Shown piece by piece: positions 1 to 43,395 of a DNA stretch of 43,395 nt (position 1 is the first letter of the stretch; each line of letters begins with the position of its first letter). A program made the translations under genes and the position numbers. Source of the DNA: Sphingomonadales bacterium (GTDB lineage Bacteria; Pseudomonadota; Alphaproteobacteria; Sphingomonadales; Sphingomonadaceae); NCBI GenBank assembly GCA_012032285.1, contig JAAURJ010000024.1:1-43395 (forward strand), written 5' to 3'. Below the pieces are notes generated by a model that was not told where the DNA came from, searched no databases, and was given only the letters and a program-made list of their open reading frames with translations.

Positions 1-21
1 ACGAATCGCAGCGAGCCATGG

Positions 22-89
22 GTAGGGGCGAAGCATTCGGGAACTTGACGGATGTAGCCCAATTGCGTTCCCGAATGCTTCGCCCCTAC
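22..89. repeat. Perfect 23-bp inverted repeat
   Basis: The arms at 22-44 and 67-89 are exact reverse complements, beginning GTAGGGGCGAAGCATTCGGG, and are separated by 22 bp. This is seen directly. It looks like a dispersed intergenic palindromic repeat of the kind common in Chloroflexota and cyanobacteria. No transposase is visible. It lies just beyond the end of the damaged NACHT gene, so it could also form a terminator-like hairpin, but no T-run follows on either strand. Confidence 0.7.
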
Positions 90-108
90 GACGACGCTCA
101 CGACGTTA

Positions 109-1479
109 TTACGCAGGAGGTCTATACTCAATGCTCTCGATAATCTCTTCATCTAATTCTGCCGAGAGCGTTTTGTCGGCCAAATTTGGGCGGCCAGCAC
201 GGCGCATTGCCAGTCGCGCTCGGTGCGTGGGGCAGATTTCATGGAGCAAATGCGTTTTACCCGGTCATGCGGTGCCCAATTCATCTTCGCCGCTCAGGCC
301 ATCAGCGCATACACCTCGCGCCAGCGGTTCAAATCTTCTTTTAGCAGCGGCACCACTTCGCCAGGCTTGGCGTAGTAGTGCATGGCTGCCATATATTCCT
401 GAAACATGCGGTGCGGGAAGCGGTAGACCGGGCGCTCATCAATGAGGGCCACCACACAACCCCAGCGCCAAATAATTCAGCGCGGTGGATTTGCCAGAGC
501 CGGGGTCGCCTAGCACTATGGCGCGTGGGTGGTCGTTTAGCGCGGCGATGAGTGACTGCATCGCAGGGAGGTTGCGCTCCTGCTCAATCACCTTCGCGTC
601 GTTTGTGAAGCGCGCCATCGCCAGACTGTCCTCTCGTTCCATATTGGGCACCGAGAGCGGGGTGTAAATCTCGGCCAACTCCAACGGCTTCTCCTGGTCA
701 TCGGCTACGCTGGCGCCAAAGGCATCCAAATCCAGGGCGCGCAGCTTGGCGCGTATGTCGGCCACATGCGCATCAATCGCGCCATCCAGCAATACCTGTG
801 CGCCGTGAATGGTCACACTCACATTGCGCCAATGCATGTCGCCGCCCACCGTGTTTACCAGGCTGTTGATGACGCTGCCGCCAATCGTCACGTTGACCTG
901 GCGGGCAGCCTCGGCAATTTCCTCGCGGCTGGCCAAGCCGTTGTCGTTCAGTTCTTGGGCAAACTTATTTAGCGCGCTCGGTTGGTCTTTCAGGCTATGC
1001 AGGGTGGTTTTGATGAGGTCGAGATCGGCCAACACCTGACGTAGCCCGCCATCGGTCATGTTAGGCAACAGGTCTTTGGCCAGCGCGGTAAGATCGTCGG
1101 CGCTCATGCGTCTGGCTTGCGCACGCCATCCCTCAACCCGGCTCGAAAGCCAATTCACGCCTAAACCGCTCATCAAGGTTAGCAAGGCTTTTGTGTCCAG
1201 GCCGCTGCTGGTGGCAATGGCCCCTACCGTGCAAGCCATGGCGCTGGCCATGCCCAAATCCAGTGCGACGCCGCTCCAGCGGGGCAGTTCGCGGGCCACG
1301 GCTTCACGGGCTATAGCCAGGGCGGCCTTAAAGCGCGCGGTTTCGCGAATGGGTGTGTCGTTGTCCTTTTCGATTTTTGCCGCAAGTTTTGGGCTGAAGC
1401 GCACCAACAACTGGGCTGTTGCGGTGCGAGCCTTGCTGAGGAGCAGGCCAGTCAGGCATCGGGCTACAATCTTGCGCAT
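109..1479 (-). pseudogene. NACHT-family NTPase, internally deleted and frameshifted
   Basis: A likely start ATG at 1479 gives a 346-residue reading frame that ends at 439. It has a long helical N-terminal region and, near its end, a P-loop GDPGSGKST about 15 residues before the stop. Immediately beyond, in another frame (about 440 down to 294), lies a NACHT C-terminal signature, FPHRMFQEYMAAMHYYAKPG, which in intact proteins sits a few hundred residues after the P-loop. The Walker B and sensor regions are therefore missing. Further frame breaks follow; the end of the gene may be the in-frame piece ending at 109 (ADKTLSAELDEEIIESIEY). NACHT NTPases are STAND-class sensors in bacterial immunity and self/non-self conflict. 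The loss may be a real deletion or an assembly collapse. It is divergent from the small adaptor-like gene at 1478. Confidence 0.65.
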
Positions 1480-1855
1480 GGGCAAGAAAAAGAGCGACAG
1501 CAACAGCGTAAATGTGCAGGTGGGCCACGCCGAAAACAGCCTGTTTAACACTGCCGTCACCCAAAACATCGGCGGCGTTCACCTCAATTTGGGCGAGGAT
1601 GCCGAAGAGGACGAAGCGCCAGAATTACCACCACCCAACTCCCAATCCCTCGCCCTCTTCCGCGCCCTCTCCGCCCGGTTCACTCTCGAAGAGCTGGAGA
1701 CCGCTTGCTGGGAACTCGGCATCGTCTTCGAAGACTTGCCCGCCAAAACGCTGAGCGGCAAGGCGCGCCAGTTGGTGCAAAAGGCCGAGGATCTGAGCCT
1801 GGCCGACAAACTCATCGCCCTGGTGAAACGTGAGCGCCCCGACGCGGCGCTTTAA
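1478..1855 (+). CDS. Small effector-associated-domain (EAD-like) protein
   Basis: A 125-residue protein starting at ATG 1478 (MGKKKSDSNSV). Residues ~1-45 are polar and low in complexity with a short acidic run. Residues ~58-125 form a helical domain containing FTLEELETACWELGI, then FEDLP, SGKARQLV and a C-terminal LVKRERPD. This pattern matches small effector-associated domains (EADs) described in NACHT/caspase/trypsin-type bacterial conflict systems, which recruit effectors by homotypic interaction; I cannot assign a numbered family. Its start codon overlaps that of the divergent NACHT gene (shared CATG at 1477-1480), so the two genes probably share a regulatory region inside each other's 5' ends. 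The longer open frame upstream is the antisense of the NACHT gene and was not used. Confidence 0.6.
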   Translation: MGKKKSDSNSVNVQVGHAENSLFNTAVTQNIGGVHLNLGEDAEEDEAPELPPPNSQSLALFRALSARFTLEELETACWELGIVFEDLPAKTLSGKARQLVQKAEDLSLADKLIALVKRERPDAAL

Positions 1856-1867
1856 CTTACCTCCACC

Positions 1868-2687
1868 ATGCCCGTTGCCCCGACGATCTGGATGCGCTAG
1901 CCGCCGCAATAAAAGCCAGCAACAAGTACGCTCATGTCAACGAGGACGTGATTCGTCGCATCGGCGCGAGCGAACTGGCAAGCGCCGCAACCTCAAGGAC
2001 GCCATCAAAGAGACCAAGAACAAGCTGCACCAAGTTGGCGGCGCATATCAAGAGGCCATGCACTACGCGCGCTGGCTGGAACAGATCAAACAAGCGCCCC
2101 AGTCTCGCGAGGTCTTGCGCGAGATCATGCGCCACCATGCCAGCACGCGCGAACGCCTACCGATTCTCGACTCGTTTTACCCAACGATCTTCTCCGAACT
2201 GGGCGAGGTGCATTCCGTCCTCGATGTGGCCTGCGGCCTCAACCCCCTCGCCATCCCGTGGATGCCGCTGCCCAAAGATGCCACGTATCACGCCTTCGAC
2301 ATCTACGCCGACATGATGCAGTTCATCGGCGACTATATGCGCCTCACCCACATCCACGGCACTGCTGCCCCGTGCGATGTGTTATCAGCGATCAGCAATC
2401 AGCGATCAGCAATCAGCACACCCGTTGATGTCGCCTTCGTCTTAAAAACGATTCCATGTTTAGAGCAAGTCGATAAAGCGATTGGGCCAAAGCTGCTGGA
2501 TATACTCGACGCACGATTCATCGTCGTCTCGTTTCCCATCCAAAGCCTGGGTGGCAAACGAAGCGGCAGAGGCCGAGGCATGTTGGAACACTACGCAAAC
2601 CACTTCGCCGATCTCATCTCCGGCAAACCCTGGCGCACCAAACGGCTGGAGTTTGAGAGCGAGCTGGTGTTTATCATCAGGAAGTAA
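1868..2687 (+). pseudogene. 16S rRNA (guanine-1405-N7)-methyltransferase homologue, frameshifted as sequenced
   Basis: The protein matches the Sgm/GrmA/RmtB/ArmA family, which methylates G1405 of 16S rRNA with SAM and gives high-level resistance to 4,6-disubstituted deoxystreptamine aminoglycosides. Visible signatures are HASTRERLPILDSFY, the SAM-binding DVACGLNPLAIPWMPLP, FVLKTIPCLE, VVSFPIQSLGGK and the C-terminal ESELVFIIRK. The family N-terminus (AAAIKASNKYAHVNEDVIRR) is present in a different frame at 1882-1980. Restoring the gene needs one added base in the C-run near 1878-1881 (joining ATG 1868, MPVA-DDLDAL) and one more near 1972-1985, before KDAIKETKNKLHQ. A heptamer repeat interrupts the coding region at 2384-2418 without breaking the frame. 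As no antibiotic-biosynthesis genes are nearby, this is an orphan homologue. The frameshifts may be sequencing errors. Confidence 0.8.
2384..2418. repeat. Five heptamer repeats ATCAGCR inside the rRNA methyltransferase gene
   Basis: Five consecutive copies of ATCAGCG/ATCAGCA run from 2384 to 2418. They add a short Ser/Ile/Gln-rich loop between the part of the protein that ends CDVL and the conserved PVDVAFVLKT strand. Related methyltransferases have only a short linker here. The heptamer unit resembles the short tandem repeats in the intergenic region 2695-2777. Confidence 0.8.
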
Positions 2688-2694
2688 TTGACCG

Positions 2695-2777
2695 TTGGCT
2701 ATTGGCAATTGGCTATTAAGGTCTTGTCAAATAGCCAATAGCCAATAGCCAATAGCCAATGGCAAATAGCCAATAAC
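2695..2777. repeat. Heptamer tandem repeats, inverted arms
   Basis: The right half (2730-2777) carries several copies of the heptamer AATAGCC. The left half (2695-2717) carries the reverse complement (TTGGCTATTGGC and so on), so the region can fold back into a hairpin. It fills nearly the whole gap between the methyltransferase gene and hisH and ends just before the hisH start. Heptamer repeats of this type are typical of cyanobacterial and Chloroflexota genomes, which supports a foreign origin for this end of the window. Confidence 0.75.
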
Positions 2778-2781
2778 CCAA

Positions 2782-3441
2782 ATGATCGCAGTCATCGATT
2801 ACGGCGCAGGCAACCTACGAAACGTGTGCAAGTCGCTGGCGTTTGTCGGCGGCGATATTCTGCTGACCGACAAGCCCGCCGAGATTGAGCGCGCCGACAA
2901 AGTGGTGCTGCCCGGCGTCGGTGCCTTTGCCGATTGTTGGCAAAGCCTGCAAAAGCGCGACCTGGTGGAGCAACTGCTGGATTTTGCCCACAGCGGTCGT
3001 CCCTTCCTCGGCATCTGTGTGGGCATGCAACTGCTGTTCGATGCAGGCGAGGAGATGGGCGACTGGCCGGGGTTGGGGCTGATTCCGGGGCGCGTAGTGA
3101 AGTTTGCGTTTGAAAGTTTGAAGGTTAAAACTACCCAACCTTCCAACCTTCCAACCTTCCAACCTTCCAACCTCAAAATCCCCCACATCGGCTGGAACCA
3201 GGTGCAAGGCTGCCAGCTTTGTCATCCTGTACTCAACCAGGTCACGCCCAATGGCTACGCCTACTTCGTCCACTCCTATCACGCCCAACTCTCGGACTCT
3301 CGCTACATCGTCACCACCACAAACTATGGCTACGACTTCCCCAGCGTCGTCGCCAAAGACAACGTGTGGGGCATCCAGTTTCACCCCGAAAAGAGCCAGG
3401 ATGTTGGTTTGCAAATGTTGAAAAATTTTGTGGAAATCTGA
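2782..3441 (+). CDS. hisH: Imidazole glycerol phosphate synthase, glutaminase subunit HisH
   Basis: 219 residues. HisH hydrolyses glutamine and passes ammonia to HisF, which makes imidazole glycerol phosphate and AICAR in histidine biosynthesis. The class I amidotransferase features are clear: N-terminal [14 protein letters not shown], oxyanion strand VVLPGVGAF, nucleophile Cys in [12 protein letters not shown] and the C-terminal His/Glu pair in [10 protein letters not shown]. The protein is slightly longer than usual (~200 residues) because an octamer repeat adds a Pro/Ser/Asn-rich insert before [10 protein letters not shown]. The gene precedes hisA by about 10 bp, the normal his-operon order. 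hisF would be expected after hisA but is cut off by the junction near 3620. Confidence 0.93.
3137..3168. repeat. Octamer repeat AACCTTCC x4 inside hisH
   Basis: Four perfect copies of AACCTTCC occupy 3137-3168, followed by a partial copy at 3169-3174. Looser GTTTGAA-type repeats precede them from about 3109. They are translated as repeated PSNLPTFQ and add roughly 20 residues between GRVVKF and KIPHIGW, which are nearly adjacent in ordinary HisH. Confidence 0.85.
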
Positions 3442-3451
3442 TTTGGATGAA

Positions 3452-3625
3452 ATGTTCACCCTCTACCCCGCCATAGACCTCCGCAACGGCAGCGTGGTGC
3501 GCCTGAAACAAGGCGACCCCAACCAACAGACGACGTATTCCAACGATCCGGTGGGCATGGCCAAGCGTTGGCAAAGCGATGGCGCGGCTTGGGTGCATGT
3601 GGTCAATTTGGATGGCGCGAAACGG
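3452..3625 (+). pseudogene. hisA: HisA (ProFAR isomerase), N-terminal fragment cut at a junction
   Basis: Starting at ATG 3452, the frame encodes [20 protein letters not shown] and continues to [10 protein letters not shown]. This is the first ~55 of about 240 residues of phosphoribosylformimino-AICAR isomerase, a TIM barrel in histidine synthesis; the catalytic Asp of the first strand (AIDL) is present. After NLDGA the sequence changes abruptly to a citrate-lyase-like protein in another frame, and the HisA frame stops at 3628. The rest of hisA is absent from the window. The abrupt loss of two unrelated genes at one point suggests an artificial or recombinational join rather than ordinary decay. 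Confidence 0.85.
3612..3625. other. Breakpoint joining two unrelated genomic segments
   Basis: hisA loses its identity here, and the sphingomonad-type CoA-ester lyase begins here in its interior ([10 protein letters not shown]). Left of this point the DNA has short tandem repeats, a NACHT/EAD pair and his genes. To its right all genes look alphaproteobacterial. No integrase, tRNA or insertion sequence lies at the join, so a chimeric contig is the simplest reading. Confidence 0.75.
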
Positions 3626-4308
3626 TGATCCGGCTGAACGCGCTGGACAGCCCATGGGGGCCGGAGGATCTTGCCGCAGCGGTGGCGGCTGGCCCCGATG
3701 CGGTGCTACTTCCCAAAATCACCAGCGCCGCCGATATTGCCGCCATCGACCAGAGCATGACCAAATTAGGCGCAGAAAGCGGGCCGCAGCTATGGGTGAT
3801 GATCGAGATGCCGCTGGCGATCATGAACATCGCCGAAATTGCCGCCGCATCACAGCATAGCCGGCTGGCCGCGCTTGTCATAGGCACCAATGACCTGGGA
3901 AAGGAAATGCGCGTGCGCATAGGCTCCGATAGAGCCGCTTTCCAAACCGCCCTGCAAATGACCGTGATGGCCGCCCGCGCCTATGGCCTGACGGCGATTG
4001 ACGGAGTTTTTAATGGCTTGGGCGATATGGCTGGGCTGGAATCCGAATGTATTCACGGCCGAATGCTGGGCTATGACGGCAAAACCGCGATCCACCCGGT
4101 GCAGCTTGCCTATTGCAACCGGATATTCTCTCCAGAAGAGCATGAGGTGGCACAGGCCCGGGCAATCATCGCCGCCTTTGCCGACCCGGCGAATGCCGAC
4201 AAGGCAGTGATTAAAGTGGATGGGCGCATGACCGAACGGCTCCACTGGGAACAGGCGATAAGAACCGCCAGCATCGCCGACAGCATTGCGCAAATCGAAA
4301 GCCGGTAA
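3616..4308 (+). pseudogene. HpcH/HpaI-citE family CoA-ester lyase, N-terminus missing
   Basis: About 230 residues of a citrate lyase beta-subunit-like (CitE/malyl-CoA lyase family) enzyme, which cleaves or hydrolyses acyl-CoA esters such as malyl-CoA. Visible features are [25 protein letters not shown], the metal-binding Glu strand LWVMIEMPLAIMN, ALVIGTNDLGKEM, DGVFNGLGDMAGL and the substrate-loop signature GYDGKTAIHPVQL. Roughly the first 60 residues expected for the family (first barrel strands) are absent because the frame is fused to hisA DNA. The C-terminus is complete and stops at 4308. The exact substrate cannot be told from this sequence. In the native genome the gene is presumably intact. 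Confidence 0.8.
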
Positions 4309-4317
4309 GGCAACGGT

Positions 4318-5109
4318 TTACTGGCTAGCGTTAAGCGCAGCCCAAGTTTGACCGCCGACAATGCCGTCTGCATATAGTTTTTTGGACTGCTGGAATGCGA
4401 CCACCGCCCGCTTGGTGCCGGGACCAAAATCGCCATCATCCTTTATTCCCAAAAGCTGCTGCAGCTCCTTTACCGCCTCACCCTTATCGCCCATGCGGAT
4501 CACCGGCATTGGGTTATGGACATGGGGACCACCAGCATTATGCAGGGCAAAGGCGGCTGCCATTTTGGTATCATATTTATTGGCACGATAAGCTGGCCCG
4601 TTATAGCCGCGGGCGAATCCAGACCAGTCGAGTCGGCGCAGTTCATCATCCAGATGATTGCCCTTAACAAAGCCGACAAAGGCGTCGAGATGCCGGTCCT
4701 CCGATTCCACCATCGCTTTCACAAAATCTTCGACATCATCAAATCCGCAGACTTTATGATTATCGCCCATAATCTGGAATGCGCCCCAGCTGGCCGAACG
4801 CAGCGCCGCATTGCGGTTCAGGCCGATTGCCCGTTCCAACCGGCCATATTGTTCGGAATATCTGCCATAACCGCCCCAGCTGCTGTTACAGATATCGGGA
4901 TGGCTGTTTTTATATTGGCCATTGGTCAATCGGTAAAAATAATGGCGTTCGAACAATATTTTCGGACGGTTATCGCTTTGAAACCCGCCCTTGCTTTCGA
5001 CATCAATGACGGCACGAACCGCCGCCACCTGACAGCCGAGCTTTTGCGCAGCCGATTCTATGGCCCGGTCCGTAAACGGCGTCGCATTTCCAATAAATTC
5101 TGAAGTCAT
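4318..5109 (-). CDS. N-acetylmuramidase with C-terminal peptidoglycan-binding domain
   Basis: 263 residues. Residues ~15-185 match the N-acetylmuramidase fold (PF11860-type): VIDVESKGGF with the presumed catalytic Glu, RPKILFERHYFYRL, SASWGAFQIMGDN, DWSGFARGYNGPAY and KYDTKMAAA. Residues ~200-260 form a PG_binding_1 domain (GEAVKELQQLLGI, DGDFGPGTKRAVVAFQ, GIVGGQTWAAL). It cleaves the glycan backbone of peptidoglycan. No signal peptide or membrane segment is visible, the arrangement seen in phage endolysins, although chromosomal copies are common in Proteobacteria. A strong ribosome site (AGGAGG) precedes the ATG at 5109. No other phage genes are nearby. Confidence 0.88.
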   Translation of the reverse strand: MTSEFIGNATPFTDRAIESAAQKLGCQVAAVRAVIDVESKGGFQSDNRPKILFERHYFYRLTNGQYKNSHPDICNSSWGGYGRYSEQYGRLERAIGLNRNAALRSASWGAFQIMGDNHKVCGFDDVEDFVKAMVESEDRHLDAFVGFVKGNHLDDELRRLDWSGFARGYNGPAYRANKYDTKMAAAFALHNAGGPHVHNPMPVIRMGDKGEAVKELQQLLGIKDDGDFGPGTKRAVVAFQQSKKLYADGIVGGQTWAALNASQ

Positions 5110-5274
5110 AACCGCCTCCTGTTACCCATGTCATCTGTTCTGACGACCCGTATCAAGCGACCATTATGTTATCGGGACCGGCTATTTTGGCCTTTGTCCA
5201 AGTGAAACTGCGGCACGATTCGTGCCTGCATCGTTATTTCATAGCATAGTTTGTAAAATATCTGCACCGCTTTA

Positions 5275-6259
5275 TCATGCGGTGACAAGCATACCATGTT
5301 CTTTGATAAACGCCCCTGCCGCCCCATATAGGCCCGGCTGTTCGTGCATTAACTGTTTCACCGCGATGGTTTCCATCAGGCTTTCAAACCGCCCCTTTGC
5401 CCGGAACCGTTCGCGAAAGCCCGATGATGGCAAACGATGCGCAATCCGGCTGCCAAGGCGCCTGCAATCACCACCGAACGCGCACCATGGGCGAGCGTGA
5501 CATCGCCTGCGAAGGAACCAAGGCATAGGCAGAAACGGTCAAAAGCGGCGGCGGCAATGCTGTCTTCGCCCGACAAGGCCAATTGCCATAAGGCTTTATC
5601 ATCCAGCTGCTTTGCCTGCTGCCCTTCCATTTCGGCAAACACCTTATAGATGACCTGAAGCCCCGGTCCCGCGACGATCCGTTCCACCGAAACGCGGCGA
5701 TGATGTTCGCGCAATTTTTGCAACAAGCGATCTTCGATAATATCATGCGGGGCAAAATCGACATGGCCGCCTTCGGTTTCGGTCACATGATAACCCGATG
5801 CCATTTTGAGCACATGGGCAACGCCAAGGCCAGTGCCCGGCCCCAATATGGTTACCAGCCCCTGATCCGGAATGTCCGTTTGTGGCCCGCATATATGTTG
5901 GAACTGATCGCTGCCGAGCAACGCGACCGCATGGCCGACGGCGCCAAAATCATTGATCAGGGTGAACCGGTCAAGACCCAGTTTTCCGGAATCATCGCCG
6001 GGCGGATCATCCAGCTATTATTGGTAAGATGCAGCACTTCCCCGCCGACATGGCCCGCCACTGCAATCGCCCCGCTGCGCGGTAATGGCCGTCCGATTTC
6101 TCGGCCATAGGCCTGCCAAGCGGTCTGCAAACTGGGATGGTCGCCGCTTTTCAAGGTCAATTGATCGTTAAGCGAGACGATATGACCATCATCAATGGTC
6201 GCAATGGCAAAACGCGCATGGGTGCCGCCAATGTCGGAAACAACAATTTCTTCTGTCAT
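5275..6259 (-). pseudogene. glk: Glucokinase, split by two single-base frameshifts
   Basis: Three consecutive frames together encode one ROK-independent bacterial glucokinase (Glk family, ~320 residues), which phosphorylates glucose with ATP. N-terminal part (start 6259): VSDIGGTHARFAIATI, the phosphate-binding loop. Middle: FTLINDFGAVGHAVALL, LGPGTGLGVAH and TETEGGHVDFAP. End: SRIAHRLPSSGFRERF and KGRFESLM. The breaks fall near 5965 (one base missing, giving VLT-RFTLIND) and near 5445 (one G missing, giving IAGGLGSRI). Each is repaired by one base, so sequencing error is at least as likely as true inactivation. It lies in the glucan locus, with a LacI-type operator about 150 bp upstream at 6407-6420. 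It would feed glucose released from oligosaccharides into central metabolism. Confidence 0.85.
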
Positions 6260-6406
6260 AATATAAAAATGCTTCCGTCCATCAAAACCAATTGCTTAAC
6301 TGTAGCACAGTAAACAAAAATTATGCATTTGATAAAGGGTGCTATTTTCTCCCTACCCAATATATTCCCGCCCATATCCCCAAATGCAGGCGGAATCGTG
6401 ATTGAA

Positions 6407-6420
6407 TGACAGCGTTGTCA
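6407..6420. promoter_or_regulatory. LacI-type operator upstream of glk
   Basis: TGACAGCGTTGTCA is a near-perfect palindrome matching the locus consensus TGACAAGCTTGTCA except in the central bases. It lies between the 3' end of the halogenase gene (6498) and the glucokinase start (6259), so it can only control glk on the minus strand. Confidence 0.65.
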
Positions 6421-6497
6421 GTAAAAGGCAAGTGGTTGGTTGTTTTTTTTGTAATTTTTGCGTTATTTTGTTTCAATAATGACTTTGCATCTTTTGC

Positions 6498-7997
6498 CTA
6501 AAGCGCGGCAATATGGTCACGAATATAATCATCATGCGTGGGCATATGGTCGGCCGATGCATTGATCGTTTGCAGCATAGCCGACAATTTGCGCCTAATC
6601 TCCTCTACATCCATCATGTCAACCAGCGGATGATAGTGCTTTGGAAATATACCCTGTCCATTGAACACAGCCAACCAGTTGGAGGCTTTGAACAGCTCTT
6701 CTTCCTGATAGCTAATTTGCCCGCACGCCCGAAACAGCTCGATTTTCTCTGTCAAGCTGTCAGGATTTTTTCGGGCTTTGTTATACCGCCAAAATTCCGA
6801 ATCCTCCCGCGCCGTGGCGTTATAATGAAGGATCAGGAAATCGCGGATATAGTCATATTCCCGCTCCGTGCGCCGATTATATTCCGCCGCCACGCGGTCA
6901 TCAAAACCCTTGTTCGGGAAAAAAGCCATCAATCGTTGCAAGGCCGATTGGATCATATGAATCGAGGTCGATTCCAGCGGCTCCATAAAACCGGAGGACA
7001 GACCAATGGCGAGGCAATTTTTCACCCAGCTTTTCTTGCGGCGTCCGGTTGTAAATCGAAGCTGACGGGGATCGGCCAGCGCCTTGCCCTCCAAATTGCC
7101 GAGTAACGTTGCCGCCGCTTCATCGTCGCTGATATAATCGCTGCAATAAACATGGCCGTTGCCCATGCGGTTTTGCAACGGTATCCGCCATTGCCAGCCC
7201 GCATCATGCGCCGTCGCCCGTGTATAGGGCAAAGGCGGCCCGTTAACCTCACAGGGCACAGCCACGGCGCTGTTGCAGGGCAGCCAATGCGACCAATCCG
7301 CATAGCCCGCCTGCAATGTCTGTTCGATCAACAGGCCGTAAAATCCGGTGCAATCGATAAAGAAATCCGCCGCAAACTGCCTGCCATCGTCCAACGTCAC
7401 CGATTGCAGGAATCCGTCGCTGCCGCGTTGCTGCACCTGTTGCACCTTGCCCTCGACGCGCTCCACACCCCGTTCTTCGCTATATTCACGCAAATATTGT
7501 GCAAATAAACCGGCATCAAAATGAAAGGCATAGGCGATGGAGCCAAGTGGCGAACGGGGAATATCCAGCGGACGGGTAAATTTGCCCGCACGGGCGGCAA
7601 CCGCTTGAAAGGCATAATCTTCCAAGGGGCGTGTATCGCCTGCCTGCCGCATCTTCATCCAATAATGATGAAATGCTATGCCCTGCATATCAAAGCCATA
7701 TTTGCCAAAGGGGTGCATATAGCGTTCGCCCATCGCGCCCCAATTCACAAATTCAATACCCAATTTGAAGGTCGCCTGGGTCCGCCGGACAAATTCATCC
7801 TCATCAATGCCCAGCATATTGATAAAGTTCAATATGGGCGGGATCGTCGCTTCGCCAACACCAACGGTGCCGATCTGTTCGGATTCGATCAACGTGACCT
7901 GAATATTCTTACCCATCAACCGGGCCAGCATGGACGCCGCCATCCATCCAGCAGTCCCGCCGCCGATGATCAGGATTTTTTCTATTGGACTATTCAA
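6498..7997 (-). CDS. Flavin-dependent tryptophan-halogenase-family protein (paralogue 1)
   Basis: About 499 residues from a TTG start at 7997 (MNSPIEKILI), chosen because AGGAG at 8006-8010 is well spaced and the length fits the family; a longer frame to 8054 also begins with TTG but has no good ribosome site. The FAD-binding GGGTAGWMAA, the halogenase lysine in TFKLGIEF (K78), the WxWxIP motif (GWQWRIPLQ) and the Glu/Ser motif PLESTSIHMIQ are all intact. By family knowledge these enzymes use FADH2, O2 and halide to halogenate indoles or other aromatics. It follows the JmjC/cupin gene by ~70 bp and is probably co-transcribed. No flavin reductase is encoded nearby. The natural substrate is unknown; similar proteins sit next to TonB-dependent receptors in many sphingomonads and Caulobacterales. 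Confidence 0.85.
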   Translation of the reverse strand: MNSPIEKILIIGGGTAGWMAASMLARLMGKNIQVTLIESEQIGTVGVGEATIPPILNFINMLGIDEDEFVRRTQATFKLGIEFVNWGAMGERYMHPFGKYGFDMQGIAFHHYWMKMRQAGDTRPLEDYAFQAVAARAGKFTRPLDIPRSPLGSIAYAFHFDAGLFAQYLREYSEERGVERVEGKVQQVQQRGSDGFLQSVTLDDGRQFAADFFIDCTGFYGLLIEQTLQAGYADWSHWLPCNSAVAVPCEVNGPPLPYTRATAHDAGWQWRIPLQNRMGNGHVYCSDYISDDEAAATLLGNLEGKALADPRQLRFTTGRRKKSWVKNCLAIGLSSGFMEPLESTSIHMIQSALQRLMAFFPNKGFDDRVAAEYNRRTEREYDYIRDFLILHYNATAREDSEFWRYNKARKNPDSLTEKIELFRACGQISYQEEELFKASNWLAVFNGQGIFPKHYHPLVDMMDVEEIRRKLSAMLQTINASADHMPTHDDYIRDHIAAL

Positions 7998-8066
7998 CTC
8001 TGCTGCTCCTGCCCATTTTTTCAACCTAATGCAGAAAAGCCAAGGCGTAGACAATCCATTTCATGG

Positions 8067-9074
8067 TCATAGCATTCTTCCCAATGTGTTTCGTATAAAA
8101 CCCAATATCGCGTTGGTTCTTTGTTGGCTTGGAGAACCCAACACCCCCTGCGCATGGGCTGGAATATGCTGCGCTGCATGGCTTGCACCTGGGCCAAAGA
8201 TATAATGATCAAAATAGGTCCGCCACGCCTGTTTTTCAGGCAATGGCCGGTCTCGTAATGCGAGCATGGATAGCGCCAAAGCCTGCATTTGCAATGCAGC
8301 CTCATTAGAAGACCACCAATAATTGACCAATATATTAAAAGGTCCGGTTGCTTCAACATGGTGCCACCATAAGGGAGGTAGAAACAAGGCATCACCTGGT
8401 TCTAACTCTGCGACTAGAGCAGAATCCATTGCATCGCGGAATTTCGGAAATCGATCATAACCAGGCTTGGCAAAGTCAACCAGACTAACTGGCGGCCCTG
8501 CCATATTATATTCAAGCGGCCCTATATAAAGATTATTAATTTGTTCCGGCGGAAAAATGGTGAAGACCCTCTGACCTGCAACAGCACAAGCAATATTGTA
8601 ATCAACATCGAAATGCGCCGCAACACATGACCGGTTTCCAATCCATAGCCGCGGTTCGACTGAACCCGGTAATAGCGGCATGGAATTGTCATTCGGGAAA
8701 TTAGGCGCAACCTGCGAAGCGGGAACCGAGCCTGCATACATAGCCATGGCGTTATCCTGCCCTATGACTTCGATCATTTTGTCAAGCAGGGCTGCCATGG
8801 GAACATTGCGGCGTTCAAAGTTAAACCCCCGCATTTGTGCATCATAAAAATGACGGCCTTTTTGCTCATTAGGTGCGAAGATAGATTGTATAGGCCTGCC
8901 ATTATCTAGTTTTTTCAGATAAGCTGTGGTGTTTTCAGGGGATATTTGCGCTGCTTTCGAAACCGGCCAATTCGCTACCAATTGTTTTAGGATAGCGGGT
9001 TGGCCGCCATTGAGGATGCTGCCTTCAAATGTAGCGCGGTCCATATCGTGATATACAGCGATGGATTTGTTCAT
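8067..9074 (-). CDS. JmjC/cupin-8-like Fe(II)/2-oxoglutarate oxygenase-type protein
   Basis: About 335 residues. The cupin-like domain holds the first metal ligands in AHFDVDYNIACAVAGQ (HxD) and the distal His region in PPLWWHHVEATGPFNILVNYWW. Preceding features are GQPAILKQLVANWPV and ARWIG-like PRLWIGNRS. This is the cupin_8/JmjC layout of asparaginyl or lysyl hydroxylases, usually acting on proteins or small molecules. The start is uncertain: GTG 9089, TTG 9083 and ATG 9074 share a frame, and GGGAG at about 9091-9095 suits the TTG best; ATG is given as conservative. It lies downstream of the TonB-dependent receptor and upstream of a halogenase, a recurrent grouping in glycan loci of this order. 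The biochemical role is not established. Confidence 0.8.
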   Translation of the reverse strand: MNKSIAVYHDMDRATFEGSILNGGQPAILKQLVANWPVSKAAQISPENTTAYLKKLDNGRPIQSIFAPNEQKGRHFYDAQMRGFNFERRNVPMAALLDKMIEVIGQDNAMAMYAGSVPASQVAPNFPNDNSMPLLPGSVEPRLWIGNRSCVAAHFDVDYNIACAVAGQRVFTIFPPEQINNLYIGPLEYNMAGPPVSLVDFAKPGYDRFPKFRDAMDSALVAELEPGDALFLPPLWWHHVEATGPFNILVNYWWSSNEAALQMQALALSMLALRDRPLPEKQAWRTYFDHYIFGPGASHAAQHIPAHAQGVLGSPSQQRTNAILGFIRNTLGRML

Positions 9075-9177
9075 AACGGTCAAACACACTCCCTAGCACT
9101 GTTATAATTGGCTGTGATGAAACAAAGGTCAATGGCGCAATCACCAACCGCATTCTATCATGCATGAAGCAAAAGAA

Positions 9178-9203
9178 ATGGCGGCCGTTTTACGGGCCGC
9201 CAT
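9178..9203 (-). terminator. Rho-independent terminator after the TonB-dependent receptor
   Basis: On the minus strand ATGGCGGCC (9203-9195) pairs with GGCCGCCAT (9186-9178) across an 8-nt loop and is followed by TTTCTTTT. It lies 27 bp past the receptor stop codon, so the cupin-halogenase pair downstream probably depends on read-through or its own promoter. Confidence 0.75.
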
Positions 9204-9229
9204 CTCAAAAAACTACAGGAGCTTCTGGA

Positions 9230-12200
9230 TCAGAAGTTGAAACGCAGACCAAAGGTATAGCGTGTATCGTTCGAGAAGTAAGAACGCGGAGCGTCCGGGC
9301 CCCGAACGTTATTGATCGGCTGACCACTAGCATCATACTCACCTGAGAATTGCGCAGTCACCTGGCTTGTTTCTACAACTTCGTTGAGGATATTTGAAAC
9401 CTGCAGACCAATTTTGAAATTCTTATTGATGGTATAGAAAAGCGAACCATCAAGGGTTCCCGATGCCTCGTTGAAAATCGGCGAGTTCGGACGAATAACG
9501 TCACGCCGAGTCAAGAGGAATCGGTCGCGCCAGCTGTATGCAAGCCGTCCGGAAATGCCATATTTTTCATACAAAAGTCCGGCGTTAAAGGCATGCTTAG
9601 ATAGACCTTCAAAAGGATAGCTGAAGCCGACATAACGCACTTCAGGGTTGTCGTTCGGGTTGGCAAAGTTGCCGACAGCGACCTGTGAAGGGAAACCGGA
9701 TCCATCAATATAGGTATAGTTCGCTTCTAAACCAAAACCGGCAAGTGGGCCAGGAAGGAAATCATAGAATTGCTGATAGCCAACCTCAAATCCTTTTACA
9801 GTCGCTTGACCAATATTAACAAAACTGCTCACCAATACATCTTCGGTAAGGCCGTTGATGGTCAACGGGCTGATCGTGGTACCTACACCTACCAGATTAT
9901 CAAGCTTCTTGTAAAATGCGTTGAACGTTACCGAGCCCCCGGCGGAGTTGAAATAATATTCAACACCCAAGTCAAAGTTAGTGGAAAGCACCGGCCTTGC
10001 ACTCGGATCTGCAGAGAAAGTCGAGAACAAAGGCTCCGTCCCGCCTGCACTTAGATCATTTTGGCCCAAAGTAATGCTGTATAATGTCCGGCCAAAATCA
10101 GGACGCGACATTGCTCGTGATACGGCAAAGCGTGTGATCAGGTTATCCGACCAATGCATATTGATATTAAAGCTTGGCAGCCAATAATCATAGTCATTGC
10201 GGATACGCGATTCTTGCGAACCGGCATTAAGAACATTTAGGATACGGGTCTGCTCAGCCGTCGTTACCCGACAAACAAGCGGTAAGCGCCCGTTCGTTGG
10301 TGGGTTGGCATTCACCTGTGCGCAGAATTGCGCGACGTTAGCGTTTGTTACCGGAACCTGATCAACCTGACCATTCAATGGTGTCGGGTCAAATTGAATT
10401 GGGTTTGCGCTAATCGAACCAACGGTGAAGAAATTGGTGTTTGCATAGCGCACACCAACGTTACCATTGATTGAAGTGCCGGCGCCAAAGGGTTCATCCC
10501 ATCCAAAGTCGGCACGAATGTAACCCGCCCAAGTTTCTTCGCGGCTATAGTTGATATCGCCGGGGGTATAAAAATCACCATCATCGATAATACCATTGCC
10601 ATTGGTGTCGACGCGGTTTGAACGTTCGTTCAGGAATTCTTTACCGCCGCAGCACCCTGCACGCTCCACGCTTTCCGCTAGACGGCGCAACTCGCCACTA
10701 CGATAGATTTCGGCAAGGTTGATGCCACCGCCCGAATAGAGGCTATTGGAAGGCGAAGGTGCGCCACCGCGTTGGAAATTCGGGAAGCCAAAGCCTTCGA
10801 TACCACCAATGCTATTAGTTTGAGAGAAAGGCGAAATGCCTTCACCAGTCCAGTTCTGGCTGAGGTAACCCCAAGTATATCCAGAATATAGACGGGTTTG
10901 ATCACGGTCACTATAACGGCCACCAACTTTCAAATTGCGGAGAAAACCGCCGTCAAATTCGTAATCAAGGTCAGCACGGAATGCCAGCTCTTCGCCTTCA
11001 CTGTCCTCAACATGGTCGAGTAGCGAACGATAGAATACTGCATCAGGATCCGACAGGACATCTGTATTTCCACTGGCATCCGAGAATGTGATGGTAGGGA
11101 TGCTACCCGCTGTGCGATCAATAAACGGTACGATATTCTGGTCGATAGAACCATATACGGTTACGTCGGTATCCTGCGCGGTAGCTTTGGAATATTGACC
11201 ATCGAAGGTAAGAGACAAACGCTCTGTGGGGTGCAGCTCTATGTTAAGTGAAAAATCGTCATTGGTATTGCGACGCTGCTGATCACGGCGGTTAATGTTG
11301 ATTGGAATGCCGCCATTCGCATCAAGTGCGCCTGTAAGGAGCAAACCGTTACTGTCAAAAGTGAAAGGAAGCCCCAAACCCGGATTAGGCTGCGGGCCCT
11401 GGTCAAAAATATCGCCCTCAAAAGTGCGCTCACTCCAACCTTGATTGGCTTCGGCGCGAATATATTCAGCCGTGACCTTTGCCGATCCGTCAAGCGATTC
11501 CCACTGCAGAACACCATCAATTGTCTTACGGTCACGGTCAAAAGTCTGCTGACGCACAGATGCGCTACGCGGAACATAGCTGGTGGGATCACCCGCCGCT
11601 GTCAATTCGGGACGCGCCCGATAGTCCGACAGCGCCGAACCAAAGGCAGCCGATTCAAGCTCGCCGCGGCTGTAGCTGAGCTGCAGGCCGAAATCGCCGA
11701 TGCCGGTTTCGAACACATTGCTCGCCAAGATAGAATAAGAAGGCGTGATTTCTTTGCGCACATTGCCATAGTTGGCCTCAATCGTGCCCGCAATAATCAA
11801 CTTACGCGAATCAAGTGGCTTGCGGGTCCGCAAATTCACGAGACCCGAAATCGCACCTTCAATCTGATCAGACGTGGAGTTTTTGTAAACCAACACACTG
11901 CCGAGCAGTTCAGGCGCAATATCGTTAAAGCCCAGTGAACGGCCACTATTTACAGAGAAAGCGTCACGACCGTTAAATTCGGAGCGCGTGAAGGGAAGGC
12001 CGCGGATAACAACGTTCGCGCCCTCGATCGAAAAGTGATCAGGATCATCAACGCCTTGGAAACGGTTGATCGATACGCCGGGAATACGTTGCAGCGTTTC
12101 GTTAACCGATTTGTCGGGAAACGCGCCAATATCTTCTGCGGTGATTGCATCCACGAATGTATCGGCTTCGCGTTTGATGTTTTGCGCGGATTCGATACGG

Positions 12201-12394
12201 GCGCGGATACCGGTAACGATAATCTCATTTTCATCCGCATTTTCTTCTGCAGCAGATGTATCAGCCGTATCTTGCGCAAAGGCGGGCGTAGATACCATAA
12301 GGCCCAAAGCCAGCACAGATGCGCCGGACAAAAGCCGCTTCACGCCGCGCGATGCGGACGCAGGATATAATTCACTTGGTACACGGTTTAACAT
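9230..12394 (-). CDS. TonB-dependent outer-membrane receptor (oligosaccharide type)
   Basis: 1054 residues from ATG 12394, preceded by GGGAGGA at good spacing. A signal peptide ends at STPAFAQ. A short acidic linker leads to EIIVTGIRARIE, the TonB-box-like start, then the plug domain (VNETLQRIPGVSINRFQG, NVVIRGLPFTRSEFNGRD) and a long beta-barrel ending in the aromatic FGLRFNF. Length and plug type fit the large TonB-dependent receptors used by sphingomonads and Caulobacterales to import oligosaccharides with energy from TonB-ExbBD. Divergent to the GH5 glucanase, with a LacI operator between them. The neighbouring GH5 and glucokinase suggest a beta-glucan or cello-oligosaccharide substrate, which is inference. 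Confidence 0.93.
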   Translation of the reverse strand: MLNRVPSELYPASASRGVKRLLSGASVLALGLMVSTPAFAQDTADTSAAEENADENEIIVTGIRARIESAQNIKREADTFVDAITAEDIGAFPDKSVNETLQRIPGVSINRFQGVDDPDHFSIEGANVVIRGLPFTRSEFNGRDAFSVNSGRSLGFNDIAPELLGSVLVYKNSTSDQIEGAISGLVNLRTRKPLDSRKLIIAGTIEANYGNVRKEITPSYSILASNVFETGIGDFGLQLSYSRGELESAAFGSALSDYRARPELTAAGDPTSYVPRSASVRQQTFDRDRKTIDGVLQWESLDGSAKVTAEYIRAEANQGWSERTFEGDIFDQGPQPNPGLGLPFTFDSNGLLLTGALDANGGIPININRRDQQRRNTNDDFSLNIELHPTERLSLTFDGQYSKATAQDTDVTVYGSIDQNIVPFIDRTAGSIPTITFSDASGNTDVLSDPDAVFYRSLLDHVEDSEGEELAFRADLDYEFDGGFLRNLKVGGRYSDRDQTRLYSGYTWGYLSQNWTGEGISPFSQTNSIGGIEGFGFPNFQRGGAPSPSNSLYSGGGINLAEIYRSGELRRLAESVERAGCCGGKEFLNERSNRVDTNGNGIIDDGDFYTPGDINYSREETWAGYIRADFGWDEPFGAGTSINGNVGVRYANTNFFTVGSISANPIQFDPTPLNGQVDQVPVTNANVAQFCAQVNANPPTNGRLPLVCRVTTAEQTRILNVLNAGSQESRIRNDYDYWLPSFNINMHWSDNLITRFAVSRAMSRPDFGRTLYSITLGQNDLSAGGTEPLFSTFSADPSARPVLSTNFDLGVEYYFNSAGGSVTFNAFYKKLDNLVGVGTTISPLTINGLTEDVLVSSFVNIGQATVKGFEVGYQQFYDFLPGPLAGFGLEANYTYIDGSGFPSQVAVGNFANPNDNPEVRYVGFSYPFEGLSKHAFNAGLLYEKYGISGRLAYSWRDRFLLTRRDVIRPNSPIFNEASGTLDGSLFYTINKNFKIGLQVSNILNEVVETSQVTAQFSGEYDASGQPINNVRGPDAPRSYFSNDTRYTFGLRFNF

Positions 12395-12490
12395 ATTTTC
12401 CTCCCAAAAAGGCGTGACAGCCCCGTCACACCCAATAAAAAACGGCTGGTAAGCCCAGCTCAAACACGAACATCGCCTATTCCCCATTTA

Positions 12491-12504
12491 TGACAAGCTT
12501 GTCA
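12491..12504. promoter_or_regulatory. Perfect 14-bp LacI operator between TonB receptor and GH5 gene
   Basis: TGACAAGCTTGTCA is an exact palindrome in the 236-bp divergent region. It lies 97 bp from the receptor start and 127 bp from the GH5 start, so it may control both. Near-identical copies occur at 6407, 14876 and 19476. Confidence 0.8.
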
Positions 12505-12543
12505 ACGACTGTTTTGGAGGTTATTTCAAATTTCGTCAAAACG

Positions 12544-12557
12544 TGACATCTTTGTTA
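12544..12557. promoter_or_regulatory. Possible weak second operator upstream of GH5 gene
   Basis: TGACATCTTTGTTA keeps both outer half-site cores of the consensus (10 of 14 positions) 53 bp from the perfect operator, about five helical turns. It could be an auxiliary site for looping. It is the weakest of the set. Confidence 0.35.
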
Positions 12558-12630
12558 CAGCTAGCCGCTGTCAACGGAAAGAATCGAAAAAAATCATCGC
12601 GCTGTTTCGCGTCGCAAAGGGGAAAAAACA

Positions 12631-13719
12631 ATGAAGGAAATCGCATCGAATCGCAAGATAAGCCAAAAGCTTGTCTCAATGATAACAGCGGCGGCATTGC
12701 TTGCGCCGACGGCGCTGACCGCGCAAACGCCGCCGCCGGGCGGCAAGCCTTACACAAGCGTTCCTTCTGTTCCTATCAAACGCTGCGCCAATTTGGGCAA
12801 TATGTTTGAACAACCAAAAGGCGCGGCCTGGGGCGGGCGGATGCCGGTGGAGAAGGATTTGGCCGAAATTGCCGCCATTGGTTTTGACACGGTGCGTTTT
12901 CCGGTGCGCTGGTCGGCTTATGCCGATAGCAAACCGCCCTATACAATCGACCCCGAAATGTTCAAAAAAGCGGATGAGGTGGTTGATTGGGCGACCAAGC
13001 ATAAGCTGAATATCATCGTCGACCTGCATCATTATGATGAACTTTTCACTGATCCCGATGGCCATAAGGACCGCTTCATTGGACTTTGGCAGCAATTGGC
13101 CGAACATTATAAGGACCGCGGCGAAAATGTTTTCTTTGAAGTCATCAATGAACCGCATAACAAGCTGACCAATGATGTCGTCGAACCTATGCTCACCGCC
13201 ATTCTTGCCGATATTCGCAAAACCAACCCGACGCGCAAAGTGATTATGGGCGGTGATTTTTGGAGCGGTATATCGTCGCTCGAAACATTTGATCCGCCCA
13301 AGGATCCCAATGTCATTGCGACATTCCATTTTTACGAACCGTTTAATTTCACGCACCAAGGGGCAAGCTGGGTTAACCCCTCCCCCCCTGCGCCCGCCAG
13401 CTTTGGTAGCGAGGAGGATTATGCCTGGCTTGATAAAATGGCCGATGCCACCATCAAATTCCAACAGCGCACAGGCGTGCCGTTGTTCCTAGGCGAATTT
13501 GGCGCGATTGACAGTGCGCCGTTAAAAGAACGGGCGCGCTATACCTATGCTGTACGCAAACAGGCAGAGGCGCTGAATATTGGTTGGTGCGTATGGGCTT
13601 ATACCAATACCTTTCATGTCCGTCAGGGTGAGGAATGGATTCCTTCGATGGTTGCCGCATTGGGCTTGCAGCAAGCACCTGCGGCAAAATCAGAAGAAAG
13701 CCCTGCCAAGTCGGAGTGA
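12631..13719 (+). CDS. Secreted GH5 family endoglucanase
   Basis: 362 residues. A signal peptide of about 30 residues (AAALLAPTALTAQ) is followed by one glycoside hydrolase family 5 barrel. Catalytic residues are visible: the acid/base Glu in FFEVINEPHNK (E174) and the nucleophile Glu in PLFLGEFGAID (E289). Supporting sites are VRFPVRWSAY, DLHHYDELF and FHFYEPFNFTHQG. Such enzymes hydrolyse beta-1,4-glucans or related beta-glucans; no carbohydrate-binding module is present. The C-terminus ends in a short Ala/Glu/Ser tail. It is divergent from the TonB-dependent receptor and controlled from the same region. A periplasmic or surface role in cutting imported oligosaccharides fits. The exact substrate (cellulose, lichenan, mannan) is not readable from the sequence. 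Confidence 0.92.
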   Translation: MKEIASNRKISQKLVSMITAAALLAPTALTAQTPPPGGKPYTSVPSVPIKRCANLGNMFEQPKGAAWGGRMPVEKDLAEIAAIGFDTVRFPVRWSAYADSKPPYTIDPEMFKKADEVVDWATKHKLNIIVDLHHYDELFTDPDGHKDRFIGLWQQLAEHYKDRGENVFFEVINEPHNKLTNDVVEPMLTAILADIRKTNPTRKVIMGGDFWSGISSLETFDPPKDPNVIATFHFYEPFNFTHQGASWVNPSPPAPASFGSEEDYAWLDKMADATIKFQQRTGVPLFLGEFGAIDSAPLKERARYTYAVRKQAEALNIGWCVWAYTNTFHVRQGEEWIPSMVAALGLQQAPAAKSEESPAKSE

Positions 13720-13763
13720 TAGTGCGTTATATCGGGACCGGTCGCCTTTACAGCCTATCAAGC

Positions 13764-14801
13764 TTAGGCCGCCGGCACCCCAGCCGAATCGCGTTCGATC
13801 AATGCGTGTTGCAGGAAAATGGTGGTTTCCCCTTGCTCGCTGCTAAAGCTTTGTGCGATATTTTCGGACAATAGCTGCACCGCATTGGCGGCAAGATCGG
13901 CAATAGGTTGGCGGATGGTGGTCAGATGCGGGCTGATAATGCCGGCAATCGGGGTGTCATCAAAACCCACAACCGATAATTGGCCGGGCACTGATATATT
14001 GCGGCGATAGGCGGCTGCAATAATCGCCGCCGCCATATCATCATTACTGGCAAAAATAGCGGTGGGCGGCTCGTCCATATTCAAAAGCGATTCAGCGCAT
14101 TCAAGGCCGCTGGCATAGTCAAAATAGCCCTGCCGTATCAAGGCTGGATCAGGCTCTATCCCTTGACCGCGCAGCGCATCGCAATAGCCAGCATAACGTT
14201 TGACAGAAGCGCCATGGTCGGGGTGGCCGCGAATATAGCCAATACGGCTGTGCCCAAGCTTTAGCAGATAGTCGGTAATCTCTTTCGCGGCGGCCATATC
14301 ATCCATATTTACCGAATATTTCGTACTGGCCGGGTCAACCGGAGCCACAAGGACATAGGTGCAGCCCTGTTCCTCAAGCAATTCGATCACTTCGGGGTCA
14401 TCGCATAGCGGCGGCGTCACTATCAGGCCAACCGGAGATAAGGATTTCAGGATCCTGCGGACATCGCTGACACCATTTGGGCATTCATCCAGAACCAGTT
14501 GCATCGACAATTCATGACATTTGGCAAGCGCCCCGAAATGCACATTTTCCAAATAGCTTCGGCTAGGGTTATTGACCAATAGCGCAACAATCTGTGTCGT
14601 GCCCGCCCGCAATGTCCGCGCCGCTTGATTAAGCTTATAATCCAGCCGCGCCGCTGCATCGAGCACCGCAGTCTTGGTCTCTTCACGAACATAGCTTTCT
14701 TTGTTCAGCACGCGCGACACGGTTTTAAGTGATACGCCCGCCTCCCGCGCGACATCGACCATGGTCGATCGTCTATTCCCTCTTATTGCTGTTTGTTCCA
14801 T
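13764..14801 (-). CDS. LacI-family transcriptional repressor of the glucan locus
   Basis: 345 residues from ATG 14801, chosen for the AAGGAA site six bases upstream. Residues ~13-33 are the DNA-binding helix-turn-helix (MVDVAREAGVSLKTVSRVLN), followed by the hinge region (LDYKLNQAARTLRAG) and a periplasmic-binding-like sensor domain with VGLIVTPPL, GYIRGHPDHGASVKRYAGY, AIFASNDDMAAAI, LSVVGFDDTPIAGIISPHLT and TIRQP. Such proteins release DNA when a sugar binds. The operator at 14876-14889 lies between this gene and the divergent halogenase operon, so autoregulation is likely. The three other operators make it the probable regulator of the glucokinase, receptor/GH5 and transporter genes. The effector sugar is unknown. 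Confidence 0.92.
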   Translation of the reverse strand: MEQTAIRGNRRSTMVDVAREAGVSLKTVSRVLNKESYVREETKTAVLDAAARLDYKLNQAARTLRAGTTQIVALLVNNPSRSYLENVHFGALAKCHELSMQLVLDECPNGVSDVRRILKSLSPVGLIVTPPLCDDPEVIELLEEQGCTYVLVAPVDPASTKYSVNMDDMAAAKEITDYLLKLGHSRIGYIRGHPDHGASVKRYAGYCDALRGQGIEPDPALIRQGYFDYASGLECAESLLNMDEPPTAIFASNDDMAAAIIAAAYRRNISVPGQLSVVGFDDTPIAGIISPHLTTIRQPIADLAANAVQLLSENIAQSFSSEQGETTIFLQHALIERDSAGVPAA

Positions 14802-14875
14802 GCCAATTCCTTCCCCCGAATTCATCCGCATATATGTATTGATTCTTATGCTGACTATTAAAATCTATATCGTCA

Positions 14876-14889
14876 AGACAAGCTTGTCA
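14876..14889. promoter_or_regulatory. LacI operator between lacI-type gene and halogenase operon
   Basis: AGACAAGCTTGTCA matches 13 of 14 positions of the perfect palindrome at 12491. It is 45 bp upstream of the halogenase start (14935) and 74 bp upstream of the repressor start (14801), placing it where it could repress both promoters. Confidence 0.78.
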
Positions 14890-14934
14890 TAAATGACGCT
14901 TAGTTCTATCGCAAATGGCCTTAGGAGGCGGAAG

Positions 14935-16485
14935 ATGTCCATAAACGCGAATTTTGTAAACAATGTGGTCATTGTCGGCGGCGGCACAGCGGGATGGATG
15001 ACGGCCGCCGCGCTCAGCCATAAATTCGGTAATACAGGAACGCAGATCACCCTTGTCGAATCCGCCGAAATCGGCACAGTTGGCGTGGGCGAAGCCACTT
15101 TGCCGCATATCCGTTTTTTTAACGCTGCTATGGGCATAGATGAAACCGACCTGATGGCGCGGACGCAGGCGACATTCAAATTGGGTATTGAGTTTTGCGG
15201 ATGGGGCAAGGAGGGCGAAAGCTATATCCACCCCTTTGGCGATTATGGCGAACCGCATAATGGCATTGCATTCCACCATTTATGGACACAGCAAAGATTG
15301 GCAGGCAATGCCAAAAGGATATGTGAATATAGCCTGCCGGTAATGATGGCAGAGGCAAACCGATACGCGATGCCGGATGCCGATCCCAATGCCTTGCTAT
15401 CCACCTTTGGCTATGCCTATCAATTTGATGCCAGCCTTTATGCCGCCCATTTGTCGCAATTATCGCAAAAGCGCGGCGTCAAACGGGTGGAGGGCAAAAT
15501 CACCCATGCCAAGCGGAGCGCCGATACAGGCCGAATCAGCGCGGTAGTTTTAGAAAATGGTGCGCAGGTGGAGGGGGATTTATTCGTCGATTGCTCCGGC
15601 TTTCGCGGCCTGCTGATCGAACAGGAGTTGAAGACCGGATATGAGGATTGGTCCCACTATCTGCCGTGTAACCGCGCACTTGCCGTGCCGTGCGAACCAT
15701 CCGGCCCCATTGGTCCCTATACCCGGGCGACCGCGCGAAAGGCGGGCTGGCAATGGCGCATTCCGTTGCAACACCGGATCGGCAATGGCCATGTCTATTG
15801 CAGCGATTATATCAGCGATGATGAAGCCGCCGCTATTTTGATAGACAATTTGGAGGGACCAGCGATCGCCGAGCCGCGTCCGCTTTTTTTCAAAACCGGA
15901 CGGCGTAACAAATTATGGAACGGCAATGTGGTTTCTATCGGCCTGTCAGGCGGATTTTTGGAGCCGCTGGAATCAACAAGTATCCATTTGATCCAACAAG
16001 GAATAACCGCGCTGGTAGAATTATTCCCCACACAGGATAGCATGGAGGAGGATGCAGCCGAATATAATGCAATGATGCGGCTGGAATTTGACCGGGTGCG
16101 TGATTTTTTGGTGCTGCATTATGTCGCCAATCAGCGCGAGGGCGAAAAATTCTGGGACGATATGCGCCGCATGGAATGGCCGGCATCGCTCAAAGAAAAG
16201 GTCGCGGCTTTTGTTCATAGCGGGATAATCCCAAGCTATGATGTCGGTGCGTTTTTACCGCCGAGCTGGCTTGCGGTTTTTGTGGGGCAGAATATCGTGC
16301 CGCAAGCTTATGATCCGCGCCTGGATCACCTTGACAGCGCCGCGATTGCCAGCAGCATGGAAGAGCGGCGGCGCCAGATTGCAGATGCGGTTAACACCCT
16401 TCCTGTGCATATGGATTTCGTGCGCGGCCATTGCCCCGGAGCAATGGTTGCTGAAATGGTTGCCGAGAAGATCCCGTCGCTATGA
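14935..16485 (+). CDS. Flavin-dependent tryptophan-halogenase-family protein (paralogue 2)
   Basis: 516 residues from ATG 14935, preceded by AGGAGG (14923-14928); an upstream in-frame ATG at 14893 lies too close to the operator and has no ribosome site. Intact family features are GGGTAGWMTAAAL, the lysine of TFKLGIEF (K82), DLFVDCSGFRGLLIEQ, the WxWxIP motif GWQWRIPLQHR, and PLESTSIHLIQ. It is the first gene of a three-gene run with ATGA overlaps (16482-16485, 17927-17930), so the three products are made together. It shares much sequence with paralogues 1 and 4, e.g. HVYCSDYISDDEAA. The chemistry, if any, would be FADH2-dependent halogenation of an aromatic; the substrate and its link to glucan use are unknown. 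Confidence 0.87.
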   Translation: MSINANFVNNVVIVGGGTAGWMTAAALSHKFGNTGTQITLVESAEIGTVGVGEATLPHIRFFNAAMGIDETDLMARTQATFKLGIEFCGWGKEGESYIHPFGDYGEPHNGIAFHHLWTQQRLAGNAKRICEYSLPVMMAEANRYAMPDADPNALLSTFGYAYQFDASLYAAHLSQLSQKRGVKRVEGKITHAKRSADTGRISAVVLENGAQVEGDLFVDCSGFRGLLIEQELKTGYEDWSHYLPCNRALAVPCEPSGPIGPYTRATARKAGWQWRIPLQHRIGNGHVYCSDYISDDEAAAILIDNLEGPAIAEPRPLFFKTGRRNKLWNGNVVSIGLSGGFLEPLESTSIHLIQQGITALVELFPTQDSMEEDAAEYNAMMRLEFDRVRDFLVLHYVANQREGEKFWDDMRRMEWPASLKEKVAAFVHSGIIPSYDVGAFLPPSWLAVFVGQNIVPQAYDPRLDHLDSAAIASSMEERRRQIADAVNTLPVHMDFVRGHCPGAMVAEMVAEKIPSL

Positions 16486-17930
16486 CCCGGAAATCCCCAT
16501 CCCCTTATATTCAGATATTGGGCGGCGGCCTTGCCGGTTGGAGCGCCGCAGCGATATTGGCCGAGCAGTTTTCCGGAACAGCCGCTATCCATATTGATGG
16601 CGCACAGGAGGATACGCCCGCCGAGAGCGCCGCCTATGCGCATATGATCCTTGGCGGCGAATCGATATTGATGCAGCATATCGGCATGACCCCGGCTGAT
16701 TTGATAACCCTTGGCAGGGGTGGTTTCTGGCTTGGCACCTGTTTTGAAAAATGGGGCGCAAAAGGCAGGAATGTCTATCACGCACCGGGTGAAGCCTTGC
16801 CGGTTAAGGACGGACTATCCGCGCATCAGATTTTGCGCCGCCTATCGGTGCAGGAGGGTAAGGATGGGCTGTTTACCGATCTGTGCTTACCGCTTGCTTT
16901 TCAGGCGCGCATGGCAGCAGCGGGCAAGTTCAGCCCGCCATCGGCCGACCGGCAATCACCACGATCGCTGCTGCGGCCTGGCGTTGCTTTGGACGGTTCC
17001 GCGCTGACCGCAGTGATGCGGGATAAGGCCATGGCGTCAGGTGTGCGGGTGGCGGCGGGCATGGAGGATGAACCCTTGCTCATTGTCGATTGCAGGCCGC
17101 AGGAAAAAGCAAAGGATATAGATTGCAGGCAGGCTCTTGGCTTTGACCGATATGTAACGCTGCGGCTTGAAGGGGCCATGCCGCATCCACCACATGATAG
17201 CATCCGTCCGCTGGATAATGGCTGGATGACGATATTGCCGCTGCAAGGCGGCGCTCTTATCACCCTTTATTATCATTCCAGCCATTGGACAGATGCGCAG
17301 GCAAAGCAGGCGGCCTATGATGCGCTGCCCGAAAGCGCGGCCGCCATTATTACAAGCGGCCCGATATATCCCGGCCGGATGGAGCGACCGTGGCAGGGTA
17401 ATAGCGTGCATCTGGGCGTTGGCGCTGCGCAGCTTGGCTCCGCTATGGGAGCAGAGGTCACATTGCTTTCGCATCAATTGGAAACATTGATTACGCTTTT
17501 GCCCGGCGGCAAGGGCGATGATATGCCGAGCAAAAGCGCCGAATATAACCGCAGGGTCGCGGCCCATTTTGACCATATCCGCGATTTTCTGCACCTGCCT
17601 TTTGTCCGCAACGGCCTGACCGGTCCATATTGGGAACAAGCAAAAAAGCAGGCTATCGCGCCCGATCTGCACCGCCGCCTTGGTCAGTTTGAAAGGCGCG
17701 GATTACTGGTGATGATTGACGATGATCCGTTTGAAAAGCATAGCTGGCTGGAAATGATGACGGGGCTTGGTATCATCCCTGCGCTGTATGACCATGTCAC
17801 CGACGGCGTTGATCTATCCGCAAAAATGCGCGACTTGGGGTCGATGGTGGTTGCTTTTGACCAGACGATAGCCGCTATGCCGACACATGAAGATTTTCTG
17901 GCCCAAATGGCCGCTAGGATGACAGGATGA
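16482..17930 (+). CDS. Divergent, probably non-halogenating halogenase-family protein (paralogue 3)
   Basis: 482 residues, start overlapping the previous stop (ATGA). The FAD-binding loop is kept (LGGGLAGWSAAAIL), and the ends of the protein still align (HFDHIRDFLHLPF, SWLEMMTGLGIIPALYDH, MPTHEDFLAQM). The catalytic marks of flavin halogenases are gone. TFKLG is replaced by GFWLG (W83 at the lysine position), WxWxIP is replaced by GWMTILPLQGG, and the PLESTSIH motif is replaced by GAEVTLLSHQ. It may be a partner subunit or a flavoprotein with another chemistry. It is conserved as an unbroken frame between two intact paralogues, which argues that it is not decaying. Confidence 0.75.
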   Translation: MTRKSPSPYIQILGGGLAGWSAAAILAEQFSGTAAIHIDGAQEDTPAESAAYAHMILGGESILMQHIGMTPADLITLGRGGFWLGTCFEKWGAKGRNVYHAPGEALPVKDGLSAHQILRRLSVQEGKDGLFTDLCLPLAFQARMAAAGKFSPPSADRQSPRSLLRPGVALDGSALTAVMRDKAMASGVRVAAGMEDEPLLIVDCRPQEKAKDIDCRQALGFDRYVTLRLEGAMPHPPHDSIRPLDNGWMTILPLQGGALITLYYHSSHWTDAQAKQAAYDALPESAAAIITSGPIYPGRMERPWQGNSVHLGVGAAQLGSAMGAEVTLLSHQLETLITLLPGGKGDDMPSKSAEYNRRVAAHFDHIRDFLHLPFVRNGLTGPYWEQAKKQAIAPDLHRRLGQFERRGLLVMIDDDPFEKHSWLEMMTGLGIIPALYDHVTDGVDLSAKMRDLGSMVVAFDQTIAAMPTHEDFLAQMAARMTG

Positions 17931-19447
17931 ACAACACAGCAAAAGCGGTAAAAAAAATTGTCATTGTCGGCGGGGGCACTGCGGGCTGGATGACAGCGGC
18001 GGCGCTCGGCCATGTCTTTCGCGGCAGCGATGTGCGCATTGACCTGATCGAATCGGAGGATATTGGCACAGTCGGCGTGGGCGAGGCCACCATCCCGGAA
18101 ATATTGAAATTCAACGCCATGCTCGGCATTCATGAGGCCGATTTTCTGCGGGCAACAAAAGCTACGTTCAAACTGGGCATCGAATTTATCGGCTGGACAA
18201 AGGATGGCGAGCGTTATTTTCACCCCTTTGGCGTCTATGGCACCGATATGGAAGGGATCAGTTTTCACCATTTCTGGCTCAAGGCACGCGCACAAGGCCA
18301 TGATATAGCGCTGTCCGATTTCTGTCTCGCTTGGCAAGCAGGGGTGAAGGGGCGCTTTGCCCATCCCGCAGGGCCGCCCAATGCGCCGCTCGGCACGCTC
18401 AGCTATGCCTATCATTTTGATGCCGTGCTTTATGCCCGCTTCCTCCGGCAATATGCCGAAGCCCATGGCGTGCACCGCCATCAGGGGAAGGTTACGGAGG
18501 TCAAGCAGAATGGCAATAACGGCAATATCCGGGCGGTGCGTATCGAAGACGGCCGCGAATTTGCCGGCGATCTGTTCGTTGATTGCACCGGTTTTTATGG
18601 CCTGTTGATCGAAAAGACATTGCAGGCAGGCTATGATGATTGGTCCCACTGGCTGCCCTGTAACAGCGCGGTCGCCGTCCCATCGGAGCGCGATCCCGCC
18701 GCTCCGGGACTGCGCCCTTATACCACGGCGACAACGCGTACAGCCGGCTGGCAATGGAATATCCCGCTGCAACACCGCACCGGCAATGGCTATGTCTATT
18801 GCAACGCCTATATCAGCGACGATGAAGCCGCCGGGACGCTGCTGTCCAACCTGGACGGAAAACCGCTGGCCGATGTGCGCCAATTGCGCTTCACCACTGG
18901 CAAACGCAAACAAGTGTGGAAAAACAACTGCATCGCCATCGGCCTGTCGAGCGGCTTTTTGGAACCCTTGGAATCGACCAGCATCCATTTGATCCAAAGC
19001 GCGATCACAAAGCTGATAAACCTGTTCCCGGCAAGCGCCGACGGCACCGTCAGCAGAGGGGTTTTCAACCGTCTGATCGATCAGGAATTTTCAACAATCC
19101 GCAATTTCCTCATCCTGCATTATAATGTGACTGAACGAACCGGGATGCCGTTTTGGGATCATGTCCGCACCATGGATGTACCCGATTTCCTAACCGATAA
19201 ACGCGCCTTGTTTGAACATAGCGGGCGGATATACCGAGAAGAAAATGAGATTTTCACAGAACCAAGCTGGCTTGCGGTGTTTACTGGCCAAGGGGTTATG
19301 CCCCGCCAATATCACCCCATTGCTAATGTTTTGGGCGCCGAAGAGAATCTGGACCGTTTACAAGCGATCAAAAGCGCAATCATGCAAACCGCCAATGCCA
19401 TGCCCGATCATGGCGAATATGTCGCAAGGATGATTGCCGCAAAATAG
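17927..19447 (+). CDS. Flavin-dependent tryptophan-halogenase-family protein (paralogue 4)
   Basis: 506 residues; the start overlaps the previous stop (ATGA). It carries GGGTAGWMTAAAL, IESEDIGTVGVGEATIPEIL, the lysine of TFKLGIEFIGW (K82), DLFVDCTGFYGLLIEKTL, the WxWxIP motif GWQWNIPLQHR and PLESTSIHLIQSAI. All key family residues are thus present. It is closer to paralogue 1 than to paralogue 2 in several stretches (DWSHWLPCNSAVAVP, CTGFYGLLIE). It is the last gene of the halogenase operon; a further operator and the sugar transporter follow 28-130 bp downstream. The function in this setting is undetermined. Confidence 0.87.
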   Translation: MNNTAKAVKKIVIVGGGTAGWMTAAALGHVFRGSDVRIDLIESEDIGTVGVGEATIPEILKFNAMLGIHEADFLRATKATFKLGIEFIGWTKDGERYFHPFGVYGTDMEGISFHHFWLKARAQGHDIALSDFCLAWQAGVKGRFAHPAGPPNAPLGTLSYAYHFDAVLYARFLRQYAEAHGVHRHQGKVTEVKQNGNNGNIRAVRIEDGREFAGDLFVDCTGFYGLLIEKTLQAGYDDWSHWLPCNSAVAVPSERDPAAPGLRPYTTATTRTAGWQWNIPLQHRTGNGYVYCNAYISDDEAAGTLLSNLDGKPLADVRQLRFTTGKRKQVWKNNCIAIGLSSGFLEPLESTSIHLIQSAITKLINLFPASADGTVSRGVFNRLIDQEFSTIRNFLILHYNVTERTGMPFWDHVRTMDVPDFLTDKRALFEHSGRIYREENEIFTEPSWLAVFTGQGVMPRQYHPIANVLGAEENLDRLQAIKSAIMQTANAMPDHGEYVARMIAAK

Positions 19448-19475
19448 GATGGGCCGCGTTCAGATAATGTTGCAA

Positions 19476-19489
19476 TGACAACCTTGTCA
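19476..19489. promoter_or_regulatory. LacI operator upstream of sugar transporter
   Basis: TGACAACCTTGTCA differs from the perfect palindrome at one central base. It lies 88 bp before the transporter start, between it and the stop of the last halogenase gene, so the transporter has its own regulated promoter. Confidence 0.78.
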
Positions 19490-19577
19490 GTTTATGGACG
19501 ATTGCAGTGGGGGAATCTGTTCGCACATTCGCAATAATATATAACGAGCAGATTACCAGTTTTTGAGGGAGGATTAT

Positions 19578-20873
19578 ATGGCAGCACCCATAGCAGGCGG
19601 CGGAAACGCATCCGGCAGTTATCAAAGCGCAAGCGGCAAAACGACATTGGTTTTATGCCTTGTATTTGCGGTATTTTTCCTGCTGGCAGGCGTTACAAAT
19701 ATCAATGACGCCTTGGTCAAAAAATTCCAGAATATGTTCCAGCTTTCCAATTTCGAAGCGGCGCTGGTGCAATTCGCCTTTTTCACCAGCTATGCGCTAT
19801 TTTCGATTCCGGCGGGCATTTTGCTTCGTAAAATCGGTTTCATCCGGGGCTTTGTCACCGGCTTTTTAATCATCGCGGCCGCCGCTTTGCTGTTTATTCC
19901 GGCGGCAAGCAGCGGGCAATATATCAACTTTTTGGGCGCGTTGTTCCTGATCGGCGGCGGTATCACATTGCTTCAGGTGGCAATGAACCCGCTGGTGACC
20001 ACCTTGGGACCGCCCGAAACATCGCATAGCCGGTTGACCTTTGCCCAAATGTTCAACTCGCTGGGCGCATATTTGATCGTCACCTTTGGCGCTTTTTATA
20101 TTTTGGGCAAACCGTCGGATGTGGACGCCACCACCTTATCGCCCGATGCGCTGGCGGCTTTCCGCCTGCAAGAGGCAGAGGTTATCACCCATGTTTATAC
20201 CGGCGTCGCGATATTCCTGATCGCCATGGCGGCTCTATTCTGGTTTTTCCGTAGCGCCCTTGACGATGCGCAGGCCGATGATGTCGAAGTCGAAGGCACA
20301 TGGACATTGTTCATGAACGATACCCGCCTGCGTTTTGGCGCCTTGTGCATTTTCCTCTATGTCGGTGCAGAGGTCACTATCGGCAGCTTCATCGTCAAAT
20401 ATGTGGGTCTGGACCGTGTTTTGGGCGCATCCGATGAACAGGCAGTCTGGTATTTGTCCAGCTATTGGGGCGGCGCGTTGATCGGCCGTTTTGTGGGCGC
20501 GGGCCTGCTGCGTTTCTTCAATCCCGGTTATGTGCTGACCATCTTTGGCAGCATCGCCATAACACTCATCGCCATTTCCGCTTTTTCCGGCGGTTCTTTA
20601 TCGGCGCTGACCTTGACCGCAGTGGGGCTGTTCAACTCGATCATGTTCCCAACTATTTTTAGCCTCGCCACCGAAGGGATGCGGGCGCAAAAAGCGGCAC
20701 AGGGTTCGGGCATATTGGCAACCGCGATTGTCGGCGGGGCGATTATTCCGCTGATCTATGGCGCAGCGGCCGACGGCATTGGGTTGACGGCCGGGCTGAT
20801 CGTTCCGGTCATCTGCTATGCGATTATTGCAGGCTATGGCGTCTATGCGCGGGGCCGCCGCCCGGTCGCCTGA
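19578..20873 (+). CDS. FucP/GluP-type sugar:H+ symporter (MFS)
   Basis: 431 residues from ATG 19578, with GGGAGG at 19567-19572; the frame is open further upstream but without a better start. About twelve membrane segments are visible. The fucose/glucose-galactose symporter family signatures are FFLLAGVTNINDALVKKFQ, the loop RKIGFIRG, LLQVAMNPLVTTLGPPETS, RLTFAQMFNSLGAYL and YVGAEVTIGSFIVKYVG. The family imports glucose, galactose, fucose or N-acetylglucosamine across the inner membrane. A LacI-type operator upstream and glucokinase in the same regulon point to glucose or a short glucoside as substrate (inference). An intrinsic terminator follows at 20894-20933. Confidence 0.9.
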   Translation: MAAPIAGGGNASGSYQSASGKTTLVLCLVFAVFFLLAGVTNINDALVKKFQNMFQLSNFEAALVQFAFFTSYALFSIPAGILLRKIGFIRGFVTGFLIIAAAALLFIPAASSGQYINFLGALFLIGGGITLLQVAMNPLVTTLGPPETSHSRLTFAQMFNSLGAYLIVTFGAFYILGKPSDVDATTLSPDALAAFRLQEAEVITHVYTGVAIFLIAMAALFWFFRSALDDAQADDVEVEGTWTLFMNDTRLRFGALCIFLYVGAEVTIGSFIVKYVGLDRVLGASDEQAVWYLSSYWGGALIGRFVGAGLLRFFNPGYVLTIFGSIAITLIAISAFSGGSLSALTLTAVGLFNSIMFPTIFSLATEGMRAQKAAQGSGILATAIVGGAIIPLIYGAAADGIGLTAGLIVPVICYAIIAGYGVYARGRRPVA

Positions 20874-20893
20874 CACCGGGCCATGCTATCACA

Positions 20894-20933
20894 AAAGGGC
20901 GGTGCGGCGATAATATGCCGCGCCGCCCTTTTT
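20894..20933 (+). terminator. Rho-independent terminator after the sugar transporter
   Basis: AAAGGGCGGTGCGGC (20894-20908) pairs with GCCGCGCCGCCCTTT (20917-20931), with one G-T wobble and an 8-nt loop, and runs into five Ts. It closes the glucan locus on this side. The A-run on the left arm could let it work in both directions. Confidence 0.85.
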
Positions 20934-21002
20934 CGTTCATGACAGCGACAGCCGCTATTGTTAAAGGGAACCGTTCGTCAATGACTGGAGTTAAGACATA
21001 GC

Positions 21003-21644
21003 ATGAAAATCCATCTGATCCTTGCACGCTTTGTGCTGATCCTGACCGCTTTTTTGGGTGCACAGACTGCTATGGCGCAGGATGGAACAGCGGCTGCGCC
21101 TGCCGGCCCTGACCTTGAAAATACCCTTTATCTTGATCTGTCCACCGGCGGCCGCGTGACGATACAGCTCTATCCCAAAATCGCGCCCAATCATGTCGAA
21201 CGGATCAAAACACTGGCGCGGCAGGGATTTTATGACGGTATTATCTTCCACCGTGTGATCGAAGGGTTCATGGCGCAAACAGGTGATCCCACCGGAACCG
21301 GACAAGGCGATAGCGACTTGCCCGATTTGAAGGCGGAATTTAACCCCATGCCGCATTTGCGCGGTACCGTGTCAATGGCCCGGACCACCGATCCCGATTC
21401 AGCCAACAGCCAGTTTTTCATCTGTTTCCAGCCGCGCTTTGCGCTCGATAACAAATATACCGCTTTTGGCCGCGTCACCGGCGGGATGGAATTTGTCGAT
21501 GCAATTGCCCAGGGCGAACCCCCGGCACAGCCCGACCGGATCGTGCAGGCTTCTGTTGCGGCGGATAACAAGCCTTTGCCCAATTTTGCCTTCCCGCCCA
21601 AAGCTTTACAAGCGGACGAGCCGGTGATTTCGGTTACGGATTAA
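21003..21644 (+). CDS. Periplasmic cyclophilin-type peptidyl-prolyl cis-trans isomerase
   Basis: 213 residues. A signal peptide (LTAFLGAQTAMAQ) is followed by a single cyclophilin domain: TLYLDLSTGGRVTIQLYPK, GFYDGIIFHRVIEGFMAQTGDPTGTG (with the catalytic FHRVI...FMAQ core), GTVSMARTTDPDSANSQFFIC and YTAFGRVTGGMEFVDAI. It speeds isomerisation of X-Pro bonds during protein folding in the periplasm. A proline-rich tail follows the domain. It sits 54 bp upstream of queA, in the same direction, an arrangement common in sphingomonads. Confidence 0.93.
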   Translation: MKIHLILARFVLILTAFLGAQTAMAQDGTAAAPAGPDLENTLYLDLSTGGRVTIQLYPKIAPNHVERIKTLARQGFYDGIIFHRVIEGFMAQTGDPTGTGQGDSDLPDLKAEFNPMPHLRGTVSMARTTDPDSANSQFFICFQPRFALDNKYTAFGRVTGGMEFVDAIAQGEPPAQPDRIVQASVAADNKPLPNFAFPPKALQADEPVISVTD

Positions 21645-21698
21645 CCCTTCGCATCATTTTCACTTTTACGGCATGGGCAAAGCCGCTAACGCGCAACC

Positions 21699-22730
21699 AT
21701 GCGTGTTGGCCTGTTTGATTTTGACCTGCCTCCTGAAAATATCGCGCTGCGCCCTATAAGCCCGCGCCATGCGGCAAGGATGATGCGGATCGGAAGCGCA
21801 GGTCCCTTTGGCCACCATCAGGTGATCGGCCTGCCCGGCTTGCTGCGCCCCGGCGATTGTTTGATCTTTAACGATACGCGCGTTATTCCGGGGCAGCTGA
21901 GCGGGCGGCGCGGGGACGCGGTGATCGGCGCAACATTGCACAAGCGTTTGGACCTGCGGCGCTGGCAAGCCTTTATCCGCAACGCAAAAAGGGTGAAACC
22001 CGGCGACCGGATTGATTTTGGCGACGCCGTGTTTGCCTGCGCCGAGGAACGGCATGAAGATGGCAGCTTCACGCTGTCTTTCGAAGGGGAGGAACCGGTT
22101 GAGATTTTGCTCGAACGCGCAGGCACCATGCCCCTGCCTCCTTATATCGCCGGAAAGCGGCCAACAGATGAACAGGACCGCAGCGATTACCAAACTATGT
22201 TTGCGGCCAAGGATGGCGCCGTTGCTGCGCCCACGGCTGCGCTGCATTTCACGCCCGAGCTTACCGCCGCATTGGACGCGGCGGGGATTGAAAGGGCGAC
22301 GCTGACCCTTCATGTCGGGGCGGGCACGTTCCTGCCGGTAAAGGCACAGGATACACAGGCCCATGTCATGCACAGCGAATGGGGTCAAATTGGCGCCGCC
22401 ACCGCAGACAGGCTTAACCAGATACGCGCCCGCGGCGGCCGTCTGATCGCAGTGGGCACCACATCGCTGCGCCTGATCGAAAGCGCGGCGGACACGGGCG
22501 GCACCATTCGCGCCTTTGAAGGTGACACCGATATTTTCATCACCCCGGGTTACCGGTTTAAGGCAGTAGGCGGCCTGATGACCAATTTCCATTTACCCAA
22601 AAGCACGCTTTTCATGCTGGTCAGCGCGATGATGGGGCGCACGCGGATGCAGGCCGCCTATGCCGAAGCGATCGCGCAAGGTTACCGTTTCTACAGCTAT
22701 GGCGATTCCAGCCTGCTGCTCCCGGATTAG
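21699..22730 (+). CDS. queA: S-adenosylmethionine:tRNA ribosyltransferase-isomerase QueA
   Basis: 343 residues, the normal family length. QueA transfers the ribosyl part of SAM to 7-aminomethyl-7-deazaguanine in tRNA, forming epoxyqueuosine at wobble position 34. Diagnostic stretches are [85 protein letters not shown] and [25 protein letters not shown]. The usual partner tgt is not in this window; queA is followed after 8 bp by the convergent nhaA. Confidence 0.96.
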
Positions 22731-22738
22731 CAAAAAGC

Positions 22739-24046
22739 CTAGGGCTTGGACGGGTTCGCTTCGGTTACGGATTTCACATCACCGTCACTATCAATCTCGC
22801 CGGCTTCTTCGGCTTCGATCCGGTCATGATTCTCGTGCAGCGGGGCAAAGCGTAGGATCAGAAACCCGGCGATTGCCGAAGCTATTGATCCCATTAAGAT
22901 GCCTATTTTGGCCTCTTCACGCAGCAGCGCCGAGGCCGCATCCTTGCCCGGAAAGGCGAGCTCGCCAATAAACAGGCTCATCGTAAAACCAATGCCGCAA
23001 AACATCGCAACTGCATAGATTTGCAGCCAAGTCGCGCCGCGCAATTTGCTGGCAAAACCGGTTTTGACAGCCAGCCATACCGCACCGAATATCCCCAATT
23101 GCTTGCCAAGGAACAAACCAAGCGCAATACCCAGTGGCAATGGTGCAAATATTTCATTCAGGCCGATGCCGCTGATATTCACGCCCGCATTGGCAAAGCC
23201 GAAAATAGGGATAATCAAATAAGCGCTCCATGGGTGGATGGCGTGCTCCAAAATATGCAGCGGGCTATCCTTTGCATCGGGGGCGCCCGGCGTGACGATG
23301 ATCGGGATCATCATCGCCGCCAGCACGCCGGCAATCGTGGCGTGGACACCCGATTGCAGCACGGCAAACCATAAAATAACGGCCAATAGCAAATAGACAG
23401 GAATATTTTTCACACCGGATTTATTGAGCAAATACATAACGCCCAATATGGCCGCCGCCCCCAATATCCATGCGGTTTTAAGCGATGGCGTATAGACAAG
23501 CGCGATAATCGCCACCGCGCCCATGTCATCAACGATGGCAACCGTAACCAGAAAAAGTTTGAGCGAGGTTGGCGCTCTTGTGCCCAGCAATGCGAGCACG
23601 CCAATGGCAAAGGCAATGTCGGTTGCCGCCGGAATAGCCCAGCCATTTTGCAATTCAGGCAAATCGCGGGTGACAAACAGGAACACAAGCGCGGGAAAAA
23701 TCATCCCTGCAGCAGCGGCCACCACTGGCAAGCGGCGTTTTTCCCATGTCGACAGGCGGCCGTCGACAAATTCTCGCTTGATTTCGAGACCGACCAAAAA
23801 GAAGAATATTGCCATCAATCCGTCATTTATCCAAAGGTGGATAGTCATCGGACCCAGTTTTTCATTGAGCACGGGGCCGGATGGATTGTACAGAATATGC
23901 CGGTATGTTTCGCCAAAGCCGCTATTGGCGATAACCATGGCAAGGGCAGCGGCGAGCATCAAAATGACGCCGCCTGCGGCTTCACTTTTCAAAAAATCGC
24001 GCAGGGCAGAAGGTCGTTTCTTGGTCAGTGCAGATGAATTTTTCAT
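22739..24046 (-). CDS. nhaA: Na+/H+ antiporter NhaA
   Basis: 435 residues with about twelve membrane segments. NhaA exports Na+ or Li+ in exchange for two protons and controls sodium and pH balance. The discontinuous-helix motifs are clear: NGWAIPAATDIAFAIGVLALLG, the ion-binding Asp pair in VAIVDDMGAVAIIAL, and GLEIKREFVDGRLS in the second helix. The C-terminal tail after the last helix is unusually long and acidic (EAEEAGEIDSDGDVKS) and cytoplasmic. It is convergent with queA. Confidence 0.95.
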   Translation of the reverse strand: MKNSSALTKKRPSALRDFLKSEAAGGVILMLAAALAMVIANSGFGETYRHILYNPSGPVLNEKLGPMTIHLWINDGLMAIFFFLVGLEIKREFVDGRLSTWEKRRLPVVAAAAGMIFPALVFLFVTRDLPELQNGWAIPAATDIAFAIGVLALLGTRAPTSLKLFLVTVAIVDDMGAVAIIALVYTPSLKTAWILGAAAILGVMYLLNKSGVKNIPVYLLLAVILWFAVLQSGVHATIAGVLAAMMIPIIVTPGAPDAKDSPLHILEHAIHPWSAYLIIPIFGFANAGVNISGIGLNEIFAPLPLGIALGLFLGKQLGIFGAVWLAVKTGFASKLRGATWLQIYAVAMFCGIGFTMSLFIGELAFPGKDAASALLREEAKIGILMGSIASAIAGFLILRFAPLHENHDRIEAEEAGEIDSDGDVKSVTEANPSKP

Positions 24047-24230
24047 ATTTTACTCATGCCAAGCCGCTGATTTGAGATCAAGCTAAACCGTGTAACGAAA
24101 TCATCTGCCGATTATCTTATGTTAAAATCTTGCGTAAAAGGTAATTCGGACGCTATAAAAATGCCAGGGGTGGAAAAATGATTGGTCGCAAACTGAATCA
24201 AAACCAAACGGCCAAGGGGGCCGGTTGCTA

Positions 24231-24755
24231 ATGGCAGGCAAGAAACAGCCGAAACTGACCGACGGGCAAAAAGAGTGCCTCCGGCTGGTCGATCAATTGC
24301 TGACCTCCAAGGAAATAGCACGCCAGCTTGATATATCCCCCTTCACAGTCGATCAAAGATTGGACGCCGCCCGGCGCAAGCTGAACGCAGGGACGCGCAA
24401 GGAAGCGGCCAGAATCTTCGCCGCACTCGACAAAATGCCCCTATCCGAACGCTTGGTATACGAAGCGCCGCCGGTTGAACATCCCGCCTATCCGGTCAAT
24501 TTGAACAGGTCAAACAAATTGGAAGGAGGCAATTCGGAACATATCAAAACCAATAACACCGAATGGGTTTTATTTCGGGGATTGGGCGAAGAAGGAAAAT
24601 TATTGCGGCTCACACTTCCGGCATTAGGCGGTGATCGGCATCATTTTTCAAAATTGGAAATTGTATCGGCAATTATCAAAACCGCCCTGTTTTCGATTAT
24701 ATCCATCAGCGCTTTGACTATTATCATAGTCGGTTTGATGAAGGTTTTGGGGTGA
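24231..24755 (+). CDS. LuxR-type HTH protein with a C-terminal membrane anchor
   Basis: 174 residues from ATG 24231 (an in-frame TTG lies six bases earlier). Residues ~8-65 form a LuxR/GerE-like helix-turn-helix (LTDGQKECLRLVDQ, TSKEIARQLDISPFTVDQRL, ARRKLNAGTRKEAARI). A linker of about 70 residues follows, then one hydrophobic helix at the C-terminus (TALFSIISISALTIIIVGLM). There is no receiver or sensor domain. Membrane-anchored DNA-binding proteins of this shape are frequent in sphingomonads. It lies upstream of and in the same direction as the NfrB-like operon, which it might regulate (inference). Confidence 0.7.
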   Translation: MAGKKQPKLTDGQKECLRLVDQLLTSKEIARQLDISPFTVDQRLDAARRKLNAGTRKEAARIFAALDKMPLSERLVYEAPPVEHPAYPVNLNRSNKLEGGNSEHIKTNNTEWVLFRGLGEEGKLLRLTLPALGGDRHHFSKLEIVSAIIKTALFSIISISALTIIIVGLMKVLG

Positions 24756-24804
24756 CCCGGATTGTTTGGCACGTTTGGCAATTCTTTAGGTGAAGGAGTT
24801 GTAG

Positions 24805-25143
24805 ATGACTAAGCTGGATTATCACGATGCGCAAAATGTTTCCAACAACATTATTGCGACCCATGAAGCGTTGGATGAAGCGCTTTTGAAATTATCTGCT
24901 TTGACCGAATCCATGGTGTTTGCGAGCCGCAATGCCGGTATGCCTGCGGCGGATAGCCAAAAGGCATTGGAAGCTGTAACCGATGGTATTTCAGGCTTGA
25001 TAGCCAGCCGCCGCGGATTTGTGTCCGCGCACAAGCATATGATTATTGTCCGCAACCAAAGCAATCAACAAGTCACCGACTTTGGCTGCTTGGGTAGCGG
25101 CGGCCCCCTTAAGGCCAAGTCACCACTTCGCGTGGCGGCCTGA
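24805..25143 (+). CDS. Small helical protein of unknown function
   Basis: 112 residues; GGAG lies nine bases before the ATG. I do not recognise a family. The protein is mostly amphipathic helix (DAQNVSNNIIATHEALDEAL, ALTESMVFASRNAGMPAADS, SRRGFVSAHKHMIIVRN) with a flexible glycine/lysine tail. The helix pattern suggests a small four-helix or dimeric protein. It has no signal peptide or membrane segment. It sits between a HTH-membrane protein and the glycosyltransferase operon, all in the same direction. Confidence 0.6.
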   Translation: MTKLDYHDAQNVSNNIIATHEALDEALLKLSALTESMVFASRNAGMPAADSQKALEAVTDGISGLIASRRGFVSAHKHMIIVRNQSNQQVTDFGCLGSGGPLKAKSPLRVAA

Positions 25144-25149
25144 CCGGCA

Positions 25150-25197
25150 CAGCATGCTTGGCCGGTACACTCCAGAACTTGCTGGCCAAGTATGCTG
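25150..25197 (+). promoter_or_regulatory. RNA hairpin covering the start codon of the next gene
   Basis: CAGCATGCTTGGCC (25150-25163) pairs with GGCCAAGTATGCTG (25184-25197) over 14 bp with one G-U wobble and a 20-nt loop. The right arm contains the ATG at 25192, and there is no evident ribosome site outside it. In mRNA the stem would hide the initiation region. No T-run follows, so it is not a standard terminator. Confidence 0.5.
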
Positions 25198-25599
25198 CTG
25201 CAAATAACATTCGCCTTAATGCTTTTTCTAAGCTGCTTTTATGCGGCGATTTTTGGGGGAAGGGCCGGTCGCTATTGCGCGATACTGTTTATCAGCGCGG
25301 CGATAGCCACAATGATGCCAGCCCGATATTTTGAATGGCACTCGACATCCATGGCGGTACTTTGGATCGACTTTCTATGCTTTTTTTGCCTTGCGGTTTT
25401 AGCAATGCGGATCAACCGTGGATGGCTGATTTGGTGCGCGGGGCTGCAGCTTGCGGCGTTGATAACCCATTTTGCCACGGTGGTCGCCCCGGATTTTTCT
25501 CCGGTCGTTTATCAGGCGCTTATCGAATTTTGGAGTATACCCATTTTACTGGTTATGGTCGCAGGCATCATGCTCGACCGAAGGGTTATGGCCCCCTAA
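25192..25599 (+). CDS. Small membrane protein, four predicted helices
   Basis: 135 residues, largely hydrophobic, with segments around LLQITFALMLFLSCFYAAIF, YCAILFISAAIATMM, AVLWIDFLCFFCLAVLAM and SIPILLVMVAGIML. Charged residues are few and lie at the loops (GGRAGR, RINRGW). I cannot name a family. It ends 15 bp before the glycosyltransferase gene and is probably in the same transcript, so it may be an accessory subunit of that membrane enzyme. Its start codon is inside a hairpin. Confidence 0.65.
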   Translation: MLLQITFALMLFLSCFYAAIFGGRAGRYCAILFISAAIATMMPARYFEWHSTSMAVLWIDFLCFFCLAVLAMRINRGWLIWCAGLQLAALITHFATVVAPDFSPVVYQALIEFWSIPILLVMVAGIMLDRRVMAP

Positions 25600-25614
25600 A
25601 TCTGTTGTTGTTCG

Positions 25615-27009
25615 ATGGGTAATTTTTTCCTTTGGACAGAGTTTTTTCTGCACGAATTGCTGTTGTTCAGCGCGATCTGGTTCCTGATCGGGGCTATCGA
25701 TGATTTTGCGGTCGATATCATTTGGGTTGTGCGCCGCATATACCGGCGCCTGCGCTATTATCACAGTGTCAAACCGATGCGGGCAAGTGACCTGCCTCCG
25801 CCTGAAAAAAGCGGAAAATTGGCGGTTTTTGTGGCGGCGTGGCAGGAAGCTGCCGTCATTGGCGCGATGCTGCGCCATTGTCAAAAGGCCTGGGCCGATA
25901 ATGCCAATCACCATATTTATGTCGGCTGCTATCCCAATGATGATGCCACCATCGCATCGGTTATGGCTGCAGCGGCGCACAACAGCGCTGTCAAACTGGT
26001 CCTGTGCGACCACGCTGGGCCGACAACAAAAGCGGATTGTTTGAACCGTTTGTGGCGGGCCATGACAGAGGATGAATTAAAATATGGCTATAAGGTGAAA
26101 GCCATCATCCTGCACGATGCCGAAGACCAAGTGGATAAAGATGAATTGACGCTTTATGACCGGCTTATAGAAAAAGCGCAGGCGGTGCAATTGCCTGTCA
26201 TTCCGATGCGTGTTTCAGGATCGCTTTGGATAAGCGGCCATTATTGCGATGAATTTGCCGAAGCGCATGGCAAATCGCTGGTCGTGCGCGAAGCCATTGG
26301 TGCGCCCTTACCGCTGGCCGGGGTTGGCTGCGCGATTGACCGCAATGTCTTGGGCCGGATCGCGCTGGCCGCGGATCGCCGCCCCTTTGATGAAGGCAGC
26401 TTGACCGAAGATTATGAACTGGGCCTAAAAATCGGACAGCAAAATGGTCGGACCATATTGGCGCGTATCGCCAATGATGCGGGCGCATTGATCGGAACGC
26501 GCGCGTGTTTCCCCGATACATTGGAAGCATCCGTCAGGCAAAAAAGCCGCTGGATAACCGGAATCTCACTATCGGGTTGGGACCGTATGGGATGGCGCAG
26601 GACATTCGGCGAAAATTGGATGATATTGCGTGACCGGCGGGCGATATTTGCCGCCATTGTGCTGGCCGCCGCCTATATAAGCATCATCTTAACCGGCGTG
26701 ATGGCCGCCGCCGATCTTTTGGAACTCCATGCTTGGAAATCTTTACCGCGCCTTACCACGACATTGCTTGCGGTTAATGCCCTTTTCCTGATCTGGCGAT
26801 TGATCGTCAGGGCATTTTTCGTGGGCCGGCTCTATGGGCCGTTAGAAGCAGTGCATTCGGTGCCGCGTATCTTCATTGCCAATATCATCTCTTTAATGGC
26901 GGCGCGCAGGGCAATCGGCAATTATGCCTTATACTGTATCAAAAATAGGCCGTTACAATGGGATAAAACGACGCATAATCATTTCCCAAAGGCGTCAAGC
27001 AATGGGTGA
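25615..27009 (+). CDS. NfrB-like membrane glycosyltransferase (GT2)
   Basis: 464 residues. An N-terminal membrane segment (FFLHELLLFSAIWFLIGAIDD) precedes a cytoplasmic GT2 domain with AVFVAAWQEAAVIGAML, HIYVGCYPNDDATI, the DxD-type AIILHDAEDQVDKDEL, LTEDYELGLKIG and a Q(Q/R)xxRW-type RQKSRWITGISLSGW. Two to three more membrane helices complete the protein. This resembles the catalytic half of NfrB and of processive polysaccharide synthases; it lacks the C-terminal MshEN-type domain of full-length NfrB. It overlaps the next gene by 8 bp, so the pair is translationally coupled. The product is probably a secreted polysaccharide (inference). Confidence 0.8.
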   Translation: MGNFFLWTEFFLHELLLFSAIWFLIGAIDDFAVDIIWVVRRIYRRLRYYHSVKPMRASDLPPPEKSGKLAVFVAAWQEAAVIGAMLRHCQKAWADNANHHIYVGCYPNDDATIASVMAAAAHNSAVKLVLCDHAGPTTKADCLNRLWRAMTEDELKYGYKVKAIILHDAEDQVDKDELTLYDRLIEKAQAVQLPVIPMRVSGSLWISGHYCDEFAEAHGKSLVVREAIGAPLPLAGVGCAIDRNVLGRIALAADRRPFDEGSLTEDYELGLKIGQQNGRTILARIANDAGALIGTRACFPDTLEASVRQKSRWITGISLSGWDRMGWRRTFGENWMILRDRRAIFAAIVLAAAYISIILTGVMAAADLLELHAWKSLPRLTTTLLAVNALFLIWRLIVRAFFVGRLYGPLEAVHSVPRIFIANIISLMAARRAIGNYALYCIKNRPLQWDKTTHNHFPKASSNG

Positions 27010-28120
27010 AGGCAAGGGGCAGCCTTTGCTGATATGGTCGGCAGTGCTGCTATCCTGGGTTGCGGTTCGGACGGGTGTTATTCTGGACGGATCCGCGCGG
27101 CCTATCGCCAACATAGTGACGATAACCCCGCAAAAAGCTCGCCCGGCCTTTGCAATGGAAAAAGAACGGGGCGCGAAAAACCATCTTGGTGCTTTTACCA
27201 AACAGCACCGCGTAGCGCAGTTGATTTTGCCGCAAGCCCGATACTTTACAAAAGGGAATAATGCCCCGGTCATTCGCGGCACGCCGCAAATAGCGTCCCT
27301 ATTTCCCGCTACCGCATCATCTCCTATAACCGATATGGCCCCTGATAGCCTGCCGGTTCCATTAACATCGCGCACGGGCGGTCAGATTTTATCCGGACCG
27401 GAATCCTTCCAAAACCCAAGCGGCACAAAAGAACGGAAACTGCAAATTTATGCCTATAGTTTCTGGCGGCTGGATACAGAAAGGGCGCAGGACATATGGG
27501 CGGCAAGCGGCCAATATGGGGGCAGTCAAAGCGGATTGGTTGCCACTTATCAACTGGGCAAAACGTCGCAATGGTCGCTCTTTGGCAGAATGGCCGCGAC
27601 GCCATCCCGAAAAGGCGACCGGGGCGACCGGGAGGCTGCAGCCGGTTTGCGCTGGCGGCCGGCCGCGAATATACCTGTAACCTTGTCCGCCGAATATCGG
27701 TTTCGCGGGCACTCTGCAGATGCAGTGTCTTTTTATGCCGCAGGGTCGGCGGAAAACAAAAAGCTGCCTGCTGGGCTGCGGCTCGGCGGCTATGGCCAGT
27801 TCGGTTATGTGCAGGCGTTTGACGGCGGAAAAGAGGATTCTGCTGCTTTTTTTGATGCATCGCTGCGAATGGACAGGCCGGTTTTCACAGGCCAAACATG
27901 GAATGCGGCGATCGGGGCGGGCGCATGGGCCGGTGGGCAGTATGGCAGGCAGCACGGTGGGCCGCGCGGGGAACAAAGGCTCGACATCGGCCCGTCGATA
28001 CGGTTTGATGGCGAAATGACCGGTCTGCCGCTACACATCGATGCCGATTGGCGCTTTCGTGTCGGCGGCGATGCACGGCCCGGCAATGGTCCGACACTGA
28101 CGCTGTCAACCGGTTTTTAA
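27002..28120 (+). CDS. NfrA C-terminal-like outer-membrane protein
   Basis: 372 residues from ATG 27002, which overlaps the glycosyltransferase stop; AAAGG lies upstream. An N-terminal hydrophobic segment (PLLIWSAVLLSWVAVRTGVI) acts as signal peptide or anchor, followed by a Pro/Ala-rich linker to about residue 130. From YAYSFWRLDTE on the protein alternates aromatic and polar residues as in a beta-barrel (SGLVATYQLGKTSQWSLFGR, ITLSAEYRFRGHS, GPTLTLSTGF) and ends in Phe. It fits the NfrA C-terminal domain, which in enterobacteria is the outer-membrane partner of NfrB. Without a TPR repeat region it is shorter than classical NfrA. The family call is moderate. Confidence 0.55.
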   Translation: MGEGKGQPLLIWSAVLLSWVAVRTGVILDGSARPIANIVTITPQKARPAFAMEKERGAKNHLGAFTKQHRVAQLILPQARYFTKGNNAPVIRGTPQIASLFPATASSPITDMAPDSLPVPLTSRTGGQILSGPESFQNPSGTKERKLQIYAYSFWRLDTERAQDIWAASGQYGGSQSGLVATYQLGKTSQWSLFGRMAATPSRKGDRGDREAAAGLRWRPAANIPVTLSAEYRFRGHSADAVSFYAAGSAENKKLPAGLRLGGYGQFGYVQAFDGGKEDSAAFFDASLRMDRPVFTGQTWNAAIGAGAWAGGQYGRQHGGPRGEQRLDIGPSIRFDGEMTGLPLHIDADWRFRVGGDARPGNGPTLTLSTGF

Positions 28121-28202
28121 CGGATAGCCACAGGAATATTGCGTATCGGGGCATAGGCACCTTTATTGCGCCGCAAAACCGCGTTAGAGCATTAATAGGT
28201 CA

Positions 28203-29117
28203 ATGGATATCTACCTTCCTATCGCGAACCTTTCGGTCAACGCCTTTGTCATCATCTTTCTGGGTGTGGGCGTGGGTATGCTGTCGGGAATGTTTGGCGT
28301 GGGCGGCGGATTTTTGACAACGCCTTTGCTGATTTTTTATGGCATTCCGCCAACGGTGGCGGCGGCATCGGCATCGACGCAGGTCACAGGAGCCAGTGTG
28401 TCGGGTGTCTATGCCCATTTGAAGCGCGATGGTGTTGATTTCCAAATGGGCGCGATTTTGATTGTCGGCGGGGTATTTGGAACACTGGTCGGGGCCGGAT
28501 TATTCGCTCTGCTCGAAAAACTGGGGCAGATTGATACGGTGATCAACATCCTTTATCTGCTCATGCTGGGTGGTATTGGAACCATGATGGCGCGCGAAAG
28601 CTGGGCTGCGGTCAGCGCCAGCCGTGGCGGCAAACCGGTGCCGCCGCGCAAAAGGCGCCACCATCCGCTTGTCGCCAATCTGCCCATGCGATGGCGTTTC
28701 TATAAATCGGGGCTTTATATCTCACCTCTGGCGCCGTTATTATTGGGTTTTCTCACCGGTATTTTGACCATGTTATTGGGGGTAGGCGGCGGCTTTATTA
28801 TGATCCCGGCGATGCTATACCTGCTGGGCATGGGGGTTCAGGTGGTGGTAGGAACATCGCTGTTCCAGATATTGTTTGTGACCATGTCATCCACGATGAT
28901 GCATAGCATGACCACCAAAGCGGTCGATATTGTCCTGTCGGTCCTCCTGCTGCTGGGCAGTGTGGTCGGCGCCCAAATTGGCGCCCGTTTCGCGCAGAAG
29001 ATGCAACCGGAATATTTGCGGCTGGCGCTGTCCGCGATCGTACTTCTGGTCGCGCTGCGTATGGCGCTGGGTCTGGGTTGGCAGCCCGATGAAATTTATA
29101 CGGTATATCCGTTATGA
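28203..29117 (+). CDS. TauE/SafE-family sulfite/anion exporter
   Basis: 304 residues with about eight membrane helices in two related halves. Each half carries the family glycine pattern: GMLSGMFGVGGGFLTTPLLI near residue 25 and GILTMLLGVGGGFIMIPAML near residue 190. A basic cytoplasmic loop (RGGKPVPPRKRRHH) links them. Family members move sulfite, sulfoacetate or other organosulfur anions, so the substrate is not certain. The gene overlaps the next by four bases (ATGA), and the pair with a TIGR02186-type protein is common in alphaproteobacteria. Confidence 0.88.
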   Translation: MDIYLPIANLSVNAFVIIFLGVGVGMLSGMFGVGGGFLTTPLLIFYGIPPTVAAASASTQVTGASVSGVYAHLKRDGVDFQMGAILIVGGVFGTLVGAGLFALLEKLGQIDTVINILYLLMLGGIGTMMARESWAAVSASRGGKPVPPRKRRHHPLVANLPMRWRFYKSGLYISPLAPLLLGFLTGILTMLLGVGGGFIMIPAMLYLLGMGVQVVVGTSLFQILFVTMSSTMMHSMTTKAVDIVLSVLLLLGSVVGAQIGARFAQKMQPEYLRLALSAIVLLVALRMALGLGWQPDEIYTVYPL

Positions 29118-29878
29118 TCCGCTTGGCACTTCTAACTCTTCTGCTTTTCATGCCCGCCATGGCCACCGCGGTGGAACCAAAACTGGTGCCCGATGTGTCG
29201 CAGCGGCAAATCAAGATTCAAACCGGCTTTACAGGGGCGCGGCTATTGCTGTTCGGTGCGATCATCTATCCGCGCGGCGTAGCGCCGCAGGGCAAGGTGG
29301 ATGTCGCCATTGTGCTGCGCGGCCCGGCACAGGCCATTACCTTACGCGAAAAACAGCAAATTGCGGGCATTTGGGTCAATGCCGACAGCAGTGATTTCCG
29401 TTCGGTTCCGGCTTATTATGCCGTCGCCTCTTCCCGCCCGCTGAGCCAGATTGTCGATAATAAAACAGCGGCGATTTACGAGCTTGGCCTTGAACGGATG
29501 CAATTATCACCTAGCGGGGAGATTGTCGGCGCAGAACAGCGCCGCTTTGTCAAAGGGTTGGTCGATCTTAATGAAAGACAAGGATTATACCGGCAAGAGG
29601 ACCGGGCGGTCGAAATCACCGATAATGTCCTTTACCGCGCTTATCTTGATATTCCCTCCAGCGTGCCGGTTGGCACCTATACCGCCGAAACGCTGCTGAT
29701 CCGCGATGGCCGGGTGATCGTCGCCGATGACCATGTGGAAATTGAAATACAGAAAACCGGTTTTGAACAATTTGTCACCGTCATGGCCGATAAATATTCG
29801 CTGCTTTACGGATTGCTCGCGGTCATTATTTCACTGGGCCTTGGCTGGCTCGCCGGTGTCATTTTCCGCAGGATATAA
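29114..29878 (+). CDS. TIGR02186-like membrane-anchored periplasmic protein
   Basis: 254 residues. A signal peptide (LLTLLLFMPAMATAV) is followed by a periplasmic beta-rich domain (KIQTGFTGARLLLFGAIIYP, DVAIVLRGPAQAITLREKQ, IAGIWVNADSSDFRSVPAYY) and a C-terminal membrane helix (LLYGLLAVIISLGLGWLAGV). This matches the alphaproteobacterial family of unknown function usually encoded beside TauE/SafE exporters. The overlap with the exporter gene suggests they act together, perhaps with the periplasmic domain binding or presenting the substrate (inference). Confidence 0.8.
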   Translation: MIRLALLTLLLFMPAMATAVEPKLVPDVSQRQIKIQTGFTGARLLLFGAIIYPRGVAPQGKVDVAIVLRGPAQAITLREKQQIAGIWVNADSSDFRSVPAYYAVASSRPLSQIVDNKTAAIYELGLERMQLSPSGEIVGAEQRRFVKGLVDLNERQGLYRQEDRAVEITDNVLYRAYLDIPSSVPVGTYTAETLLIRDGRVIVADDHVEIEIQKTGFEQFVTVMADKYSLLYGLLAVIISLGLGWLAGVIFRRI

Positions 29879-29979
29879 GCCATTCCAAACGCAATGCTGC
29901 AAAGCGCACCGATGGTAAATATTTCTTTACCTTGTGCCCCTATGCCGGGGTTTCAGTTTTTATAAACAGGGTAATAGGA

Positions 29980-31882
29980 ATGGATATCAGGGACGGTCGC
30001 AATTTTTCAGGCGCAATGCCATATGGCACAGACGCAGATGGCAATGCGAGGGCGATACCCCAGCCTTCTTCATCCTGTCCGCCCAGAAGCGATGCTGCAA
30101 CGCCCCCAGCATCTGTGCCGCCCGCACCAGCGCCAGCGTCAGAACCCAAAACCGCATCGGCAAATACAGACGCGCCGGTTGTTCCTGCGCAAACTGTGTC
30201 ACTCGCGCCTGCCGCCGACGGCCGGCCCGGCCGCCGAACCCCAACAGCAACGCCAGCCGCAAGGCGATGGCAGCAACAATAACAGCCTGTATCATATCGG
30301 ATTTGTGACCGATATTGCAGGTTCCGGCTCGCAGGTCAGCCTGGATGGCGGCATTTTGAACGCCATGATGGATTTGGATGACCCCAGCCTGGCTATGGCC
30401 GGACAGGTGGGAAGCCAGATCAAAATCCGTATCGGCAACACTTGGCTGCTCGCCAGCATCCGAACGCAGAAACTGCACCCGACCGAAAATGGTGTGATCG
30501 TCGCTGCGGTGGACTTTCTGGGCGAAGGCGATGAGGAAAGGTTGACCGGTAAAATCTATAATTTCCGCCGCGGTGTCACCCGCTATCCAGTCCCCGGCGC
30601 AGAAGTCTATGCCGTATCCACCGCCGATATGAATCAGGTTTATGCCACCGACAGCAGGGCCAATATCGGGATTGGCACCGTTTTTCCCACGCGCGACATT
30701 CGCGCCTCACTTTATATTGATGCCATGCTGGGTAAGCATTTTGCGCTATTGGGTTCAACCGGCACCGGTAAATCGACCAGCGCGGCGCTCATCCTCCACC
30801 GGATTTGCGATCTGGCCCCCGAAGGTCATATTGTCATGGTCGATCCACATGGCGAATATAGCGCCGCCTTCAAAAACAATGGTGCGCTCTATGACGTTAA
30901 CAACCTTGCCATGCCTTATTGGATCATGAATTTTAAGGAGCATTGCGAGGTTTTCGTGACATCTAAGGGCGATGACCGGCAAATGGACAGCGACATTCTC
31001 GCCAAATGCCTGCTTAAGGCGCGATCGAAAAACCGCGCGGCGGAAAGTGTCGGCAAATTGACCGTGGATGCACCCATTCCTTATCTTTTGTCCGACCTGA
31101 CCAGCATTATTCAGGATGAAATGGGCAAGCTGGACAAGGCCAGCACTTCGGCCCCCTATATGCGGCTGAAAGGCAAGATTGACGAAATGAAGGCCGATCC
31201 GCGCTATAATTTCATGTTTTCCGGGATGCTGGTCGGCGACACAATGGCCGATTTTATCGGCAAGATTTTCCGTTTGCCGAGCAATGGCAAACCGATTTCG
31301 ATCATCGACGTATCCTCTATGCCATCGGATATAACCTCTACCGTGGTTGCGGTGTTGTCGCGGCTGGTTTTTGACTATGCTATCTGGTCGCGCAATGAAC
31401 CACAACGCCCGATCCTGTTCGTGTGTGAAGAGGCCCACCGCTATATCCCGTCAGACAAGATACAAGGCGACAGCGCCGTGCGCACGATCCTGGAACGGAT
31501 TGCCAAGGAAGGCCGTAAATATGGCGTTTCGCTGGGCCTGATCACACAGCGGCCATCGGATTTGGCCGAAGGCGTGTTGTCGCAATGCGGCACGATATTG
31601 TCGATGCGGTTGAATAATGACCGCGACCAAGCCTTTGTCCGTGCGGCGATGCCAGAGGGTGCCCGCGGCTTTTTGGATGCGATCCCGGCACTGCGCAACC
31701 GCGAGATTATCATTTGCGGCGAAGGCGTATCCATCCCGATCCGGGTTGCGCTCGATACGCTGGAGGAAGAAAAACGTCCGGCGTCCGAAGATCCGCTCTT
31801 CTCCCAATTGTGGCAAGAAACCGGCGGCGAAGATGAAATTTTGGAACGTGTCGTGCGGCGCTGGCGTTCGCAAGGGCGGTAA
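29980..31882 (+). CDS. HerA-type (DUF87) ATPase, one frame break near its N-terminus
   Basis: About 630 residues when repaired. Start ATG 29980 (MDIRDGRNFSGAMPYGTD) begins a Pro/Ala-rich N-terminus; the frame then shifts near 30225-30270 (one base extra or two missing) into the main frame, which continues as NNNSLYHIGFVTDIAGSGSQ. The core has the HerA barrel, Walker A in LLGSTGTGKSTSAALIL, DPHGEYSAAFKN, and Walker B in PILFVCEEAHRYIPSD, followed by RKYGVSLGLITQRPSDLAEG. HerA-FtsK ATPases translocate DNA or remodel nucleoprotein; archaeal ones work with the nuclease NurA, for which there is no gene here. The remaining in-frame sequence upstream of the break in the main frame is a shadow. Confidence 0.8.
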
Positions 31883-31946
31883 TCATCGAGGCCGACGGTT
31901 CGCAAACCAGCTTTCGCCCGGACCAAAGCTTTGTTAGATATGGGCT

Positions 31947-32414
31947 ATGCACATCATAACCGACGATCTTTCGGGCATAGAAATCCGCGCCCTTCTTGAA
32001 ACGCACTTCGCCGGGATGTTGGCCAATTCGCCCAAAGATAAATGCCATTTCCTTGACTTTGACGGGTTAAAAGCGCCCGGCGTGACATTCTGGTCAATAT
32101 GGACAGGCGGCAGCGCGGATGCGCAGCTTATGGGATGCGGCGCGATGAAGCAGCATGATTCGGCGCTGGGGGAGATTAAGTCCATGCGCACCCATGCGGA
32201 TCATTTGCGCAAAGGGGCAGGAGCGGCAATGCTGCGGCATATAATTGCGGCGGCAAAAGAGCGCAGGCTATCGCGGCTCAGCTTGGAAACCGGGTCCGGT
32301 GCGGCCTTTGATGCGGCGCAAGCGCTTTATCGGTCGCATGGCTTTGAATATTGTCGGCCTTTTGCTGATTATAAGGAAGATCCGTTCAGCCGTTTCATGA
32401 CCAAAGAGTTGTAA
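31947..32414 (+). CDS. GNAT-family N-acetyltransferase
   Basis: 155 residues of a single acetyltransferase domain. The acetyl-CoA binding core is in SMRTHADHLRKGAGAAMLRH (the R/Q-x-x-G-x-G/A loop), followed by LSRLSLETGSGAAFDAAQALYRSHGFEY, the usual end of the fold. The N-terminal half has IEIRALLETHFAGML. The closest shape is the YsnE/PhnO-like subgroup. The acceptor is not predictable. It stands between the HerA-type gene and gpmA with no overlap. Confidence 0.88.
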   Translation: MHIITDDLSGIEIRALLETHFAGMLANSPKDKCHFLDFDGLKAPGVTFWSIWTGGSADAQLMGCGAMKQHDSALGEIKSMRTHADHLRKGAGAAMLRHIIAAAKERRLSRLSLETGSGAAFDAAQALYRSHGFEYCRPFADYKEDPFSRFMTKEL

Positions 32415-32486
32415 TCGCCCCCTTGCAGGCGGCGGTGACGCCGCGTAAACGAGCGCGAATCTGAAATTATTAGGAGCCTGCCGTCC

Positions 32487-33173
32487 ATGCCCAAACTCAT
32501 CCTTATCCGCCATGGTCAATCACAATGGAATTTGGAAAACCGCTTCACCGGTTGGTGGGATGTGGATGTCACCGAAAAGGGCGCGGCCGAAGCCAAAGCG
32601 GCGGGCGCGTTGATGAAGGCAAAGGGCATCCGTCCGGCCATCGGTTTTACCAGCGTGCAGGCCCGTGCGATTAAAACGATGAATATCGCGCTGGAGGAAA
32701 TGGGGATGCTGTGGCTTCCGGTGACCAAAAACTGGCAGCTCAATGAACGCCATTATGGCGGGCTTACCGGCCTTGATAAGCAGGAAACCCGCGACAAGCA
32801 TGGCGATGAGCAAGTGCATATCTGGCGCCGCAGTTTTGACGTGCCGCCGCCGCCGATGGAGCAAGGGTCGCCTTTTGATATGACCGGTGACCCGCGCTAT
32901 GATGGCATAGCCGTGCCGAGCACCGAAAGCCTGAAAGACACGATCGAACGCGTTCTGCCCTATTGGGAAAGCGCAATTGTGCCTGAGTTAAAGGCTGGCA
33001 AAGACGTGCTGATCTCCGCCCATGGCAACAGCTTGCGGGCGCTGGTCAAACATTTATCGGGGATTTCGGATGAGGAAATAACCGGTCTGGAAATTCCCAC
33101 CGGACAGCCGATTGTTTATGATATGGATGCCGCGCTGATACCGGGCGAACGTTATTATCTGGCCGATAGTTGA
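32487..33173 (+). CDS. gpmA: 2,3-bisphosphoglycerate-dependent phosphoglycerate mutase
   Basis: 228 residues, the family length. It interconverts 3- and 2-phosphoglycerate in glycolysis. The phosphohistidine loop LILIRHGQSQWNLENRFTGW holds His at position 9-10 region; LNERHYGGLTGLDKQE supplies the acid Glu, and ISAHGNSLRALVKHLSG the second His. The Shine-Dalgarno AGGAG lies at 32471-32475, a little far from the ATG at 32487. It is convergent with the GGDEF gene, with a 9-bp gap. Confidence 0.96.
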   Translation: MPKLILIRHGQSQWNLENRFTGWWDVDVTEKGAAEAKAAGALMKAKGIRPAIGFTSVQARAIKTMNIALEEMGMLWLPVTKNWQLNERHYGGLTGLDKQETRDKHGDEQVHIWRRSFDVPPPPMEQGSPFDMTGDPRYDGIAVPSTESLKDTIERVLPYWESAIVPELKAGKDVLISAHGNSLRALVKHLSGISDEEITGLEIPTGQPIVYDMDAALIPGERYYLADS

Positions 33174-33182
33174 TTCGAAAAT

Positions 33183-33770
33183 CTAACCGCGCTTTTCCTT
33201 TTTCGCTTCATACATAGACCGGTCAGCGCGGGCGAGATGTTCGGCCGCAGCGACCCCGCCTTCGATCATCGTAAAGCCAACCGATATGGCGGGTTTTAAT
33301 GTCTCTCCATTATAATCAAACCATTGTTTAGCAATGGATTTACTGATCTTTTCGGCCTTTTCGGGCAGCGCACTGGCCTTGATATTTTCAAACAATATGC
33401 CAAATTCATCACCGCCCATCCGCGCCACCACATCAGATCGGCGAACATTATGTTGCAGCGCCTTGGCAATGGTGATCAGCATCTTGTCCCCGGCATCATG
33501 CCCATAACGGTCATTAATCGCCTTCAATTGGTCAACATCGATAAACATCAACGCATAATCGCCGCCATAACGGTGCGCCCGCCAGATCCATTGATCCAAT
33601 ATGTCGGTGAAGTGCCGCCGGTTATACAGCGGCGTTAATATATCACGCCGGACAAGCCGCTCCAATTCGCCAATGCGTGAGCGCAATTGCCGGTTTTCAT
33701 CCATCAGGGCTGCAATCTGCTCATTGCTGCCATCGCAATGGCCAGTGCCCGTCTTGCCAATTTTGTTCAT
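33183..33770 (-). CDS. Diguanylate cyclase, GGDEF domain only
   Basis: 195 residues. An N-terminal coiled coil (NEQIAALMDENRQLRSRIGE) leads straight into a GGDEF domain: RDILTPLYNRRHFTDIL, MFIDVDQLKAINDRYGHDAGD, and the active site VVARMGGDEFGILFE. The product inhibition site RxxD is present as RRSD just before it. It makes cyclic di-GMP from two GTP. There is no sensor, receiver or membrane domain, so control may be through the coiled coil. GGGG lies seven bases before the ATG at 33770. Confidence 0.92.
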   Translation of the reverse strand: MNKIGKTGTGHCDGSNEQIAALMDENRQLRSRIGELERLVRRDILTPLYNRRHFTDILDQWIWRAHRYGGDYALMFIDVDQLKAINDRYGHDAGDKMLITIAKALQHNVRRSDVVARMGGDEFGILFENIKASALPEKAEKISKSIAKQWFDYNGETLKPAISVGFTMIEGGVAAAEHLARADRSMYEAKKEKRG

Positions 33771-33982
33771 TCATATCCCCCTTTGCGACCCGGGGTTTTT
33801 ATGCCAAGCGTCAAAGCCCAAAAGCGGCTGAATTGCAATATTATTTTAACCATATTCTGATTAACTCTACAATCTGCAGCGTGTTTGAATCGGCAATTGC
33901 ACCGCAGCAATCGGCTCGCTACAAGGCCTTTTCGGGGAAGGTGGCAAAATAGCTGCCAATAGAAATTAAGTAGGAATTTCGG

Positions 33983-34471
33983 GTGAGCGAAGCAGGAATT
34001 TTGGTCAGCATCATCATGGGCAGCCGGTCCGACTGGGAAACCATGCAAGCGGCCGCAGCAATCCTTAGCGATCTGGGCGTGCCACATGAATGCAAGGTGG
34101 TTTCGGCGCACCGGACACCGGACCGGCTCTATGGTTTTGCCAAAGGCGCGGTGGATCGCGGGTTGAAATGCATTATTGCAGGCGCAGGCGGCGCGGCGCA
34201 TTTGCCCGGCATGGTGGCCGCCATGACCCGGATCCCGGTTTTGGGCGTGCCGGTTCAATCCAAAGCGCTGGACGGTATGGACAGCCTGTTATCCATCGCG
34301 CAAATGCCCGCCGGTATCCCGGTTGGCACATTGGCAATTGGCAAGGCGGGCGCGGCCAATGCCGCTTTGCTCGCCGCCGCGATGCTGGCAACGCAGGATG
34401 ATGCGCTGGCCGCCCGGCTTGATGCATGGAGAGGCGCGCAGACGGCCTCGGTTGCGGAGACACCCGAATGA
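33983..34471 (+). CDS. purE: N5-carboxyaminoimidazole ribonucleotide mutase PurE
   Basis: 162 residues from a GTG start at 33983 with AGGA just upstream. PurE moves the carboxyl group of N5-CAIR to C4 in purine synthesis. The class I features are present: [50 protein letters not shown] and [18 protein letters not shown]. Its stop overlaps the start of purK (ATGA at 34468-34471), so the two steps are co-expressed. Confidence 0.96.
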
Positions 34472-35538
34472 CACCGTTACCGCCTGGATCGACCATAGGC
34501 ATATTGGGCGGCGGACAATTAGGCCGGATGATGGCTGTCGCTGCGGCGCAGCTTGGCTATCGCTGCCATATTTATGCGCCGGAACAGGAAAGCGTTGCGG
34601 CGGAGGTGTCGGCCGCTTTTACCTGCGCGGGTTATGATGATCTGACGGCATTGGAGGCTTTTGCCAAAAGCTGCGACATTATCACCTATGAATTTGAAAA
34701 TGTCCCTGCGCCGCCATTGAAAAAAATTATTGGCAAAGCCGCTCTGCGCCCCGGTGTCGCGCCGCTTGAAATTTCGCAGGACCGGGCGGCTGAGAAGAAA
34801 TTTGCCGAAACCCATGGCGGCAAAGCAGCGGCTTTTGCCCTGGTTAAAAATTTCAACCAACTGGCCGCTGCGATTGAACAAGTGGGAACCCCTGCCATCG
34901 CTAAAACCGTGCGCATGGGTTATGATGGCAAGGGTCAGGCCCGCATCCGCCGTGCCAGCAATTTGGAGCATATCTGGCATGATTTGGGGCGGCAACCGCT
35001 TGTGGTGGAGGCTTTGGTCGAATTTGATGCCGAATTTTCGGTGATATTGGTGCGCGGTGCCGATGGCGAAATCCGTTATTGGGACAGCGCCCGCAACAAC
35101 CATGAAGGCGGCATATTAACCCAATCGACCGTGCCCGCCGGGCCTTTGGTGGAAAGCCAGATTGCCAAAGCGCGGATATTGGCATCAAAAATCGCCGAGG
35201 CGTTGGATTATGTCGGGGTGATGACCTGCGAATTTTTTGCATCAAAGGCCGGGCCGGTTTTCAACGAGATGGCCCCGCGCGTTCACAATAGCGGCCATTG
35301 GACGATAGAAGGCGCGGTAACCAGCCAATTTGAAAACCATATCCGCGCGATTTGCGGTCTTCCGCTTGGCGACACCTCGGTCACCGCCGAACGGGTAGAA
35401 ATGCACAATTTAATTGGCACCGGCACGCCCGAAATGGCAAAACTATTGTCCGATTCCGCCGCCCATGTGCACATTTATGGCAAAGGACAGGCAAAGCCGG
35501 GGCGCAAAATGGGCCATGTTACCCGCTTGTATCGTTAA
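34468..35538 (+). CDS. purK: N5-carboxyaminoimidazole ribonucleotide synthase PurK
   Basis: 356 residues from ATG 34468, which overlaps the purE stop. PurK uses ATP and bicarbonate to make N5-CAIR for PurE. The ATP-grasp family signatures are [63 protein letters not shown], and the C-terminal [20 protein letters not shown] followed by [16 protein letters not shown]. It is complete. The next gene, folA, begins 23 bp later. Confidence 0.96.
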
Positions 35539-35561
35539 GCGGTTATCGCTAACCCGAAGAT

Positions 35562-36077
35562 ATGAACCATCCTGAAATAATCCTCGTCGTTGCCAGAGCC
35601 GATAATGGCGTGATCGGCAAGGATGCCGATATGCCATGGCATATCCCCGCCGACCTGCGCCATTTCAAACAGATTACCAAAGGCCGCCCGATGATTATGG
35701 GCCGTAAAACATTTGAAAGCCTGCCTGGTATTTTGGAAGGGCGGCGGCATATTGTGCTGACCCGTGACCGCGAATGGGAGGTCGATGATGATGGCGAAGA
35801 GGATGATGTCGAAATCGCCTACAGCCCTGAAGAAGCGCTAAAGAAAGCGCGGTCCGGCCATGTCTGCATCATTGGCGGCGCACAAATTTACGCGCTTTTC
35901 ACAGGCCGGGCCGACCGGGTCGAAATGACCGAAATCCATATGGAACCAGAAGGCGACACCATCGTTCCGGCCTTTGATCCGGCAATATGGACCGAAACCG
36001 CCCGCACCGATCACCCGGCATCGGGCGATACCCCCAGCTATAGCTTTGTGACGTTGAAACGGATCGCTGCGGTATGA
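35562..36077 (+). CDS. folA: Dihydrofolate reductase
   Basis: 171 residues. It reduces dihydrofolate to tetrahydrofolate with NADPH. Typical features are VVARADNGVIGKDADMPWHIP (substrate pocket, with the usual Asp after W in DLRHFK), GRPMIMGRKTFESL, RRHIVLTRD, CIIGGAQIYALF and the C-terminal YSFVTLKR. An acidic insert (VDDDGEEDDVEIAYS) makes it slightly long. The stop overlaps the next start (ATGA at 36074). Confidence 0.95.
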   Translation: MNHPEIILVVARADNGVIGKDADMPWHIPADLRHFKQITKGRPMIMGRKTFESLPGILEGRRHIVLTRDREWEVDDDGEEDDVEIAYSPEEALKKARSGHVCIIGGAQIYALFTGRADRVEMTEIHMEPEGDTIVPAFDPAIWTETARTDHPASGDTPSYSFVTLKRIAAV

Positions 36078-37258
36078 TCCGCAAGATCATTTATGCTTTT
36101 CTGTTCCTGATAATTGCGGCCATTGCCGGCCTTGTGCTTTTCGGCCCCGGCTATACCGAACGCAGCATGAATATCATCGAGGCAAAGCCCCTGCCTAAAA
36201 TCAGTGCGCAGGCGGCGGCGCTTCACAAGACATTGATCATCGCCGATTTGCATAGCGACAGTTTGATGTGGAACCGCGACATTAACCGGCGCGGCAACCG
36301 CGGACAAATGGATATTCCGCGCCTGGCCGATGGCAATGTCGCCTTACAGATTTTCAGTTCAGTCACCAAAACCCCGCGCGGACAAAATTACGACCATAAT
36401 AGCGATGCAACCGACAATATCACGCCGCTGGTCATCGCACAGTTACAGCCGCTGCGCACTTGGGGCTCGCTGCTCGAAAGGTCGCTATATCATGCGCAGA
36501 AACTAAAGCGGGTCAGCGCCGGATCAAAGGGCAAGTTAAAGTTCATTACCAGTCCAGCGCAGATATCGGCACTGCTCTCCTCGCGCCGCGCCAAGGATGC
36601 ACCCATTGGCGCGATGATGTCGGTCGAAGGACTGCATAATTTGGAGGGCCGGCGCGAAAACCTTCAAAAACTTTATGATGGCGGCGTGCGTATGGCGGGC
36701 CTTACCCATTTTTTCGACAATGAACTGGCAGGATCAATGCACGGGATTAAAAAAGCTGGTCTGACCCCGTTTGGCAAACAGATTGTCCGCGATATGGAGG
36801 CCAAGGGCATGATCGTCGACATTGCCCATTGCAGCCATCAATGCGTCGCAGATGTGCTGTCCATGGCGCAGCGCCCCGTGGTGTCGAGCCATGGCGGGGT
36901 GCAGGCGACCTGCGGCGAAAACCGCAATCTGACCGATGCCGAAATTAAAGGCGTGGCCGCAACCGGCGGCGTGATCGGCGTAGGATATTGGGCCGGGGCG
37001 GTGTGCGATACTTCACCTGCCGCCATTGCAAAAGCGATCGCGCATATCCGCGATCTCGTTGGTATAGACTATGCCGCGCTGGGCAGCGATTATGACGGTG
37101 CGGTCACCGTTCGCTTTGACACCTCCAAACTGGTACAGGTTACACAGGCGCTGATCGATGCGGGCTTTAGCGAGGCGGAGATTCGCGCGGTCATGGGGCT
37201 GAACGCGCTACGCGTGCTATCTGCCGGGATTGTGCCAAAGGCAGGTCCGGCTGCATGA
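36074..37258 (+). CDS. Membrane dipeptidase (peptidase M19)
   Basis: 394 residues. An N-terminal signal or anchor (IIYAFLFLIIAAIAGLVLFG) places it in the periplasm. The zinc ligands of renal-dipeptidase-type enzymes can be followed: IIADLHSDSLMW, MMSVEGLHNLEG, IVDIAHCSHQCVADV, PVVSSHGGVQATCG and ALGSDYDGAV. It cleaves dipeptides, possibly including D-residues from wall turnover. Start overlaps folA and stop overlaps ribF by ATGA, so it is one member of an unbroken translationally coupled chain. Confidence 0.92.
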   Translation: MIRKIIYAFLFLIIAAIAGLVLFGPGYTERSMNIIEAKPLPKISAQAAALHKTLIIADLHSDSLMWNRDINRRGNRGQMDIPRLADGNVALQIFSSVTKTPRGQNYDHNSDATDNITPLVIAQLQPLRTWGSLLERSLYHAQKLKRVSAGSKGKLKFITSPAQISALLSSRRAKDAPIGAMMSVEGLHNLEGRRENLQKLYDGGVRMAGLTHFFDNELAGSMHGIKKAGLTPFGKQIVRDMEAKGMIVDIAHCSHQCVADVLSMAQRPVVSSHGGVQATCGENRNLTDAEIKGVAATGGVIGVGYWAGAVCDTSPAAIAKAIAHIRDLVGIDYAALGSDYDGAVTVRFDTSKLVQVTQALIDAGFSEAEIRAVMGLNALRVLSAGIVPKAGPAA

Positions 37259-38190
37259 CAATCATCCGTATCCATCATGGGGACGCCATGCCCGCTGCCT
37301 TGCGCGGGTCGGTGGCTGCGCTTGGCAATTTTGACGGTTTCCATTTGGGGCATCAGGCCGTTGCTGGCGCCGCGATTACCAAGGCAAAGGCGGAAGGACG
37401 GCCCGCGATCATCGCCACATTTGATCCCCATCCGGTGCGCCATTTCGCGCCGGAAACGCCGCCATTCCGCCTGACCACATTGGATCAGCGGCAACGCCTT
37501 TTCGCTGCGGCGGGCGCGGATGCGATGCTGGTTTTCGATTTTGGTGCAGATCTGGCCGCGACCAGCGCAGAGGATTTTATCGCCAGCCTGCTATCGGGGC
37601 ATCTCGGTATCAAAACCGTCGTGACCGGCGAAGATTTCACCTTTGGGGCAAAGCGCGGCGGCAATGTGGATGTGCTGCGCGAAGTGGGCGCTGTCCATGG
37701 CCTGGATAATATCGCCATTGGCCCGGTGCAGGCCGGCCGGGAGATTATCAGCTCCAGCCGGGTTCGTGAGGCTCTGCAATCGGGTGATCCTGCTGGCGCC
37801 GCTGCGCTGCTCACCCGGCCCTTTGCGATTGAGGGCAAGGTGCAGCATGGCGACAAAAACGGCCGCTTGCTGGGCTATCCCACAGCCAATATTGATATGG
37901 GCCATTATTTGCGCCCCCGTTATGGCATTTATGCTGTCAAAGTGCGCTTGCCGGATGGCCGGGTGCTCAGCGGCGCGGCCAATTTGGGCATCCGCCCCAG
38001 CTTTGATCCGCCCAAAGAATTGCTCGAAGCCTATATTTTCGATTTTAACGAAGATCTATACGACCAGACCATAGAGGTGGAATTTCACGCTTTTCTGCGC
38101 GGGGAAGAAAAATTTGACAATCTGGAAGCCTTAAAGGCGCAAATGGCCGATGATTGCAGAAAAGCGCGGGCTTTTTTGGAGGCCAAATGA
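37255..38190 (+). CDS. ribF: Bifunctional riboflavin kinase/FAD synthetase
   Basis: 311 residues. The N-terminal adenylyltransferase domain has ALGNFDGFHLGHQAV, FDPHPVRHFAP, TGEDFTFGAKRGGNVD and SSRVREALQSGDPAGA. The C-terminal kinase domain has GDKNGRLLGYPTANI, YGIYAVKVRL, GAANLGIRPSF and EAYIFDFNEDLYDQ. It converts riboflavin to FMN and FAD, cofactors that the four halogenase-like proteins of the window would use, though the link is only general. ATGA overlaps join it to genes on both sides. Confidence 0.96.
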   Translation: MTIIRIHHGDAMPAALRGSVAALGNFDGFHLGHQAVAGAAITKAKAEGRPAIIATFDPHPVRHFAPETPPFRLTTLDQRQRLFAAAGADAMLVFDFGADLAATSAEDFIASLLSGHLGIKTVVTGEDFTFGAKRGGNVDVLREVGAVHGLDNIAIGPVQAGREIISSSRVREALQSGDPAGAAALLTRPFAIEGKVQHGDKNGRLLGYPTANIDMGHYLRPRYGIYAVKVRLPDGRVLSGAANLGIRPSFDPPKELLEAYIFDFNEDLYDQTIEVEFHAFLRGEEKFDNLEALKAQMADDCRKARAFLEAK

Positions 38191-39194
38191 AGATAAGCAA
38201 AGGGAAAAAATGGGGGCTGGCTATCGCCGCGATTGTCCTTATTGCTTTGACGCTCATCAACGCTAGCTGGCTTGCGCCTATGCCAAAGGGCAAGGCACAG
38301 CTTATGGCGCATCGCGGTGTTTATCATCAATATGACAAAAGGGCCGCCACCGGGCGCGACACCTGCACCGCGCAATATATTTTTCCGCCAAAGCATGAGA
38401 TTTTTGAAAACACCCTTCCGTCCATTCGTGAAGCCTTTGCATCGGGCGCGGCGATGGTTGAGGTGGATGTCGCCCCCACCAAGGACGGCAAAATGGTGCT
38501 GTTCCACGACTGGACCGTCGATTGCCGCACCAATGGCAAGGGGGAGACGCGCGATTTGACGCTGGCGGAGCTAAAGGCGCTCGACATCGGCTATGGCTAT
38601 ACCGCGGATAAGGGCAAAAGCTATCCTTTGCGCGGCAAGGGCATAGGGCAGATTCCGACGGTCGAAGAGGCGCTGGCCGCTTTTCCAGATCAGCCTTTAT
38701 TGTTCAATTTCAAATCCAAAGATGAAAGCGAAGCCGATCAGCTGCTGGCGATATTAAAGGCGTCGGGGCGCGATTATAAGCGGATCGGCGATGCTTTTTA
38801 TGGCGGGCCAAATCCTGTGCGCCGGATAAGAAAGCTTGCGCCCGGTAACTGGACCTTCAATTTGAAGGGCGAGGCGAAGCAATGCACCATGGATTATGCG
38901 CTTTATGGCTGGACAGGCATTGTTCCTGAAAGCTGCCGCGGCAGTGTATTGGCGGTGCCGATCAATTATCAATGGGCCTTTTGGGGATGGCCGAACCGGA
39001 CCATCGCCCGGATGGAAAGCGTTGGCGCCAAAGTCATTGTCTTTGGCCCGTTTGAAAAGGGTAAATCGAATGAAGGCATATCAAGCGTGGAAGAATTGAA
39101 CCGGATACCGGCAAGTTTTAATGGGATTATCTGGACCGAGAATGTTCGAACCATCGGCCCTGCATTGCAGAAAAACAGGAAGGAAGCCCGGTAA
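38187..39194 (+). CDS. Glycerophosphodiester phosphodiesterase (GDPD family)
   Basis: 335 residues from ATG 38187 overlapping the ribF stop. A signal/anchor helix (KWGLAIAAIVLIALTLI) precedes a GDPD TIM barrel: the catalytic HR in LMAHRGVYHQ, metal-binding ENTLPSIREAFASGAAMVEV then DVAPTKDGKMVLFHDWTVDC. Later parts hold GWTGIVPESCRGS and FWGWPNRTIARM. It hydrolyses glycerophosphodiesters to sn-glycerol-3-phosphate and alcohol. The C-terminal half shows two cysteine-bearing motifs shared with the next gene, indicating a tandem duplication. Confidence 0.9.
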   Translation: MKISKGKKWGLAIAAIVLIALTLINASWLAPMPKGKAQLMAHRGVYHQYDKRAATGRDTCTAQYIFPPKHEIFENTLPSIREAFASGAAMVEVDVAPTKDGKMVLFHDWTVDCRTNGKGETRDLTLAELKALDIGYGYTADKGKSYPLRGKGIGQIPTVEEALAAFPDQPLLFNFKSKDESEADQLLAILKASGRDYKRIGDAFYGGPNPVRRIRKLAPGNWTFNLKGEAKQCTMDYALYGWTGIVPESCRGSVLAVPINYQWAFWGWPNRTIARMESVGAKVIVFGPFEKGKSNEGISSVEELNRIPASFNGIIWTENVRTIGPALQKNRKEAR

Positions 39195-39195
39195 A

Positions 39196-40029
39196 ATGAA
39201 TAAGCCGCTACGATATGGCTTGGGGCTGTTCATCGCCCTTTTGGCGCTGCTTTCGCTTTTCCACGCCAGCTGGATTGCACCCAAGCCTTTGGGACGGCCA
39301 AAGCTGGTTGCGTCTGGCCCGGTTGACCTGCCGCGTGATGCGGGCGGCTGCGCATTGGATGCAGCGGCGGGCTATGGTGCGGTGCGCGTGTCGCAGGACA
39401 CCCAAATGCTGCAAAGTGCAGCGGGAAGCGGCGCAGACGGCATTGTCATTGACAGCGAAATGGCAGGCACCGTCCCCGTCCTGCCGCGTAATTTTGGTAA
39501 GGATTGCAAAGCGGTAATACCGCGTACCCCGATAGCCGAAGCCATGACGGCATTGTCCAAACCCGATCAGTTTATCCGTGTAAACCGCGCCGCCGATGCC
39601 GCCGCCATACAGGCCGCTGCGCCTGCGCCCCCCGGTGGTGCGGACGGACAAAAACGGATATTTTTCGCGGCCAAGGCCGAAGATATTAAAAGCTTTGACA
39701 AGGCCGCGTCCTTTTCGGTTGAACAGGCCAGAAAATGCGCCCGCGATTACCGGGTCAGCGGTATGGCTGGTATCGTTCCCGAAAGCTGCGCAGGCGGCAC
39801 TATGTTGCTGACGCTGAATGATCTGGGCATGAAATTATGGGGCTGGCCCGACCGGTTTCTGGCGCGGATGGCGGATCATAATGTCCGGCTGATCATCGCG
39901 GCGCAGGAAAAGGACGGGGCGATCACCGGCCTGACCGAGCTGAACCAGTATAATGCCATTGCCAACAGCTATAATGGCTATATCTGGATCGACAATATTA
40001 GCGAGATGGGGCCTGCGCTGCGGCGGTGA
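39196..40029 (+). CDS. GDPD-like paralogue lacking catalytic residues
   Basis: 277 residues, ATG 39196, one base after the previous stop. The signal/anchor (GLFIALLALLSLFHASWIAP) and the C-terminal half (MAGIVPESCAGGTMLL, LWGWPDRFLARMADHN, NGYIWIDNISEMGPAL) match the preceding enzyme. The catalytic half is degenerate. The HR is replaced (LVASGPVD), the E-x-D motif by GADGIVIDSEMAG, and the HD motif is missing. It is therefore probably inactive as a phosphodiesterase and may bind or regulate. The frame is intact over its whole length, so it is not obviously decaying. Confidence 0.75.
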   Translation: MNKPLRYGLGLFIALLALLSLFHASWIAPKPLGRPKLVASGPVDLPRDAGGCALDAAAGYGAVRVSQDTQMLQSAAGSGADGIVIDSEMAGTVPVLPRNFGKDCKAVIPRTPIAEAMTALSKPDQFIRVNRAADAAAIQAAAPAPPGGADGQKRIFFAAKAEDIKSFDKAASFSVEQARKCARDYRVSGMAGIVPESCAGGTMLLTLNDLGMKLWGWPDRFLARMADHNVRLIIAAQEKDGAITGLTELNQYNAIANSYNGYIWIDNISEMGPALRR

Positions 40030-40080
40030 TGCCGCAAGTTCTTGCAGTAAACCGCCCGCTCTTCTAAGGCCGCTTGCGAT

Positions 40081-43000
40081 ATGACTGACGCACCTGATTA
40101 TAAAGACACTGTCTTCCTGCCCAAAACTGGTTTTCCGATGAAGGCGGGCTTGCCGCAAAAGGAACCGGCCATCCTTGCCCAGTGGCAGGCGGACGGCCAC
40201 TATGCCCGCCTGCGCGAGGCCCGTGCTGGCCGCGAAAAATTCATCCTGCATGATGGCCCGCCCTATGCAATGGCGATATGCATATCGGCCATGCGCTCAA
40301 CCATATCCTGAAAGACATGGTGTGCCGCACGCAGTCGCTGCTCGGCAAAGATGCGCCTTATGTCCCCGGTTGGGATTGCCACGGGCTGCCCATCGAGTGG
40401 AAAGTTGAGGAGCAATACCGGAAGAAAAAACGGAACAAGGACGAAGTGCCGGTCGAGGAGTTTCGCGCCGAATGCCGCGCCTATGCGAAAGAATGGGTGA
40501 ATGTGCAGCGCGAACAGTTAAAGCGGCTGGGCATTAATGGCGATTGGGACAACCCCTATCTGACCATGGATTTCGATGCCGAAGCGACGATTGTGACCGA
40601 GCTTTTGAAGTTTGCAGAATCCGGCCAACTCTATCGCGGGGCAAAGCCGGTAATGTGGTCGCCGGTAGAAAAAACCGCGCTGGCCGAGGCCGAGGTGGAA
40701 TATGAAGACATCACCTCAACACAGATTGACGTGGCGTTTGAGATTGTCGAAAGCCCCATCCCCGAACTGGTCGGTGCCCATGCGGTAATCTGGACGACGA
40801 CTCCCTGGACGATCCCGGTGAACCAGGCGATCGCTTATGGGCCGGATGTGGAGTATGTGCTTCTGACGCTTTCGGTCTTTGGCGGTGCTTTTGATTCCGA
40901 AAAAATGTCTCAGGAAGAAGCTGAAGAGTTCTATAAACATAGTGCATATTTGGCAGAGAAAAAGGTTCTTATAGCGGAGCCGCTCGTCAAAGAGTTTGGC
41001 AATCGGCTAGTTGGCCGAATGATCCGGGTTGTGGATGTTGCTTGGCAAGGCAAAGGCTCCGACCTCGCCGGAACCATCGCCCGCCACCCGATCTACAACT
41101 ATCTTCGTCATTCCCGCGAAGGCGGGAATCCAGCATCTGCGCCCTCATCAGAACTGGACGGTCCGGTGATGGATCCCCGCCTTCGCGGTGGTGACGGAAT
41201 GAGTGATGCGGAATGGGAGCGTGCGTTGGAATTTTACGCTCGCCCCCGCCCCTTCCTGCCCGGCGATTTTGTCACGACCGACAGCGGCACCGGCCTTGTC
41301 CATATGGCGCCCGATCATGGCGAGGATGATTTTGACCTGTGCAAGGCGCACGGCATCGAACCGGTATTCGCGGTCGAAGGTGACGGTAAATATCGCGCCG
41401 ACTGGGCATGGCTCGGCGGGCAGGGGTCGGTCATCAACCCCAAATTCAATGCGCCCGATGGGCCGATCTGTTCGGACCTGCGCGATGCGGGCGGCCTGCT
41501 CGCCGCATCCGCCGATTACCAGCATAGCTATCCGCATAGCTGGCGGTCGAAAGCCAAAGTCATCTATCGCTGCACCCCGCAATGGTTTGTGCCCATGGAC
41601 CGGGAACTGGCTGGATTGAAAAATACCGCTCGTCCTGAGCCTGTCGAAGGACAGGTTGAGCAGCCAAGACGTGCTTCGACAAGCTCAGCACGAGCGGACG
41701 AGGTGGAGATTGGCCATGCCCAAGGGATCGGACGGACCCTACGCGAAAAGGCAACACAGGCCATCGCCGAAACGCGCTGGGTTCCCGAAAAAGGCCGCAA
41801 TCGTATTTCCAGCATGGTCGAGGGCCGTCCCGACTGGGTGCTCAGCCGCCAACGCGCATGGGGCGTGCCGATCACGCTGTTTGTGGACCGAAAGACCGGG
41901 CAGTATCTTAATGACCCCGCCGTCAATGCGCGGATCATCGCCGCTGTGCGTGAAGGCGGCGTTGATGCGTGGGAAGCCGGCCGCGCCGCCGAATTTCTGG
42001 GCAGCGATTATGACGCCGCCGATTATGAGCGCGTTACCGATATTTTGGATGTGTGGTTCGATTCGGGCTGCACCCATGCCTTTGTTCTGGAAAGCGGCAA
42101 ATGGCCCGATCTGACGCGGCCAGCCGGTCATGACGGCCCATGGGCGGACCTTTATTTGGAAGGCAGCGATCAACATCGCGGCTGGTTCCAATCCTCTTTG
42201 CTCGAAAGCTGCGGGACGCGCGGCCATGCGCCCTATAAAGCGGTGCTGACCCACGGCTTTACCATGGATGCAAAGGGCATGAAAATGTCCAAATCGCTGG
42301 GCAATACGATCAACCCGATCAAGCTGATGGAACAAAATGGCGCGGATATCCTGCGGCTGTGGGCGCTATCGGTTGATTTTACCGAGGATCACCGGATCGG
42401 CGATGAAATCCTGAAAGGGGTGGGTGATCAATATCGCAAGCTGCGCAATACATTCCGTTATATGCTGGGCGCATTGGAAGGTTTTGATGAAAGTGAGCGG
42501 GTGGCCGTTGCCGATATGCCGGAGCTGGAGCGTTATGGGCTGCACCTGCTCGCCTGCATGGACGCAAAGCTGAGGCAGGCGGTTACTGACTTTGATTTCA
42601 ACAGCTATGTGCGCCTGCTTTGCGAATTTGCCAATGAGGATCTGTCTGCCTTTTTCTTCGATATTCGCAAGGACTGTCTCTATTGCGATGTGAACCCGGC
42701 GACAGGGGCGCAGACCGAAAAACGCCGCGCCTATCGCAGCGCACTTGATATCATGTTCCATGCGATGGTCCGCTATGCCGCGCCGGTGCTGGTGTTTACC
42801 GCAGAAGAAGTGTGGAAAACGCGGTTTCCGGATGCCGGCAGCGTGCATTTGCTGGAATGGCCGCAGGTCGATGCCGGGTGGCAAGACGGCGCACTGCATT
42901 CACGCTGGAATGAAATGCGTGACCTTCGTGAAAAGGTGAATGAAGCGATCGAGCCGCTGCGCCGGGAGAAAATCATCCGTTCCAGCCTGGAGGCCGAACT

Positions 43001-43190
43001 GACGGTGCCTGAAGTGAATGCCCGCATCGACCTTGCCGAGCTTTTCATTTCCGCCGCCGTTCAAAGCGGTGACGCCATAACGGTCCGCAAAACCAGCCAC
43101 CATAAATGCGGCCGGTGTTGGCGGCATTTGCCCGAAGTAACCGATGACGGTGCCCTGTGCGGGCGGTGCGAGGATGTTCTGCATGGCTAA
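40081..43190 (+). CDS. ileS: Isoleucyl-tRNA synthetase, one-base deletion near its N-terminus
   Basis: About 1036 residues when repaired. It charges tRNA-Ile and edits valine. Class I signatures are [14 protein letters not shown] and [13 protein letters not shown]; the C-terminal zinc knuckle is [12 protein letters not shown] and [11 protein letters not shown]. The frame starting at 40081 ([19 protein letters not shown]) reaches HDGPPYA and then breaks at about 40269; adding one C restores [12 protein letters not shown], which is invariant in the family. The main frame runs to 43190. As the gene is essential, this is most likely a sequencing error. Two palindromic elements are inserted in frame, at 41106-41196 in the editing domain and at 41626-41697 before the [14 protein letters not shown] segment. 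lspA follows. Confidence 0.92.
41106..41196. repeat. Palindromic element 1 inserted in frame in ileS
   Basis: CGTCATTCCCGCGAAGGCGG starts the left arm (41106-41131); the right arm (41171-41196, GGATCCCCGCCTTCGCGG...) is its reverse complement over 26 bases with four mismatches. It is translated as RHSREGGNP at the left and DPRLRGGD at the right, about 30 residues not found in other IleRS proteins. The arms contain an inner palindrome TTCCCGCGAAGGCGGGAA. This matches a dispersed repeat family known from many alphaproteobacterial genomes. Confidence 0.85.
41626..41697. repeat. Palindromic element 2 inserted in frame in ileS
   Basis: The left arm (41626-41650, CCGCTCGTCCTGAGCCTGTC...) and right arm (41673-41697, GCTTCGACAAGCTCAGCACG...) are reverse complements over 25 bases with three mismatches. 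It is translated as ARPEPVEGQ and RASTSSARA, adding about 25 residues after [10 protein letters not shown]. It belongs to a second, sequence-unrelated repeat family widespread in sphingomonads and other alphaproteobacteria. Confidence 0.85.
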
Positions 43191-43262
43191 TATCTCTGTT
43201 CACCGCCGCTTCGCGCCCCCGCGTGCCCTATCCCTGTTTCTGCTCAGGCAGGAGGATTACCA

Positions 43263-43395
43263 ATGACGACAACCCGTAAATTCCACATTCAGGGTATTAT
43301 GCTCGCCAGCCTGATTTTATTGCCGACCAATTTGTCAAATATCTGATGATTGGGCCGCTGGCGCTGGAAAGCCGGTCGGTTATCCATATCATTTC
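43263..43395 (+). CDS. lspA: Prolipoprotein signal peptidase LspA, N-terminal part, frame break
   Basis: The gene begins at ATG 43263 behind a strong AGGAGG. After MTTTRKFHIQGIMLASLIL the frame breaks in the T-run 43315-43318; adding one T continues as IADQFVKYLMIGPLALESRS, which is the first helix and DQ-containing loop of signal peptidase II. That enzyme cleaves lipoprotein signal peptides in the inner membrane. The window ends here, so the catalytic Asp residues are not visible. ileS-lspA is the usual order in Proteobacteria, and this supports the call. The start immediately after the ileS stop (43187) belongs to no convincing gene. Confidence 0.75.

Follow-up and report, generated by a model that had tools for sequence, protein, structure and literature searches.

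The window, meaning the whole 43,395-nucleotide stretch of DNA analysed here, carries a locus in which a lacI-type gene lies among genes for a TonB-dependent receptor, sugar enzymes and halogenases. At one end, on the minus strand, is a glucokinase gene (glk, 5376..6259), which a frameshift divides into two ORFs at 6259-5957 and 5921-5376. The same strand encodes halA (6498..8054), of the tryptophan-halogenase family, downstream of a gene for a cupin-like protein (Cupin_8, 8067..9074), and a receptor of the TonB-Xanth-Caul subfamily (9230..12394, likely start 12394). The plus strand encodes a GH5 endoglucanase (12631..13719), the run halB-halC-halD, whose neighbouring genes overlap by 4 bases, and an MFS transporter (19578..20873) that scores above the curated cut-off of the gluP (glucose/galactose) subfamily. 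The run is headed by halB (14935..16485, likely start 14935), which like halD (17927..19447) belongs to the tryptophan-halogenase family, while halC (16482..17930) is a divergent halogenase homologue without the WxWxIP motif. In the middle, as the initial annotation had it, is the gene for the proposed operator binder (13764..14801, minus strand); a Shine-Dalgarno-like sequence points to 14801 as its likely start, in an ORF open from 14831. Its product combines a LacI-type helix-turn-helix (PF00356, 1.8e-16) with a periplasmic-binding-protein-like effector domain (PF13377, 8.1e-34), and the structures of LacI, PurR and CcpA match it across most of its length. This domain pair, and a palindromic operator of LacI length near promoters, make it a putative regulator of the LacI family.

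The operator is a 14-bp palindrome found 45-147 bp ahead of the likely starts of window genes (sites are given without a strand). The perfect form, TGACAAGCTTGTCA, lies between the receptor and GH5 genes (12491..12504), with a weak operator-like site on each side, TGACAGCCCCGTCA at -76 (12415..12428) and TGACATCTTTGTTA at +53 (12544..12557), each with one half-site mismatch; the latter had been noticed in the initial annotation and is indeed there, while the former is an addition. Upstream of glk by 147 bp is TGACAGCGTTGTCA (6407..6420), which departs from a perfect palindrome at three positions, all central. Between lacI and halB is AGACAAGCTTGTCA (14876..14889), and TGACAACCTTGTCA (19476..19489) precedes the MFS transporter gene, 88 bp from its likely start. 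A search for TGACAAGCTTGTCA and variants with up to three mismatches finds eight places in the window against 1.01 expected, far above chance. The four operators are the sole such matches in the span 5376-20873 and all are intergenic, which upholds the earlier description of four sites with none inside the genes of the locus. The remaining matches (5283, 30898, 32083 and 43034) have three mismatches each and lie outside that span.

The initial annotation took these sites for a local regulon, a reading ruled out by operators at further promoters across the genome. Four promoters outside the window carry exact half-sites, those of a GH3-gluconolactonase pair, a GH2, a zwf-glk-edd operon and a GH16, and a second GH3 has an operator with one mismatch. 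The first GH3, a beta-glucosidase, just reaches the BglX cut-off, and the operator that it shares with gluconolactonase has a divergent gluconokinase on its other side; the site of the Entner-Doudoroff operon, TGACATCCTTGTCA, is 111 bp before zwf on contig C55. Genome-wide, exact TGACANSSNTGTCA occurs 8 times against 0 for the control pattern, always at glycan or glucose genes (seven times upstream, once within the GH16 gene, in its 5' end). With one mismatch at most, the looser TGACAASSTTGTCA (S = G or C) gives 14 places, ten of them at glycan or glucose genes, and with two at most it gives 57 against 24 for the control; these numbers are far above the random frequency that would have counted against the initial reading. 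The four near-exact places without a sugar link are C19:10738 and those on contigs C46, C51 and C77. Sites lacking a clear link, namely C19:202 (P450), C28:7506 (near glpX) and C46:3569 (purB), with C19:10738, C51:743 and C77:50077, which are intragenic, are likely chance or unexplained. Judged on sequence, the operator quite probably marks a genome-wide glucan-to-glucose regulon of LacI type.

Relatives retain much of this arrangement: sites recur upstream of orthologues of GH5/GH3, gluconolactonase, MFS/lacI, the receptor and edd-glk, as the initial annotation had anticipated. Three genomes that encode a LacI of the same clade (G011, G013 and G035) have exact sites before gluconolactonase and edd-glk, one-mismatch sites at the receptor end of the halogenase cluster, and a site in the lacI/MFS region (exact in G011, with one mismatch in each of the others); an exact site also lies in the GH5/GH3 region of G011 and G035 and before GH3 in G013. 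The GH3-gluconolactonase site is kept in G304 and G215, with a gluconokinase-like gene opposite, and an exact site precedes the central carbon gene pckA in G213 and G150. The single exact site of G021 is intragenic. As a conserved target, zwf itself is rejected: in five relatives (G035, G013, G023, G005 and G011), the 1.2 kb examined at zwf holds nothing closer to the operator than three mismatches, and in G011, G013 and G035 it is edd-glk that has the site.

Across a sample of the family, exact sites are found in 7/9 genomes with the LacI clade vs 13/289 others (Fisher 7e-8), and at least three sites in 5/9 vs 0/289. Exact TGACAASSTTGTCA is absent from two clade genomes, G069 and G264, and in G005, whose LacI is present (53%), no convincing site was found at its own lacI. 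The sequence itself shows the sites, where they lie and that they are conserved together with this LacI clade; binding, repression and a sugar effector are what we infer from it for the window LacI. In the mechanism that we consider probable, the LacI encoded at 13764-14801 represses its own gene and glucan/glucose promoters across the genome. A LacI dimer would bind the palindrome TGACAASSTTGTCA. The proposed targets in the window are the receptor with GH5, glk, the GluP-type transporter, lacI and, most likely, halB-halC-halD; the distant ones would be the BglX-type GH3 with gluconolactonase (and the divergent gluconokinase), GH16, GH2, the second GH3 and zwf-glk-edd. Release of the repressor by glucose, or by a short beta-glucoside set free from glucan, would induce uptake, hydrolysis, phosphorylation and Entner-Doudoroff entry together.

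The initial annotation had placed the halogenase operon under the same control as glucan uptake and breakdown; for the receptor, GH5, lacI and MFS genes this holds up, for the halogenases only in part. An alternative, unlikely and still the strongest competitor, is that the 14876 operator serves lacI autoregulation only, leaving the halogenase operon outside its control. The operator shares bases with a promoter-like -35 hexamer of lacI (14890-14885, minus strand), and a site before the LacI match (within 200 bp, at most one half-site mismatch) is kept in 9/11 clade genomes regardless of the gene opposite. The halogenase clusters of four other Sphingomonadaceae (G011, G013, G035 and G087) have no upstream site at up to two mismatches to TGACAASSTTGTCA, nor has that of a Henriciella MAG (L089) at up to two half-site mismatches. 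Against this, only 45 bp separate the 14876 operator from the likely halB start, and in G304 the halB and receptor genes diverge from an interval that holds two exact operators in tandem. When half-sites only are compared, the halB ORF start of G011 has a candidate with one mismatch and G013 and G087 have two-mismatch candidates, all of them weak at best (G035 has none), and one-mismatch sites are present in the Nitrospirillum loci L073 and L097, that of L073 a short way upstream of a 37% halogenase homologue. Control of halB-halC-halD by the operator is most likely on balance. The cupin-halA pair is another matter. It was said to lack an operator and to rely perhaps on read-through from the receptor; no operator is found for either gene at up to three mismatches, and read-through is unlikely because a terminator-like stem that follows the receptor gene (9206-9175, minus strand; 12 pairs, 8 of them G-C) and a promoter-like site (TTGACC-17-AATTAT, 9132-9104, minus strand) before the cupin gene lie in between, though both signals are consensus matches of kinds whose totals are near shuffled background (20 vs 18.5; 21 vs 17.1).

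A less probable alternative has the sites read by a different LacI of the genome, or by a set of LacI proteins that share one recognition helix; the window LacI would control only its neighbours or itself. The helix core KTVSRV is common to other LacI proteins of the source genome, so cross-binding by them is possible; homologues occur at five further places, with VKTVSRV at C7:113400 and KKTVSRV on C31. In a different LacI clade of the genus (L123, L127 and L134), the LacI match is preceded, at a distance of about 90 bp, by TGACAGCCTTGTCA or TGACAGCCCTGTCA. Sites also occur without the clade LacI: G023 has three exact sites, yet no clade member was found there (best 27% identity; genome 86% complete), and the 13 family genomes mentioned above have one or two exact sites each; the one of these that was viewed, G087, encodes a 38% LacI with the same helix core. 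What tells against this alternative is that presence of the clade predicts site number in genus and family, and that the other LacI genes of the genome have no site, at up to two half-site mismatches, in the 300 bp upstream of the match. Chance or compositional matching, despite the sizeable background at two mismatches and the intragenic position of some near-exact sites, is untenable for the four window sites jointly, given that 0/100 shuffles reach the window count, that the exact control count is zero and that the sites are kept upstream of orthologues.

The regulator type is already known; the extent of the regulon and the halogenase link are new. The former is a testable genome-wide glucan-use regulon in sphingomonads. 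As to the latter, one paper, on Xcc4156, states that for BrvH and three Xanthomonas halogenases the native substrates are still unknown, and a common inducer of halogenases and sugar genes would show where to seek such substrates. Among the titles and abstract starts listed from the open PMC library, none names a link among halogenase, TonB and LacI, which is no proof of absence. We tentatively suggest, at somewhat less than even confidence, that the sphingomonad LacI clade joins the roles of BglR and GluR and puts flavin-dependent halogenases under glucan/glucose induction, where they would serve polysaccharide use rather than secondary metabolism. The enzymes might, for instance, modify glucan-linked aromatic groups or the uptake machinery. 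If true, induction by glucan or glucose gives a handle on their natural substrate.

Among known LacI-family systems, NagR uses a TGACA...TGTCA-type palindrome; unlike for NagR, no N-acetylglucosamine genes are recognised at the sites here, and the window MFS transporter falls far short of the NagP cut-off (score 139, cut-off 625). Closer is GluR of Caulobacter (CC2053). A LacI survey whose main text names sphingomonads 0 times (Ravcheev et al. 2014, PMC4052901) predicts GluR control of zwf-pgl-edd-glk and gnl-gfo. Caulobacter zwf-edd-glk-lacI loci have nearly the window's operator, with the same half-sites, both before zwf (TGACAACGTTGTCA) and before lacI (TGACAAGGTTGTCA or TGACAAGGCTGTCA); these sites before lacI have a GG centre too. 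The window operator likewise appears to control zwf, edd or glk, by its site at zwf here and those at edd-glk in the three relatives. It differs in that the window lacI sits in a glucan locus, with zwf-glk-edd on contig C55 and not directly upstream, and in that the window LacI has the hinge helix LRAG instead of LAG and falls in a clade separate from L088/L098/L100/L103 (in a quick tree with SH-aLRT only, CC2053 not included), a placement that does not support orthology with the Caulobacter regulator. A central CpG step is typical, not defining, of LacI-family operators. The centres of 33 compiled operators, a sample that is not neutral as most were found with a pattern in which each of the two centre positions had to be G or C, read GC in 14, CC in 10 and GG in 5 (15/33 together) and CG in 4. 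BglR is likened to the present system by its target genes: BglR1-3 of Caulobacterales exert LacI-type control of beta-glucoside genes (PMC4052901), and the targets of Shewanella BglR include a TonB-dependent receptor, a glucanase, beta-glucosidases, a permease and a glucokinase (PMC2996990). Unlike with BglR, one operator here would also reach an Entner-Doudoroff operon and, most likely, halogenases.

The operator marks what is predicted to be a sugar regulon of a familiar type, near GluR and BglR (the closest known LacI-family regulators), with a reach wider than the initial annotation held. The four operators described there (6407, 12491, 14876 and 19476) are all present and all intergenic, none of 100 shuffles reaches the number of matches in the window, and an additional weak operator-like site missing from that description lies at 12415. 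Measured to likely start codons taken from the sequence, an operator stands 147 bp upstream of glk, 96 bp upstream of the TonB-dependent receptor gene, 126 bp upstream of GH5, 74 bp upstream of lacI (13764-14801, minus strand), 45 bp upstream of halB and 88 bp upstream of the MFS transporter gene. The regulon had been called local, which is not borne out in the 2.78-Mb genome (96 contigs, the window being contig C45). Exact matches to TGACANNNNTGTCA number 11 genome-wide; restricting both centre positions to G or C leaves 8, against 0 for a control pattern. Three of the 8 fall in the window (14876, with one half-site mismatch, goes uncounted), and the others are on other contigs: upstream of GH3-gluconolactonase (C38), of GH2 (C43) and of zwf-glk-edd (C55), with two on C65, one upstream of GH16 and one within the start of the same gene. 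TGTCAACGTTGTCA, with one mismatch more, lies 97 bp upstream of a second GH3 on C44. Allowing TGACAASSTTGTCA up to one mismatch gives 14 places in the genome, 10 of them at glycan or glucose genes; the remaining four are C19:10738, C51 and C77 (intragenic) and C46 (upstream of purB), and no clear sugar link was found either for the exact-half-site places C19:202 and C28:7506.

Read from outside to inside, these genes encode the receptor, GH5 and GH16 glucanases (the best matches of GH5 are solved endoglucanases), a BglX-type GH3 with a bit score at the curated cut-off, a GluP-type MFS transporter above its cut-off, glucokinase, zwf and edd. Gluconolactonase and gluconokinase form a gluconate side branch, the gene across the C38 site scoring above the curated cut-off for gluconokinase. 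GH2, a beta-galactosidase, fits a glucan-to-glucose pathway less tightly. The GH3-gluconolactonase operator adjoins a divergent gluconokinase-like gene here (L018:9640) and in two compared genomes, G304 (L231:8420) and G215 (L236:7746). The window glucokinase (5376-6259, minus strand) is broken into two ORFs lying in different frames, owing either to a frameshift in the gene itself or to faulty assembly. The edd ORF (L020:15834-17309, on C55) has 491 aa, versus 606-621 in the close relatives G011, G013 and G035, and stops 71 bases from the contig end (shortened, frameshifted or an assembly-end effect). Elsewhere in the window, ORF 1830-2687 has a match in PF07091, the FmrO family of ribosomal RNA methyltransferases.

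The LacI proteins of G011, G013 and G035 are 58-66% identical to that of the window. All three genomes carry exact TGACAAGCTTGTCA in the GH5/GH3 region (upstream of GH3 in G013, where no GH5 ORF is called), upstream of gluconolactonase and upstream of edd-glk. The lacI/MFS region has TGACAAGGTTGTCA in G011 and TGACATCCTTGTCA in G013 and G035, and on the receptor side of the halogenase cluster all three have one-mismatch sites with a CG centre, the receptor itself being observed in the G035 and G011 stretches and not in that of G013. In a further genome, G005, a site is retained at GH3-gluconolactonase and one more lies near genes with no sugar link. At L195:16900, L196:16390 and L197:16741 the gluconolactonase operator also faces a divergent ORF, which in G011, the only one scanned, encodes homogentisate 1,2-dioxygenase, so an aromatic-catabolism gene may share the operator. 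In G013, G023 and G035 an uncharacterised gene encoding 179-189 aa is also preceded by a site (L204:9890, L202:8099, L208:9725), its neighbour in G013 being a short-chain dehydrogenase, and a DUF6445 gene separates lacI from the halogenase cluster in G011 (L195:8162-8899) and G035 (L197:8396-9064).

Exact TGACAASSTTGTCA occurs at 37 places in 20 of 298 family genomes, never with a CG centre. Twelve of 298 genomes drawn likewise, and assumed to be the identical set, pass a LacI threshold of E 1e-82; excluding G074, G091 and G116 (46-47% identity), which belong to other tree clades, leaves nine. Of these nine, 7 have at least one exact site, compared with 13 of the other 289 (Fisher 7e-8). Three or more sites occur in 5 of 9 versus none of 289. 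As the genomes are related, such Fisher values exaggerate independence. A genus sample (n = 41) has an exact site in 5/5 genomes with the LacI versus 2/36 others (G021, intragenic, and G023), G061-G064 among the 36 being outside the LacI search; G023 has three exact sites, and no clade LacI was found there. An exact site between pckA and a two-component regulator gene, upstream of pckA, in G213 (L232:7526) and G150 (L235:7308) would take the operator away from glucan genes and into central carbon metabolism, hinting at a reach that extends to gluconeogenesis.

Beyond annotation, it is the halogenase link that could prove important. The genes halB, halC and halD overlap successively by four bases and look like a single operon downstream of the 14876 site. 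(The divergent halogenase homologue encoded by halC, 16482-17930, lacks the WxWxIP motif of halA, halB and halD; short divergent homologues also occur within the clusters of G011, G013, G035 and G087.) In G304, a halB homologue (66%) and a divergently oriented receptor gene flank two exact copies of TGACAAGCTTGTCA with a spacing of 34 bp (L230:2987, L230:3021), and G215, judged from site positions alone, has an exact pair with identical spacing. As evidence against such control, there is no site within two mismatches of TGACAASSTTGTCA upstream of the clusters of G011, G013, G035 and G087. When just the half-sites are scored, TGACAATATTTTCA appears at the halB ORF start in G011 and two-mismatch candidates in G013 and G087, with none in G035 or at locus L089 of a Henriciella MAG. 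The proposed co-control of the halogenase operon is thus well supported, as a prediction from operator placement, at two of the seven loci viewed (the window and G304); G011, G013, G035, G087 and L089 have at best weak candidates upstream. Two Nitrospirillum loci (L073:7357, L097:7310) have CGACAACGTTGTCA with an adjoining second weak site, in L073 immediately before a 37% halogenase homologue. The cupin-halA pair has no operator site; read-through from the receptor, the route first suggested for it, is the less likely option, since a terminator-like stem and a promoter-like site lie in between.

Among named relatives, the window LacI is nearest to proteins of two uncultured organisms, a Sphingorhabdus (66%) and a Sphingomonadaceae bacterium (69%), which makes a sphingomonad the most probable host. 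In a quick tree it falls within a supported clade comprising 15 rows (11 genomes). In 9 of the 11, the LacI match is preceded within 200 bp by a site having no more than one half-site mismatch, the exceptions being G150, with a two-mismatch site, and G005, with nothing convincing. PMC4052901 places the GluR gene after zwf-edd-glk; the literature covered also included PMC2996990, PMC1790865, PMC5343134, PMC8269204 and PMC7336383. Caulobacter loci with this GluR-like order, judged from zwf, edd, glk and lacI, form a clade separate from the window LacI and have TGACAACGTTGTCA upstream of zwf (despite the missing CG centre among the 37 family places) and TGACAAGGTTGTCA or TGACAAGGCTGTCA upstream of lacI. 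The KTVSRV helix core is common to both groups, whereas the hinge reads LRAG, LRSG or LRVG in the window clade and LAG in the Caulobacter proteins. Operator centres in 33 compiled sites, mostly drawn with a pattern requiring G or C there, are GC (14), CC (10), GG (5) and CG (4); that the hinge change is paired with the operator centre is a guess. The predicted regulon is near GluR and BglR, with its putative regulator in a clade of its own.
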